Shown one piece after another: positions 1 to 64,000 of a DNA stretch of 64,000 bases. A model generated the notes under the pieces. It searched no databases. It worked only from the letters and a program-made list of their open reading frames with translations, and was not told where the DNA came from. Numbering within the stretch: the first letter of the stretch is position 1; each line of letters opens with the position of its first letter. Source of the DNA: Isoetes taiwanensis (Eukaryota; Streptophyta; Lycopodiopsida; Isoetales; Isoetaceae); assembly GCA_021234155.1 (NCBI GenBank), contig JAJEKV010000064.1:7442001-7506000 (forward strand), in the 5' to 3' direction. A program made the position numbers and the translations under genes.

Positions 1-2400
1 CAAATATGAGATGAATGGGGGCAAAGTAGTTTATTGTTAGGTGGAATTATTAGGTCTATAGAATGATTGAAGCTTATTTTAGTGACACCTACCATTAGAA
101 AATAAATTTTCTAAGCTTAAGCTTTGATAATGATGGCGATAGTTGAATTCAAAATACCTTTTTTCTAAAATCGAGACAGGAGGGAGGAAAAGGCTAGAGA
201 AAGAAAGTCTTTTTAAAGCCTATTCATTGATCTTGATCGTTCTTTCAAATCAGGGGCAAGACTTGATATGTCTTGATTGATTTTATTCCTTTTTAGATCC
301 CTCTTGCCTATGATATCCGCCGTGACTTGGCTCTAATTCATCCCTTAGGCAATGTGGTTGTATGCTTGGTCGAAGACTAGGTCAACATCTCGGTCAATGT
401 ATGGTGAAATTCTCAAGCAAGTTCCAATTATAACCTCAGCTTTTGCATTGCTAGGACCCTGAGAGGTAAAAGCTGAAAAAAATGGTATGGCGTCGAGTCA
501 TTACGAAATTGATGTTGTATTGTATGGATTGTACGAAGTCAACTGGTAGATTACGATAGAGTGTTTTGAATGACGAGATCAAAATGGAGAAGGTGAAAAT
601 TGAAAAGTCAAGCTAGATTTGAATTGGAAGTTAAGAATGCCCAACAAGTATACCGCGTGCAAAATAATTTGACATCTTCATGAGCATCATGCTAGATAAC
701 TTCTTTGAGCATGTCTTCCATTGACTATTAAAAAGGCTACCCTTAGCTTGAAGTTCTGCATTGCCAACAATGTTGGGTGTGCCTTTCAACCGACCAACAT
801 CAACAATGTTAATTCTTTGCTTACTGTTGTAGCTAGTTAGCATTTGCTCTTGCAGAAAAAAATGCACCATGAAGGAACGTGCTTATGTAACAAACATAAA
901 GGAACATGATTTAAAATTCACTAAAATGCAATATTCGCATTGCTTTATGGGTCCTGTTTTATTCCAATTAGTAACAGTGGACGAAAATGTATCACAATTT
1001 TCATAATCCAAGCATGGATCTATCATTTAATATATCACGGCACGATTCTATGATTTAAAATACCAAGTCTTGCTAAGGTATGGTTCTATAACTTAAAATA
1101 TCAAGGCTGGCAAAGGCATGGTTCTATAACTTGAAATATCAAGGCTTGCAAAGGTACACCTGGTTTAATAAATCTAGGGGATACCGGATCCTGGTATCCA
1201 TTCATGGAAAATATCAAAAAGTCATGACCTGTCTTCAACAGCTAAACCTTATCATAGCTCATATTGAAGGTAGGTAAAACTGATTCAGATATGGCAAGCA
1301 CAACTATAAAATAGCATAACCGCTAATTTTATGTTAAGCGAGCAAACACGCCAAGGGTAAGAAACGGGTTTACAACGACACAACTCATGGCTTTGCGTCA
1401 AAGATTTACCCAGACATGCCCCACGTTGAGGAGTTGAACCCCAATGAATTTTCCCATGTAGAAAATGGTCACCTTGCAGTATGTCATATTCACACTACAT
1501 TTCGAATTTATTCTTATGATTATGTTAGATCATGAACATTTGAACAAAAACAACTATGAAAAAGAATGTAAACCTGCATGCCCTTACAAAAAGTAGCATG
1601 AGAATAGCAATCTTGCAGTTGCAGCTGATAAATAAGAGAGACACCATGGACTTGATTGACGAAAAGCAAATGCAACTAATGATGAAAGCTAGCAAAAACG
1701 TAACCATCGACTACTTACAAAATTGAACAATGTTGTCGGGTTGCACTCGATAAATTAGAGAATCAATGGACTTGATTGACAAAAAACTTATGGAAGTAAT
1801 GAACTCAATAGCATTAGGAAGCATATCAGAAGAAAATCAACCAGAATACACAAAGAACATGCAAGCTAGAAGGGCAAAGCAAATGTATGACTTGCCTGGG
1901 ATTTGAAGATAAATCCAAGCCTGAAGTATGCTCTTGACAACAACAGGCATCGCATACCAAGTGTATAATGCGGTGAGGGCAAATCCATAAAACCACATTA
2001 CTCGTATGTATGCACAAAAGACCTTACACTTTTGCGCATTACTCCGAAAGTGCGAGAAAAGGCCCTTTACTTTTTGCATGCTTCATGCCAAAGATAAGCT
2101 TCTTAATCATTATTTTAAAAGAGTGAAGCCTTAAATTTTAACTCTTGAAGCATTCATTATCTTCAACAAAATATTTGCAAAGACACGAATTTCAATGTGT
2201 TTCATTAATTTCATTAACAAGTAGTCACCACAAGAGCAAGATCCATGCTTAAATCGGTGAAAACAAGTAAGTATCCCTTATAACAATTTCGTCTCTCAAT
2301 TTTAGAAATAATTCTAGTTGAATCATGGCGGGTCCATGCACATTCTAAGGTTCTTTGCCACTCGAATAGCTGATCCGGAAGGACACCGATAAAACCAAAA
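1..2400. other. Intergenic DNA, no recognised gene
   Basis: AT-rich sequence with only short ORFs lacking recognisable motifs. It holds a 38-39 bp tandem repeat (1040-1155). Around 1620-1690 and 1736-1800 there are two degenerate copies of one segment sharing a core of the form ATGGACTTGATTGAC. I see no convincing exon, RNA gene or transposon end. Confidence 0.5.
1040..1155. repeat. Three-copy tandem repeat, 38-39 bp unit
   Basis: Three consecutive imperfect copies start at about 1040, 1078 and 1117. Each carries a GGTTCTATAACTT-like core and ends in CAAAG or TAAG. The first copy is the most diverged. Confidence 0.7.
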
Positions 2401-2403
2401 GCT

Positions 2404-3344
2404 ATGGCGGTTTCTCACAACAAGGCCGAAGTTTACAAAGCTTGGATGACGAATTCAAGAGACAAGGTGCGGATTGCGAGCGCAAGGGGATTACGGAGCG
2501 CAAGAGATGTTCGATGGTTCTTTTGTTTCTTTGTAGTTACAACTTTGGTGATCGATTCCAAGCAAGCGGAACACGAAAAATCCCTACCTCTTATAAGCGG
2601 TCCGCTTTCTTCTACTCGTCCTTGTTGCTCCACTCCAAGCATCTTCTTCTGTTCGCTTGGCTCCAAACTCTTCCTGGCCGCTACGTCTTTGCCAAGCCAG
2701 ATCTTCCTTATGTTATATAAGTCGTTGGGCAGCCAAGTGGGAGACAGAGCCATTTTGAATGGCAAAGCAAACCGTAGAATGAGCCATTACGTTTTGTCGG
2801 AAGGAAGGCGACCATGGCTCCGTGAAAATTCTCCGGTATCTCGCCGCCTATCTCGCCCCTATGAAGCTGGATCCCAAAGATTAAGAGCAGTCCGTGTTTT
2901 AACGATGAATAAAAATTAAACATCTATGATCCTAGAAATCGAGAGCATCCGTGGTTTTACCCTCCTACTAAACCCTTCCGTCTGCAGTGCTTCTAATAAT
3001 TTAGACTCGGTGAACCCCGAAAGCATGCAATTAGGGCAACCAAGGCACTTCTGCGTTTGCCCTCGTTCCTCAATTTGCCGGACTAAAAGCATCGTCCTCC
3101 TTTAAATCTGCTTTGAAAAATTCACGCTAATACAAATGGATCCGAAGGCTTCAACGGGGATGCTAATTTAGGCGTCTTCCATGCAAGGCCAAAGAAAGCC
3201 CCAGATTTGTAGATTTTTCTCTGATAGAGTCGAAGAACACATGGCGATGGCGGTGGATGTCAAAAAAACATGAAACACGGTTTATTGACGACGGGGAGAA
3301 AATACAATTTTTTTTTTAGGCGGACGGAAAAAAGGAGAATGCTT
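2404..3344. other. Unrecognised region with a 171-codon ORF
   Basis: An open frame of 171 codons lies on the plus strand at 2404-2919, overlapped by 92-codon plus and 110-codon minus frames. None shows a motif I recognise, and overlapping frames of similar length are typical of chance ORFs in GC-richer DNA. It may be the remains of a gene or of an unrecognised element. Confidence 0.3.
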
Positions 3345-3410
3345 TATATATGTTTAGACAAGAAATTTACCGCGGCGGCCAAGGCCACCGCGAACATTTC
3401 TTTCGTTCCT
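3345..3410 (+). repeat. Dispersed repeat with GC-rich palindrome, copy 1
   Basis: The stretch has a TATATGTTTAGACAAGAAAT core followed by CGCGGCGGCC-AA-GGCCACCGCG. The same arrangement recurs in the same orientation at 5495-5560, and a weaker relative lacking the palindrome lies near 10,235-10,275. The palindrome here has one mismatch. Its function is unknown; it could be a short element end or a promoter-like block. Confidence 0.6.
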
Positions 3411-3657
3411 AACCTGTTCAATTGGATCCACTAAAATGTCTAACGGTCATAAATTCCTAGCTGGGCAAGTAACGTTTGGACCACATTTTTACCCTATGAT
3501 AGAAGGCTAAGAGCTATATTGAAATACGTTGAAAATAACTTGGTTCCTCGGCTACGAACATTTTTCTTGGTTCTTTGGTTGCAAACATTTCTCTTTTGTT
3601 GCATTGGATATGTTTATGGCTATCTCTGAGCTTTCTCATCTATCTTAAACATCTATC

Positions 3658-3823
3658 TTAAGGAGTAGATAACGCCCTGGCCCTCGGGTGTTACTTCAAA
3701 AAAAATTTTCGGGCCATCAAAATGGCTCGGGCGTGCGCTAAGCGCACGCCCTCGCCATTTTGATGGCCCTCAAATTTTTTTTTTCAGTAACACCCTCGGC
3801 CCAGGGCGTTATCTACTCCTTAA
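3658..3823. mobile_element. MITE 1, long hairpin with TTAA ends
   Basis: A near-perfect inverted repeat runs from 3662 to 3819. It starts GGAGTAGATAACGCCCTGG and ends with the complement CCAGGGCGTTATCTACTCC. The arms extend almost to the centre, a GCGTGCGCTAAGCGCACGC turn. TTAA lies at both edges (3658-3661 and 3820-3823), as expected of piggyBac-type target duplications. A TA-duplicating mariner-type element extending one or two bases further would also fit. Confidence 0.75.
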
Positions 3824-3999
3824 CACACTGCCCCGAGAGTTTTGGGCCATCCGATCATTATCAAAATCGATCTGGATCCGTTCATTTCATAACATCCTAG
3901 GGTGTTATGGAGTAGCAGTATGTTATAGCTCCAGTAACACACTGATCAAGATTGATCTGAACCGTTGGATCACTATAAACTTGAGGGGCAGTGTGTTAA
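3820..3999. mobile_element. MITE 2, abutting MITE 1
   Basis: Terminal inverted repeats CACACTGCCCC (from 3824) and GGGGCAGTGTG (to 3995) are flanked by TTAA at 3820-3823 and 3996-3999. The left TTAA is also the right flank of MITE 1, so the two elements share one target copy. The interior contains weaker inverted segments with ATCCTAGGGTGTTATGGAG. It encodes no protein. Confidence 0.7.
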
Positions 4000-4302
4000 A
4001 GACGAGATAACGATAGGCCTTCTTTCTTTGAAGCTCCGTAAATTTGAGTTTGCAGTCATCGGCAACGCCGATTCTAGATGGGGCGTTAGCCTGCATTACA
4101 AACGTTACCTTCAAGTATTAATTAAACCAACACGGATGTTACCAGAAAATACTAGAAAGCAGAATCATTAAGACAGATTATGAACCATAGACGCGTATGG
4201 TAGTGAAGGGCTTGATATTTGCCATGTAGGTTGACACGTGTGATAGCCGCCATGTAGGCTTTTTCTTTTCTAAAACAGGCACAGGCGTTTGGCGTTTTTG
4301 TG
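4000..4302. other. Intergenic DNA between MITE 2 and small MULE
   Basis: No recognisable coding sequence. The last nine bases (4294-4302, GTTTTTGTG) are the left target-site duplication of the small MULE that follows. Confidence 0.5.
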
Positions 4303-4895
4303 CGGGGTCTTTTTTGGCTCCCAAAATCGGGGTCTTCGGCGCCCGAAAATCGCTTAAGCGATTTTGGGGATGAAAATCGCTTAAGCGATTTTCAAGCCTG
4401 AAAAGCTTGAAAAGTTCTGTAGTGTGTACTGGATTCTCTGAAAATCTGCAAAAACATTGGAAAACAGGGATGATGTGAGCAAAACCGGACTCGATATGCA
4501 AAGAAAGAGCCGATTTGTATTGCTAGAGGGCCGATTAAGGACTGAGGAGGATCGATTTGCCTAGGAATCATAGAATCAGAGACTTTTAAACCGATTTTGA
4601 AGCTATCAGACTGGGCTCGGATTCAAAGGAAAACAGGCCGAAATTGCTTAAGAAGAGCCGAAATTGGATTGGGCATGGTCGATTTGGCTTGGAAACGCTC
4701 CAATTTGGAAAATCGATGCTAGAAACATGCTGTGCCGTTGCTTTTCTAGAGCCACCCTTTCTGTGTCGTTGCTGTTTTCGCCTGATGATCGCATTTTCCG
4801 GCAACTGTAAGCGATTTTCACTTTCCCCTTGAAAATCGCTTAAGCGATTTTGGGTCCGCGCGAGACCCCGATTTCGGGAGCCAAAAAAGGCACCG
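4303..4895. mobile_element. Non-autonomous MULE, 593 bp, with 9-bp TSD
   Basis: The terminal inverted repeats open with CGGGGTCTTTTTTGGCTCCC on the left. On the right, read inward on the other strand, they open with CGGTGCCTTTTTTGGCTCCC. Identical 9-bp duplications GTTTTTGTG flank the element at 4294-4302 and 4896-4904. Full copies of the palindrome AAAATCGCTTAAGCGATTTT lie at 4346-4365, 4373-4392 and 4832-4851, with a half copy near 4809. The outer 42 bases of the right end match the left end of the large MULE at 17,770 almost perfectly, so this is a deletion derivative of that family. The interior (about 4395-4805) has no transposase and may be filler or captured DNA. It would need a transposase supplied in trans. 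Confidence 0.92.
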
Positions 4896-4904
4896 GTTTT
4901 TGTG

Positions 4905-5494
4905 GGTCGATCTTTGGCTTGCGTTTTGGAGCTTGGAATCGGCCGGAATAGCTTGCAGATTAGTCCTATCCGACAGCGCCCTTTGGTTCTTCTCGTAATC
5001 CTCATCTTCTCGGCCTTTTTTTCTTCTTGTTTTCCCCCTTTTGCATATTTGGGGTTTCGGTTTCCTTTACATTCCCCAGGCATTTTTGTTCGGAGCTGAA
5101 CTCTGCAAAAATGTACCGGCGGGTATTTTCCATGGTTAGTGATCTATGATGGTATTTTTGTTGAAATTCTTTACTGGTTAGGAGTGCGAGAGTGCCGAGA
5201 TGCCAATGTCCTTCAGCCCATACTGTTTTGCCAGAAACAAAATATCGAAAAGGGAACAGAAACTACCGGATTGTTGGTGGAGGATGGGAGGAGCCTATGC
5301 ATCGCCGATGATGAAGCTCGGAATGGATGATGTAGCAGGATCATATCTTGTCAGGACGAGAAGGCCCCTGCCAGGCGTCAATAATGGATGCAACAATTCG
5401 TCTCAAGCAAAAACGTGGCAACAAAAGATGAAAATGGATTGCGGCGCGGAAACAATCGGGTGGGACAAAAACAATGAAAAATAACAAACTGCAT
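4905..5494. other. Unrecognised region downstream of small MULE
   Basis: Short open frames occur on both strands (for example plus 5200-5484), without recognisable motifs. No splice-compatible gene could be built. Confidence 0.35.
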
Positions 5495-5560
5495 TGTATA
5501 TGTCTAGACAAGAAATTTATCGCGGCGGCCAAGGCCGCCGCGAACATTTTTTTGTCCAAC
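5495..5560 (+). repeat. Dispersed repeat with GC-rich palindrome, copy 2
   Basis: This copy matches the one at 3345. It has TATATGTCTAGACAAGAAAT and then, at 5521-5542, the palindrome CGCGGCGGCC-AA-GGCCGCCGCG, with ten-base arms that pair perfectly. The copies are 2.15 kb apart in direct orientation. Upstream, GATTGCGGCGC is shared with the partial copy near 10,190. Confidence 0.65.
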
Positions 5561-6537
5561 CTGCTGCAAAAGAACTTTTGTGATGAGTCGAATGCATCTT
5601 AGTTGTGGACATGTTTGAGGTGCGAGAGAACATGCAGGAGTTGAACCTGCATTATTGCCGCTTGTTTTGTGCCCAGAGGATTAAGTCCAATCTACTTGAG
5701 AATAAAGCAACTATCATGCAATCAACTCCAGTCCTTGCTCTAGATCAAGAAACATGAGAGCCTAGAACCTGCATTGCGTCACAAGCAAACTATAATTATA
5801 GAAGCCAGGGCATCCGGCAATCAATAAACCGTTGATTTCCATCATTTTGTGATTTATTTTATCGCATGTAATGCATTTAACACGTGAAAGCATCTTTGCA
5901 AAGCACCAAGGGATTAGGCAGCAGATATACATAGATTTCACTTTCGATCTCCAGTCCGTCCAAGCAGCATCTATTGCACATCAATTGCAAAAGCACAGAG
6001 AAAAACAGAGTCCGCCATAAGTAACACTTAAAAGCTCTGAATGAAGCCTGGGGATGGCACCAGCTAGCTCGATCATACAGTCTGGCCGAGCAACAAAATC
6101 ACTTAAAAAAGAGCCTGAAATCCCATGATTTATGAGCCTGATATTAGATGTACTGCATGTACCCATCTTATGATACTAAAACCCTACCCATGTAGAAGAA
6201 TACTTCCACCAAATAGTCTACATGGAGTATTTCACAGGGCTTCATATTACATAAAATGCATAAACTCTTGTTGAGCCATATCCTGCAACCAATAGCAAAT
6301 AAGATGCATGACACCCATGCCAGTATATGCACACACCAACCAGCTACACAACACAATTGCCCAACCCCACATGCATCATACAACTACTACAAACGAGCAG
6401 TGAAACTGTTGCAAATCAAGATATGTCCATTGTGACAATATCAAGAAACTGTTGCATCCTATGCCATGCCTTCGCAATTCCAAGTGCAATTTTGAACCTT
6501 ACATTACAGCTCAAGGAAAAACTGCGTTTACCAAAAA
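5561..6537. other. Intergenic DNA with a possible tRNA-like relic
   Basis: No gene recognised. Around 5628-5700 the minus strand carries TGCAGGTTCAACTCCTGCA, a T-arm-like stem-loop, downstream of a D-arm-like stretch. No full cloverleaf or acceptor stem can be closed, so it is at most a tRNA-derived relic such as a decayed SINE head. Confidence 0.35.
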
Positions 6538-6720
6538 ACGAATCTGTCTACACATTTACACCTTCTCAATCTGTCTACACAATCTACACTCTGTCTACCC
6601 ATGACCAGCACAATCTGGCATGACCAACATAATCTGTCTACAGATTTCCACCTTGTCAATTTGTCTACACATGTACATTTATACCTTCTCGATCTGTCTA
6701 CAAATTCCAATAACCAGCAC
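6538..6720. repeat. Degenerate AATCTGTCTACA repeat
   Basis: About six imperfect units built on AATCTGTCTACA with TTTACACCTTCTC or CCAGCACAAT spacers fill this stretch. They end directly against the CYP51 relic. It looks like a decayed minisatellite. Confidence 0.65.
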
Positions 6721-6722
6721 AA

Positions 6723-7330
6723 TGGGAGAGCGATAGAGCTCGTAAAGAATTAGCAGATGTATTTGTAAGAATCATCCAGAACATGAGAGCTTCAGGTCAT
6801 TCAGAGTCTGATATGCTGCAAGCATTCATTGACTCGAAATACGAGTCTATTGGGCGCTTAACTACAGAAGCTGAATGCACAGGATTGTTGAAAGCTGCAC
6901 TATTTGCTGGGCAACATACCAGTTCTATCACTTCAGCTTGGACTGGAGCATATCTCATGAAGCACAAGCAATACTGTGATACGCAACTGTAGAAGAACAG
7001 AGGGCTGTGCTAAAGCATCATTGCACAAAGTTAGATTATGAAGCTCGTATGAGATGTATTCCTTGCATAGAAGCATGAAGGAAGCATTGCATCTCCACCC
7101 TTCTCTAGTTATGCTCATGAGATATTGCCATGGCAATTTCACCGTGCAAACTCAGGAGGGAAGTGCACAATTCCTAAGGGCATATTTATTGCTACATCTC
7201 CAGCATATTCATAAAGAGCCTAACAAATTTAATCCAGACCAATTTGCTGAAGGCAGAGAAGAAGAAAAGGTAGATATTTTCCAACATTGCACAGGGCATT
7301 TGGGCGCTTACTTGGTTAGCCCATGGCCGA
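6723..7330 (+). pseudogene. CYP51: CYP51 (sterol 14-demethylase) pseudogene fragment
   Basis: The translated segment follows the plant CYP51 order. First comes a WESDRARKELADVF stretch, then HSESDMLQAFIDSKY. The I-helix region follows with LLKAALFAGQHTSSITS and WTGAYLM (about 6880-6960), then YRSMKEALHLHP, VMLMRYCHGNFTVQT, and EPNKFNPDQFAEGREEEK near 7215-7270. CYP51 is an ER-bound P450 that removes the 14-alpha-methyl group of sterol precursors. This copy is dead. It needs at least two frame changes (near 6992 and 7160-7190), has a stop after CDTQL, and has lost the invariant ExxR arginine of the K helix (EALHLHP). The heme-binding cysteine region is replaced by unrelated sequence, and the N-terminal half is missing. 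No intron interrupts the fragment, so a retrocopy or a single-exon piece are both possible. Confidence 0.88.
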
Positions 7331-7341
7331 TGAGAAGGATT

Positions 7342-7602
7342 GTGCATATTCACACGGGGGGTGACTCCGGGCATCGAGAGCTGTTGGATAGGCATATTCA
7401 CCCGTTATTCCTTAATCTACACCGTACGTAAAGTTCCTCGTTTGTGGGGTATGCATGTACAAAATTTGCTATACTGTATAACAAGTTTTACAAAATACTA
7501 TAAGATTTGTGGTAATATACTACATGGTGTTGATTTTGTACATGCGAAACATAATTTTAGGGGCTCTCGCTGCCCTACGTCACCCCCCGTGTGAATATGC
7601 AC
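7342..7602. mobile_element. MITE with 24-bp perfect terminal inverted repeats
   Basis: GTGCATATTCACACGGGG followed by GGTGAC (7342-7365) is exactly complementary to 7579-7602. The 261-bp unit has no coding capacity. It sits directly at the broken 3' edge of the CYP51 relic and may have helped truncate it. I could not identify a clear target duplication, so the true ends may differ by a few bases. Confidence 0.75.
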
Positions 7603-8192
7603 CCAAACCAAAGGGGGTTTCAAGGGGGATTTAATTTTAAAGTGTTGGATATAATGGTTTGTGTGTTAACCCAAAAAAATTTTGGCCCCTTCGGGGCCTT
7701 AAGAATTGACGAACGAACTAGAAAAAATTCGTAATGATATTATATGTGTTCATATGTGTTATTATTATATGTTATTATATGTGTTATATTGATAAAAGGA
7801 TAAATGTGATGAGGATAGAAAAGAAAAGCCTGTCATAATGATATTGCCATATTGATGTAATATGGATCCAACCATCAATGTAGACCAAGACAAGATAAAA
7901 TATCATCCTTGTCATTGGAGCTGGGAGAATCTTAGAATCTCTTTAAAGACCTATTCAAAAATCCATATGGCAAAAAGCCATAATAATTTATATTCAAACT
8001 CTAACCAGAACCACAAAATAGGCATCATACCATGCTTATAGCCCAAGGAACACTGGAACACTAGATTCTCGTTATTAGAATATACATTAAGAATAATGAG
8101 TGGTGGACGTATAGTTTATTAAAACAAATAGCTTTGAAAGTGCCCCCTAGGATTTGAACCTAGGCATGGCCACCAAGAAAAAAGAAAATAGC
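7603..8192. other. Intergenic, AT-rich
   Basis: No gene found. A small palindrome GGCCCCTTCGGGGCC lies near 7683. The minus strand near 8140-8175 reads CCTAGGTTCAAATCCTAGG, a tRNA T-arm-like stem-loop without the rest of a tRNA. Confidence 0.4.
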
Positions 8193-9381
<1,189 letters not shown>

Positions 9382-11977
9382 TTACAGTAGCAAAAGGGGG
9401 CTTCCGTTATGAGCCCTTGATCTCGAACTAAAGGGTTGATCTACACCATTAAAATTACAGGGGAAAATTAGACAACACAAAAACTATATAAATATGAGGC
9501 TAAACCATTGCAAAAGTGGAATTAAGGCATAAAATATAGTGCGCACTCTAGATATACGCATTAGTACGTTTTTTGAAATACGCCCATGAAATCATATGAA
9601 AACCATGCCAAAAAGCGTATAAAATCACAAAAAAAACCCCCTGTTATAATGCTACATATTCACTGCGATTGGGGAGGGATGAACACAACAGAAGTTGACG
9701 ATACCGTTAGAAAGGCCGACTCTGAAGCAAATGCTGATGCTTCAGAGCTCAAAAATGGGAGCTTGTTCAGTGGTCGATCAATCCGGTTACTGCTTTGCTA
9801 AGAGGTCGACTACCTATCTATGGCAGCGAGTTTGTTCATATCTATCCAAGAAAAGCTTCAACGAAATTTGAAATCTACTGTTTATGAGGAACTATTTGCA
9901 AGAAATGAGAGAGCAAGGTGAGAAAGGTTACCGAAATATGGCAGAATAGATTTCCCAAGAAGACTTGCGCAGCAGGAGCTCTCCGGCTCTTATATATACC
10001 TCAATCCAAGTTTTTGTGGTCTAAGATTTTGTGATTTAGTTGCTGCCACACAAATCCCGGAAGTCGAGACAGCTAGAAACAGAAACAGGTGGAGCTCGAA
10101 GGAAAAAAACGATGCCTTAACCAGCAAGCAACCTCCATCCTCTGTTAGATGGGTATGGCGTGATACGTGGCACGACTAGAAGAGCGTCGATTGCGGCGCA
10201 GAACAAGAAAAAAGGAAAAAGAAAAATTACAAACTGATTTATATATGTTTTGATATGTTTAGAAAACTTTACCATAAGTAAACTTTAGCTAGATTGGCTA
10301 AGCCAATTAGACATAAGGGGTCGCAATTTGAGTGCAAAAACATTCTAGGATGTCTTTTGTCGTTTTCCATTCCACTATCCTCCGTCATTACTACATATAC
10401 ACATGTAACAACATAAGATGACTTGTAATCCTTCTTGCCCTGGAACATCTTGGAAACCTTATATAGTTTCTATATTCAAAATCAAAATGGTAGCATGCTC
10501 CTCACGCTAAAAAGAACGCCATTTAATGCATTTTTGTCATACAATCTTACACATGCGCCACACGATCTTTTACACATGTGTAGACTCATTTTATTTTCGA
10601 AATGGAAAATCTTGTAAAGTTTCCTATTAAGTTTCTAAATTGGAAAATATGTAGTTTTTAACAAGAGAAATCTAATGTAGGATCCAGAGAAAACTAATGT
10701 AGTTTCAAAGTGAAACTACATTAGGTTTCAATAAGAAACCTTTTAAGGTTTCCATTAACCCAAATTGGGAGCAGATGAAAGCATCGTTACAAATGAGGTC
10801 CATATACATACTGTTGCATGTATGTGCATGACAAAAGGCAAAATATTCCTTCATTATCCTCCTAGGGGGCAGCAAGTAATTATCAAAGATGGAAGTAACC
10901 TTTGTTGCAGGGAACTTGGATGTCAAAACTTTGAGCTCTATTGCAAGAAGGAAAACTAGTGCTGGCACCGTCAGGTTCAATTTTATTCAAGTCCCACATC
11001 ATGTAATAAGCACGGTTAGAGTCCCACTATGTATAGACTCGTCCTATGGCACATGGTAGAGTCCTCATGGACGTAAAATAATATCTACGACGTAAAATAA
11101 TATCTACTCTATCTATCGATCTATATATCTTTTGCCGTTAAAATAGAATTTTAGATATATTTTCTCCCAATGATTCAAATGCATCCCAGAACGGTTTAAA
11201 GTGAACCCTACCTTCAGCTATATATGCGAGATAGAGATTAAATGGGCTTGGAAGCTATAACTAAGTTTAAGAGAATGATCTATAATGTGGACCATTCCAC
11301 TTCAGCTCGCATAGCAATTTGCCCCGCCTAGTGCTACTGCAATTACTTCAACTCTCCTTATGATTCTAGCATCCTTGCCAAATCATAGCTCACTTTACCC
11401 AAGAATAGCAATCCAATGCCATCGGGTAATAACAGGCTTAATCTATGTTAATAGCAAGATGGGCCTTGAAGGGAGCCCTAGTGTCTAATTGGAGACAAAT
11501 TCAAGCTATGAGATAAGAATGTCAAATTAAAAAGGATGAGCATTAAAAAGGATGAGCATTGAATCTAAGACAAATTGGGGGAAAAAAAATGACCTGAAGT
11601 TAGACGTTAAAAGCTCAATAAGCAAGGTTATCAAATAAGATTAGACAAATTGGAACAACATCGATATGATCTAGTGAGATGTTAAAAGCTCATTGAGCAA
11701 AGTTACCAAGATTTCTTTCTCAAATAAATTTCAAAGGTTATACAATACATTCATTGTATTCTTGCATTTAGGTGCATTAAAAAGCTGTTCTTCATAAGCG
11801 TGGTCCATGCCAAATACCACTTTCTTTGAAACTGGCCTCATTTACCCCTTCAAAATGAAGTAGTTGCAGAGCATTCGGGTTGAAATATTTCTTGTTTGAG
11901 GTGTAGGATTGGCTGAAAAGAAATGAAATCAGGAAATAAACAGCAAAATGGTAGGCAAGGCATGGGATTTGATTCCC
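9382..11977. other. Long intergenic stretch
   Basis: No convincing coding sequence. It contains a weak third relative of the dispersed repeat (GATTGCGGCGCAG near 10,190, then TTATATATGTTT near 10,240), a 31-bp hairpin (10,694-10,724) and AT-rich simple sequence. Part of 11.7-11.97 kb is probably the 3' UTR and flank of the TFIIE alpha gene. Confidence 0.4.
10694..10724. repeat. Short perfect hairpin
   Basis: CTAATGTAGTTTCA and TGAAACTACATTAG pair perfectly over 14 bases around a 3-base loop. AGGTTTC-type words recur on both sides (10,620-10,760), suggesting local repeat expansion. Confidence 0.7.
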
Positions 11978-14900
11978 TTAGCCATCTCCACCAAAATCAC
12001 CATCTTCCCAATCAACATCGTCCTCTTCTAATACTGTGCCTGTGTCTTCCCTGTGTATTGCCTCTGCATCCTCAGCTGGTTCGTTACCTGGCAGCCAGAT
12101 AAAGATTGTGAAAATGCAAACAACTGACAATAAGATAGAATACAGGGAGAAGGGTATACCTCCAGATGCAATTTCCCACTCCACCTCTTCTTCCTCCTCT
12201 TCTCTCTTTGCTTTCTGGCCCACTTCGCGGTCTGCAACACCAACAGCCTGCTCTTCTTTTATGGCATTAGAAGTAACCTCAGTAACCCCTTGCTGGCGTT
12301 GCATCAATGCAGCATAATATGCTTGGAGGTACGCCTCCTGCCACAGAATAAAACCTTATTGATTTTCACGCATTTCCATAATTGAAGAAGTAACATAGTG
12401 TAGACAAACAACCTGTACTTTGCGTTGTGCATTTTCCTTCTCCTCAAATGGTTTTACATCAAATGAAACTCCAGTCTGCGAAATATTCCCCTCGGACTTG
12501 ACTTCTAACTTCGCCTCAAGCTTTACTTCTTGCTTGACTTCCCCACGTTGCTCAGCTGTCAAACTCATCCCTTGACGGATCATCCATGGAGGAAGCACCT
12601 TCATTGGTCCTCCCTCCTCTTCTTTAACTTCTGTTTTGTTGACCATACCAGCCAGAGCAACTTCCACCTATATACACAGTAATAAATAATTTGATATGAG
12701 AAATAAAGAAACAATATGGAAATGCTGGTAAGTAAATTGTCTCAACCTTTGTATCTCCCAAAAATGGCAAAGGAGTTCCACTAGAGCTTTGCCCATGTGA
12801 CGACTTCATATCAATACCAGCACCCCCTTCTTCACCATTTGCTGAAATGTGACCTGCAGCAATTGCTCTTTTCTCCCACTGTGTGAACGTTCCATACTCA
12901 GGTGGGACTAAGTCCTTAACTCTTAGTAACTGTTCTGTTAAAGGTTTCAGTTGTTCCTGAGGGGGAATTAGCATGGCATTAGATTCTTCTAATAGCTGTA
13001 CATCAAACATTTCAACAGTACACAACCTCCATAAGATCCAAAAGTTCCCTTTGTTTCTCTCGTTGACGACGCCTTGCATTTTCTTCACCATCCCCATCAC
13101 CCAACTCTGCCGCAGCAAGCTTGTCACTTTCAGCAACAAGTTCAGCCTGGCATCTCTCACAATGGAAGTTCATATCAGGTGGAACCATCAATCGTGGAGC
13201 ATCCAATGCTGAGTACCTTTAATATGCACAGAGACTGATCCTAATATCAGTACACGTGCATATTGTTAGCAGATTCCATAAAAAGACAAAGAAGTTCACT
13301 AATTTAGAATTAATGAGTACGAACCTACGACCACAACTTGCATTTGGACAAACATATTCTTGAATTGCATTCCTATCCTCAAGCTGATCTTTTATTTTTC
13401 TTTTCGCCCTGTGAATCCTGTATCGCACCACATCACAGACCTGAGAATAAGAACAGAATATGTCAACCATGTGATTCTTCCTCTATTCTTTGTACAGTAA
13501 TGAAATGGCATTACCTGTGCATAATCCAGGCAGCAGTATGATGTAACTTGAACTTTCTGCTTTTCTGACTCTCGTTGCCCAGTGCGTCCATCGACCACTG
13601 CAACAGCTGCATTGTAAACCTTGGCACCTTTTCCAGTCTGTAAAAAACATATTAGAAACAAACCAAATGAATGGCATTCATTCTTTTCCCCTTTCATTGT
13701 TCATTATATGTATAAACCATGCTTATCAAGCTTGATGAGATACTCTTTGGGCTTATAGTACAAAGAATCTGTTAATGACCAGCAAGAAAAGACATGAAAC
13801 AGACCTACATTAGGTTGATTCAGATTCCAGAGCAACAGATGATCTTAGCACAAATGTTGATGGTAGATTTTGTTTTCTATAATAATGGGATGTTTGACAA
13901 CCAAATCTAATTCATAACAAATGGCAATGGCAAATGGAAGGGCCAGTTAACTATGACTATGAGCATAATCTCAACTTGCAGAATACGACCATTGATGAAT
14001 TAACTAAACAGCTGTGTCCGCTGGCTAGAACCACATTTCAAACTAATGACATTTCAAACTCAATAAATTGGGTAGGGATAGAAATTGACACTTTATTTTA
14101 TTGCACGTAATGGTGGGAAAGTTAGATTTCCAATTACTTGGGTTAGGACAAAAAAATTGGTTTGTTCTGCCAACATGTAGATGCCTAATATTGTGCCTTA
14201 ATGACAAAGGTAGCTTTGAGATGGAACATTACATGTATATTCTATAGAACGTACTGGTACAGTTGTGCAAACGACTTATTTTGGCCATGACATGATTGAC
14301 TATGTGTAGTCATTAGAGATTTATTCATCCCCATGAAGACGCTCTTGAAAAGGGTGTTAAAGTAATTCATTCTGCTGGTCCCAAACTTCAGAGTATTTAT
14401 CTCATTGACAACTTGGATTGGGCACCATCATAAACATCATACTGCCAACCAGGATCATCAAATATAACGTCAGTGTTATTTAATGATCCTGGTGTTATTT
14501 AATGATAGCAATACCACGCCAGGGCATTAAAGAGTTAAGTTCTCCAGCTATAAAGCCCACATAATGCTAGAAATATGACATGGACATTGCGATATGCTCA
14601 TCTAGGGGCTGCTTGCTATTGATGTCTTTTATGAATCTTAGCTGCCCAACCTGGCATGAAAGACGTAATTTGTGGTGTAACAATCTAGTCCTAATAAGAG
14701 CAATTCTCTTCTAGAACACTTTCTGATGGACATATGCAAGGTGATAAAAAAACTTTTTTGCATTAAACATGACATTAACAACACATCTACCTCTCTATGG
14801 TCTTCTCGCTGAATCAACCTTTCATTTGAAAGAGCGCGCAATGTCCTCCTGAGCTGTTTTGGATGCAACTTCAGATCCTTGGCAAGATCATCTTCCTTCA

Positions 14901-15560
14901 CCCATTGTCGTCTGTAACAATGAACTTGTGATCAAATAAGTTACAAGATATGCTTCCCATATCTTTCATGGAGCATAAGAGAACGAAAACGCTACTCTGA
15001 CATCTTCTGTTGTGTACTCTCATATCTAACAGCACCAAAATGCGATGATCTACGACCGAAATTGATCCAGTAACTGGCAATGGCTCCTTTTAACATTGAG
15101 TCAGTTTCTTCAAGGTCTGAACAAAGCCCTTCTGGAACCAGATAACAATGACTAATTTATTTACAAAATGATGCTGACTTATGACAGTGTCTGACATATC
15201 TAAGATTCACGAGACTATCTGGCAATGCAGTAAGTGACCTAAGGAAAAGATTTGTTTTGTGTACGGTCATTCCTAATGCTTCCATATACACGCTACCACG
15301 ATTCAGAACAAACAAGAAAGAGAAACTGCAGACGCATAATTATACCTGGTTAAGGCGTCGAGGATGACAACGGCAATCCCTTGATTATCCGATTTGTCTG
15401 ACTTACTACGGTTAGAACCCTTTGGTGGTATCTCCTCGTCGTAAAATGATCGAGCTACAAGCTTCACTAGCCTGGCAGTCGATCCAAGGGGTTAAACTAC
15501 AAATAACGACCTAAATTAAAGAAGTGCATATGCTCACCGTCGGAAAGGCTCCACGCTCAT
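11978..15560 (-). CDS. TFIIEalpha: TFIIE alpha subunit, 10 exons, 483 aa, intact
   Basis: General transcription factor IIE large subunit, a nuclear protein that recruits and regulates TFIIH at RNA polymerase II promoters. Exons on the minus strand: 15560-15538, 15471-15346, 14911-14791, 13637-13515, 13440-13325, 13216-13027, 12956-12747, 12667-12413, 12337-12160, 12087-11978. All use GT-AG, phases agree, and the total is 1452 nt with no internal stop. The N-terminus MSVEPFRRLVKLVARSFYDE leads into the winged helix (EDDLAKDLKLHPKQLRRTLR, residues about 55-75), then SYCCLDYAQ and a zinc ribbon (CPNASC and FHCERC, about 165-190). Next come LKPLTEQLLRVKDL, KVLPPWMIRQGMSL and the acidic tail VEWE and DDVDWEDGDFGGDG. 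Length fits plant TFIIE alpha. The first zinc knuckle is C-x4-C instead of the usual C-x2-C. The start is the only ATG before the conserved SVEPF. The best choice for intron 6 is 70 bp (12,957-13,026). Confidence 0.95.
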
Positions 15561-15645
15561 TATGATCCGGCCAAGGTCTGCGCAAAAAGGATTAAGGCTC
15601 TTCTATACGCAAAATAAAGGCTGGTCTTGATTCATCAGTATCGTA

Positions 15646-16760
15646 AAAATTGGGTGTCCCATTTTCTGCCCTATCCGCCTATGGGTGTCTGCCACGTGGC
15701 AGACATTCTTTCCAGGAATCAATCAATTCTGAGCTCCATTTTCACAGAATCGCTTATTCTCAAAAAATTTGTAAGTGTGTGTTTTTGCAGCAACTTTCAT
15801 GATCAGACAAAAAATCGAGAACATTACACAGATATTCATCAGACTTGTTTCATCATAGATATGAATTACAGATTTACATTTACACAGATGAGTTCACATA
15901 ATCATAGACTTTTGCATTCATAGAAGATCCTTTAAACAAGTGCCGCAGCTATCTGCTTGGCTGCAAAGAAAAAGGTACTAGAACCTTGGCAAAGAAATTT
16001 GACCATTTCCTTCTTCCATGTAACTGAGTTTCATAGAAAATAAAGACAGGGGATGCTTCGAAATTCCAGATTAGAGTACAAAAACTCCTCGAAATCCTGT
16101 CCAAGCTTCATAAAACATACGACTGTCTTGTTCTTGGTCTCTATATGCATCTTGTTAAGCTACTCAGCAACAGTTACAAGTTGTGAAGAGCCCAAAACTA
16201 ACTCTGCTACAAAAAGAGTGAAGGAAAGCCAAGATTTCCAACTAAAAAGCAAGGAAGTCCAACCTATCGCCTCCAAGCCGTCTGCATCCCCTGAACATCT
16301 CCCGAACCTGCATAAAAGGAACAACAGACCATTAAATGCAAAGAATACAAGCAAACAAAGAAAAAATCATAAAATCTAACCAAGAAATCATAATACAGTG
16401 GCGCTCCACCTAAAACCTACGCCAAAATGATATCTCGCCCATGGCGCCTCAGAAAATCTCAAGAACAACGAAATCGGTGTTACCAAGCTCCCTGGCGCCA
16501 TCACGATGCCATAGCTGGAGCTCTAGGCAAACAGAAAAAAGAAAGAAAGTCCAAGGACCTCCAAAAACAGTGGCGCTCCACCTAAAAGCTACGTCAAAAT
16601 GATGCCACGCCCAAGGCGCCTCAGAAGAGCTCAGGAACGACACAACCGCCATAACCAAGCTGCCTGGCGCCAACACGGCGCCATAGCCGGTGCTCGAAGC
16701 AAACAGAAAGGAAGCAAGAAAAAGAATGCCACGTCAGCAGAAAATGGGACACCCAATTTT
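15646..16760. mobile_element. Non-coding element with 24-bp terminal inverted repeats
   Basis: AAAATTGGGTGTCCC then ATTTTCTGC at 15,646-15,669 is the reverse complement of 16,737-16,760. Secondary similarity (CCACGTGGCAGACATTC against GAATGCCACGTCAGC) extends the ends imperfectly. Inside is a 172-bp tandem duplication. No transposase or clear target duplication was seen. The left end lies about 85 bp upstream of the TFIIE alpha start codon on the minus strand, so it is part of that gene's promoter or 5' UTR zone. Confidence 0.65.
16395..16735. repeat. Two-copy tandem duplication, 172-bp period
   Basis: Copy 1 starts at 16,395 and copy 2 at 16,567, each with ACAGTGGCGCTCCACCTAAA. Both then carry CAAAATGAT, GGCGCCTCAGAA, CCAAGCT and CCTGGCGCCA in the same order. 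Divergence is moderate. It lies within the 15.6-16.8 kb inverted-repeat element. Confidence 0.8.
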
Positions 16761-16773
16761 CACGTTACACCAA

Positions 16774-16866
16774 TGTCCGCCTGTCGCAAATTCCGGCCAG
16801 AAAATTGGCCTCCGCGCATCCGCGCGTCGGCCAATTTTCTAGGCCGGAATTTGCTCCAGGCGGACA
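16774..16866. repeat. 93-bp hairpin (foldback)
   Basis: TGTCCGCCTG...CAGGCGGACA enclose further paired blocks GCAAATTCCGGCC / GGCCGGAATTTGC and AGAAAATTGGCC / GGCCAATTTTCT, with a GCGC-rich tip. Small internal bulges resemble an RNA foldback precursor, but a tiny foldback transposon explains it equally well. It begins 13 bp after the right end of the neighbouring TIR element. Confidence 0.75.
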
Positions 16867-16869
16867 TTC

Positions 16870-17769
16870 CTGTATACAAAAAGAGCAATTTTGCCGCAGC
16901 AATTTGAGGCTCTCCACGTTGGCAACCAAAGTGGGATTTTTGTTTGACGTGGATGCCTTTTTGATTCCATTGATGGACACGAGAATTCAGGAAAATAAGT
17001 CCGTCATGCCACGTAGGCAAGCGATACCAACTAAGGCCCAAATTCCACTAGCGGCTGTTAGTGCCCGGCTTTTAGCAGCAAGCCAATCAAATCGAATGAT
17101 CGCAAACTTCCGAAGTTGCTCTCTGATTCCACAAGCAGTGGTAGTTTAGGTTTGGGGAGATGATGTGGAGCATTGGGGACAGGCTGAGGAAGCTAGAATT
17201 TGCCAGATAACTGTCAGAGGATGGACCCCGACAATTCGATGGGAAGAAATTACCGGGCCTAGATCTTTGACAGGCACTCTTCATCACCGATCGATTTGCT
17301 CCACGACCTCAATTCAGCCAGAGACAATTTTTGTAGTGGAATCGAGCAAGGGCAGTTCCATTTTTTTTAGGGCAGGCAGTTCCGGTGAAACAGATAACTG
17401 CCGTCTGCGGCAGTGGAATCTCACCCTAAATCAGAAGCTCTAAGGGTGATTTCCCATGAGATTGCCGACCTGAAAATAGATTGCCAGATCTAAAACCTGA
17501 ACATTCAGGCTTGAGAATTACTTTGGATTCAGGTCAAAAACCTGAATTCTTCAGGTTGAAGTGCCCACGGGAACCTGCATGCCAAGATCTGAACCTCAAG
17601 AAAACCTTGAGGTTGGAGGCCCATGGAAAAGCACCTTGTTGACTCTCAACCTGGCTTAAGAGTCAAACACAAGAAGCTTCGCTTTTCTCCTAAGAGTGAG
17701 TTCACTTTTGTTTGCCTCTACTAAGTTTGGAGCTAAGGTGTTTGCATCAAGCTAGGGTGTGTTCGCGTA
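16870..17769. other. Intergenic DNA with mini-hairpins, MULE target site
   Basis: No gene recognised. Between 17,490 and 17,620 several mini-hairpins follow each other: ATTCAGGT-caaaa-ACCTGAAT, and AACCTCAAG-aaaac-CTTGAGGTT. Bases 17,761-17,769 (GTTCGCGTA) are the left target duplication of the MULE. GTTTGCATCAAG occurs on both sides of the insertion, so the target already contained a short direct repeat. Confidence 0.5.
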
Positions 17770-17831
17770 CGGTGCCTTCTTTGGCTCCCGAAATCGGGGT
17801 CTCGCGCGGACGAAAATCGCTTAAGCGATTT
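17770..17831 (+). repeat. MULE left terminal inverted repeat
   Basis: It begins CGGTGCCTTCTTTGGCTCCC, then GAAATCGGGGTC, and runs into the first palindrome copy at 17,813. The matching right end is 23,529-23,590. Confidence 0.92.
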
Positions 17832-17973
17832 AGGGAAAATCGCTTAAGCGATTTTCGGGCACTTGCGAAAATCGCTTAAGCGATTTTTAAGCGATTTTCG
17901 TTTTCCGATACCGGAAACTCGGCTCACCTCCAGGTGGTTTTAAATAAAAATCGAAAATCGCTTAAGCGATTTT
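17813..17973. repeat. Subterminal palindrome array
   Basis: Four copies of AAAATCGCTTAAGCGATTTT, the first ending A instead of T, lie at 17,813-17,831, 17,836-17,855, 17,868-17,887 and 17,954-17,973. A half copy TTAAGCGATTTT directly follows the third. Each palindrome has two TCGCTTAAGCGA half sites and an AflII site at its centre. In MULEs and CACTA elements, subterminal repeat arrays commonly serve as transposase binding sites. Here the same motif also sits in promoters inside the element. Confidence 0.9.
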
Positions 17974-18041
17974 CGGCTGTCAGCGTCCGTCAGCGATCGA
18001 TCCGTCAGCGATCGCCTGCCCAGGTGAAAAAAAAAAAATCA

Positions 18042-18246
18042 GAAATCGCTTAAGCGATTTTCGGCCTTGTCAGCGCCGAAAGTAAGCGCCAAAAGTAAGC
18101 GCCGAAAGGAAAGTAAGAGAAAAACAATTTGAAAATCGCTTAAGCGATTTTCGCGTGTCAGCGGAGCCGACACCGGCGCCAGGGAAAATAAAAAAAAAAA
18201 AAAAAAATTTGAAAATCGCTTAAGCGATTTTCTATTCAATATAAAA
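18042..18246 (+). promoter_or_regulatory. Promoter cassette 1: palindromes plus TATA box
   Basis: Palindromes lie at about 18,042-18,061, 18,132-18,151 and 18,212-18,231, preceded by A tracts and ATTTG. The last ends 8 bp before TATAAAA (18,240-18,246), with ATTCAA in between. A CATATGCGT leader follows. It drives the first ORF (ATG 18,303). The block after 18,100, including GCCGAAAG and the A tract, recurs before the other two ORFs. Confidence 0.85.
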
Positions 18247-18302
18247 ACAGCTTGCCATATGCGTCAAAGCGCGCCTCTAATCTCCCTGCCTATCTTGTTG
18301 AA

Positions 18303-18734
18303 ATGGTCCGACAGTTAAAGACCGTGTGGGCACGATATGTCCCTTCTACCAGTAATCCGCCTCCTCCTCCTCCTCCGAGGGACATCATCAGCAATCCCCC
18401 TGCTCCTCCTCCAAGGGACAGCAACCCCCCTGCTTCTGCCGCTCCTTTCACCATCGTCGCAAGAATGAGTGAAAGGGAGCTTGTCACTGCTTTAACGTCG
18501 GGCGTTCCGTGCAGCGAACGACTGGTAGAATGGCTCAACGAGCCAAACAGAGATGAAACGATGTTAAATGTGCAGATAATGATGCAAATGGTTGCGTTAA
18601 ATTGTCACGTAATTTGCTTTTATGAATGGGAAAAAAGTAGTACACCCGATTTGACTATGGAAGCATATACATTGCCGAAAGTAAGAGGGAACAAAAAAAA
18701 CGAAGAAAAAAAAAAAAAATTGAAAATCGCTTAA
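18303..18734 (+). CDS. MULE ORF A, unknown protein, 143 aa
   Basis: The first ORF of the MULE. It begins at ATG 18,303, 57 bp after the TATA box of cassette 1; the open frame extends upstream without an in-frame ATG. An upstream ATG at 18,259 is in another frame and opens only a short reading frame. The protein starts MVRQLKTVWARYVPSTSN, followed by a proline-rich stretch (PPPPPPPRD, then PPAPPPRD, residues about 20-45). A hydrophobic, mixed region follows with MSERELVTALTSGVPC, SERLVEWLNEP and MVALNCHVICFYEWEK. A lysine-rich tail ends inside the next palindrome. I recognise no domain. Its position in a MULE beside a transposase suggests an accessory role (regulation, anti-silencing or transposition), which is inference only. 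It could also be a captured host fragment. Confidence 0.6.
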   Translation: MVRQLKTVWARYVPSTSNPPPPPPPRDIISNPPAPPPRDSNPPASAAPFTIVARMSERELVTALTSGVPCSERLVEWLNEPNRDETMLNVQIMMQMVALNCHVICFYEWEKSSTPDLTMEAYTLPKVRGNKKNEEKKKKLKIA

Positions 18735-18815
18735 GCGATTTTCAAGTGTCATGTCAACAATCACCTTCCAAAAAAAATTGAAAATCGCTCAAGCGATTTT
18801 CAATTCAATATAAAA
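18723..18815 (+). promoter_or_regulatory. Promoter cassette 2: palindromes plus TATA box
   Basis: Palindromes lie at 18,723-18,742 and 18,781-18,800; the second has one central change, CGCTCAAGCG. The second ends exactly 8 bp before TATAAAA (18,809-18,815), again with ATTCAA between. The leader that follows (GCATGCGTGTTCCGTGAAAGGAG, read in two pieces) and GTGCTTAAGCGAT match cassette 3. Downstream, 18,858-18,940 holds a 49-bp tandem duplication with GATAGGGTAAGA, a possible leader intron donor. It drives ORF B. Confidence 0.85.
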
Positions 18816-18971
18816 TAAGCATGCGTGTTCCGTGAAAGGAGTGCTTAAGCGATTCGCGATAGGGTAAGAATATAGGGTTTTTGCTCCTCGTTTTTGCAGC
18901 TTGTTTGATAGGGTAAGATTATAGGGTTTTTGCTCCTCGTGCTCTCTTACATTCATCTCAGAACACTCAAA

Positions 18972-19472
18972 ATGGCCGAAACAAGGCGCAGACGGGGACA
19001 CACCATCACCGAAATGCAGTCTCATATTAGTGGGCCAATCTTAGCCCATGCGAATCAGTTGCAGCTGGAGGTACAAAACGAGATGAGCCAGATCCGAACG
19101 AGAGAAGTTAGCGCCCAATTCACGAAGCTCCTCCAAGGCGATGGGTTCATAAGGAATGGCGACGAGGAACAACTCAGTAGGGGGGAGTTGGAGGAGTGCC
19201 TCATATCTTTGAAACGCCTTATTTACAGGGCAAAGGCACTGAAAAGGCTGCTGAAGATGGAGGAGGTTTGGATGCACAATACGTTCCGACCTCTGTTTAA
19301 GAAGCTTTACAAGAAGCAAAAAAGACAATGCGGGGCTATGGCAAACAAGCTCATCGTCAGCAGTGGTCATTCTATCAAGAAGCTGGATGATTGGGTGGAT
19401 CTGTACAGTCGAAGACATATTGATGAGTTCGATATGGAGGATCTCATCGAGGCTGAAGTGGGCATAGAGTGA
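18972..19472 (+). CDS. MULE ORF B, unknown basic helical protein, 166 aa
   Basis: An uninterrupted frame from ATG 18,972 to the stop at 19,472, preceded by AACACTCAAA. The N-terminus is strongly basic (MAETRRRRGHTITEMQ), as in nuclear localisation or nucleic acid binding segments. The rest looks alpha-helical and charged: LQLEVQNEMSQIRTREV, then RGELEECLISLKRLIYRAK and LFKKLYKKQKRQ (about residues 108-119). It ends acidic (DEFDMEDLIEAEVGIE). It has its own promoter cassette and lies between ORF A and the transposase gene on the same strand. No domain family is recognised. A DNA-binding protein acting on the palindrome is an attractive hypothesis, because the family shares this site at all three promoters, but nothing in the sequence proves it. 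Confidence 0.68.
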   Translation: MAETRRRRGHTITEMQSHISGPILAHANQLQLEVQNEMSQIRTREVSAQFTKLLQGDGFIRNGDEEQLSRGELEECLISLKRLIYRAKALKRLLKMEEVWMHNTFRPLFKKLYKKQKRQCGAMANKLIVSSGHSIKKLDDWVDLYSRRHIDEFDMEDLIEAEVGIE

Positions 19473-19708
19473 AGCTTTGGTCTTTTCTATTATACGTTGT
19501 CTATTATGTAGTATGTTTGTTTGAATTAGCCATGTCTTGTGAGAACTATGTATTTTCTTCATGTGAAAGAATACGAAACATTTGAGAGTAGCACCAAAAA
19601 TTGTTGACATCTATGTAATTTCGTGGTCAGTGCACATAAGTGTTTTCACTCAATTTCATTATAAAAGCATATGCAGTGCCGAAAGCAAGAAAAAAAAAAA
19701 AAAAATTG

Positions 19709-19780
19709 AAAATCGCTTAAGCGATTTTCGCGTGTCAAAAATTTGAAAATCGCTTAAGCGATTTTGCATTCAATATAAAA
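19709..19780 (+). promoter_or_regulatory. Promoter cassette 3: palindromes plus TATA box
   Basis: Palindromes lie at 19,709-19,728 and 19,746-19,765 behind an A tract and GCCGAAAGCAAG. The second ends exactly 8 bp before TATAAAA (19,774-19,780), with GCATTCAA between. The leader holds CATATGCGTGAAAGGAGCGC then TTAAGCGAT, and TGCAGCTTGTTTGATAG, which also occurs in the ORF B leader (near 18,896). It drives the transposase gene. Confidence 0.88.
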
Positions 19781-19889
19781 CAAGCCTTCGGGGCTACCAT
19801 ATGCGTGAAAGGAGCGCTTAAGCGATCCGCCTTCGTAGTTCCCGAGTTCTCCCCGGCATAGTGCAGCTTGTTTGATAGGCTTTGTTAGA

Positions 19890-22342
19890 ATGTCGGATTC
19901 AGATTATGAGGATGAGGGTTCCTTGAGCGAGCTTTCAGATGATGGCAATAGCGACTATTGGGAGGATTCATCTGACAATTCAGATGCCGATTGCTCTACA
20001 CCGTCCATTGCCACCAGTGCACCTCGTGGCCCCGGTGGTTCCAATGTTGTGCAGGAGGTGGTTCAGATGTATCCCGATCCGTGCGACTGGCTTAGGCAGC
20101 AACGGGCCCGAGGAGTTCGTGTGCATGGGTATGTGTTCTTGAAAGCAACATATGATCTTATGATTGTTTCCGTCAACGAAGGTAGACCCCCGTATTCGTG
20201 CGACATCAGGATCGCAGACCCAGATTTTCCTCCCCTTCCACAGAGACCAGACAGGCATGTTCTTTCCGAGTGGCATAGATATGAGGGACGGTGGGAGCAA
20301 TACCGTGAGGGGCTATACGTGGGAGTCGTCGGTCATGTTTCCTATTTGCATAGGGTGGGATCGCATCCACATAAGTGTGTGCCTTGGGTAGAGGATTGGA
20401 ACAATCTAGTGGCGCAGTGCCACATTGCCAATGGCCAGCACTTGTCGAAGACGCAGACCCTAGAAGAAATAAGATCACAGTGGGAGACAGGCATAGCGAG
20501 GCGCGGGATCCCTACTGAATACGTGACCCGATTACTGCGTGTGTGCGATTGCAAAGGTTCGCATGTACATGAAGGATAGTGACTTCCCTCAACATGAGAC
20601 TAGCTGCTTGTCGGCCCCGACCGACATCGAGTGGGAGAGGTGCAGGTGCGAGACCGTGTCCGTCTTGTGCACATCCACACGCGCATCAGGACCGGGGGTG
20701 GCGGTCGGCAGATGAGGGTGGACGATTTTGCCTGCCACCGGTGGAGGAATCCCAGGCGCAGGCCCACAACTTCTGGCAGCAGGTCAGGGGAGGAGTCACG
20801 ACGTGGTCGCGCGTATTTGCTTCGCGACAAAGCATCGGCCGAATGGTCATGCGGAGGACAGTGAGCGGACCTGGATATTTGCGCGGCCAGTGCATTCTGG
20901 GCACGATCCATACGAAGCGCCAGAGGTATGGTCTCTACCAGTTCACCCTAATCTGATAGAAAGAGCCGCGGCGATTAATGAGAAACGTGAAGCGGACAAA
21001 GGCCATGGTGGGACATGGCGAAGGCGATGGGTCCCATGCTCGGGGAGGAGACCACGGCGGCCGGAAGCGTCACATATCGGTTTGACATGAGCCGGGGAGG
21101 ATGTGTGGCGTCTACGCAACAAGTATTGAATGTTTGGTGGCGAATGTCATGTCTAATTAGGCTTGTAATTGTCTGCGCACTCACTTGCCTTGGCTCGAAC
21201 GCGACTATGTTTCAGGCGGTGGCGCAATGGCCGACTGGGACAGCCTTGAGGAGAACATAGAGGCCTGGGCACATGCAGGAAAGGTCCTCTACCACCAGCC
21301 ATTCGCGTCTCCACGGCTGCGGATCCGAACGCCCATGGATCCTAGTTACGCAAGATGCCGGTATCGCGAGGGCGGCGATCAAGATATCTGGAAAACTTCG
21401 GGGTGGGCCCTCGACTCGACATTCGGCACCAACATGTGGCGGATACCGCTCTACGCAGCCGTGGTTCCAGTTGCTTGCGGGGTTGGATATCCAGTCTTCT
21501 ACATGCTGTGTACACATAAGAAGGGGCGCGGCGGACAAAGAATGCATTACTTAAAAGCGCTTGCGGTGTTTGAACGGATGGGGCATGTAAGGCCAAGGTC
21601 CATCACCATTGACATGGACGGAGAGGAGAGAGTGGCCATAGAAGAGGCAGTTGCCAACGACCCATACTGTTTCAACGAGCACGGCGAGCAGGTAAAGAAC
21701 TTTGCTTGTCACTATTTGCGTTTTCCTAGATGTAATGCCCGTGCAGATCGCAGGCTGTGTCATATCTTGTTGGTTCCATTGCAAGCGAGCATGGCGTGAC
21801 AACCTCATGCCGAGGATACAAGACCCGCTCATACGCCAAGATGTCTGGCAAAGGCTATCTAATCTCATGTTGGAGCCCGACCTGGAGCGGTATGAGCACT
21901 TGGAAAATCACTTCTACAATGCCTATGGTAACAGTGCCGAGATCTTCGAGTAAGTGTCTTTGTCGAGCTCTTGATTAGAAATATCGTTTCGTAGTTGACG
22001 TGCAGCAATACACCTGGCATCCCCAGCTATCTTGCCCACAACTGGTTGTGGGGCGGCGTGTGGGAAGGGAAATGGCAGCGACACCAGAGGTTGTGGCCCC
22101 ATGGATACATGGACACTACCAACTACGTGGAGGCCCATTGGAGGGTGTTGAAGGTCCTCGTCAAAGCACGCCTGTCTCTGCCTGTCGCCGCAGTTACATT
22201 CGCTCTTGCCCGCTGCTCCGCTGTCCTCTGTCGTGCCAGTTCATTGAGGCGCTCCCTCTCCTCATCTGTGAGAGGGGATGGCTACGAAGGGTCATTCCTG
22301 GGACGACCACGTTCCCTCGATGGCCACCACATATCTCTGTGA
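19890..22342 (+). CDS. MULE transposase (DDE), spliced, 5' half uncertain
   Basis: ATG 19,890 opens an acidic N-terminus (MSDSDYEDEGSLSELSDD) in a frame running to 20,579. The central and C-terminal blocks are clear: WALDSTFGTN (first D near 21,413), ITIDMDGEERVAIEEA (second D near 21,611), and CWFHCKRAW. Finally GYMDTTNYVEAHWRVLK supplies the catalytic E near 22,130. Two short GT-AG introns restore the frame: 21,692-21,746 (55 bp) and 21,950-22,005 (56 bp). Between 20,580 and 21,185 the coding frame changes at least twice (recognisable pieces: ARPVHSGHDPYEAPEVW and STQQVLNVWW). Either more mini-introns are present or the gene has decayed there; I could not settle this. The enzyme would bind the element ends and cut and rejoin DNA. 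The C-terminal stop after GHHISL is tentative. Confidence 0.82.
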
Positions 22343-23528
22343 TATGCATTATGGTGCCCAATGGCACCGTCCCTCGTCGACACGCCCACGAGGCGATTCA
22401 CCCGCACCTTGTCCATTTGTATGGGGACACGGGTTGGGTCGTCGCGATACCGATAAGTGCCCAAACTATGTGTGCCACGGGCTGTTCGGGGGCCCAGACG
22501 CCTGACAGTCAGCCATATGCCTCGATATTCCCTATCAAACATACAAGTACAAATGAAAAAACTCTAGAGACATAAATACAAACTGCAAGTACAAATGAAA
22601 AACTCTAGAGACACAACTATGCAAGCTATCTAATGGGGGTCCGACGGTACTTACCAAAAAGTGATGTACCCAACCGCCCCATTTGTCGCATGGTTGGCGT
22701 AATCCGGGAGCCCACTCTCGTCCATCCCTATCGGGCGGCTCTCTCTAGCGTAAGATCTACGCCCCATCGGTCACTGTTGCCATTTTGTAATGCCACGCTT
22801 GGGGAATATGCCGAATGTGTTGTTAGTAAAGTAAATCTAATTATCATAAACAACATATGAAGGTAGGGTGTATAAAGAAGGAAGTCAGAATATGTTCAAC
22901 TTACTCAAGACCATGGTTATAATGGCAATGGTTCAAAAGGCCCATGGTTTTAGAATACAACAAAGGCATATCAAGACAAATCTAGGCATATCAAGACAAA
23001 ATCTGGAATACAAAATTTAGAATACAAAATCTAGAATACAAAATGCAGGCATATATTAAAGAATACAAAATCTAGGCACAAAATCTACAATACAAATACA
23101 AATGGGCACATATTAAATACCTTATGGAAGCGTGAAAATCGCTTTTAAGCACGAAACCGGAAAACCTCAAATATGAGCGATTCGAAACGAAAATCGCTTC
23201 AACACGAAACCTCAAATATGAGCGATTCTAAAACCTGAAAATTGCTTAAGCGATTTTGAAAATCGCTTAAGCGATTTTTTCGCCGCCGCGCTTGCTGGCC
23301 AGTCTTGCGGCAGTAAGCTGAAAATCGCTTAAAAGCGATTTTCGGCCGGGGCCTCGTCGCGGCCCGGGTCGTCTTGGCGAGCCCCACGGCGCTCGGGCCT
23401 CAGCAGGCGGGCGGGGCTCACAAGACGCCAAAATTTAAAATCGCAAGGGATTTCTTTTTTTTTTTTCCCCTTATGATTTTCGTGGCGCCCTTTTCAGGCG
23501 GGGAAAATAAAAGCGATTTTCCAGCCCA
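22343..23528. other. MULE 3' non-coding region
   Basis: No ORF with recognisable features. It contains a two-copy repeat with AGTACAAATGAAAAA and CTCTAGAGACA (22,548-22,615) and a GAATACAAAATCTAGG-type minisatellite (about 22,945-23,110). Further palindromes lie at 23,238-23,257 and 23,259-23,278, with degenerate ones near 23,131 and 23,321. One leads into the right terminal repeat at 23,528. Confidence 0.7.
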
Positions 23529-23590
23529 AAATCGCTTAAGCGATTTCTGGCCGCGGGGGACCCCGATTTGGGGAGCCAAAAAAGACCTCG
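23529..23590 (-). repeat. MULE right terminal inverted repeat
   Basis: Read on the minus strand it opens CGAGGTCTTTTTTGGCTCCC, then CAAATCGGGGTC and a palindrome copy. It pairs with 17,770-17,831. The TSD GTTCGCGTA follows at 23,591-23,599. Confidence 0.92.
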
Positions 23591-23599
23591 GTTCGCGTA

Positions 23600-24472
23600 G
23601 GGTATGTTTGCATCAAGGTGCCCTAGTTTAGGACTTACAATTGTTAGATAATCATACGACAACATACGTAGAACAAATAGCGATGTTGCCTATTTAGGAC
23701 AATATTTTCTTTCTATCATGATTGGAACCATATTGTACTCTATAATTTTGATCACTTGTCCTTCTGGGCAAACTTAATTTCCTACCTTCATCATTGATAC
23801 ATGGTTTGTTGCTTTTAAGCCACATTTTCGTCAAGTTTAGATTGTTGCTCTTGCCATTCTTGATCCAGGCCAAAGACAAGTACATGCTCTTGCATCATTT
23901 GATAACATGGTTTTAGTTGCACAACCTCTTGGATATCAGAAGCAATATCCAAGTGACTGTCCCTTTCAAATGATGGCTCTATCTGAGGTACGTTTGCATA
24001 GCCATGGCAGGCTTAATCTCTAGGGAGGCTTCTTCTACATCTCTAGGTTCCTGGCATCTTCAGTTCTTCAAAGTTTCTTCTTGTTTTAAACTGCATTTCC
24101 ATAGGCCTATTCTGAGGGAAACGGGATGAATGACACGTCTATTCTTCCCCGTCACGTTCTTGCTCGCCATCAAGAGCCTGATGATAGGTAGACGGCCTCG
24201 TGTTACGGGGCTTGCACTAACAGGAGGAATGAACTCCAGTTCTATACGTGTGGGGCATCGTATACAAGCAGGGAACGTCACTACGGTACAATGGTCTTGG
24301 TTGACCAAGATCGAGCACTGGCCATTTCCTAGTAATATTAACAACCTAGATATTTAGTGTTGGAGCTGAAATTCCAAGCAAGAGCCTCGAATAGTGGGAG
24401 AATTGTTTTTCCCATCATAGGATAAGCAGTTAGCTTAGTAAAACTTCGAAAAAAAATTGTCAGTAGGGACAT
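23600..24472. other. Intergenic DNA with a possible old LTR fragment
   Basis: No gene identified. At about 24,120-24,350 order and words (GGGATGAATGACACGTC, GAACGTCACTACGGTACAATGG) faintly resemble the last 200 bp of the LTR of the young element at 49.7-51.1 kb (GGGACGAATGACACCTC, GAGCGTCACAATGG). This would be a very diverged solo fragment. The resemblance is by eye and tentative. Confidence 0.35.
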
Positions 24473-25390
24473 GACTACTCACGTCGTGCGCCCAGGACCA
24501 TACTGAGAATCTTAGTTGGCCTCCTGGCACATGCCGTGAGTAATTTGACCACAGTTAACCAAGAATAGTAAGTTTAACAGGTAATCTGATAGGGTAAGTA
24601 AGCTTAAATCTGAAACTAAGCTAGGAAGACCTATCAGAACACTAGAACATTAAAAACTAATAGGAAACAATAAATTAAGGGACGAAAAGGGCCACTACTC
24701 CTGCCGTGCGCCCAACACCTGACTAAGAAACTCAGTCGGCCTCTTGGCACACGCCATGAGTAGTTGGTCGTTAATTGTTGACTTCTTTTTAGGACATTGA
24801 TTGTTGACTTCTTTTTAGATCAAAGTTTTTTTTGTGTAAATTGAGAGATTTAAACCCCCAACCTCCTTACCAACATGTAAAGAGCATTATACTGGTACTT
24901 GTTTGACTTTTATTTCTTATATAGAGTATATGACAATTTTAAGGTAGGAAAGGGATTTGAGCCCTTGACTTCTTGGCTTCTAGTCAACTGTACTTACCAT
25001 TTGAGCTAAAGTGATAATGGTGTAATTTTTGTGTGCGTTAATCTATTAAGTAATATATATAATTCTCTTTTACGATTTAAGAAGGGCTTGAACCTTCAAT
25101 ATGACCAAACAAACCTCCAGTACTCACGCCGTGCACCAGAAGCACGACTGAAAATCTTACTCGGGCCTGTGCGCGCCGTGAGTAGTCGACCTCTGATCTA
25201 CACCAAAACAACCCCAAATTGAGCAAACAAGGGTGTTTTCGGGTTCTAGTCATCGAATAGAGCAAGAAAATGCCCTCATTTCATCAGTTTAGCGACATCT
25301 AGGGCCCAAATAGGCTGCCAGTGCTCACGTCGACGCCAGGAGCACAATTGAGAATCTCACTCGGGCCTGGGGAGCACGCCATAAATAGTC
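24473..25390. repeat. Four dispersed copies of a 70-bp hairpin unit
   Basis: Copies lie at 24,473-24,545, 24,694-24,763, 25,120-25,186 and 25,320-25,390. Each has a left arm of the type ACTACTCACGTCGTGCGCC and a middle with CTGAGAATCTTAGTTGG or CTCACTCGGGCCT. The right arm is of the type GGCACACGCCGTGAGTAGT, so each unit can fold on itself. The middle parts are also similar between copies, which makes them one family, not chance hairpins. No protein or target duplication was seen. Confidence 0.8.
24936..25025 (-). other. tRNA-like relic, possibly SINE head
   Basis: The minus strand contains TTTAGCTCAAATGGTAAG, an A-box-like block. About 40 bases on is AAGGGCTCAAATCCCTT, a B-box and T-arm-like stem-loop. 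No matching acceptor stem was found, so a functional tRNA is unlikely. It lies among the four hairpin repeats. Confidence 0.35.
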
Positions 25391-25558
25391 AAAACTTTGA
25401 ACCTTCATAACTTGACCTAGACAACTCCAAATCACCTGAAATTTGTTGCAATAGGACTATTAGATAGTCTAGAACTCAATTATAACTCAAATTATGCTAG
25501 AAACGTCATATCCTACCTCAAAATGACCAAAACTGCTCCCCCTTCACCGACTCGATGC
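25391..25558. other. Short spacer
   Basis: Nothing recognised here between the hairpin family and the tandem duplication. Confidence 0.5.
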
Positions 25559-25712
25559 ACATGAGTTTTAAAAGGAAGAACGCAAGGCAGAAACATACAG
25601 GTGTAGGAGTATGTCTGATGAGGAAGCCTGCATTAACATGAGTTTAAAAAGGAAGAATGCAAGGCATAAATATACAAGTGCATGAGTATGTCAGACGAGG
25701 AAGCCTGCATTA
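25559..25712. repeat. 77-bp tandem duplication
   Basis: Copy 1 (25,559-25,635) and copy 2 (25,636-25,712) both begin ACATGAGTTT and end GAGGAAGCCTGCATTA. They differ at about ten positions. Confidence 0.85.
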
Positions 25713-28700
25713 GCATCATGACTTAGAGTATGAGAGCATAATCTTCTATCGAGAGGAGAATTCATGGAGCGCATAAGAATCAGAGGGAGGATCACCACGA
25801 TCTTGCAGCCTAGTAGCTCAAGGGGACGTCATGCAAAGTCAACAACAACTATGAAGCACCCAAGGCTGACCAGGACGAGCTTTCAGATCCCTTGCACTAG
25901 TAGGAAAACTTTCATGACTTCATCGATTTCAAAAATAGGAGATCACGATGGAGAGAAGACACATATTAGGGGAGAAACATCTCTGACTTGAAGGTTTATA
26001 TCAGAATCAGGGGCAAGATCAAGGAGGAGGATAGTCTGTTCGAACAAGAATTCTAGATCCAACACCTAGAAACCAAAGGAAGGGTGACTTTACTACTTCA
26101 TCAAGTAGTGCGAGATTCGAGTGGACTAGATCACAGCCAACAGGGACAGAACACTCAAATAAGGCGACCAGAAGGAGCTATGGTAGGTGCAATGGGAACG
26201 ACCACACTTCCAAACACATGGAAAGCATCTCGCAACGAAGCAAAGTCCAAGCAACAAGAGTCGCGCTCAAAAATTCAACTTGAGAAGGAATGACATTGTC
26301 TACCCGTTGATCGCCATCTCAGAGCTTCGAATGCATGCAAAACTGGTTAACCACGTCAACCAGGTGATCCTATTCAAGCGATCAACGGCACTGCACATCT
26401 TCAACCTTGCAACTGCACACTGCATGTAAGGATGTTGAGTGGTCATTACATTCCACACAACAGGTAAACATATTAAGGAGGAGTAATTTTTACTCAAGGG
26501 TTCACATTGAGAAACATTCTTCACAATTTGGGATGAAGAGCTCAAATTGGACAGGAAGGTCAACTATAACAGCAGCATCTCAAGGAATCTCAAAGTCAAC
26601 CAAAACGAGGAATATGCAGCAAGTAAGAAGAATCAAACATATTAGGAAAAAGGGAAACTCTAAAGTAGTATACACATTTAAGTATATCCTCTTATATAAT
26701 TTGGAAAAATGAATGAATTGAAATCACAACGTACGTGTGTACATGCCTATTGTATATCTCGAGTGCTCACACATAGAGTGTAGAAACATGAGTTTAGAGT
26801 CATGTTTTAGGGGGTTTAACATTTAGATCAAGAAACTCCATCACTTCGACTGCCAGCACAACTATAGCCCAAGATCAAGTTTTCGAATGGAAGAGCAAGT
26901 ACGATGGAGAAACGAGCAGAACCCAAGCAAAGCTTCGACTCCAAACACTTCGGGAAGTGTCCTCAAACAGAAGGTCGCTCGTCTAGCCAATGTCAGGATG
27001 AAAGATAATGTTGGCCGTGTCAAGATCATTAGCGCTGCACCATCTAGGTTTTGCACCAGGACATCTTTGGGATGCAGCTCTGCCTCTTGTGGCAGCGGCA
27101 ACACTTGACGACCTTATGACATGAGTGCCCTCAACAATAGAAGGAGGAACGGTCAGACATCTTTAAAAACTACAGCCACGACCTCAAGCCGATAGACGTT
27201 GAGAAATTCTCGGGGATGACCCGACATCAATGAGCCAATTAAGAAGGCAACATCTTGACGACCATAATCTCGCATTGTGGTGATGTATGGTGATGCTTGT
27301 GACATGCGTATTAGATGGAGATACAATTACAAAAGCTATTGCAGCGATGGGTTTTGCCTATGCTCATTTGTCAGGTACTCCTACCAGTAATCATAAGAGA
27401 AGAAGCCAATTGTATCTCCGATATATAGGACCTCAACACCCAAGATAGAAGCATTCGACACCTTAATAACAAGGATAGCAATCGAAGCAACTTCGGCAAA
27501 AAGAGAGTCAAGACAATAGCCAGGCTATTCAAGAACAAAAGTAGATCTAGGGCAGAAACTTCTTCAACTCAAGGGCCAAGCTATGTTGACATAAGCATCT
27601 ATCATCCCCGACAACATAACCATCAGAGAGGAGAGCCATGATGCTTTGTTCACCACAAAGACACTCAAGTATAGTGGGACAAAGGCCACAAACTGAAACC
27701 GAGAGAAGTGATAGAAATCAACTATGTCCACGAGCTCCTTAGAGGCAACATGAAGTACAAAATTGCTGAGCATGACCAAGCGCCACTAGAGGGTACCACA
27801 AAACAAGAAGGCAACATAGCGCCTTAGAACGTGACAATGTCCAAGCCATAAGATCGAGGGGGTCAAAGAAATAAGAACGACTAGGCGAACCGAGCTGAAG
27901 AATTGGCGATTTAACTAGAAACCTCATCAAGATACGACAACTCGCATGCAACTTGGCGAACCCAAGGCTTGACGATTCGAAGAACAACTCCTTAGGAGCC
28001 TAGCCAACGGAATTGCGCACAACCTCAAGAGGCGCCTCCAAATACTTCAGACATCTTGGAGGGGGGACAACTTTCGCCCAAGAACAAGATCAGAAAATAG
28101 ATCGGACCGAATCATCAACGACATTCGCATATTTAATTAAAGTGTGAAGCAAAAGTGTATTGCGCCATAATCAATAGATATCGGATCAATGAACCTACCC
28201 AGAGTACGAGCTGACGTACAAATAGGAGGAAGATCGACACCACCGCCATGAAATACGTATGCACCTTAAGGGGAGGCACTAGAGGATCTAATAGCTTTAA
28301 TAGTATTTGTAATTGTGTAAGCTATATGCCGTTATGCATATTAACATTGTTATTCCCTCCCTTCCATAGTGTAACAGATCAAAAGGAGGAGATGCCAGGC
28401 AATCAACATCCTCAACACTCTTCGGGCAACACGATAATGATAGAGGACTCGACGTAAGAGATGTTGATGGAGTTGACACAACAATATCAGATCTAGAGTC
28501 ATCCTTTAGTCGCCAAGATGAAGAATCCAACGTGGAGGATATGTTTCAAAGGCACCACCTTCAGGCTTTGGGAAGGAATATAGGAGACTTCAATCACCAA
28601 CTACAACATCGAAACCACCAGCAATGGGAGGCCTCTAATGAAGAAAGTCGACCTCTACATCGAGGAGGAGCCCGGAGTCTCGACCAACTCGGAAGAACAT

Positions 28701-31499
28701 TACCTTACTGCTTCACGCCGGCAACGAGTGGATGAACTTCTAGCAAGAGTGAGAAGCTATGATCATATAGGGTCTAGTAAGATAAATGTACAGATGATGA
28801 CATCCATAATGGGATTAGAAGGCATTTTCAGATATTTAAGAATTGCCCCAAGATTGAGCAAAGCATCAAAGATTGGGAAGGAAATGCATAGGAGCAACTA
28901 AAATTATACACAGTTGTTAACGGGCATCCAACATATTGAAACCACTTAGTGAGATTGATCACTTCGCTAAGAAGGAATCATTACTAGGATAATTAATGAC
29001 CATGTATAAAGCTAATACCTCCAAGGAATAGTCCAACTGAAAGAAAAGAAGTAATCTAGCAAGTCCGGCCAACTTGTTATGTTGGCATCAATTCAATTAG
29101 TAAGAATATTCCAAGAGAGTAAATAACTAAGAAAAGGGGAATATCTAGGATGCGAAATTGGATAATACATATAAGGTACGTCTAAATATAAGAAGTATAT
29201 TGATCACATAGTCTTTTGAGACAAAAAGAATTGTCATGATCACAGAATCTCGTAGGTTAGAATTACTCTAATAATTTGGTAACCCATCACCTTAGGGATA
29301 GATATGTTAAACATGATGGCTCCATCCATCATGTTAGGCAGTTAAATTTGTTTAGCTAAGGCCAATAAATTAAATGTTTTAGGTAAGAAGCATGTAACCT
29401 CTTAAGGGAAGAGAATAGCCTTGATGTTGGGTCCAACATCAATTGAGGGGATAGGGTGCGTTAGATAACGCCATTGAAGGGGTATAGAGCCATTCTCTTT
29501 TCGAAGAAAGGGGAGGGCTCAATCTTATGATTGAACGTACCTGCATCTTATGGGCAAATCGACGTTAAGTTAATCGACGTCGACATCATAGACAAGTTCC
29601 ACCGTCGGAATTCATAGAGGCAATGGCCAGGTCGCCTTCAAGTTAGTCGACGCAGGCTTGATAGGTAGGTGCATTCTAGCTATAGGAGGCGAGTGAGCCA
29701 AGGTGGGGAGAGAGAAATCATCTAGGAAATTGCAATTGTCATAGGACGCATGATAGGAAAAGCACATGCACCCGTGGCCATGAGAGGAATTTCGCCATTC
29801 CTCACGCCGTCATCAAATGCATGCATTCATACCCAAGAATGATGTAGCCAAGCTCTTATAGTTAAATAAATCAGAGATGTGGATCACTTAAAACCACATA
29901 AATTATATGTATATGATCTAAAAGTACATCATTGTAGCATGCATTTAAGGACAGTCCACGTGAGAAAATCTGTTGCAAGCCTTAATATGTCTCGTTAAGT
30001 AAATGTAATAATTACACATGTAATTAACCTTCAAGATCCTTGTAAATATAATCAGAAATTGTCTTATTTTAAGTATAGCAACCGTAAAATATATACCTGT
30101 AAGGTTGAAGCATCATCAAGTGGAGAACGAGAGTTACACGCTTAACACTTGGATTTGATGATAAAGAACCCTAACTATATGATAAATAATTAAAATATTT
30201 TTTAAATTATAATTATTGCCTCGACATAATTGTAGAAAGGTATGTTTTAAAGGCCTTAAAGTTATCATAGAACCGACAATTAGATATAATATTATTGGAA
30301 CCAATATATCCAATATTACTATAATGTTAATGTGGGAATATTACCTTAAGATAATTAATTTAATTGCAAGCACAAAAGGAGTCCAGCAGGGATCATGCAA
30401 GGTTGCTGCCATGCTATGGCAGCATAGAAGAGCAAGATACAATGTGATTTACTCATGCTCACACTTGGATTTGAACACAGATATACAAGCACAATTCACT
30501 TGAGGAAATGCATCTTTGCACATCATGAAGTGGAGACTTGAAGACCAAGATGAAGACATTCAACAAAGATCACACAAGCATGCTAAGGAAGGTGAATCAA
30601 GCAACACATTTTTGAAGATTTGAAGACCCCTTATGTTTCCATTTGAGTTCTTGGCATAACTACATCCCATGACCTCCATCTCAAGCCTTCCATATCCTTT
30701 GCCATGAAAACATGCCTATGTGACCTCAAATTCCAGCTTAGCTTTCATCACCTAAAGCAAATTGGCCTAGAAGATTTTTTCTAGTCAAAACTTCTCTTCC
30801 ACATGCCATTTACACTACACACACCTACCATACCATCAACATCTTGTTAAAACACATCGAATGAACTAAAAAACAAAAGTCTAGCCTGGATTTGCCAAGA
30901 ATAGTACTAAACAGGGGATTTTAGAAGGGGGAAAATGGGCTCTGAGTTTTTTCGAGGGCTTTGAGGCAAAGAACGGATCGAAGACTTTGAAGAAAGACCG
31001 GTTCCAAGATTTTGAGCTTGAATTTGCCTTCCAGATATCAGATTATGCATGAATTTCTGATAATTCCTATGAATTACCTGATTGTTTACCTTATTTGATT
31101 CTGTGCCCAAGATATAGAGCTTGGGATTACCATTGTTTGCTGTGTGATTCTTTAGTGAATGAAAATCCGATCCTTGTTGAACTACTTGTGAATGATTTCT
31201 TGAACATTATGTTTAGCCTCATAATTTGTACGACAGGTAAGCATTGCATTCAAACATAAGAAGTATGGCAGTAGAATAGTTGCACGAGAGCATAAACAGC
31301 ATAAATTGACGACGTTCAGAGTGCTTACACAACATTTTGACAGAGATTTGCAATTACACAACTAGTTCCATAGTCTGCACACACTGCTCCATATTTGCAT
31401 TTCCGGAAGTAATTTGCATCCTACCACCTGCAAAGGCATACATAGCTTTGGCATTTACTCCAAAAGTAAAAAAAAAAAAGAACATTAAATATCCAGTAG
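25713..31499. other. Large unrecognised, probably repetitive region
   Basis: Many short frames with frequent stops occur on both strands, and none matches a family I know. The A-rich, purine-rich plus strand at 25.7-28.9 kb has the texture of a decayed retroelement body, but no gag zinc knuckle, protease, reverse transcriptase or integrase motif was found. A palindrome TTGATGTTGG-GT-CCAACATCAA lies near 29,412. AT-rich DNA follows at 29.9-31.5 kb. Confidence 0.4.
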
Positions 31500-32660
31500 A
31501 TTAAGATTTGTCTGCTGCTCCTAGTTTATAACAATCTGTCAGAATCATGGATTCAGATATGTTATGGAGATGGCAAGAGTAGTGCACTAGGCATGGCAGA
31601 GGAATCATGAGTCTATGCAGAGCTAGAATCAATATGCATGAAACCCACAGCAGGGACGAGCACATGGGCGCAGGAGCCTTGCCCTTTCTCGCTTCTCTCT
31701 TCATCGACATGATGGAAAACAGAAGCAACATAACAAAACCAAAGCAATAAACCGCCTACCTGTGCGTCGTCCTTCAAGCTGAAGCAAACAAAACCATCTC
31801 CCCATCGCATCCACATGCCGACCCAGACACCTGCACAGACCCAAATTGGAATCACGATCCCTGGTCGCCATCTTCCAGGACGCACGCGTGCTCCTATCCG
31901 GCTACCAACAACTGAAAAGCTCTTATACAGTTTTTACCAAAACTCAGATGCCAGCATCATCATTCTACGTATTTTTATACGAATACAACACAAAACCCTC
32001 AACAATTATAAGTTACAGACATACGGCTTTTTAATTGTTGTGCAAACATCATTATTATTAGTGTTCGGCCCAGGTGGGGCAAGGTCAATAATATCACGAG
32101 CTGGAAAAAACAGCAAGCCATCGCCTAACTATTACTATGTATCGAATTCACTGCGTTGTTATTCCAAAATCTGCCGCCCTCTGCGATCTTTCCTCAATGA
32201 AGGGTGATCGGATTAAAGTCTTGGGTAATGACATGATTTTGTGTTAAGGATATTCCCGAGGACGCCCGCTTCCATGTTCTTCTGGTGGGTACTATTGCCC
32301 TGTTAGTCTAACTTTGTGCTTGTGTTTGTATTCTAGCATCTTAATCTCCACCACAGATTTACGTCCATTTTAACGAACTATGATGATCAAGAACAACAAA
32401 GCTATTTGAACTTCTTATTTCGCGTATATATTGGCTTATTGCTATGAGGTTCAGGCATTATTGTCATTGTTCCGTGACTTTTGAGTACAAGCATTATGTA
32501 AATCAAAATCCTTTGCAAATGATTCTCTTGTCTGAATGTTACCAACTTTTTAAAAAGACAAAAAACTGAAAAGTTTTGTTATCTCACCCATGTAATTTGT
32601 CATTGTCGTGAACGTAGGACAGATTCAGCATACATACAAGCAGGGGAAATCTGGCTGCAG
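31500..32660. other. Upstream region of the RLCK-like gene
   Basis: A minus-strand frame (31,613-31,885) has no recognisable domain. On the plus strand, a polypyrimidine-poor acceptor ending GTAG at about 32,617 lies 44 bp upstream of the RLCK start codon. The stretch near 32,160-32,280 could be a leader exon ending in a CTG|GTGGGT donor. Promoter elements could not be assigned. Confidence 0.35.
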
Positions 32661-34700
32661 ATGGGTTGCTTTTCTGTCCAATACAACAGAAGAAAAGCTA
32701 TGGGATTCCGTCAGCAGTCTAGTAGGACAGAGATTGACAAGTCAACTACATTCCCTGAACAACAGGGAACAGATGAAGTTAGAATATTCAGAACCGTTTC
32801 AGCACCTGGCAGTTTCGTCAGCCGGGTTAAAAGTTCACCACAGTCGCCTCGTACCTCTAACAGCCAGCTATTGCCAGCATTGGCGGATGTAGGTAAGTAT
32901 GGTGAGGCCATCAATAAGGAAAGTAGCAAGGCATGTTTCACCAATGAAGTGGATATTTTATCCAGCATAGGCGATGCAAGTATGTCATCCACAAAGAAAA
33001 TAAAAAACAAATGTACCAGAAGAATGCCAGTACAATTGGAGAACTACATGTTTTCTGGCCAACCGTTGCCACTTCCAACACCTGAGTCATGTGGCCATCA
33101 ATCTTCTTTACAGGTTCATCAGAGTAGTTTCATATTTTCAAATGCTTCCACAATAAGCTGTGCCTCCCCAGCTCTTCCCGCATATGGAGAACAAACAGCT
33201 AAAACAGCTCCAAACCTAAATCTTAAACCTCTTCCAAACCTAAATCTTAAACCTCTTCCAGAGTCTGGACCAATGGCATCTGATCTCAGATCATATTCAT
33301 TTTCTACACTTGCAACAGCATGTGATAATTTTTCTGTTGAAAGATTCATTGGAGATGGAGGCTGGGGTTCTGTATACAGAGGTCACATTGAAGACGAGAC
33401 AAGCACTGCAGTTATGGATATTATAGTGGTTCGTCTTGATGGACTTGTTTTTCAGGTAATATTGACTGCTGCAGCGAGTCATGTCCTGCATATTTCTTTA
33501 GTATATGCACACTATCAGTACTCTTTAATAATTTGTTCTTAAACCACATGCAGGATCAGAAGGAATGGATTCAAGAAGTCGTTCAAATGAGTGCACTTCA
33601 GGATTCACATCTTTGTAAACTTCTTGGATATGCACTTGATATTGAGAAGGAGAGAACATTGGTTTATGAACATTTAGCGAAAGGCACTCTTGATAAGCTC
33701 TTGTACGGACGGAGTGATGGACCACCTCTGGATTGGCAAAAGAGGATGAAAATTGCATTGGATGCTGCATATGGCTTAACCTACTTACACGAGAATGCAC
33801 CAACCAAGGTATCTAACCTTTCGCTAGCCTCGGTTGTTTTGCTGTATTCTCACAAGCTGCATTATGTTTCCTTGGAACCTTGCAGGTTTTATTTAGAGAA
33901 TTTAGTGCATTTAATATTCAGATTGATAATGAGTTTCATGCAAAGCTAATGGGCTATGGCTTTTGGAGAAGCAAAACTGGGACAAATTCAGACGTCTTGG
34001 TAAACTACTTGTGACTTGACTTGGCTTTATTTAATTACAAAGGCAAATATGCCTATGGCTTTGCTTGCAATCTGTCTAGGAAACATTCTTGTGGTAAACA
34101 TGTTTACTTGGTATTGAGTAGCAGCCAATCCTTTTCATATTCCTTTAGTTCACGACTCTACTGTAAAATGTATATGCAGTTACTAGACAAGCATATAGCC
34201 TTTAACAAACTTATCGCACTTTACAGGACAATGTTTATGCTGCTCCTGAAACTGTGGAGAATGATCAATTGTCACATAAGAGCAATATATGGAGTTTCGG
34301 TATATTAATGCTAGAGATTCTTACTGGGAGGCAACACATGGACGAGACTTTCTCAAGTGCAGAAAAGGACCTTGTCAAATGGTCAAGAAGTTTTTTGCAT
34401 GACACTGATAGACTTTTCCTTTTGTTTGATCCAGAACTGAAAGGACTTTATCCTATTCGGGCAGCAAAGTTGGTGGCAGAGCTCACTTCTGAATGTTTGC
34501 AAGTCAACCCAGGTCATCGTCCATCCATGAGGAGAATCATGGAAGTTTTGGCATTCATACAAGATGAGGCCATATCATCCAGATCCAGGCCTCTTATTGA
34601 TGTTCTAAAGGAAAATAGTCTTCAGACTCGTTACTGTAAGTCACCAGCACATTCAAAAATATGCACTAATAGTTTAATAGATAGTGGAAGACACAGATGA
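32661..34700 (+). CDS. RLCK-like pseudokinase, 4 exons, 545 aa
   Basis: Exons 32,661-33,455, 33,554-33,808, 33,886-33,999 and 34,227-34,700 join in phase 0 with GT-AG introns, giving 545 residues without a stop. The start MGCFSV is a canonical N-myristoylation and palmitoylation signal, as in receptor-like cytoplasmic kinases (RLCK-VII/PBL type), so it should sit at the plasma membrane. A long Ser/Pro-rich leader includes a 24-bp tandem repeat (PNLNLKPL twice). The kinase fold begins YSFSTLATACDNFS. The glycine loop IGDGGWGSVYRG is intact. The beta-3 lysine is missing (TAVMD for VAVK), the HRD loop reads FREFSAFN and DFG reads GYG. APE is kept (YAAPE), as are WSFGILMLEILTGR and GHRPSMRRIMEVL. 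All three catalytic positions are lost while the frame stays open, so a signalling scaffold is more likely than an enzyme. A recently inactivated gene is the alternative. Confidence 0.87.
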
Positions 34701-35624
34701 TGGAAGATACATGATTAAATAGAGAATCACATGTGGTTTATTATGGTAAACTTTCCATCAACAAGCAAAATAAATTTTCTTTTGCATGTACAGTAACCAT
34801 TTGATACTTTTATAAACATATTCTTAGGATACTTCGAAATTGCAAAAGGAGATAAATATGCCGTCATATTTTAGGGTTGGGCTTATTTGAAAAAATTTCA
34901 CAGCATCAAGTGAGATGGAATATCTGGAAAAAATGAACCACCAAACTATGTGCATTGATTTCATCTGGATTCGAGATTATTTTCTTCGTCACTTTGAAAT
35001 CAGCAAATTTTAGGAGCAATAAGATGAACGGAGATGGCAAAACACTGCACCTGCAATAGTATCAAGATCTCTAGAAAAGATTCTGTAGGGTTAAGTTATT
35101 TGATCCCTTAGGCTAGTGTATACGGGCAGACCGTTGCTTACCATGACCATACCCAGCCTTGGGTTGAGCACTGAGGTTCTTTCCTTCTTTTTGGATTGCC
35201 CATGGGGAGTGAGGAGTCAGCACTGTTGCTAAGGAAAGTTACCATGACCATACCACCTTGTGCAGCACCTGAGGTTCTTTCTCCTTTTGTGATTTGGACC
35301 GTGGATATGTGGCCTAAAGCTAAGAGACTCATCAAAGGACGTAGATTGAGGATTTTCATGTTTTGTTTCTATTTCCTTCCTATACACGATGAAGTTCTGG
35401 ATATGATGAAACTGCTAGCTCTTTTTATGCGGCTATGGCTCAAATACTCTGTAAAAAGTGATCTACAGCCACCAATTTGAGGAGGATGTTTATTAGTCTC
35501 TGAACTGCTCTTATCTTGCTGCCGGCTTTCAAACGGATCCCCAAGTTTGACGTACCGTAAGACTTTCATCTAAATGCTTCCATATGAAAATGTCGAGAAT
35601 CTGAGTACCTAGTCGTTGATTACA
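34701..35624. other. Spacer 3' of the RLCK-like gene
   Basis: The first part is probably 3' UTR. Around 35,140-35,300 two similar segments share ACCATGACCATACC and CTGAGGTTCTTTC, a local duplication. A plus frame at 35,196-35,480 has no known motif. Confidence 0.4.
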
Positions 35625-36256
35625 ATGAACATTAATGGCTATGATTTGGAGCAGCTGTTGGAGGCCTTGCCAGACTCTAGCAAGGAAGAAGAGCATTTAC
35701 TCTTTCGATGGGACTCGCTGGAAAAAGTGGAAGAACTTGGAGCAGAGAGTCCGACAGAAACAGGTGAGAAAGTGCATTGGTGGTTAACTCGCTGATCAAA
35801 TGATAGATTATGTTTCAACTGGTAAGTATTCTATTTGGTTTCTAGGCGTCTCTGAAGAAAGCATGGGGAAGATTGAGGATGCATATCTGAACAAACAAAG
35901 GAACCATATCAGGCATTCACTCACTCCAATGGCAACTGCTAATAATAGGAATGCTGGAAGGATCTTTGTCCTTGTGGATGTTTATGGGCACTATAGTTTC
36001 CATTTCTGCAGCATTTATTCTCAAGTATTTAAGTCAAAATGCCTTTTATCCCCTATGTTTAGGAAGTCTTGCTACTGTAAAGCATTCTTCAGTTTGTTTG
36101 CTATTTGATCCTGCCCGAGTCCTCAATAGATTTGTCTTTGAGACTGATGCACATTTACATTGGAAAATGAGGGCAGAGCAGATGAATTTGGAGAAGACGG
36201 ATCCTGCAGTTTTAATTAATGCAAGCAGTGTGAGCTCTGTGGAGTTACCTTCTTAA
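35625..36256 (+). CDS. Possible two-exon gene of unknown function
   Basis: ATG 35,625 opens MNINGYDLEQLLEALPDSS and runs to a GT donor at 35,764. An acceptor TTTCTAG at 35,845 continues in phase as TGVSEESMGKIEDAYLNKQR and SLTPMATANNRNAGR. In that frame the protein ends at 36,108. A +1 frame shift near 35,955-35,975 instead enters an ORF to 36,256 with a membrane-like segment (GTIVSISAAFILKYL), a second hydrophobic stretch, and a tail WKMRAEQMNLEKTD. The composition looks coding and the 82-bp intron is plausible, but I recognise no family. It may be a 3' gene fragment with a frameshift, or an extension of the upstream locus. An authentic start further upstream cannot be excluded. Confidence 0.42.
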
Positions 36257-37434
36257 AGCAGAGTTGCTTGGATTTGCCGCAATACCCGAAAATCTTCAAG
36301 CTACTATTTTTTGCTGGTGAGAGTTGTACGAAGAGCATATTTTCAAGCTACTATTTTCTGCTGGTGAGAGTTGTACGAAGAGCATGAGGAATGTTTTTGA
36401 GCACTAAGTTGAGATTGCATTTTCCAGCCCAGAAGCTCAAAATTTTGGGTTGTTTAACGAGATGCTACAGAATGATAATATTTCATATATTTTCCAGCAA
36501 TAACTTGTTTACTTGACCAAGCTACTCAGCTTCAATCTTCCAAAATACAACTTCTTTTATGTCCACGAGTTCAATCATGCATATAGATCTACAATTAAAA
36601 CTTTTCGTTGGCCCTAAGTTTTGCCATATGAACAATCTGCTTAAGCTCATTTTAACCTAGCTTTTGCTCCAGTGAGGGCAACCCATAGTGCAACAGCACC
36701 TGTTTACATGATGTACATACATCATGACCTGCACCTTGTTGCACCTTGTTCCATCTTGTTTACATGATGTACATACATGAACCCATAGTGCAACAGCACC
36801 TGTCTACATGATGTACATACATCATGACCTGCACCTTGTTCCATCTTGTTTACATGATGTACATACATGGTTTATCCCGATAGGCAAACATGACTTATTG
36901 GAATCAGGGGCCGAGATCAATGGTATTGGGCGTATGCATGTGAATTTGCTATATTTGTTGACATAGGGTTTAATTATGAGGATTTACAGTGCTGCGATGT
37001 GGCTGCGTTGTCTGCTCTAGGCAAAGGGTGGGCAGTAGTGTGCTTGCAGGGCCAAAAATCCCCTTTTTTTTATGCTTGTGTTCATCTAATCCGGTGTCCC
37101 TGTTATTCACATATATGTCCCCTTCAAAAATCAGTTCAAGACTTGTTTTCAAAAAGCAGTTTAAAGTTTGTTATTCAAGCTGATTTGGCATGGACAGCTT
37201 TTTGCAAGGCTGGATTTGTTTGTTAGAAGGGATTTGAAATTAACAGGTTCTGCTGTTTTTCTTGCACATTTTGGTGGATTTTGCTGGGGGCTTTCATATC
37301 TGTGGTATAATTTAAGGTCGTATAGTTTCTAAGTACTAGAAACAAGTTTCTAAGTACTAGAATTTAAGGTCGTATAGTTTCTAAGTACTAGAAACGTTTG
37401 TAGGAACGATGCCCGGTGTAGAAACGATGCCCGG
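36257..37434. other. Spacer with tandem repeats
   Basis: No gene recognised. It contains a 100-bp tandem duplication (36,681-36,870). Near 37,318-37,395 there are repeated TTTCTAAGTACTAGAAAC units, themselves palindromic. GAAACGATGCCCGGTGT repeats run directly into the gypsy LTR. Confidence 0.5.
36681..36870. repeat. 100-bp tandem duplication
   Basis: Copies start at 36,681 and 36,781 with ACCCATAGTGCAACAGCACC. Each contains the near-palindrome TACATGATGTACATACATCA twice over, so four such sites lie within 190 bp. Copy 2 lacks one TTGCACC unit. Confidence 0.85.
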
Positions 37435-37924
37435 TGTTGCTGGGTATAAGCTGAGGGCTTGCTGGGTATAAGCTGAGGACTTGAATAAAAATACCTAAGG
37501 TTATTTTAACCTTAAAATAAGCAACGTGGCATCACCGATTGGGTGGGCCTTCTCTCTAAAACTCGAACCAGCCCTTCATCGCAGAGATGGAAGTTAGAAT
37601 GGCTTAGGCAGATCGAATCGACTCTTCAGGTACATGAATCGGCCCAGGGCAGGCCGGTTTAGCAGTTTTGGCCCTTGAGCTCCAGGGAGAGCTAATCGAT
37701 CTGTAATTTGGAGCTCTATTTAACAAGCTAGAAATTCCATGCACAGCCATGCTAGGAGCAGCTGGAGAGTCTGGAATTCTCTAAAGCAATCTTCTATGAT
37801 TCACAGGCATCAAATTTGAGTCAGGGACTCTGTAGCATCGTGGGGGAATCAGGGATTTCGAGGGGAGAGCGGTAGATGCGATTTGATGCAGTTGGTTGCC
37901 CCGGTTCAGCCAAGATACATTACA
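37435..37924 (+). repeat. 5' LTR of gypsy element 1
   Basis: It starts TGTTGCTGGGTATAAGC with a short internal duplication (GCTGGGTATAAGCTGAGG twice) not present in the 3' LTR, and ends ATACATTACA. A start slightly further downstream is possible. Confidence 0.75.
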
Positions 37925-37925
37925 T

Positions 37926-37937
37926 TGGTATCAGAGC
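37926..37937 (+). other. Primer binding site (tRNA-Met type)
   Basis: TGGTATCAGAGC, complementary to the 3' end of plant initiator tRNA-Met, lies one base after the 5' LTR. Confidence 0.85.
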
Positions 37938-37952
37938 TTGATTTCGAGGCTG

Positions 37953-39320
37953 GGATGGAAGGAGACATTGATATGGCAGCTGATCCCTTGATGGCATTAG
38001 CATCTCAGATTCCCGAGGAAGGGGAAAACATTGATCTGGATGAATTGGCCCCTACTGAGGAGGAGGTGCGAGAATTGGATGAACTTACATCCAAATTTCA
38101 TCAGGAGCAGATTGATGGGGAAGGGGATGAGCATCAACTTGAGGAGTTAGAGGAGGAGCCTGAGAAACCTTCCCAAAAATCCCATTCCCCTGACAATACC
38201 ATTGACTCTAATCCACTTAACTTCCAGGGGCAGTTAGACTATGCTAAGGGAAGGATTAGAGAATTAATGGGACAGGTTGCAAAGACCAAAATTGAGCAAG
38301 CATACACTAACAAGCTGCTCGGAACTACAAATTTAATTGGCCAAGCAAACTAAAGAGGCTACTGAAAGAGAAAGAAAATTGTTTGACACTATCAAGCAGC
38401 GGTTAACAAGGAACTCAGGGGGTGTCAATGTGCAAGAAGGCCGCAATAACCAGACTCGGGGAGTCCGAAATTTAGGCCAAACTAGCCAAGCTCAGGGAGC
38501 TAGAATGGCAGTTACACCCCCACCAAACCCAATCCAAGAGCTCAAGGAACTCTATCCACAGAAGAAGTTAGGGGTTTGGAAAAAAGGGATCATCCAGAAT
38601 TTACGGGATCTGAGACTGCAGAGCAAGCCATTCAATGGCTAAATTAGCTAGAAACCTATTTTCATGCCACCAGGAAGGGAGATGCGGCTAGAGTTTTGTA
38701 TGATGCACTGCAACTTAGGGGGGATGCCGCTTCTTGGTGGGGCCTACTTATGGGAAGAGGCATAGAGATCGATTCTTGGCCGGATTTTTGCAAAATCTTT
38801 AAGTAAGACTATGGCCCGCATCATGATGAGCACCATGCCCTGATTCAACTCAAGAGCATCAGGCAAATGGGTGCCCTTGCAACAATATATTAACACCCTA
38901 AGGGGAATCTTTGCAAGAATTAAGAAGATGCCAGCCCGCATGCAAGTAAGCTATTTTGAGGATGGTCTCAAAGATCGTATTCTCAAAGCACATATCAGAC
39001 AAGTAGGTCCTGGGGACTTTGAGTCTGCAGTGTCCTTGATAAGGAGATTGGCACCTAAGGAAGATTTGGGAGATGATGAGACTAGGAAATCTCAATCTGG
39101 CTCTCGTCGTTTCCAAGAATGGAAACAAAGGAAGATTGAGAATAAGAATGGAGCTTCAAATAAACATCCCCGAACTACTCAAAGCAATTCGAGCAACCCT
39201 CCCAATAATGATAAAGGCAAGGATGAGACCTCTTCAGGGAAGTAAGTCCACCAGCCCGTTTGCTTGTTACAATTGTGGTGCGAAAGGGCATATGGCCAGG
39301 GATTGCCCAAAACCCCACAA
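37953..39320 (+). pseudogene. Gypsy element 1 gag, frameshifted
   Basis: ATG 37,953 opens an acidic N-terminus (MEGDIDMAADPLMAL). The capsid-like region shows GDAASWWGLLMGRG near 38,720-38,765, then LQQYINTLRGIFARIKKMPA. It ends in a CCHC knuckle CYNCGAKGHMARDC (39,265-39,306). Three or more frame changes and stops (near 38,350, 38,642, 38,800, 39,240) kill it. In active elements Gag forms the virus-like particle that packages the RNA. Confidence 0.88.
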
Positions 39321-39439
39321 GGAAAAGAAGATAATGGCCGCCACGACCAAGCAAGCAGAGGGAGGAACAAAGCAACTCTCGGCCATAGCTTGGGGAGAGC
39401 TCAATTCGGTAAGTAAAGAAGGTAACTTTGCTGGGCAAG

Positions 39440-40470
39440 TTATCCATTTACTTGGAAGGATAAATGATATGCTATTGTTCTTGTTGACTCGGGGAGTACT
39501 GACAATTTCATTTCTGCAGACTTAGCTCAAGATTAAAGATGGAAATGGTTCAAGTGGCACCCAACGAGATTGAGACTGAAGCTGGGAAGCAGATTCGGCA
39601 ATGGAGCCACAGGGTGGCTGGGGTGCACTTGACCATTGGAGATTATGAGGAAACAATGAGCTTTGATTTGGAAAAACTTACAAGATTTGATGTGATACTG
39701 GGTATCAAATGGCTTCAAATGGTTAATCCTCCTATTGATTGGAGAAAACATTTGATAGTTATCTCTAAAGGAGGTAAGGAGATCACCCTTCAAGGAACTC
39801 CTTATCTAGCTTCTCTTAAGTTAATAATGGCTATGCAAGTCAAGCGTTGTTTCCGTCATAATATTAATGAAAAATACCTTGTCTATATCTTTGACTCTTG
39901 TTTAGATTCCGTGAAAATAAATGCCATCATTAAAGAAAACAAACTTGAGAGTTTGCTAGACAAATATCGGGATGTGTTCCTAGAGGAACTCCCAGAGGGG
40001 GTACCTTTACGAGAAATATCACATGAAATAGAATAAGGAGTTGCTCCAAAAGGGTTTCATAAGGCCTAGCAAATCATCATTTGGAGCACCTGTAATCCTT
40101 GTAAAGAAAAATGATGGCAGTATGCACATGTGCATTGATTATAGGGCTTTAAACAAAGCCACGATTAAGGATCAATACCCAATGCCTATAATTGATGATA
40201 TCATGGACCGTTTAGTGGGGACGAAACACACCTCTAAAATTGATCTGATGAGTGGATATCATCAAATCAACATTTGGGAAGGAGATGAGCCCAATACAAC
40301 TTTTCGAACAAATCAAGGGCACTATAAATTTACAGTCATGCCCTTCGCGTTAATAAATGCCCCAGCCACATTTATGCGGCTCATGAATAATGTGTTTCAT
40401 GGGTATTTTCATCCAAATAGTTTTGGATGATATCTTGATCTACTCAAGGAGTCGAGAGGAATACATGGAG
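39440..40470 (+). pseudogene. Gypsy element 1 protease and reverse transcriptase
   Basis: The aspartic protease active site reads VLVDSGSTDNFISADLA (about 39,475-39,530). The reverse transcriptase shows [45 protein letters not shown] and [15 protein letters not shown]. The catalytic box reads [10 protein letters not shown] near 40,420 where YLDD is usual, in a shifted frame. Several frameshifts separate the pieces, so no functional polyprotein remains. Confidence 0.9.
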
Positions 40471-40733
40471 CATTTGAAAAAAAAGTATTGACATTGCTTA
40501 GGGGGCACAAACTGTTTGCTATTCTTTCTAAGTGTGAATTCCTAAAGGAACAAGTGGCTTATCTGGGACACAGTCTCTGGAACAGGATTAGCTCCAGATC
40601 CATGCAAAGTACGAGCCATAAGGGAATGACCGCAACTAATAGGTGTATCGGATGTAAGGACCTTTCTAGGCTTAGCCACTTACTATAGAAATTTTGTCCC
40701 AAAATTTTCAAAGGTACTGCCCCTCTCACCGAC

Positions 40734-41333
40734 TTGCTTAAAAAGGGACAAAAATTCCTATGGGGGAAGATGGCCTCTGAACGAATTAAGATCTTGCTCT
40801 CAAATGAACCAATTCTGAAAATTTTGGATTTAAATTTACCCTTTGAAGTTTATATTGATGCATGCAGACATGCTCTGGTAGCAGTCCTTATGCAACAAGG
40901 GCATGTGGCGGCTTATGAAAGCCGTAAATTAAATCCGATAGAAAGGAACTATGCCACTTACAAACAAGAGTTGTTGGCCATAGTTCATGCCTTAAAAACA
41001 TGGCGGCATTACTTGAGATCTGGGACCAATAAAGAACCACGCAAGTTTATAGTGTTTACGAATCGCAAGCCATTGAAATTTTTGCAAAGTCAAGCAGAAA
41101 CATGTCCCAGACAAGCACGCTGGTTGGATTTCTTATATGAATTTCATGTTGAAATTCATCATACCCCAGGAAAGGATAACCCAGTTGCAGATGTCCTTTC
41201 TCAAATAAAATATATCAACGGGATGAAGTCTTTAGAATGGGATAGCTTTCAACAAACAGGGATTCGTATAAAAAGGATCAAGATCCAACCAAAAGAGAGG
41301 GTGCTCTTTTGGACCCAAAATGATAATTTATAG
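40734..41333 (+). pseudogene. Gypsy element 1 RNase H
   Basis: A single open frame holds FEVYIDACRHALVAVLMQQG, YESRKLNPIERNYATYKQEL, LAIVHALKTWRHYL and HTPGKDNPVADVLSQI. This is the standard gypsy RNase H after the connection domain. The usual DAS reads DAC and the helix E (KQEL) is kept. It is cut off from RT and integrase by frameshifts. Confidence 0.88.
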
Positions 41334-41339
41334 TTTTAT

Positions 41340-42655
41340 GAGGGACGGATTTATGTACTCTTAGTAGATAATCTTAGGAAGGAGATTCTTTACGAGTTCC
41401 ACAACACCCCCCAAGTAGGGTACTGGGGGGAATGGAAGACATATGAATTGATTAAAAGACAATTCTTTTGGCCTGGTATAAAGCATGACATAAAATCTCA
41501 TGTGGCACAGTGCCAAGTGTGTCAAGCTGTTAAAACAGATGCCTGGATTACTACACCCGTTACCCATATCTTTTGAGAGGTGGGAATGCATAAGTATGGA
41601 CTTTATAGTCGCACTCCGACGAACAAGTCGACAACACACACAAATGTTTGTGATGGTCGGTGCTTAACAAAGTATACAAAGTTCCTAGCATTACAGGGTG
41701 ATGCTAAAGGACAAGATGTGGCAAGGGAGTGCCTACGGGTTGTGTACCCTACTTTTGGTCTGCAACAAAAAATTATAAATGATAGAGATTCTAAGTTCAC
41801 GGGACGCTTCTAGAAGGATTTCACGAAGGGACTGGGAGTGAGTCTCAATATGAGTAGTGGAAATCATCCTCAAATTGATGGACAAATAGAACGAATAAAC
41901 ATGATCCTGGAGGATATGTTAAGAAGTTTTGTGTTTGAGAAACAATCCAAGTGGGAAGAATACTTTCCCTATGTTGAATTCGCTTATAACAACGCGTATC
42001 ACACAAGTACCAAAATGAGTTCCTTATGGCAATGATGGGTAGGAACCCAAGATCCTATACTGGGACAAATCAAGCCTTAAACACTGATCTGGCTATCCAT
42101 ATATTGGAAGATATGCAAGCCATATTATACCAATGTAGGGCAAACTGGAAGAAGGCTCAAGATCGAGCCAGGATCAATGCCAATAAACATCATAGAGAGT
42201 TAATCTTCAAGGAAGGTAACTATGCATTTCTACAGATTGTTTACCCTTCGGCACTCAAGGTAGGGACCTTGAAACCATTTATGGAAAAGATTCCCAAATT
42301 GACGTCCCGATATGCTGGACCCTTCAAGGCGTTGAGAAGGATCAATGAGACAACATATGAGTTAGAGCTACCAGATGGAATAGGAGTGCACCTTGTGTTC
42401 CATGTGCGCCAACTCAAGAAAGCAATATTGTCCACGGACAACATTATAGCTCATGTGACAATACCCCTAGCCCTTATCTCAGAAGTAACTCTTGAGGCGA
42501 TTCTAGACACTCACATTCAAAAGCTGTGCACTCGAAATATTGCAGAGTACTTGATCTTATGGCGAGATCAACCACTCTCCGAGGCCACGTGGGAGAGTGA
42601 AGAGTATGTGCAGCAAAATTCTCACCTAACCCAAAAGTCGTGGAGGACACGGTAA
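41340..42655 (+). pseudogene. Gypsy element 1 integrase with chromodomain
   Basis: Integrase blocks occur in changing frames: FFWPGIKHDIKSHVAQCQVC (the HHCC zinc site has lost its second His), MDFIVALR, INDRDSKFTGRF, and HPQIDGQIERINMILEDML. A GPF-type segment follows (YAGPFKALRRINETTYELEL). The C-terminus EAILDTHIQKL, IAEYLILWRDQPLSEATWES (about 42,490-42,600) is a chromodomain, which in chromoviruses guides insertion to heterochromatin. Stops near 41,335, 41,575 and 42,035 break the frame. Confidence 0.9.
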
Positions 42656-42896
42656 GATTTTTGGTCAAGTTAGGTCAGTTACCTAAGAAAATGAAATTAG
42701 AGACTTGCATCAGGGATGGCAAGTAGGACGTCCGCAAATAATGAGCTATGAAACCATGATCATAAGGTGATCCTAGAAATGAGTTTCCGAAGGGCTAGAT
42801 GATGAAACCATGGTCACAAGGTGACCCAGAAAAGGGGTTTCAAATTATGCATACTCGCATAATCCTTGGGGACTAAGGATTTAAAAGGGGGAGGTA

Positions 42897-43362
42897 TGTT
42901 ACAACATTTAAATAAGGGATAAGGTAAAAATACCTAAGATTATTTCAACCTTAAATAAGCAACATGACACCACCCGATTAGGTGGCCCTTCTCTCTGAAA
43001 CTCGAACTAGTCCTTTAGCGCAGAGATGGAAGCCAGAATAGCTTTGAGAGATAGAATCGACTCTCGGGTACCTGAATCAGTGCAGGACATGCTAATTTAG
43101 CATTTTTGGACCATTGAGATCCAGGGAGAGCCAATCAATCTGTAATTTGGAGCTCTATTTAACAACTAGAAATTCCATGCACAGGAATGCTAGGAGTAGC
43201 TGGAGACTCTGGAATTCTATCAAACAATCTTCTGTGATTCATAGGTATCAAATTTGAGTCAAGGACTCTGTAGCATCTTGGGGATATTAGGGATTCCGAT
43301 GGCAGAGGCAGTAGATGCGATTTGATGCGCTTGGTTGCCCCGTTCAGCCAAGATACATTACA
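42897..43362 (+). repeat. 3' LTR of gypsy element 1
   Basis: It begins TGTTACAACATTTAAATAAG after the purine tract and ends GATACATTACA. It aligns with 37,435-37,924 from AAAAATACCTAAG onward with frequent differences, indicating an old insertion. Confidence 0.85.
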
Positions 43363-43579
43363 GACACAACCCAAGCCCAGCCCCACACCCAGCCAAAGGC
43401 TAAAGCCCCTCAAATTGCCGGTCTCGGGCATGAAGAGCCCACCTGGGAGAACCAAGCGCATGGTCCTCCACGAAAACGACCCCCACCAGGCAACAAGGAC
43501 AAGGGAGAGGCCACTTCCATGAGGGGAGAGGCACGGGCGAAGGCCCAGTCAACAAGATCGACACGGGAGAAGGTTGATT
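43363..43579. other. Start of proline-rich, GC-rich segment
   Basis: The sequence changes abruptly at the LTR edge to a GC-rich, proline- and arginine-coding stretch (PKPSPTPSQRLKPLKLP in one frame). It is probably the 5' part of the LINE ORF1-like sequence that follows. Confidence 0.45.
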
Positions 43580-44740
43580 GATGTTCAGGCTCGATGGCAG
43601 ACACTGCACGGATGAAGGCTTTAAAACAACTGGAGGCAGGAAATCAAGAGCAATAGAACCCGAATTACAGACTTGGCAGAAGAGATCCAGTCCTCAGTAC
43701 CCCATATTCTCCGAAGACAACTGGCAGCAGAGAAGCAGCAGATGGCGAAGATGGAGACCCGCACACAACATTAGAAGATGGCATCCATTTGGCACACTTT
43801 GAAAGGCAACAAGAAAAGCGGGATCTTGCTGCCCTGCGAGCTCGTGTGGACTCCCTCTCCACCATCATAGAGACCATAGCACAGGAGAGGCAGCGTGCTG
43901 AGCAGGAGACAATGACAACCATCTCCCACCTCCAGTCAGAAGCGGAGGAGGTCGTCACCACGGTGTGAAGCATTCGGACCGCCTTCGAAGCGAGCCAGTC
44001 GGAGTTGAGAGCACTTCAGAATAAGGCTGAGACACGAGACTAGGAGTTGCAGAAGCTCCGGACAACCGCCGCCCAACAAGGCAAGGGCTTTCAGGCAGAA
44101 GCCCATGAACAATTGCAATAATGCACACATGAATTGGCAAGGCAGCAGCAATTTCAACAGAATCTGACCTCTCAACTTCAGAAAGCATATATCACAACAC
44201 GGGATATGGCAAACCCAGATATTCGGCAGCCTGCAAGACGTCAACCAGGGCGACCCACCACTGCATCACTAAGCTGCCCCATGCCGCCACCACCCCAGTA
44301 TAGGACGCAGACTACACCCCGCATACTGCAAACAGTGCCTACTGCAGCAGCCAGCACAGGCCCGGCCACCTCAAAGTTCCAGGAGCAGAGACGCAAGAGC
44401 CATAATGTGGTGGTGCACGGCCTGACAGAAGAGGCAGGAGAGCACCTCATCAACCGACTCCAGACACAGATTCGAGCCTAGATGAGTCGCCATGGAGCCC
44501 AACACCCTAACCGCCCCCCGGTAGTCATCTTCACAGTCAGGGATGCACAAGAGCGTACAGCCATCCTATGCCAGTGCAGGTAGTTGAAGGGGACTGCCTT
44601 ATACATGGACCGGGATCTGACTTCGGCACAACAGGAGGATGACAGATACGAGTTGGAGAAAGTCAATAGTGTCTGCAAACAGGGAGAAGCAGCAGGGCTG
44701 GTCCGGGGAAGGATGCAACTGAAATATGGTTACAACTTGA
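43580..44740 (+). pseudogene. LINE ORF1-like (coiled coil plus RRM-like) fragment
   Basis: A heptad-rich stretch reads AEQETMTTISHLQSEAEEV, FEASQSELRALQNKAETRD and ELARQQQFQQNLTSQLQ. A proline-rich linker follows, then KSHNVVVHGLTEEAGEHLI and PPVVIFTVRDAQERTAILCQ. The end is LKGTALYMDRDLTSAQQ and LVRGRMQLKYGYN. The order (coiled coil, HGL/IPE motif, VIFTVRD...R.AIL, LKGT..Y..DLT) matches the RNA-binding ORF1 proteins of L1/CR1-like non-LTR elements. Several stops interrupt it. The endonuclease-RT ORF2 that should follow is absent; sequence identity is lost at about 44,740. Confidence 0.6.
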
Positions 44741-45054
44741 AGCATTGTTGCTCTAATTCAAGACCTAGTTTACTCTATCCTTTTGAAATTAAATGCATTT
44801 CAAGTCAATTGAAACATACATCTTCTACAAGAGATAGTCATTACTTTTACATCGGATTTTCTTAGCTTGGCTACTTTATACAGCATGTTGCAGCTCAATA
44901 ACTTGCTGGATATCAATCAAAAGATTAAGAATGTACGATGAGTGCTAGTGATACAATTCGAACGAATGCTGCAAATCGATGAGATCATATGTCAAAATAG
45001 AAGCCAACAAACAAAATACATGAATAAAAGTCCACAATTGTGAACACACTGATA
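44741..45054. other. Short unrecognised spacer
   Basis: AT-rich sequence with no motif. The PPR relic begins beyond it on the minus strand. Confidence 0.5.
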
Positions 45055-45514
45055 TTTGGATCCATTGACACTAAATATAACATGTGCTACATACCATAAG
45101 ACACCAAGGACGGTCATCCAGTTAACAACGTTTGGCTGTAATGACTCAGTATCAACAAGCTCTGCTACTTCATCCAGGTAACCTGCTTGTCCAAGCAATT
45201 GGTCTAATGCCATAGTGGCTGCTAATTAAGAGGAAGTAATAACAACCTTCATCCATGAGGCATGCACGGCTGCATGCAGGCATGAGTGAAATAAATGGAC
45301 ACTTATCTGCATCCATATAATTTTGATCATCATTACACTCCATAATATCACATTCTTGGGATGAAAATCTGTCAAATGTTTGGTAAGCATCCTTTGTACA
45401 TCCACATCTCCAATACATGTCCACAAGAGAAATGCCCATAGAGATATCAGTCTTGTATTTTGTTTCCAAGACCTTCTTAAAAGCATGTTTAGTGCCTACA
45501 TCTTTTTCCCCCAC
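45055..45514 (-). pseudogene. PPR protein (PLS type) fragment
   Basis: The minus strand reads ISMGISLVDMYWRCGCTKDA then YQTFDRF, matching the typical plant PPR text (VDMY..CG...DA...FD). Next come CPFISLMPACSRACLMDEG, CYYFLLISSHYGIRP, GYLDEVAELV and NVVNWMTVLGV. These are L- and S-type motifs of organelle RNA-editing or RNA-processing factors. A frame change near 45,185 and loss of both ends make it a relic. Retrocopied PPR pieces are common in plants. Confidence 0.82.
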
Positions 45515-46329
45515 GTTTGTGGCCGAGAAGTAGCACCGACCTACTATAGCTCATTATGTTTGTATGATTAATCTTCTTATACAATCAGGGCATAGAGACA
45601 TTGCTGAAAAGTGCGATTAATTCTACACTGAAGCATGGACAACCTTGTTGAGCTCTTGCAATATAGATGCTGAAGTTGGATGGTAGAAGATGGTAGGAGG
45701 CAAGAAAGCCATGGTTTGAGAATCTTCCAACATTGAGCATTGGATAAGTGTAGGATTTATGTGAAGCATTGTCCTCATTGTACAATAGGAACGTTGTTGT
45801 ATAGGTCGGTGTGAAAGCTTTGCTTATAAGATAACGTTATTAAGTATTAAGCCAACCATGATATTTGGGACTAATTGCCTCAATTAAAGTTTTCTTGAAA
45901 TGACAACATTTATGCACTCTTTTTAGAAGATAATCTTAGCTCACGAAATAATCTTGTTCGATATGAGCCAACCAATACTATCCAATGAAAACACACCAAC
46001 TTTGGTGATGATGTTAGATCTTTCTCCAGTAACAAACTCCATAGTAGAAAAATATTGTTTTGGAAATGTGCAATAGATGTAGTTTATTTATTAGTATTAA
46101 TAGTAGTTCAACGTCATATAACTTTGGCCGCGTCTGCCTCCACTATAGAGAGTTTGACCATATCTGCTCACAACTGTCTTGTTGAGCAATTAAATCAGTC
46201 TAAAAACTTTTGAAGCCGATCGAGGAGTAGGAGTCTCTCGACGGCTGACCGATATTTCAGACTTCTTCCATGTGCGACGAAGGTTTTATTCCTTTGGATA
46301 AGGTCAGTAAAGAGTTTTTTATTTCTATA
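45515..46329. other. Spacer, no gene recognised
   Basis: AT-rich DNA with short frames. It may include untranslated parts of the gypsy relic that starts near 46,330. Confidence 0.45.
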
Positions 46330-47907
46330 TCATTGGAATAGAAGGTGGGAAGGTTAGATGCTTTGACGCAACTCGATAGTGGCGCAAATGCCTGCCTTAT
46401 AGATAGTACATTTGATTCTAAGCATGCCATCTTTAGAATCAGGATCGAGCATCTTAGTTCTATTGGTGTGATTGAATTGTTGGACGAGAGATCTCCTCAA
46501 GCATAGTCATAGAATATAACGTACCTCTTCGAATTCTGTTCGAAGGAGCTTCTTGTAGTTTTCTTCAATCTTATTGCCAACCCACATGCACCAGTGGTCT
46601 TGGGTCTTTCCTAGCTGGAGTTGCATAACCCGAAGTTTGATTGACGTTCTGGATCATTGCTGTTTACTATTCCCGTTTTTGCTCTATATCCTGATCTGAT
46701 TCATGTCTCTGCTTCAGTCCATGTTATGAATGATATCCTAGTTCTTGCTCTAGTTCCTGCTCCTACTCATGTTGCTATTCTTGTTCCTGCTCTTGCTCCA
46801 GTCCATATTCTTGTTTCTGTGAAAGCTTCATGCCCTCGGCTCCATATCAAGATTTCTTTTCAGAAGTTAATGAAATATAAAAAACAATCCCAGTTCAACA
46901 TTTGCAATTCAAATTCATTTGTTGACCAGCTCTGTTTTAGTGATGTCCCCTTCTACGATGTTTTTGATAAGGTCAAAGCCAACAAGATTTCGAAGCATCA
47001 CTCTGATTGCTGCCCCATTGATCTCTCGCCAAGGGGGCCCCAACATATGGCCCTATCTATGGCTTGTCGCCAACAAAGTTTGAGGCTTTGTGGACTTGTA
47101 TCGGGAGAACCTTGCGACTAGATTTATCCAACATTCTTAGTCACCCACAAGAGCTACCATCTTCTATATCTCCAAGAAGGATAATTCTTGCGGTTGGTTG
47201 TGGATTATTACAACCTCAACAAGATCACAGTGCGCAGTTGGTATCCTCTTTCTCTGATTTCCGAGTTACTTAATGGCTGCAAGGCGCACGATACTTCACT
47301 AACATTGATTTTCAAGGTACCTATAATCTTATTATGATCAAGAAAGGTAATGTGTCTTGCATTGTTCCTGTGGAGAAAACGAGTAGAGCTTTGAGGATTT
47401 ACAAAGAGTATGGAGACCTCAACAAAACTACCATTAAGGATTGCTATCTACTGTCATTTTTAGAAGATACCTTGTATGTTATGATTGTAACGATATGTAC
47501 TCATTTTTGGACGATTTTTAGAGTTCAACTAGAATAGAATCAGCATTTCAAACTTGATTTAGTCATTTTGAGTATAATGTCATGTCCTTCAACCGTACCA
47601 ATGCTCCAACGATCTTTCAACACATGGCTAATGATGTTTTTTGGGAGTTTTTGGATCTTTTTGTTATCGTCTATTTGGATGATATTATGGTTTATTCAAA
47701 GATTTTAGAAGAGCATGAAGAACATGTCCGGATGGTCCTTCAGAAGCTTCAAGAACATGGACTTATGTCAAGCTGGAGAAGTGTCAGTTCGAATAGAATA
47801 ATGTTAAGTTCCGTGGCTATTGTATCACTCCTCAGGATCTCTCCATGGATCTCAAAAATGTTAGCACAATTCTTGGTTGAAAAACACCTTCCCCAATTAA
47901 GAATGTA
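46330..47907 (+). pseudogene. Second gypsy pol relic (protease and RT)
   Basis: The protease is recognisable as TQLDSGANACLIDSTFDSKH, with PHAPVVLGLSWLELHNPKFD 200 bp later. The RT shows CCPIDLSPRG and a GPIYGLSPTKFEALW frame near 47,030-47,090. It continues with YGDLNKTTIKDCYLL, NAPTIFQHMANDVFWEFLD and VIVYLDDIMVYSK (catalytic box near 47,680). LEEHEEHVRMVLQKLQEHGL follows. The LDSGA...VLGLPWL type differs from element 1, so this is another gypsy lineage. It ends in the GIS...WKTPSPIKNVQ region at a sharp join to copia sequence. Many stops and frameshifts. Confidence 0.85.
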
Positions 47908-48476
47908 CAATAGGCTATGAATGATGAGCTGGCTATGCTTTATAAACAAGATACATCGGAATTAGTATCACCACCTCCAAGCAAGAATATAATAGGAGCT
48001 AAACGGTTTTTAGGACAAAATATCATGCAAATGGGACTGTTTCAAGGTACAAGACAAAGCTCGTTGCTAAAGGTTACATGCAACAAGAAGGGTTTGACTA
48101 TAATGATGTGTTTCCTCCTGTGGTAAGATTGGATATTTTGAGAGTTTTTTTGGCATTAACTGCAAACAAGTCCTGGTCAGTTTGTCAATTGGATTTTAAG
48201 TGTGCCTTTCTCAATGGTGATCTAGAAGAAGATATATATGTAACAACCATCAAGACTTCTTAAATCATCCTCCGTATGTTTGCCAACTGAAAAAAATGTG
48301 TCCTTATGGACTCAAACATGTACCTTGATGCTGGAACAATAAGATAAATTCTTATTTTGTACAATTGGGTTTTGACAGGTCTAGAATAGATCCTAATCCA
48401 TATTTTGAGTTTGAAGGAGAAACACTTGCTATTATTCTATTGTACGTAGATAACATTATTATAACAGGAATAGACA
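47908..48476 (+). pseudogene. Ty1/copia reverse transcriptase fragment
   Basis: It starts MNDELAMLYKQDTSELVSPP, the usual beginning of copia RT, then in another frame KTKLVAKGYMQQEGFDYNDV. LAALTANKSWSV-like text and CQLDFKCAFLNGDLEEDIYV follow, then IILLYVDNIIITG (YVDD box with N). Frameshifts occur near 48,060 and 48,262. The fragment stops at about 48,476 where the minus-strand LTR begins. Confidence 0.88.
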
Positions 48477-49672
48477 GTGTCATTCATCTCGACTCCCTCG
48501 GGACCGTCCTAAGTGTGGAAGCGCATAGACATAAGCATGTAACATCACATGAATATAAATAACCATCTCGAATGGTGGGATCACCATAACAATATACATC
48601 AGAATGAATTCATCATGTATCAACAAAGAGGAAGTTCTAACCAAGCTCAAACTCATGAGGGTCGACCGACGGCTTAGGCCTCCAGAAGTCAATGCAGACA
48701 TAATTCATGGCAATGGATTTGGCTGGCATAAGAACATGGTCATTGGGTAGTCCACTTCATCCGCCCCTCCTATGCATACTTTGCAGATAGGCGGTAAGTC
48801 TTGGGGATTGACCGTAGCCCGTCGGGTGCATATTCAGAAGGACTCCTGGGTTGCATCTCCCCAATCCTGATGAGGCAGGAGGGGATCACTCCCCTCCAAA
48901 AGGTCCATGTCGACTATAGGTGAACCAGAGGGCGTCATGCCCGTACACGACCTGAACTCCACCGCGGCGACACATCACCCAGGAGGTGTCGGACGCATAC
49001 CTGCCCGCACTCAGTAGCAAGCTATTAGGCCTAGCCCACAACATTCCCCGCCAGTCTCTACACAACAGAGGGATCAACTGTAGCCAGACAAGCCTTCCTT
49101 ATCAGTCGGTCTAACCCCGCCACCCATAGTCAAGTGGGCTCCTATACAAAGGCCGCATTAATTGGGAATTAATGGCTAATCTAGAATCATCAACTAGAAC
49201 CCCCCTTCCCGATACACAAGAGGTGCGCACAAAGATTTCATACTTCACCACAATGAACTGAAATAACAAAATGTAGATCTAATCTAACTACTCTAACCTA
49301 ACATGATTAGGGTTCATTAGTTAGTTTAGATACTAGATAGGGTTCTTGGGCTCTAGAGGTCGTCTAGGAACAGGGAAGACATAAACCTGACCTTCTAACC
49401 ATTTGAGACATACAACACTCACCGGGCCCTTAGCTCTAACACCCTGGAAAGCATCCATGCTGCTGTTACCGTCGGATCGAACTTCGAATGGAGAGGGTGC
49501 CTCGAGATTCGAGCTTGGATGCAGGGATGCTGGCAAGTGACCTGCGCTTGTCCAAATGCATGCTTCAAGGCTGGAATCCAAAAAGGGGAACTTTTGGGTT
49601 CTTGCCTTTTTAGGATGTGCTTTTGGACATGATCCTAAGCTAGGGTCTAAGAGGGCCCAAGGGCTTGTTAGG
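48477..49672 (-). repeat. Older LTR, minus orientation, main part
   Basis: On the minus strand this resembles the LTR at 49,673-51,141 in order and in many words: GCGGCCTTTGTATAGGAGCC (against GCGGCCTTTGCACAAGAGCC), GGGGAGATGCAACCC, GCATAGGAGGGGCGGATG, GAATGACAC. Together with 58,434-58,615 it makes a nearly complete LTR of about 1.38 kb, lacking roughly its last 150 bp. It is interrupted by the young plus-strand element and joined to copia sequence at its lower end. Confidence 0.75.
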
Positions 49673-51141
49673 TGTGATGTTCCATGTAAGTATACGGTAT
49701 ACGTATACCGTACCTGACACGTCACCAAGGTATTGGGGACCATTGGGAATTCACTTAAAAAGGATTATTGACATTTATGTTAATGGTATTAGTTAGCTAT
49801 GTAGGCCAGTAGGAAGGTGCCACTTGGCCTCACTCGATTGGCCAAGGGCAGGTTGCCATCTTTGGGGTGGCAAATTGAGCTCCCCATCCCAGTTCCACCC
49901 AAATTCGAGTTTGGGAAGAGCAGAGGGAGGAGGAAGCTATCACAACCCAACATCTGACCTTTTCCATGGATGTTCTTCGAGATAACGGGTCCAGTCAGGA
50001 TACAGGTCAGTTTCTAGGTAGTTGTGTGCTATTCTAACCCTTGTTTGAGGTATATGGATGATTAGATTCTATGTTATGATCTAGTTATGATGATTATGGA
50101 TACCAGATTCTGTTCTCTCTTTCCGTTCCTCCGTGATGTATGGGTTTAGAGGGGGGTAGAGACCTGAAAGCTATTTAGATTTAGTGATGTTCCTAGCTAG
50201 AACCCCTTAAATCCCAGTAAATACGGCCTTTGCACAAGAGCCCACCTGGTTGTGGATGCTATGATGTGATTCAGCACCAGACAACGAGTATGATGGTGAA
50301 TCGAGGGTGGGATCTTGCCTAGCGAGGCTACAGGACTCCTACAGTGTGCTAGGCTTATAGCCGGTCACGGAGAGGGCCAGGTATGAGTCTGACACTCCCT
50401 GGGTCGCAGGTGTCGAGCCAATATTCTTGGGCACCCTAGGCTCAAACGGGCTGGTGAGCCGGCCTTTAGATTTAGGGGAGTAAGTCGGGTACGGACGCGG
50501 GGGTCTCTGAGGGGGCACGCGTTCTCTAGCACACCCAGGGATCCGTCATACTCGGGGAGGGGACGCCTCTCCGACCTGCCTCATCGAACTGGGGAGATGC
50601 AACCCGGAGTAGTTCCATAGGGTGATTCCATGGAATTGCGTCTCCGGAAGGCTACAATCATGCCATAGCATGTATATGCAAAGTGTGCACAGGCGGGGCG
50701 GATGGAGTGGACTACCCTAGCCATTGTTCTATGCCAGCCAACGCCATTGTTATGATTTTGTCTGATGTTTCTCTGGAGGCCCTGACTGTCGGTTGATTCC
50801 CATGAGTCTGAGCCGGGGTAGAGCCCATGTTCATGATGCATTTCCTTGATATGTTAGCGTTTCATTGCATTCGTATCGATGGTGATGGGCCACCCTTCGT
50901 GGTGGTATATTATTTATTGTGTTGTTGCCAGGTGCTAACCTTGTATGTACGCTTCCGCTATTAGGATTCCCATCGAAGGCGTGGGACGAATGACACCTCC
51001 GTGTCCTTCACCCAGACACTTGCCATCACACGTGGTCTGAGTCAGACGGAGGGCCTTTCTATGGTGGTATTATCGTCGTAGAAGAGGGGATTTCCCATAT
51101 GTATACGATGGGAGCATCATATAGGTTGGGGGAGCGTCACA
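49673..51141 (+). repeat. 5' LTR of the young element
   Basis: It starts TGTGATGTTCCATGTAAG with the self-complementary CGGTATACGTATACCG shortly inside, and ends GGGAGCGTCACA. It lacks a few short insertions present in the 3' LTR (near 57,030 and 57,375). Confidence 0.92.
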
Positions 51142-51142
51142 A

Positions 51143-51154
51143 TGGTATCAGAGC
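51143..51154 (+). other. Primer binding site (tRNA-Met type)
   Basis: TGGTATCAGAGC one base after the 5' LTR, the same site as in element 1. Confidence 0.88.
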
Positions 51155-51562
51155 ATGATTTTGGTGGACCAGATCATTGCACTGACCATGTTCTAACTCG
51201 ATAGGACGTTAAGTAGATGGAGACTTTAACATAGAAAGACTTCTCTAGAGCCTTGTAGTTAGTTGTTTGAGGCCAAAAATGTTGTTAGTAGGTAGTTATG
51301 GAAAAATTTAGAGGTATAAAGGTAAAAACATAGGTGAAGTTCTGGGCAGTTGCAGGGTCCCTTATTTCAAATGGCCATAACTTCCTCTAGGACGCTAGGA
51401 TTCGAAAAATTTTTGTTCCATTGCGTCGGGGACCCTCGAATTAGCTTAGATAAATAAATAAATAAATAAAATTTTTTAACGTCCTCGGGAGCCCGAAGGC
51501 TATGGGACAAGAACCACACAAGATTACATGTAAAAGTATTGCAAAATAGATGCCACTAAACG
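51155..51562. other. Leader of the young element
   Basis: No ORF of note. It contains a TAAA microsatellite (about 51,452-51,470) shortly before the LINE fragment. Confidence 0.5.
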
Positions 51563-52394
51563 CTAGTGACACTCAATATGGTCTAAGAGCTCACGGATAA
51601 AATTCCCCAAGATAGGCAATGTAGGATGATGTCGAAACAACTCATCCATGGGCAAGCTCCAGTCTAGCATGGGGTATTTATCCCATAAAGGCCTTATGCC
51701 TCGACAAAAAAATATATGGCGTGTTTCTCGGGTCTCAATGTCCTCCCCACGCCGGACACAAAATCTTTGATCAGCCTCTATCTTTAACCACCTCCCTTTT
51801 TCAATCATCGATTATGTGAGCTCATGCGCGATACGTGCAATGGCCCATATCTGCTACTGAAACATGCTATGCAAACATAAGTAAGGTCAGTATGACGTGA
51901 GTGAGCGCAAGGTGGTTAAAATCACGAAAGTAATATTGAAGTTTCTTTTTATTAGAAACTTCACAATAAGCCGTAAATGCTTGTGCTTTAAATCCCTGTG
52001 TATATGGGCGGACAGCTAAGTGAAGGTGAGCCAACCATCCCTGCAAATCCTTATACCAGCAATTCTTATTGTCTCTTTCAAGCTGCGCAGCAGCATTAAG
52101 AGTTTGTTTTATGAGAGAATCTTCGGTGGCCTTGCCTTTATGATCTAAATATCTCAATGTGTTGTTCATGGCCTGGATTTCCAGCGGGAAAGATCCACTG
52201 TCATACAAGAGAAGCTCATAGGGAACGGCTTGTTTCACTTTTAAAGCCATATGGAGCCATGTTTTCTGAATAGCCTCAATCTCTTGCCACTTAGAACACC
52301 CTTTGAACGGCTCAAAATGGCAAAAATATGAGCAGAAATTCAAAATCGGCAGACTTGAGGAAATTTGAGTTTCTTTTTTTATTTTAAACACCAA
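51563..52394 (-). pseudogene. LINE ORF2 3' fragment inside the LTR element
   Basis: Two minus-strand frames make up a non-LTR retrotransposon C-terminus. The first (52,394-51,867) has WQEIEAIQKTWLHMALKVK and AVPYELLLYDSGSFPLEIQA, then NNTLRYLDH and CWYKDLQGWLAHL, matching the region after the RT palm. The second (51,808-51,563) has EKGRWLKIEADQRFCVRRGE, DIETRETRHIFFCRGI and LWDKYP, resembling a C-terminal zinc-like motif. A stop and frame change separate them near 51,820-51,870. It runs opposite to the host LTR element, so it was inserted into or captured by it. Confidence 0.62.
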
Positions 52395-52658
52395 AATCCT
52401 CGAGTGCGCCAGTTTGACCCGGGCGCGTTGACTTTTCTTAAAAAAAAAAAAAAATCAGGGAGGCGAAATTAGTTCCGGACCTTTTTTTAGGGTTTCTTTT
52501 AACATTTCTTTGCTGTGTTCGCCCTTCACACCGACCTCCGCCCGCCATAGCTGCCGGACTTGTCCGTACCACTCTTCTTCTGCAAACTTTCCCCTGTTGT
52601 GCCATAGCCGCCCTTGCTTGTACCCTTGAGCCGCTTGCGCTACTCCACTTGCTAAGAG

Positions 52659-53711
52659 ATGGCGCGCACGAAGGGGACCAAGAGCTTTGCTAGTTGTGAT
52701 GTATACCAACTCTTCGTCGCGCTTGGGGAAGAAATAGCTGACCCAGACGAAGACCCTGCAAAGGTCGAGCTCCTTCTCGAACAGCTGGTGCTAAGGTTTA
52801 TTGAGGGCGACAGGATCCCATACCCTGTTTTCCATCTTACCGAAGATTTTTGTTCAAGCCTAACGCCGAAGAACAGACTTACACCCTCGTCGAGCAGGAG
52901 GACGAAGTCCTGACTCTAGTCAAGTATTACCCCGCAGATATGGCCCAAGAAGCTGCAGACGCCGAGGCCCAGCGGGAAGCTGCACGGATCATGGCGATGG
53001 CTCATGAGGAGGATCTCAGACAGATAGCACGTGCAGACCCGGCTGTCAGGGGTCTAGAATACCAGTACTTGGGGCGAGGGAGAGCTATGTGTCGGGGCCT
53101 CAATTTTGTGATACCACTATATTATTATGATGAGGACGCTCAGATTTTTATTTGGGAAGATGTCTCTCCATCATTTCCACAGGAGGACCTGCAAGATGTT
53201 GAGTTTGATATGGCGGCTCAACCTGGCCGATACATTGCTGAGCTTCGTAGAAGGACAGAAGTGCGCCTCCTATGTGAGCAGCATGCAGAGCAGCAGGCAG
53301 CTCGGCTAGCCGAAGAGCAGGCCAGGAAACTTGCTGAGGAGGCTGCCAAGCTTGCAGCAGAGACCGATACTCGTGTAGAGGAGCCCGCTGACCGCTTCAG
53401 CCGGCAGAAGCGGAAGACCCTAACCCGACACGCTTGGGGCCGCAATACAAGACCCGACTCCAAGCGATCTGCGGGGTAGCAAAGAAGAAGGGAGATATCA
53501 GACGGGAGGCCTTAGTTGAGCGGGCTCGTCACTCGGCCACAGGGGGAAAATCACTTCCCCTTATTCCCCCACCCCGTCCGAGAAAACCCCACCGGTTTAA
53601 GCCCGGGACAGTGGCCTTGCGGGAAATCTTTGCGCCATACACACCAAGCGCGTGACAATCATGCCAAAGGATCTGGCCTTGGCACGTAGGATACGCGGGG
53701 AGAGGCCTTAG
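52659..53711 (+). pseudogene. Captured ORF ending in histone H3 sequence
   Basis: ATG 52,659 opens MARTKGTKSFASCDVYQLFV. After a one-base slip in a T run near 52,855, the frame continues as FKPNAEEQTYTLVEQEDEV and a long alpha-helical, Ala/Glu-rich part (AEQQAARLAEEQARKLAEEA). A second frame change near 53,430 leads to ARHSATGGKS and then [15 protein letters not shown] (53,584-53,628). This differs by one residue from histone H3 positions 37-51. The frame then jumps to [15 protein letters not shown] and [12 protein letters not shown] with stop at 53,711, the H3 C-terminus. About 57 codons of the histone fold are deleted at this join. MARTK is also the H3 start, so an H3 gene with a large insert in its tail is possible; the N-terminal 270 residues are otherwise unknown. 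A 3' UTR-like stretch and 23 A residues follow, the mark of a retrocopied mRNA. Confidence 0.8.
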
Positions 53712-53843
53712 CTTCCCCATTTGTGTAACATATATTGTATCTTTTTGTATATTAAATTTTGTAATTAATATTATATATTTCCTTCGCAATGTGTTTCACG
53801 GTTTGATCTGCATGCAAACAATATACATGAAGCTCCAGTTCCC

Positions 53844-53866
53844 AAAAAAAAAAAAAAAAAAAAAAA
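53844..53866 (+). other. Poly(A) tract of the captured H3-like retrocopy
   Basis: Twenty-three A residues lie 132 bp after the stop codon of the H3-like ORF, preceded by AT-rich 3' UTR-like sequence. A TTTTTTTAGGGTTT telo-box-like motif lies upstream of the ORF (near 52,490), typical of leaders of plant growth and histone genes. Together they suggest a processed transcript. Confidence 0.6.
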
Positions 53867-54014
53867 CATATAATAATAATATTAATAAAGTAATTTACTT
53901 TATGGAATATTCCCCATAAAAGGGCATACTTTTTAAGAAACGCCCCCTACCTTTTAGGGTTTGCATTATCGTGTTAAGCTCCTCTCTTCTTCGCTCCTCC
54001 TTCATCTAGCAGAC
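53867..54014. other. Leader of the second captured ORF
   Basis: AT-rich DNA, then CCTTTTAGGGTTTGC (telo-box-like, near 53,950) and a CT-rich leader CTCCTCTCTTCTTCGCTCC before the ATG at 54,015. It is similar in style to the leader of the H3-like ORF. Confidence 0.5.
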
Positions 54015-54628
54015 ATGGATTACGCCAAGCGCCAGCAGTGGTACCAGGATGGGGAACATTGGGATCCTGCTGTTCCCTTTGACCTTCTCCACCCCTATTT
54101 GCTGCAGGAGGTAGATCTTATAGCTAACATGGAGGCCCATCCGGATTACGCAGATTTCTTGGAGTTTTATTTTATACCCAAGAAATGGTGCTCCAGTGCA
54201 CCCCATATGGCAATCCTCCACAGCTTTACCTCCACAGGGACATGCTTATGCAGATGCTCGGGGATGACCGCCATGCCAAAGATACACTTAGAGGTATTCA
54301 GCGCCGGGCTAAGCATGCCCCCATTCTTCAGCTTAGACGACAGCAGACTTATTTTGAAGTCCGTTTTGCATTGGCCATTCTTATGGACCAATATGTGGAC
54401 TTTGATTCCACTCCATTGGAGAAGGGAAAGCTACCTATCCCCGATGACTCAGACGAAGATGAGCGCATAAGCCATACAGATTTTGCCCGATGGAAGCAGC
54501 TCACCACCGAACCGCCCATCGCAAAAGCTCACGGTCGTAAACTCGCCGGGTTGGATGCACTTCCTCCTTTCTCCACAATAATCGAGAGTACCTGCTCCTT
54601 GATGACATTATGTGGGCATACTATGTGA
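54015..54628 (+). pseudogene. Second captured ORF, unknown protein
   Basis: ATG 54,015 opens MDYAKRQQWYQDGEHWDPAV and continues LLQEVDLIANMEAHPDYAD and FLEFYFIPKK. A frameshift near 54,185 moves to VLQCTPYGNPPQLYLHRDM, LRGIQRRAKHAPILQLRRQQ and YFEVRFALAILMDQYVDFDS. An acidic PIPDDSDEDERIS and FARWKQLTTEPPIAKAHGR follow. No retroelement gag, protease or RT motif is present, although this position normally encodes them. It joins pol at about 54,630 in the middle of RNase H. I do not recognise the family. It could be a host gene fragment or part of an unfamiliar gag. Confidence 0.5.
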
Positions 54629-56467
54629 TTGGTCGTCCGTGCCTTGCGCATTTGGTGCCATTACCTTCTTGGACGGCGATTCCAACTCGATACGGATCAC
54701 CAAAGTCTACAGTATATCTTCACTCAGACTAACCTCAATCTTCGTCAACGGAGATGGATAGAATTTTTGGAGGAATATGACTTTGAGATTCTGTATAAAC
54801 CTGGCAAACATAATGTTGTTGCAGATGCCTTATCTCGGCATCCGTTGACCACACGTACCCATTGCAGTGCTATTTCCACTCTTGCAAGTGAATTTGGTAA
54901 GACTATTGAACAGTCTCATCCAACGGATCCTGAATTTAGAGAAGTATGGAACAGTAAGGAGGCCAGGACAGATAAGGAGGGGGATACATTTAAGCATTAC
55001 AAGAAGGACGGTAATCTTTTATATTACCGAGATAAGTTATGTGTACCCGACTCATCAGGAGTTAGACGGCTAATTCTCCATGACACGCATAACAGCCCTA
55101 TTGCGGGTCATGCCAGATTCATGAAAACATATTTCAAGATAAGGTCCAGTTACTTTTGGCCTAATATGAAGAAACATATTGCACGCTATATTAAACAATG
55201 CCAGCTTTGCCAACAGACAAAGGCAGAGCAACTCCGAACACCAGGTACACTAGAGCCTTTAGACATCTCCAATGCCAAATGGGAAGTCATTACCATGGAC
55301 TTCATTGTGGGTCTTCCACGCACACTTTGGGGGTTCGACGCCTTGATGGTGGTAGTTGATAAGCTTTCGAAAATGGCACATTTCTTGCCATGTCGCACCA
55401 CCGACACTGCCTTGGATATAGCACTTCTATTTTCCAAGGAAATCTTTCGGCTTCATGGCATGCCCCGAACCATTATTTCAGATTGCGACCCCAAATTTGT
55501 TAGTGCTTTTTGGAAGGACTTCTTCAGTACTATACAAACCAAGCTTGCCATGAGTACGGCTTATCACCCTCAGACGGATGGGCAGTCGGAACGCACCAAT
55601 AGAATTATCGAGGATATGCTATGAAATTATGTCTGGAATAAGCAATCTCAATGGGCAGATTACATTCATTTGGTGGAATTCGCCTACAATAGTACCAAAC
55701 AGGAGTCCTTGAGGATGTCTCCCTTTATGATCACTTATGGTTATCAGTGTCTTACTCCAGATACGTGGCATAACCCAGTTTCCAAAGTGGCAGTTTCACA
55801 GCAATTGCTTATGGATATGCGAGCTTCAGTTGAGGAAGTACGAGCATATCTCTTGGCTGCACGAAGCCGTCAAAAGAGTTTAGCAGACAGACACCGTATC
55901 CCACGCGAGTTTCAGGTTGGTGAATCGGTGTGGTTGAAAATTAAGGTTAAGCAGGCCAAGCTTAAAATTGGAAATTGTAAGAAGCTTGCACCACGATGGG
56001 CAGGGCCATTTCAAATCACGGAACGCATAGGTCCTCAAGCCTATAGATTAAATCTACCTGCTCATCTAAAGGTACACAAGGTTTTCCATGTAAGCCTTTT
56101 GAAGAAGCATACTCCAGATCCTCATGAGATTCTTGATACGCCAACTCTTCTGGAGATGACGAACGAGCAATTGGAGATTGTTCCAAAGGCTCTCCTTGAT
56201 AGGGCATACAAGCAAACCAGAAGAACTCAGATCTTACAATATTTGGTTAAGTGGAAACACTTATCCACGGAGGATGCTACCTGGGTCCTTAAACAAGACC
56301 TTGACAAGACTTACCCTGACTTCATGCGGCAATGTCAGGGGCGGACCATCCACGATGATATCAACTCCGACCCCAATGGTATGTCATTGTGTAGTAGATC
56401 CGACAGGGATCATGCAGGGGGGAATTGGGGTAGATGCATCCTAGGATGGGAGGGGAATTGCATTTAG
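54629..56467 (+). pseudogene. Truncated gypsy pol: RNase H end, integrase, chromodomain
   Basis: The frame starts within RNase H (VRALRIWCHYLLGRRFQLDT, HTPGK-type YKPGKHNVVADALSRH), so the catalytic D and E of RNase H are absent. Integrase is well kept. The HHCC zinc site (H-x3-H, CQLCQQTK) is intact, as are MDFIVGLPRTLWGFDALMVV, SDCDPKFVSAFW and HPQTDGQSERTNRIIEDML. A single TGA at 55,621-55,623 breaks it where a CGA or AGA (Arg) codon is expected. After it come WAGPFQITERIGPQAYRLNL and VHKVFHVSLLKKH. The chromodomain (RRTQILQYLVKWKHLSTEDA, TW) lies near 56,215-56,290. Apart from the nonsense codon this module is open, much better preserved than element 1. Confidence 0.92.
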
Positions 56468-56926
56468 GCATCTTAAGTCGCAACCGTCTCCGGCTACAAT
56501 AGGAACAATGCCATTCCTTATGCCGCAACGGCTTGCAAGCCCTGGGCATGATAGGATTCCCTTCATATCAGTCTTTTTATTATTTTCATTAAGGGGGTGG
56601 TCCCTTCAACCACAACTTTCTATAATACTTATGTATTGATATTCTGCAGGTGTGTAGTGTGCACAGCAGCATCTGCAGTTTGGAGGGCTCGCTTTCAGGA
56701 GTCATGTTTTGTTTTAATAAAGTTATATGTATCTTATGGTCCACTGAGGATCTTCTTATTATGCATAATCAGTGTGTTTAATTATGTTGTGAGGGACTTT
56801 GATCCATAACTTTGATCATTTATGATCTTTCTGTAATCTCCTACGTTTTATAATAAAGTATCTACTTTCTTTCCTTCTGCTCTCATCTTTAATGCTGAGG
56901 ACAGCATTATTCCAAGGGGGGTAGAA
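56468..56926. other. 3' untranslated part and polypurine tract
   Basis: No ORF of note. It ends with CCAAGGGGGGTAGAA directly before the 3' LTR, the polypurine tract used to prime plus-strand synthesis. Confidence 0.7.
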
Positions 56927-58428
56927 TGTGACGTTCCATGTAAGTATACGGTATACGTATACCGTACCTGACACGTCACCAAGGTATTGGGGACCATTGG
57001 GAATTCACTTAAAAAGGGTTATTGACATTAAACTAACATAACTACACTAACTAATGGTATTAGTTAGCTATGTAGGCCAGTAGGAAGGTGCCACTTGGCC
57101 TCACTCGATTGGCCAAGGGCAGGTTGCCATCTTTGGGGTGGCAAATTGAGCTCGCCATCCCAGTTCCACCCAAATTCGAGTTTGGGAAGAGCAGAGGGAG
57201 GAGGAAGCTATCACAACCCAACACGTGACCTTTTCCATGGATGTTCTTCGAGATAACGGGTCCAGTCAGGATACAGGTCAGTTTCTAGGTAGTTGTGTGC
57301 TATTCTAACCCTTGTTTGAGGTATATGGATGATTAGATTCTATGTTATGATCTAGTTATGATGATTATGGATGTTGTACCAGATTCTGTTCTCTCTTTCC
57401 ATTCCTCCGTGATGTATGGGTTTAGAGGGGGGGTAGAGACCTGAAAGCTATTTAGATTTAGTGATGTTCCTAGCTAGAATCCCTTAAATCCCAGTAAATG
57501 CGGCTTGTGCACAAGAGCCCACTTGGCTGTGGATGCTATGATGTGATTCAGCACCAGAGAACGAGTATGATGGTGAATCGGGGGTGGGGTCTTGCCTAGC
57601 GCGGCTACAGGACTCCTACATTGTGCTAGGCTTATAGCCGGTCACGGAGAGGGCCGGGTATGGGTCTGACACTCCCTGGGTCGCATGTGTCAAGCCAATA
57701 TTCTTGGGTGCCCTGGGCTCGAATTCGAACGGGCTGGTGAGCCGGCCTTTAGATTTAGGGGAGTAAGTCGGGTACGGACGCGGGGGTCTCTGAGGGGGCA
57801 CGCATTCTCTAGCACATCCAGGGATCCCTCATACTCGGGGAGGGGACGCCTCTCCGACCTGATCGGACCGGGGAGATGCAACCCGGAGTAGTTCTATAGG
57901 GTGATTCCATGGAATTGCGTCTCCGGAAGGCTACAATCATGCCATAGCATGTTCCAGCCTATCTGCAAAGTGTGCACAGGAGGGGCTGATGGAGTGGACT
58001 ACCCTAGCCATTGTTCTATGCCAGCCAACGCCATTGTTATGATTCTGTCTGATGTTTCTCTGGAGGCCCTGACTGTCGGTTGATTCCCATGAGTCTGAGC
58101 CAGGGTAGAGCCCATGTTCATGATGCAGTTCCTTGATATGTTAGTGTTTCATTGCATTCGTATCGATGGTGATGGGCCACCCTTCGTGGTGGTATATTAT
58201 TTATTGTGTTGTTGCCAGGTGCTAACCTTGTATGTACGCTTCCGCTATTAGGATTCCCATCGAAGGCGTGGGACGAATGACACCTCCGTGTCCTTCACCC
58301 GGACACTTGCCATCACAAGTGGTCCAAGTCAGACGGAGGGCCTTTCTATGGTGGTATTGTCGCTGTAGAAGAGGGGATTTTTCGTATGTATACGATGGGA
58401 GCATCATATAGGTCCGGGGAGCGTCACA
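56927..58428 (+). repeat. 3' LTR of the young element
   Basis: It starts TGTGACGTTCCATG and ends GGGAGCGTCACA, followed by TSD TTAGG. Compared with the 5' LTR it has short extra segments (for example near 57,030 and 57,950) and scattered C/T changes. Confidence 0.92.
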
Positions 58429-58433
58429 TTAGG

Positions 58434-58615
58434 GCGCTGCCTTGTGGCAATGAGGTTTATGTTTACATGTCCAATGGGGCATGTACAACATAATGGTTTC
58501 TAATGGGTTACAACCGTTGTCCGATATGGGGTACCTGTCAGTTACAATGATGCACATTAGTGACATGGCAGTATAATATACATATTGATATTGTATATTA
58601 TATTGGAACATCACA
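58434..58615 (-). repeat. Older LTR, minus orientation, 5' end part
   Basis: Read on the minus strand from 58,615 it begins TGTGATGTTCCAATATAATA. The preceding AAGATGGGGGGAA is a polypurine tract on the minus strand (58,616-58,628). It continues across the young insertion at 49,672. The shared TGTGATGTTCC start shows relationship to the young element's LTR. Confidence 0.75.
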
Positions 58616-58927
58616 TTCCCCCCATCTTGAATTGATGTCATCTGCGGCATCGAAGTCTGCCCACATTGGAACCTACATGACCCCGCAAGACTCGATATAT
58701 GCATGTAATTATTACAATTAGCTCACAATTACAATTAAGAAATGATTGAGATTGAATTAAAGGCTGTTAAAATTGCCTTGAGTTTACATCTCTATCACTA
58801 TTATCATAATATTAACATTCCAGAGTCCTAATTGTAGCATGTGTCCCTTGTAGTACGTAATGCGAGCTTATGTGTGACTAGTACTCGCGATGCGACTCCC
58901 TGCTGATTATTCGTCTTATTGGCCTGC

Positions 58928-59006
58928 ATGGTTAACACCAAATGTGGGAATCTCAAGGATGCATGCATGGAATTTCATAAGCTGCCAGATCAAAATGTGA
59001 TGTCCT
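58928..59006 (+). pseudogene. Tiny PPR-like fragment
   Basis: One plus frame reads TKCGNLKDACMEFHKLPDQ then NVMSWG, matching the common PPR text (AKCGNLEDA...FDKLP..NVVSW). It lies between two 37-bp direct repeats sharing GCGACTCCCT and TCTTATTGGCCTG (58,888-58,925 and 59,018-59,054). Confidence 0.55.
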
Positions 59007-59059
59007 GGGGACTCACGGTGCGACTCCCTATCCATTATTTGTCTTATTGGCCTGTTATT

Positions 59060-59720
59060 TTCCATAATCTGCATTATACGGGCTTCTGTTAGCTGCGGGA
59101 CTATTTGCCTTTGGACTAAGTTTTCGAGCCTTTATCCATGTTGTAAGAGTACTGCTTTTGTCCATTATCTTGAGGACCCATCCCCTGTAGACTCAGTGTT
59201 TTTTATTTAGCTTCAGAGACTATTCCGGGTTTACTGCTCTGACAAGCTTCCTGATTCCTTCACTATGGCCTTCAATATAGCCTTCTACTGCGTGCCTTTC
59301 GCTGAGCTTCAGCTCATGAACTCTTCTGTGTATATCTGTATCATATATCAAACTATGGACTTGCCCTTCCACCATATTCTAGTTGCATCCTTCAGGTTAG
59401 CTATTGCTACTATACCCTTGTCCTCATCCTTCATACCGTATGCATTCCCATGTTCTCGCATTTCATCTAACCATGCTTCGGCCTCCATTTCATACATGTT
59501 GTTACCTGAGAACTGCTCGTGCTTCCTTCTTTCCAAATGTTGCTCAGGACCGAGTCTACCTTTTTCTAATAGTCCGGCCCTTTAGCTCTCTGTTCCCATT
59601 ATGACCTTTCCTGCGTGTTCACTTTCTACTTCGTCAGATTCTGACTCTACGTCAGAGCTTTCCGAGTCAGAATTGGGAGATCTGTGTGAAGGAAATTTGC
59701 CTTCATCAATGCACCTCACC
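59060..59720 (-). pseudogene. Gag fragment of the older minus-strand element
   Basis: The minus strand carries SDVESESDEVESEH, then ERRKHEQFSGNNMYEMEAEA and WLDEMREHGNAYGMKDEDKG. IVAIANLKDATRIWWKGKS follows, the retrotransposon Gag pattern F-G...A-WL-M and L-D-A--WW. It is followed in another frame by LSERHAVEGYIEGHSEGIRK. It lies within about 0.75 kb of the minus-strand polypurine tract, leaving no room for pol. The older element was therefore deleted or is a gag-only derivative. Confidence 0.6.
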
Positions 59721-61775
59721 TATTTAAAACGTATGCAATAGACATTAAATAAGCTGCATTATTTAGTTTATGATTCCATGGATGCAAGTGTGCCTATGGA
59801 AGGTGCCACCAAAGAAGCGAGATAGATCTCATTGTATACGCCGACCTGCAAATACGAAGGCAAGTTTATTAGAAGCTCTACAAACATGTCATAGTTGGAA
59901 GAATATGTTCCCTTCTTTTTCGGCATTGCAACGACAAAAAGCTTTCATGTCTATACCTAAACAATATGGCTATGTGGAGCCTCAAGGAAATCTGCACCCA
60001 AAAGGATATTAAGTAAGAACCATACCGTGTAAAAAGAGATGGCGTTCCCCCAGTTGACATCTAGGACTGAGTAGTCACGTACATCTACTATAGTTCTTAA
60101 CATCATGGCATCTATGCACTCAAAATATCTATCTGGAGCTGCTATTATAAATCTAATCTAACCCAAACTAAAATAACATTCGACAAACTTGCATGAATGC
60201 ATAAAGATCCATGGCCGAAAGCACATAAAAATGCTAGAATAAATCAGTTAAATGCACTTAAAACAATGGCATATGCAAATACTTGCATGCTCAATAACTT
60301 CTCTACATTCTAATTCTTAGCTGCCATGACTGTGTGACACGCAAAAACTGTCGAAGCCAGATATCTCTCCGCAAAAAATGTGTGAAGTGGTCCTGCATAA
60401 AGAAGCTGCATACGTTAACAGCAATATCAATCCGATGCCAAAACAAGCTCAGAGAATTTAAAGCTTCACACCATGCTGCCTTCAGTAGAAGCTTGTCAAC
60501 AAATTGAGAAAGGCTTGGTTGATGTGGCTGATTTGGAAGCGGCGGCGGTTGTGGATCTTTCAGGGGATTCAGCAGCCTGCAGCCTCTCTGATTCCTCGAC
60601 TCAGGTACAAGCTATTTCAAAGCTTTCTGGTGTTCCCGGGATTGGTAGAGCAGAAGGCCATTTGGCGGGACTTCTTGGGTGTTGTAGATGGTGATGGTCG
60701 GTTTGTACAGCAGTAGAGTTGCAGTTTTTCTGTGAGTTTTTTGTGGAGTGTCGAGGTATCGCTGTCTCTTTGAGGCAGTTCTCCTTCCTCCTCACTTGCT
60801 TTGTAACATTACCATTCTTTTAATATATTGACAACACAGTTCTTCAAAAAAAAAAAAAGCACCAGTATAACACGTTCATTATGCAAAAGTGCATCTGTTG
60901 GATAAAAAATAAAAAAATAGAATAACCTAATTCTTCACGCTGGTAAGTATCTAGCCAGTTGCGCCATTGATTTTGAAAAACAACAGAGAACAATCTTAAA
61001 AATTAAGGAAAGAATAAAACCTGAAATGATGACAGAATTGCATAAAACCCTGGCTATGCATAGAACTAAGACTAGAATTAAATTTCTTGCAGATGTTCCA
61101 TTACTCCATCTTCCTCTAAAGACTCAAACACACCTTCAGAATGCCTGGAGCTGGTCAAAGTCAGCTGCAAGTCAAGCCAGTGGCTAGAATTGCAATGGAT
61201 CCATCCATTCTTGAAATAGCACTGTTGCATTGTTCACGAAAAGTCTAAGAGGAAAACATTCGAAGGCAACCATAGATCATTATCTTTCTCAATACACCGG
61301 ACAGAACTTAGAGCTTGAATAATCATGATATGCAGGCTCTTGCCAGTGCACGTGGATCAAAGAGAAAAGAAGAATCAGATGGAAAAGCCGAAATTATACG
61401 AAAGAAATTTCTCTATTTTTTGGGAATCAGAAATTCTTTCCGGCTCTCGAACTCCATCAAAACCTATGGAAAATCACTTTAAAATATTTTAAGAAGGCTT
61501 TTCATTAACCAAAATATAAACACATAGGTGCAATTCAGCCCCATCTGCCTATCACACCATGCCACATAACACTTTTCTTTTCTAAAGGTGTTATCAGACA
61601 AAAAAATAAATAAATACAAAGATGTAAAATTTTTTACTGCACTTCTACCCAATATTCTGGTGTGGCTACCCCACATTCAATAATTTATTCAACATGCTCA
61701 GAATTTACCCAACATTATGGCTAGCTGAGTTGCACCTTTTAGTTGTTCTCGTTACACCAATGACTATTTACATGT
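59721..61775. other. Intergenic DNA with an A-tailed segment
   Basis: No gene recognised. A plus-strand stretch of about 60,450-60,860 ends in TTTGTAACATTACCATTC, an AATATATTG-like signal and 12 A residues. This fits the 3' end of a retroposed transcript or LINE. The rest is AT-rich. Confidence 0.4.
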
Positions 61776-61900
61776 TCCCCCCTTTTTTTTTGTTGAAGGC
61801 ATGGTTGGTGGGACTTGCACCCGCCCACATCTCCCACCCGATGGTAGTCAGTGGGCGGGTGCAAGTCCCATCAACCATGCCTTCAAAAGGGGGGGAGGGG
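61776..61900. repeat. Long hairpin, 36-bp arms
   Basis: 61,793-61,828 (TTGAAGGCATGGTTGGTGGG then ACTTGCACCCGCCCAC) pairs with 61,851-61,886 with one G-U type mismatch, around a 22-base loop. Outside the arms, C/T-rich and A/G-rich runs (61,776-61,791 and 61,887-61,900) extend the pairing loosely. Confidence 0.85.
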
Positions 61901-64000
61901 GGAGGGAGATAAACAAGCTTTATATTCCAATAACATGTACATATCAAAATGTTCTGACTGAGTCTGAGGTTATGTTCTAGCATGAAGGACACAACAAACA
62001 TTGAGTAAAGAAAACTATTCAACCAAAGTTCAATGGCAAAGCTACGGTCTTCAATGTCTCTGATCGTATTTTTATTTTTCCTATCAATGCCTTGAAATAA
62101 TAAATTCCACTACAAAATAGCACAAAACTCCTCTGACCTGCATCAGAAAATGCCCCTATTTTTTCTTCATTTTTCTCAATCTTTTGCACTTGTTTTTTCA
62201 TTTATGCTTCAAATAACGACCCTTTCCCCTTTATTTAGTTCTTTCAAGATGCAAAGTTTCATTTTGGTGTCAATTCAAAAGCTTTGTGTAAGAGCTTGTT
62301 CGGATGTGAAGGGCCATCTGCATGCTCGAATTTGCCAGAAAGAGGCAGTGTTGACTAGAAATTTGTGATCAACGATCACAAATCGAACAAAATATGAAAT
62401 AAATGCAAGAAATAAAAAAGGACTAACAAGAAAATGCAAAAAGAAAGCAAGAAGATTGAAAGAACATGAATGTAGAGCTAGACTCATACCAAAAATTGAG
62501 TCATCTGGCCTATGTTGCCCCTTCAAAACCAAAGAAATAGAGCTTGCTCTTGTCAAAAACAACATCAATTAGCGGTGGCGACATGGCGGCAAAGCTCCCC
62601 CATTGCTAAATGCAGAGAAGATAAGAAAAAAAATGAAGACATCGTAGATGACCTTTTTTTCACCACATGGAACCACCAAATGGCCTTAGATGGCTTCCAC
62701 TAATGGGAAATACCCTTTAGGGGGAATTCTGGGCGATGGAAACAATGCCAACATCCTAACAACGGGAATCTCTTCCATGCTCAAAATTCCCTCTAAAGGG
62801 GGATTTCCTTATACAGAAAATCCCAAATTAACAAGATAGATGAGCCAATAACTATTTGCTTTGAGGCCAAAAAGAAAAGTCTGTAACTCACGTATGGTGG
62901 GTTGGGTATGTCCATAGGCACTCACAAACCAAGCCATACTTGTTGAGATAGTATGATGTAACTAACTAATATTCATGTCTCATAAGGCTGGGTTCACATG
63001 CACTGTCGAGAGCCATCAGAGTCATGCAAAATGGCTCACCATTTTTCGCGCACCATCACATGCTATAGTCTATTTACATAAGGTAAAACAAGGCATCCGT
63101 GAAAGCCGATGCTGCATATGAATCCAACCTAAGGGCAGTACCCTATCCTATCAACAAGAAACATGTACAATGTACCAATCACAAGAATAATTCTCAGACT
63201 TAGATGCCCCACCTAAGAATTTCTCTATTCTAGAAACTAGCAATGCAGTATTATTAGCACATAACATGAACAAAATAATAAGAACCAATAAGTTGTAAAT
63301 GCAAATGTCATAACCTTACAATAACCAAGAGATAACCATGAGACCATGAGGAACCATGAAATAACATATCCATAAGCATGCAATGCCTACTCCTGTTCTA
63401 TGGCCACCTGGGCTGATCAGGCCCCGCCGCAAATACGGGCGGGGTAAGCCTCATGTGTACACACCCTCCTAGCCTACATCTAGCGCTAGGGGAATACTTC
63501 CAAGCCATGTAGCGCGACGAAGCACGCTTGCTGGGGTGACAACGCTCGATGTCAGGAACAAGAAACAACCGAGTCCAAGCCACCGCAAATGGACTCCGGC
63601 CCCAGAGACTATGCACTCATATATCAGCCAAGAACTTAGCACATGCCCCTGATGTGGGGATTTCCCATATCCCCTGCATCATTCAAATTGTGTGGCAGAT
63701 TTTGTAAGAAAGAAATGGCAATAAGAATTTAGCACCTTCCACCAGAACTTAAGCATAAGGATATGAGGAAACAAGGTTTATGAAAGATGAAAAGAAAAAT
63801 GGCGTAAGAAAACAAGGTATAAACAAGGTATTATAAAGAAAGATTAAAAGAATGGAGATGACAACGTATGTGAAATGAAAAGAAAGGAAAAGATGGGATG
63901 CACCTTTTTTATTCAAATAAATTAAACACAAGAAACTCTACAAGAGAGTGTTAAAGAGGAGGAGAACAAGTCCCCTCAAGATATTTATAATTTTTTTCAC
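61901..64000. other. Intergenic DNA to the window edge
   Basis: No gene recognised. A 104-bp inverted-repeat element lies at 62,705-62,808. A GC-rich island at 63,400-63,620 (CGCCGCAAATACGGGCGGGG) has the texture of an LTR-like repeat on either strand but shows no ends. The rest is AT-rich. Confidence 0.4.
62705..62808. mobile_element. Small MITE-like inverted repeat
   Basis: The left end GGGAAATACCCTTTAGGGGG and the right end, read inward, GGAAATCCCCCTTTAGAGGG are imperfect complements of about 28 bases. The 104-bp unit encodes nothing and no target duplication was resolved. Confidence 0.6.

Follow-up and report, generated by a model that had tools for sequence, protein, structure and literature searches.

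Described systems close in layout to the locus reported here come from several transposon families. VANC21 binds to a 9-base motif densely arrayed in the non-coding parts of its own MULE, and the motifs of VANC6 are different ones (PMC5735166); the VANDAL element of the VANC system carries three genes (PMC10398659). A survey of MULEs records extra open reading frames, including the DNA-binding mutB, in some groups (PMC6446971). The Spm/En protein TNPA binds subterminal repeats and regulates its own element, ATA being named as a target duplication for Spm/CACTA (PMC2613891). The terminal inverted repeats (TIRs) of maize MuDR carry both a transposase site and promoters (PMC3440606, PMC3310237), and in Muta1, a MULE of Aedes aegypti, the tip is palindromic and 12-bp repeats lie subterminally (PMC5225508).

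The window, namely the entire 64,000-nucleotide stretch of Isoetes taiwanensis DNA that was analysed, contains a MULE-like transposon in which the 20-mer palindrome AAAATCGCTTAAGCGATTTT lies exactly 8 bp 5' of TATAAAA at each of three genes. It resembles VANDAL21 and VANDAL6 of Arabidopsis, as far as the available text describes them, in being a three-gene MULE with a repeated, family-specific non-coding motif that also lies 5' of genes, differs between related families and forms partly tandem arrays (PMC5735166, PMC10398659). The Isoetes motif is likewise repeated in non-coding regions and differs between related families, which amounts to a VANC-like resemblance and not to membership. The VANC motifs (YAGTATTAY; AGTTGTCC/AC) are short, arrayed in a single orientation and non-palindromic as printed, whereas the Isoetes site is a palindrome; in the available text of PMC5735166 a fixed TATA distance for these motifs is not mentioned, the strings "palindrom" and "TATA" both having zero occurrences. 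The TIRs of VANDAL21 are described as degenerate in the accessible part of PMC10398659, whereas the Isoetes element has a 32-bp TIR with the motif at a fixed distance. Since the VANDAL clade also includes members with TIRs (PMC6446971), a clear 32-bp TIR cannot decide VANDAL membership.

The Isoetes element is also reminiscent of Spm/En, where one element protein, TNPA, serves both the subterminal repeats required for transposition and the activity of its own element (PMC2613891), the Isoetes counterpart being a putative binder; it differs in having a TATA box at each of three genes. As in MuDR, a transposase-binding site and gene promoters share the terminal region of a MULE. The MuDR promoters, however, lie in two long TIRs and serve two convergent genes, and a repeated palindrome before three tandem genes goes unmentioned in the available portions of those reports. 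The Muta1 palindrome differs in sitting at the very tip, with the 12-bp repeats in tandem inside the TIR; for this element the accessible text mentions only a transposase gene, and no promoter use of the repeats. By analogy, the Isoetes element looks as if it works in the manner of the VANC, TNPA, MuDR and Muta1 systems.

The first-pass annotation knew of no described MULE with this layout. The exact layout was indeed not found, and the open-licence literature yielded no MULE combining a palindromic repeat or subterminal motif with a TATA box; the string TCGCTTAAGCGA was matched there in one E. coli paper. The claim goes too far in that VANDAL, on the accessible text, already has protein-bound motif arrays in a three-gene MULE (PMC5735166). 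What appears to be new, with no such layout found in the open-licence literature, is a symmetric site placed at one fixed distance from the tip and at another from each of three TATA boxes, and the occurrence in a sister lineage of a variant that is again symmetric.

The element, its ends and its genes

The element is 5,821 bp in length (17,770-23,590) and is flanked by a perfect 9-bp target-site duplication, GTTCGCGTA, with the left copy at 17,761-17,769 and the right copy at 23,591-23,599. Its 32-bp TIRs extend from 17,770 to 17,801 on the forward strand (CGGTGCC...GGGGTC) and from 23,559 to 23,590 on the reverse strand. A short non-autonomous relative of 593 bp (4,303-4,895) has the same TIR and is bounded on both sides by the 9-bp duplication GTTTTTGTG. 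It lacks a promoter module, and none of its three palindromes (4,347, 4,374 and 4,833), all near its ends, is located at a TATA box; the cores begin at bases 49 and 50 from its tips. With no more than one mismatch, an inner 25-nt part of the 32-bp repeat is found at four places in the window, which are the four ends of these two elements; the outer bases are more divergent. Target duplications of MULEs measure 8-11 bp. Those observed here are a perfect 9 bp in the element, in the short element and in the L040 copy, where ATAAGGGTA flanks both sides, and 8 of 9 bp in L038 and L054.

The best Pfam matches of the transposase are PF10551 and PF21056 (MULE and ZSWIM RNaseH-like domains), which score 19.4 and 21.8 bits in the window copy, both below the curated cut-offs; for L042 the PF10551 score is 23.9 against a cut-off of 27.6. 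Motifs that we take to be of the DDE type were picked out by eye. On the basis of the duplications, the TIRs and this weak domain evidence combined, the element is MULE-like, in keeping with the assignment first made from the letters alone. Spm/En belongs to the CACTA superfamily, which has a different transposase, CACTA termini and a short, 3-bp target duplication; its transcripts are alternatively spliced and its repeat is unlike the Isoetes palindrome. The termini observed here are CGGTGCC / CGAGGTC and the duplication is 9 bp. The CpG observed/expected ratio of the element is 1.03, as compared to a median of 0.53 (range 0.37-0.87) for 186 overlapping windows of equal length taken from outside the element. 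Such CpG retention fits youth or low methylation without separating the two, and with regard to VANC-like removal of methylation it is only compatible.

Three genes follow one another on the forward strand. ORF A (18,303-18,734) encodes 143 residues in the window copy, as compared to 110-113 in the six relatives that were translated. Near 18,609 the window copy is missing 26 bp that are present in all ten relatives checked and, because of this loss, the frame passes its usual stop. The residues from about 105 onward are thus read-through, and a 143-residue ORF A protein was rejected. ORF B (18,972-19,472) encodes 166 residues and is predicted, with low confidence, to be all-helical. The first coding part of the transposase gene (19,890-20,579) is separated by the stretch 20,580-21,226 from the catalytic part of the MULE-like transposase (21,227-22,338), with predicted exons at 21,227-21,691, 21,747-21,949 and 22,006 to about 22,338 that, once joined, form one frame.

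Neither ORF A nor ORF B gave a Pfam match, and no DNA-binding domain was recognized in them by that search. Single-sequence structure models were poor for both, with mean pLDDT values of 59 for ORF B and 43 for ORF A. The best hit in a fold search with ORF B, a nucleoid-occlusion factor with DNA, had an E-value of 1.2 and is not meaningful at such an E-value and model quality. In shuffled sequences read on both strands, the length of ORF A was reached in 7 of 1,000 cases and that of ORF B in 1 of 1,000, and it is unlikely that the length of ORF B arose by chance. The dN/dS ratios for the first 104 residues of ORF A were 0.19-0.36 against the 12 loci L042-L053 and ranged from 0.14 to 0.91 across the other loci compared, dN being biased downward because the loci were chosen as the 20 best-scoring ORF A matches (the window's own excluded) of at least 153 in the genome. 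Pooled pN/pS values for the closer copies, from nucleotide alignments, were 0.50 for ORF A, 0.70 for ORF B, and 0.58 and 0.46 for the two transposase parts. Single values reach 2.65, and the other copies are rich in frameshifting indels, which makes the codon-ratio (dN/dS) comparison unreliable for ORF B and the transposase.

Placement of the palindrome at tips and TATA boxes

Direct reading of the window placed the 20-mers at 18,212-18,231, 18,781-18,800 and 19,746-19,765 and the corresponding TATAAAA starts at 18,240, 18,809 and 19,774, so that the ends, starts and 8-bp gaps initially reported are confirmed, as is the T to C change at one of the two central bases in the second copy. The three promoter modules, each consisting of palindrome, 8-bp spacer and TATAAAA on the forward strand, thus extend from 18,212 to 18,246, from 18,781 to 18,815 and from 19,746 to 19,780, with the spacers CTATTCAA, CAATTCAA and GCATTCAA, respectively. 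Each cassette also contains the upstream palindrome that had been noted, with cores starting at 18,133, 18,724 and 19,710; that of cassette 2 (18,724-18,741) contains the read-through stop of ORF A, and that of cassette 3 extends from 19,710 to 19,727. The A tracts noted along with them are seen as A-rich stretches preceding the cassette palindromes, with merely five A's before the third promoter palindrome. A bare core, CGCTTAAGCG, lies shortly 3' of the third TATA box (19,815-19,824). A related sequence, GCTTAAGCGAT, sits downstream of the second. The element has four TATAAAA sequences, three of them at the 8-bp position and the fourth, at 19,660, not. When 14 palindromes and 4 TATA boxes were placed at random in the element, three pairs at one gap were obtained in none of 200,000 trials, under a null that ignores the cassettes being duplicates.

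With up to three mismatches allowed, the window contains 17 palindromes as compared to 0.05 expected, none of which has two or three mismatches. Only 2 changes occur over the 306 core positions of these 17 sites, and the flanks are mostly unlike one another. The strings AAATCGC (20 of 20), AAGCGATTT (21 of 21) and the shorter GCGATTT (21 of 24) are found inside the two related elements of the 64-kb window. Fourteen of the sites belong to the full element, where they cluster toward both ends: seven lie in the left 461 bp, two each in cassettes 2 and 3, and three near the right end. The left subterminal array (17,814-18,230) begins with a terminal palindrome (17,814-17,831), the first base of whose core, CGCTTAAGCG, is base 49 counted from the tip, and finishes with the site of promoter 1. 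The right subterminal palindromes (23,239, 23,260 and 23,529) and half-sites occupy 23,239-23,546, with no TATAAAA nearby. Also among the right-end sites is one, at 23,320, whose centre is longer by two bases. Perfect palindromes span 18-26 nt, with A tracts adjoining some of them. The spacings of the palindromes (23, 32, 86, 88, 90, 80, 58 and 37) look irregular by inspection, and helical phasing among them was dropped.

The search was extended to the 1.66-Gb assembly that contains the window. At up to two mismatches the palindrome occurs at 1,319 places versus 30 for a reversed control; viral and prokaryote sequence collections gave no matches. The window counts, the placement trials and the genome control rule out chance or low complexity as the origin of the palindrome. 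The fixed position that it takes most often is at element ends, some 12 bp inward of the terminal repeat: a TIR with the exact palindrome no more than 30 bp behind it occurs at 148 ends, with none in the control, in agreement with the earlier suggestion that the regulator of the site may also mark the element ends. Among the 100 of these 148 ends that were listed, the total length is 49 in 81 (a 12-bp linker with the usual TIR), 50 in 11, and different in 8. Twelve ends with AAAATCGC arms were read, from 8 of 9 loci, and in 10 of them the core CGCTTAAGCG starts 49 bases from the tip, the exceptions being the right ends of L038, where the core was not found, and of L054, where it is at base 43. 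Because 11 of the 14 sites in the element lie away from promoters, end recognition is the better-supported primary role. A promoter-only operator was ruled out, most element sites being elsewhere and the ends carrying the palindrome.

TATAAA no more than 30 bp downstream of the exact core was found 44 times in the genome and not at all in the control. The spacing is 8 bp in 38 of these pairs (three of them the window's own), 9 bp in four, and 17 and 19 bp in one each. Thus the common spacing foreseen for relatives held for most of the pairs, but most of the 1,319 places are not at promoters. A looser pattern with half the palindrome gave 125 matches against 50 in the control; of the 125, 100 were listed, of which 46 show the 8-bp spacing while the rest appear for the most part unrelated to the element. 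In the copy loci, a pattern admitting some degraded palindromes gave 22 pairs, 18 at 8 bp, two at 9, one at 17 and one at 19; the 9s and the 19 belong to promoter 1, and the 17 involves the upstream palindrome of cassette 3. Where both parts were found, the spacing is 8 bp in five of five copies of module 2 and six of six of module 3. The spacing at promoter 1 varies (8, 9 or 19 bp), and L035 is without a readable module there, so that the variable spacing the first-pass annotation regarded as contrary to its proposal is seen at one promoter of the three. Palindromes scattered at random without promoter association were likewise regarded as contrary; the 11 element sites away from TATA boxes lack that association, yet the palindrome is fixed at the ends and 38 of 44 pairs keep 8 bp. 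L055 and L057 retain the 8-bp spacing although the centre of the palindrome is altered. The T to C change in the middle of module 2's palindrome is present in five of eight aligned copies and in 11 of 13 genome matches having the module 2 spacer (the window included in both) and, to judge from these copies, is inherited.

Duplicated cassettes and a second version of the palindrome

Cassettes 2 and 3 are 73% identical over 160 columns (E = 3e-26), and homology among all three cassettes takes in the two palindromes and the TATA box as well as the A tract and the leader. On this alignment the three cassettes are diverged paralogous duplicates, one promoter having apparently been copied with its spacing inherited, and the fixed spacing is therefore in part a matter of common descent. 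Within the three-cassette alignment, 42 of 43 palindrome columns and 13 of 15 columns of spacer plus TATA box are identical, neither part having gaps, whereas just downstream of the module 20 of 36 columns are identical and another 17 are gapped; gaps affect 109 of the 205 other cassette columns. The start-to-start distance between the two palindromes of a cassette also varies (80, 58 and 37). A comparison with flanks, proposed at the outset for cassettes from many copies, thus bears out a gap-free module in these three but not a difference in substitutions: Fisher tests of spacer plus TATA against flank did not reach significance (p 0.053 and 0.14), and among copies a portion of the promoter 2 5' leader is conserved as strongly as the module. 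Constraint on the palindrome-TATA spacing is likely, given gap-free modules beside gapped flanks and a varying distance between palindromes, but not proven, given those p-values and the conserved leader.

Apart from the window's own match, the 20 best-scoring matches to ORF A were taken with their flanks, and 12 of these loci (L042-L053) represent a second subfamily. In nine of the 12 the same centre is flanked by a GGGTT arm on one side or on both, as in CTGGGTTCGCTTAAGCGAACCCAG; no such sites were found in L046, L047 and L052. The outer arms in this subfamily, GGGTTCGC...GCGAACCC, are both changed relative to the window version with retention of symmetry, as would be expected if a dimeric binder had changed its specificity. 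The core (CGCTTGAGCG or CGCTTGGGCG) begins at base 49 in all six ends readable by similarity, which come from six of the 12 loci and include the near-identical copies L042 and L043. In the 1,200 bases 5' of gene A, no core was found at any of the 12 loci. Since base 49 is kept and no core precedes gene A, the end position is the shared feature, and the promoter placement belongs, as far as seen, to the subfamily of the window.

Possible roles of the site

On balance, the palindrome probably serves as a site recognized by an element-encoded dimer, basal at the ends and re-used at the promoters of the three genes, in the way of the TNPA and VANC motifs. A protein of the MULE family would bind to it, most likely as a symmetric dimer. 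The basal place would be the element end, with one copy whose core is at base 49 plus further subterminal copies, and the protein would work there with the transposase, marking the ends, pairing them or protecting them. A block of site and core promoter would then have been duplicated before each of the three genes with the 8-bp TATA distance kept, and the same protein could thereby also switch or hold open the three promoters. Indeed, because the distances to tips and genes are fixed, one element-made protein could read the ends and control all three genes. Protein binding, dimerisation and co-regulation, including its sign, are what we infer from this arrangement; activation or anti-silencing seems more likely than repression because the site precedes the TATA box instead of overlapping it.

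The palindrome might instead act at the ends only, as a transposase or synapsis site, with the promoter copies non-functional by-products of the duplication of a subterminal block and their 8-bp spacing simply inherited. We regard this as rather unlikely, although much of the evidence suits it: the cassettes are paralogous well outside the module, the 11 of 14 sites in the element and all three in the short element are away from TATAAAA, ends outnumber promoter pairs in the genome by 148 to 44, promoter 1 lies within the left subterminal array and has a variable spacing, and the second subfamily lacks a core before gene A. Against such inheritance stand the 8 bp in 38 of 44 genome pairs, and also in L055 and L057 with their altered palindrome centres, and the gain and loss of bases in adjacent intervals while the spacing held. 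Moreover, the site is kept at each of the three genes, with 8 bp in five of five module 2 and six of six module 3 copies.

A host transcription or chromatin factor exploited by the element, with no element protein involved, would agree with the failure of Pfam to recognize a DNA-binding domain in ORF A or B. The confinement of AAATCGC (20 of 20) and AAGCGATTT (21 of 21) in the window to two elements makes it improbable, and a site that is fixed to the tips and whose arms differ between subfamilies of the same genome is better accommodated by a co-evolving element protein. Even less probable is that no bound protein is needed and the palindrome acts by its structure, as a hairpin or cruciform or as a source of small RNA by folding back. 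The perfect palindromes, 18-26 nt long and some with adjoining A tracts, are suited to it, but the sequence is held beyond what symmetry requires, with 2 changes in 306 core positions over the 17 window sites, and the distances to tip and TATA box are largely fixed.

Returning to the element-encoded dimer, a broader proposal is advanced tentatively, as a possibility: the element may be a self-contained MULE regulon in which one dimer-read site defines the ends at base 49 and sits 8 bp from three TATA boxes, and in the sister lineage the site and its reader may have changed together, symmetrically, with the core and the tip distance kept. If true, this joint change would separate the control and mobility of the two families. 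In a eukaryotic transposon, the ends used for transposition and the coordinated control of genes would then depend on one short site whose geometry can be measured, 49 bases from the tip and 8 bp from the TATA box. The two palindrome versions within one genome provide a ready test of specificity, and the element would stand beside VANC and TNPA as a differently built case of how transposons recognize and un-silence only their own family.

Reading frames of the first and second genes

The copy of ORF A in the window, the first gene of the MULE-like element (18,303-18,734, plus strand), lacks 26 bp at positions 18,603-18,620 that are present in all ten of the relatives checked. The dinucleotide GT is repeated at the edges of the missing segment, and the usual stop codon of ORF A has been removed by the loss. 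Relative to the coding parts of the window copy, the related copies found elsewhere in the genome (L035-L058) contain numerous frameshifting indels, ranging from 0 to 22 per gene part, which may represent either decay or an unpolished long-read assembly.

The leader of ORF B, the second gene, displays a duplicated 34-bp unit (18,858-18,940) with a spacing of 49 bp, the two copies being 97% alike. Antisense to ORF B is an open frame of 189 codons (19,041-19,610, minus strand), a length that was reached in none of 1,000 shuffles. It is possibly a shadow of ORF B.

Repeats and elements outside the window copy

In three loci of the second subfamily (L043, L051, and L052), telomere-like CCCTAA arrays are found at most about 200 bases 5' of ORF A, positioned immediately 5' of the TATA-like box that precedes the gene. 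Six matches of a palindrome half-site followed by TATAAAA occur at G000:C1037:7562080-7579104 with a period of about 3.4 kb, and this series is apparently an unrelated tandem repeat.

A 20-bp palindrome, TACGGTATACGTATACCGTA, unrelated to that of the MULE-like element, occurs in the window as two identical copies (49,693-49,712 and 56,947-56,966). Fragments of a reverse-transcriptase RNase H, of an integrase, and of a chromodomain are present at 40,770-42,652 and 55,121-56,464 and are probably the remains of Ty3/Gypsy-type retrotransposons.
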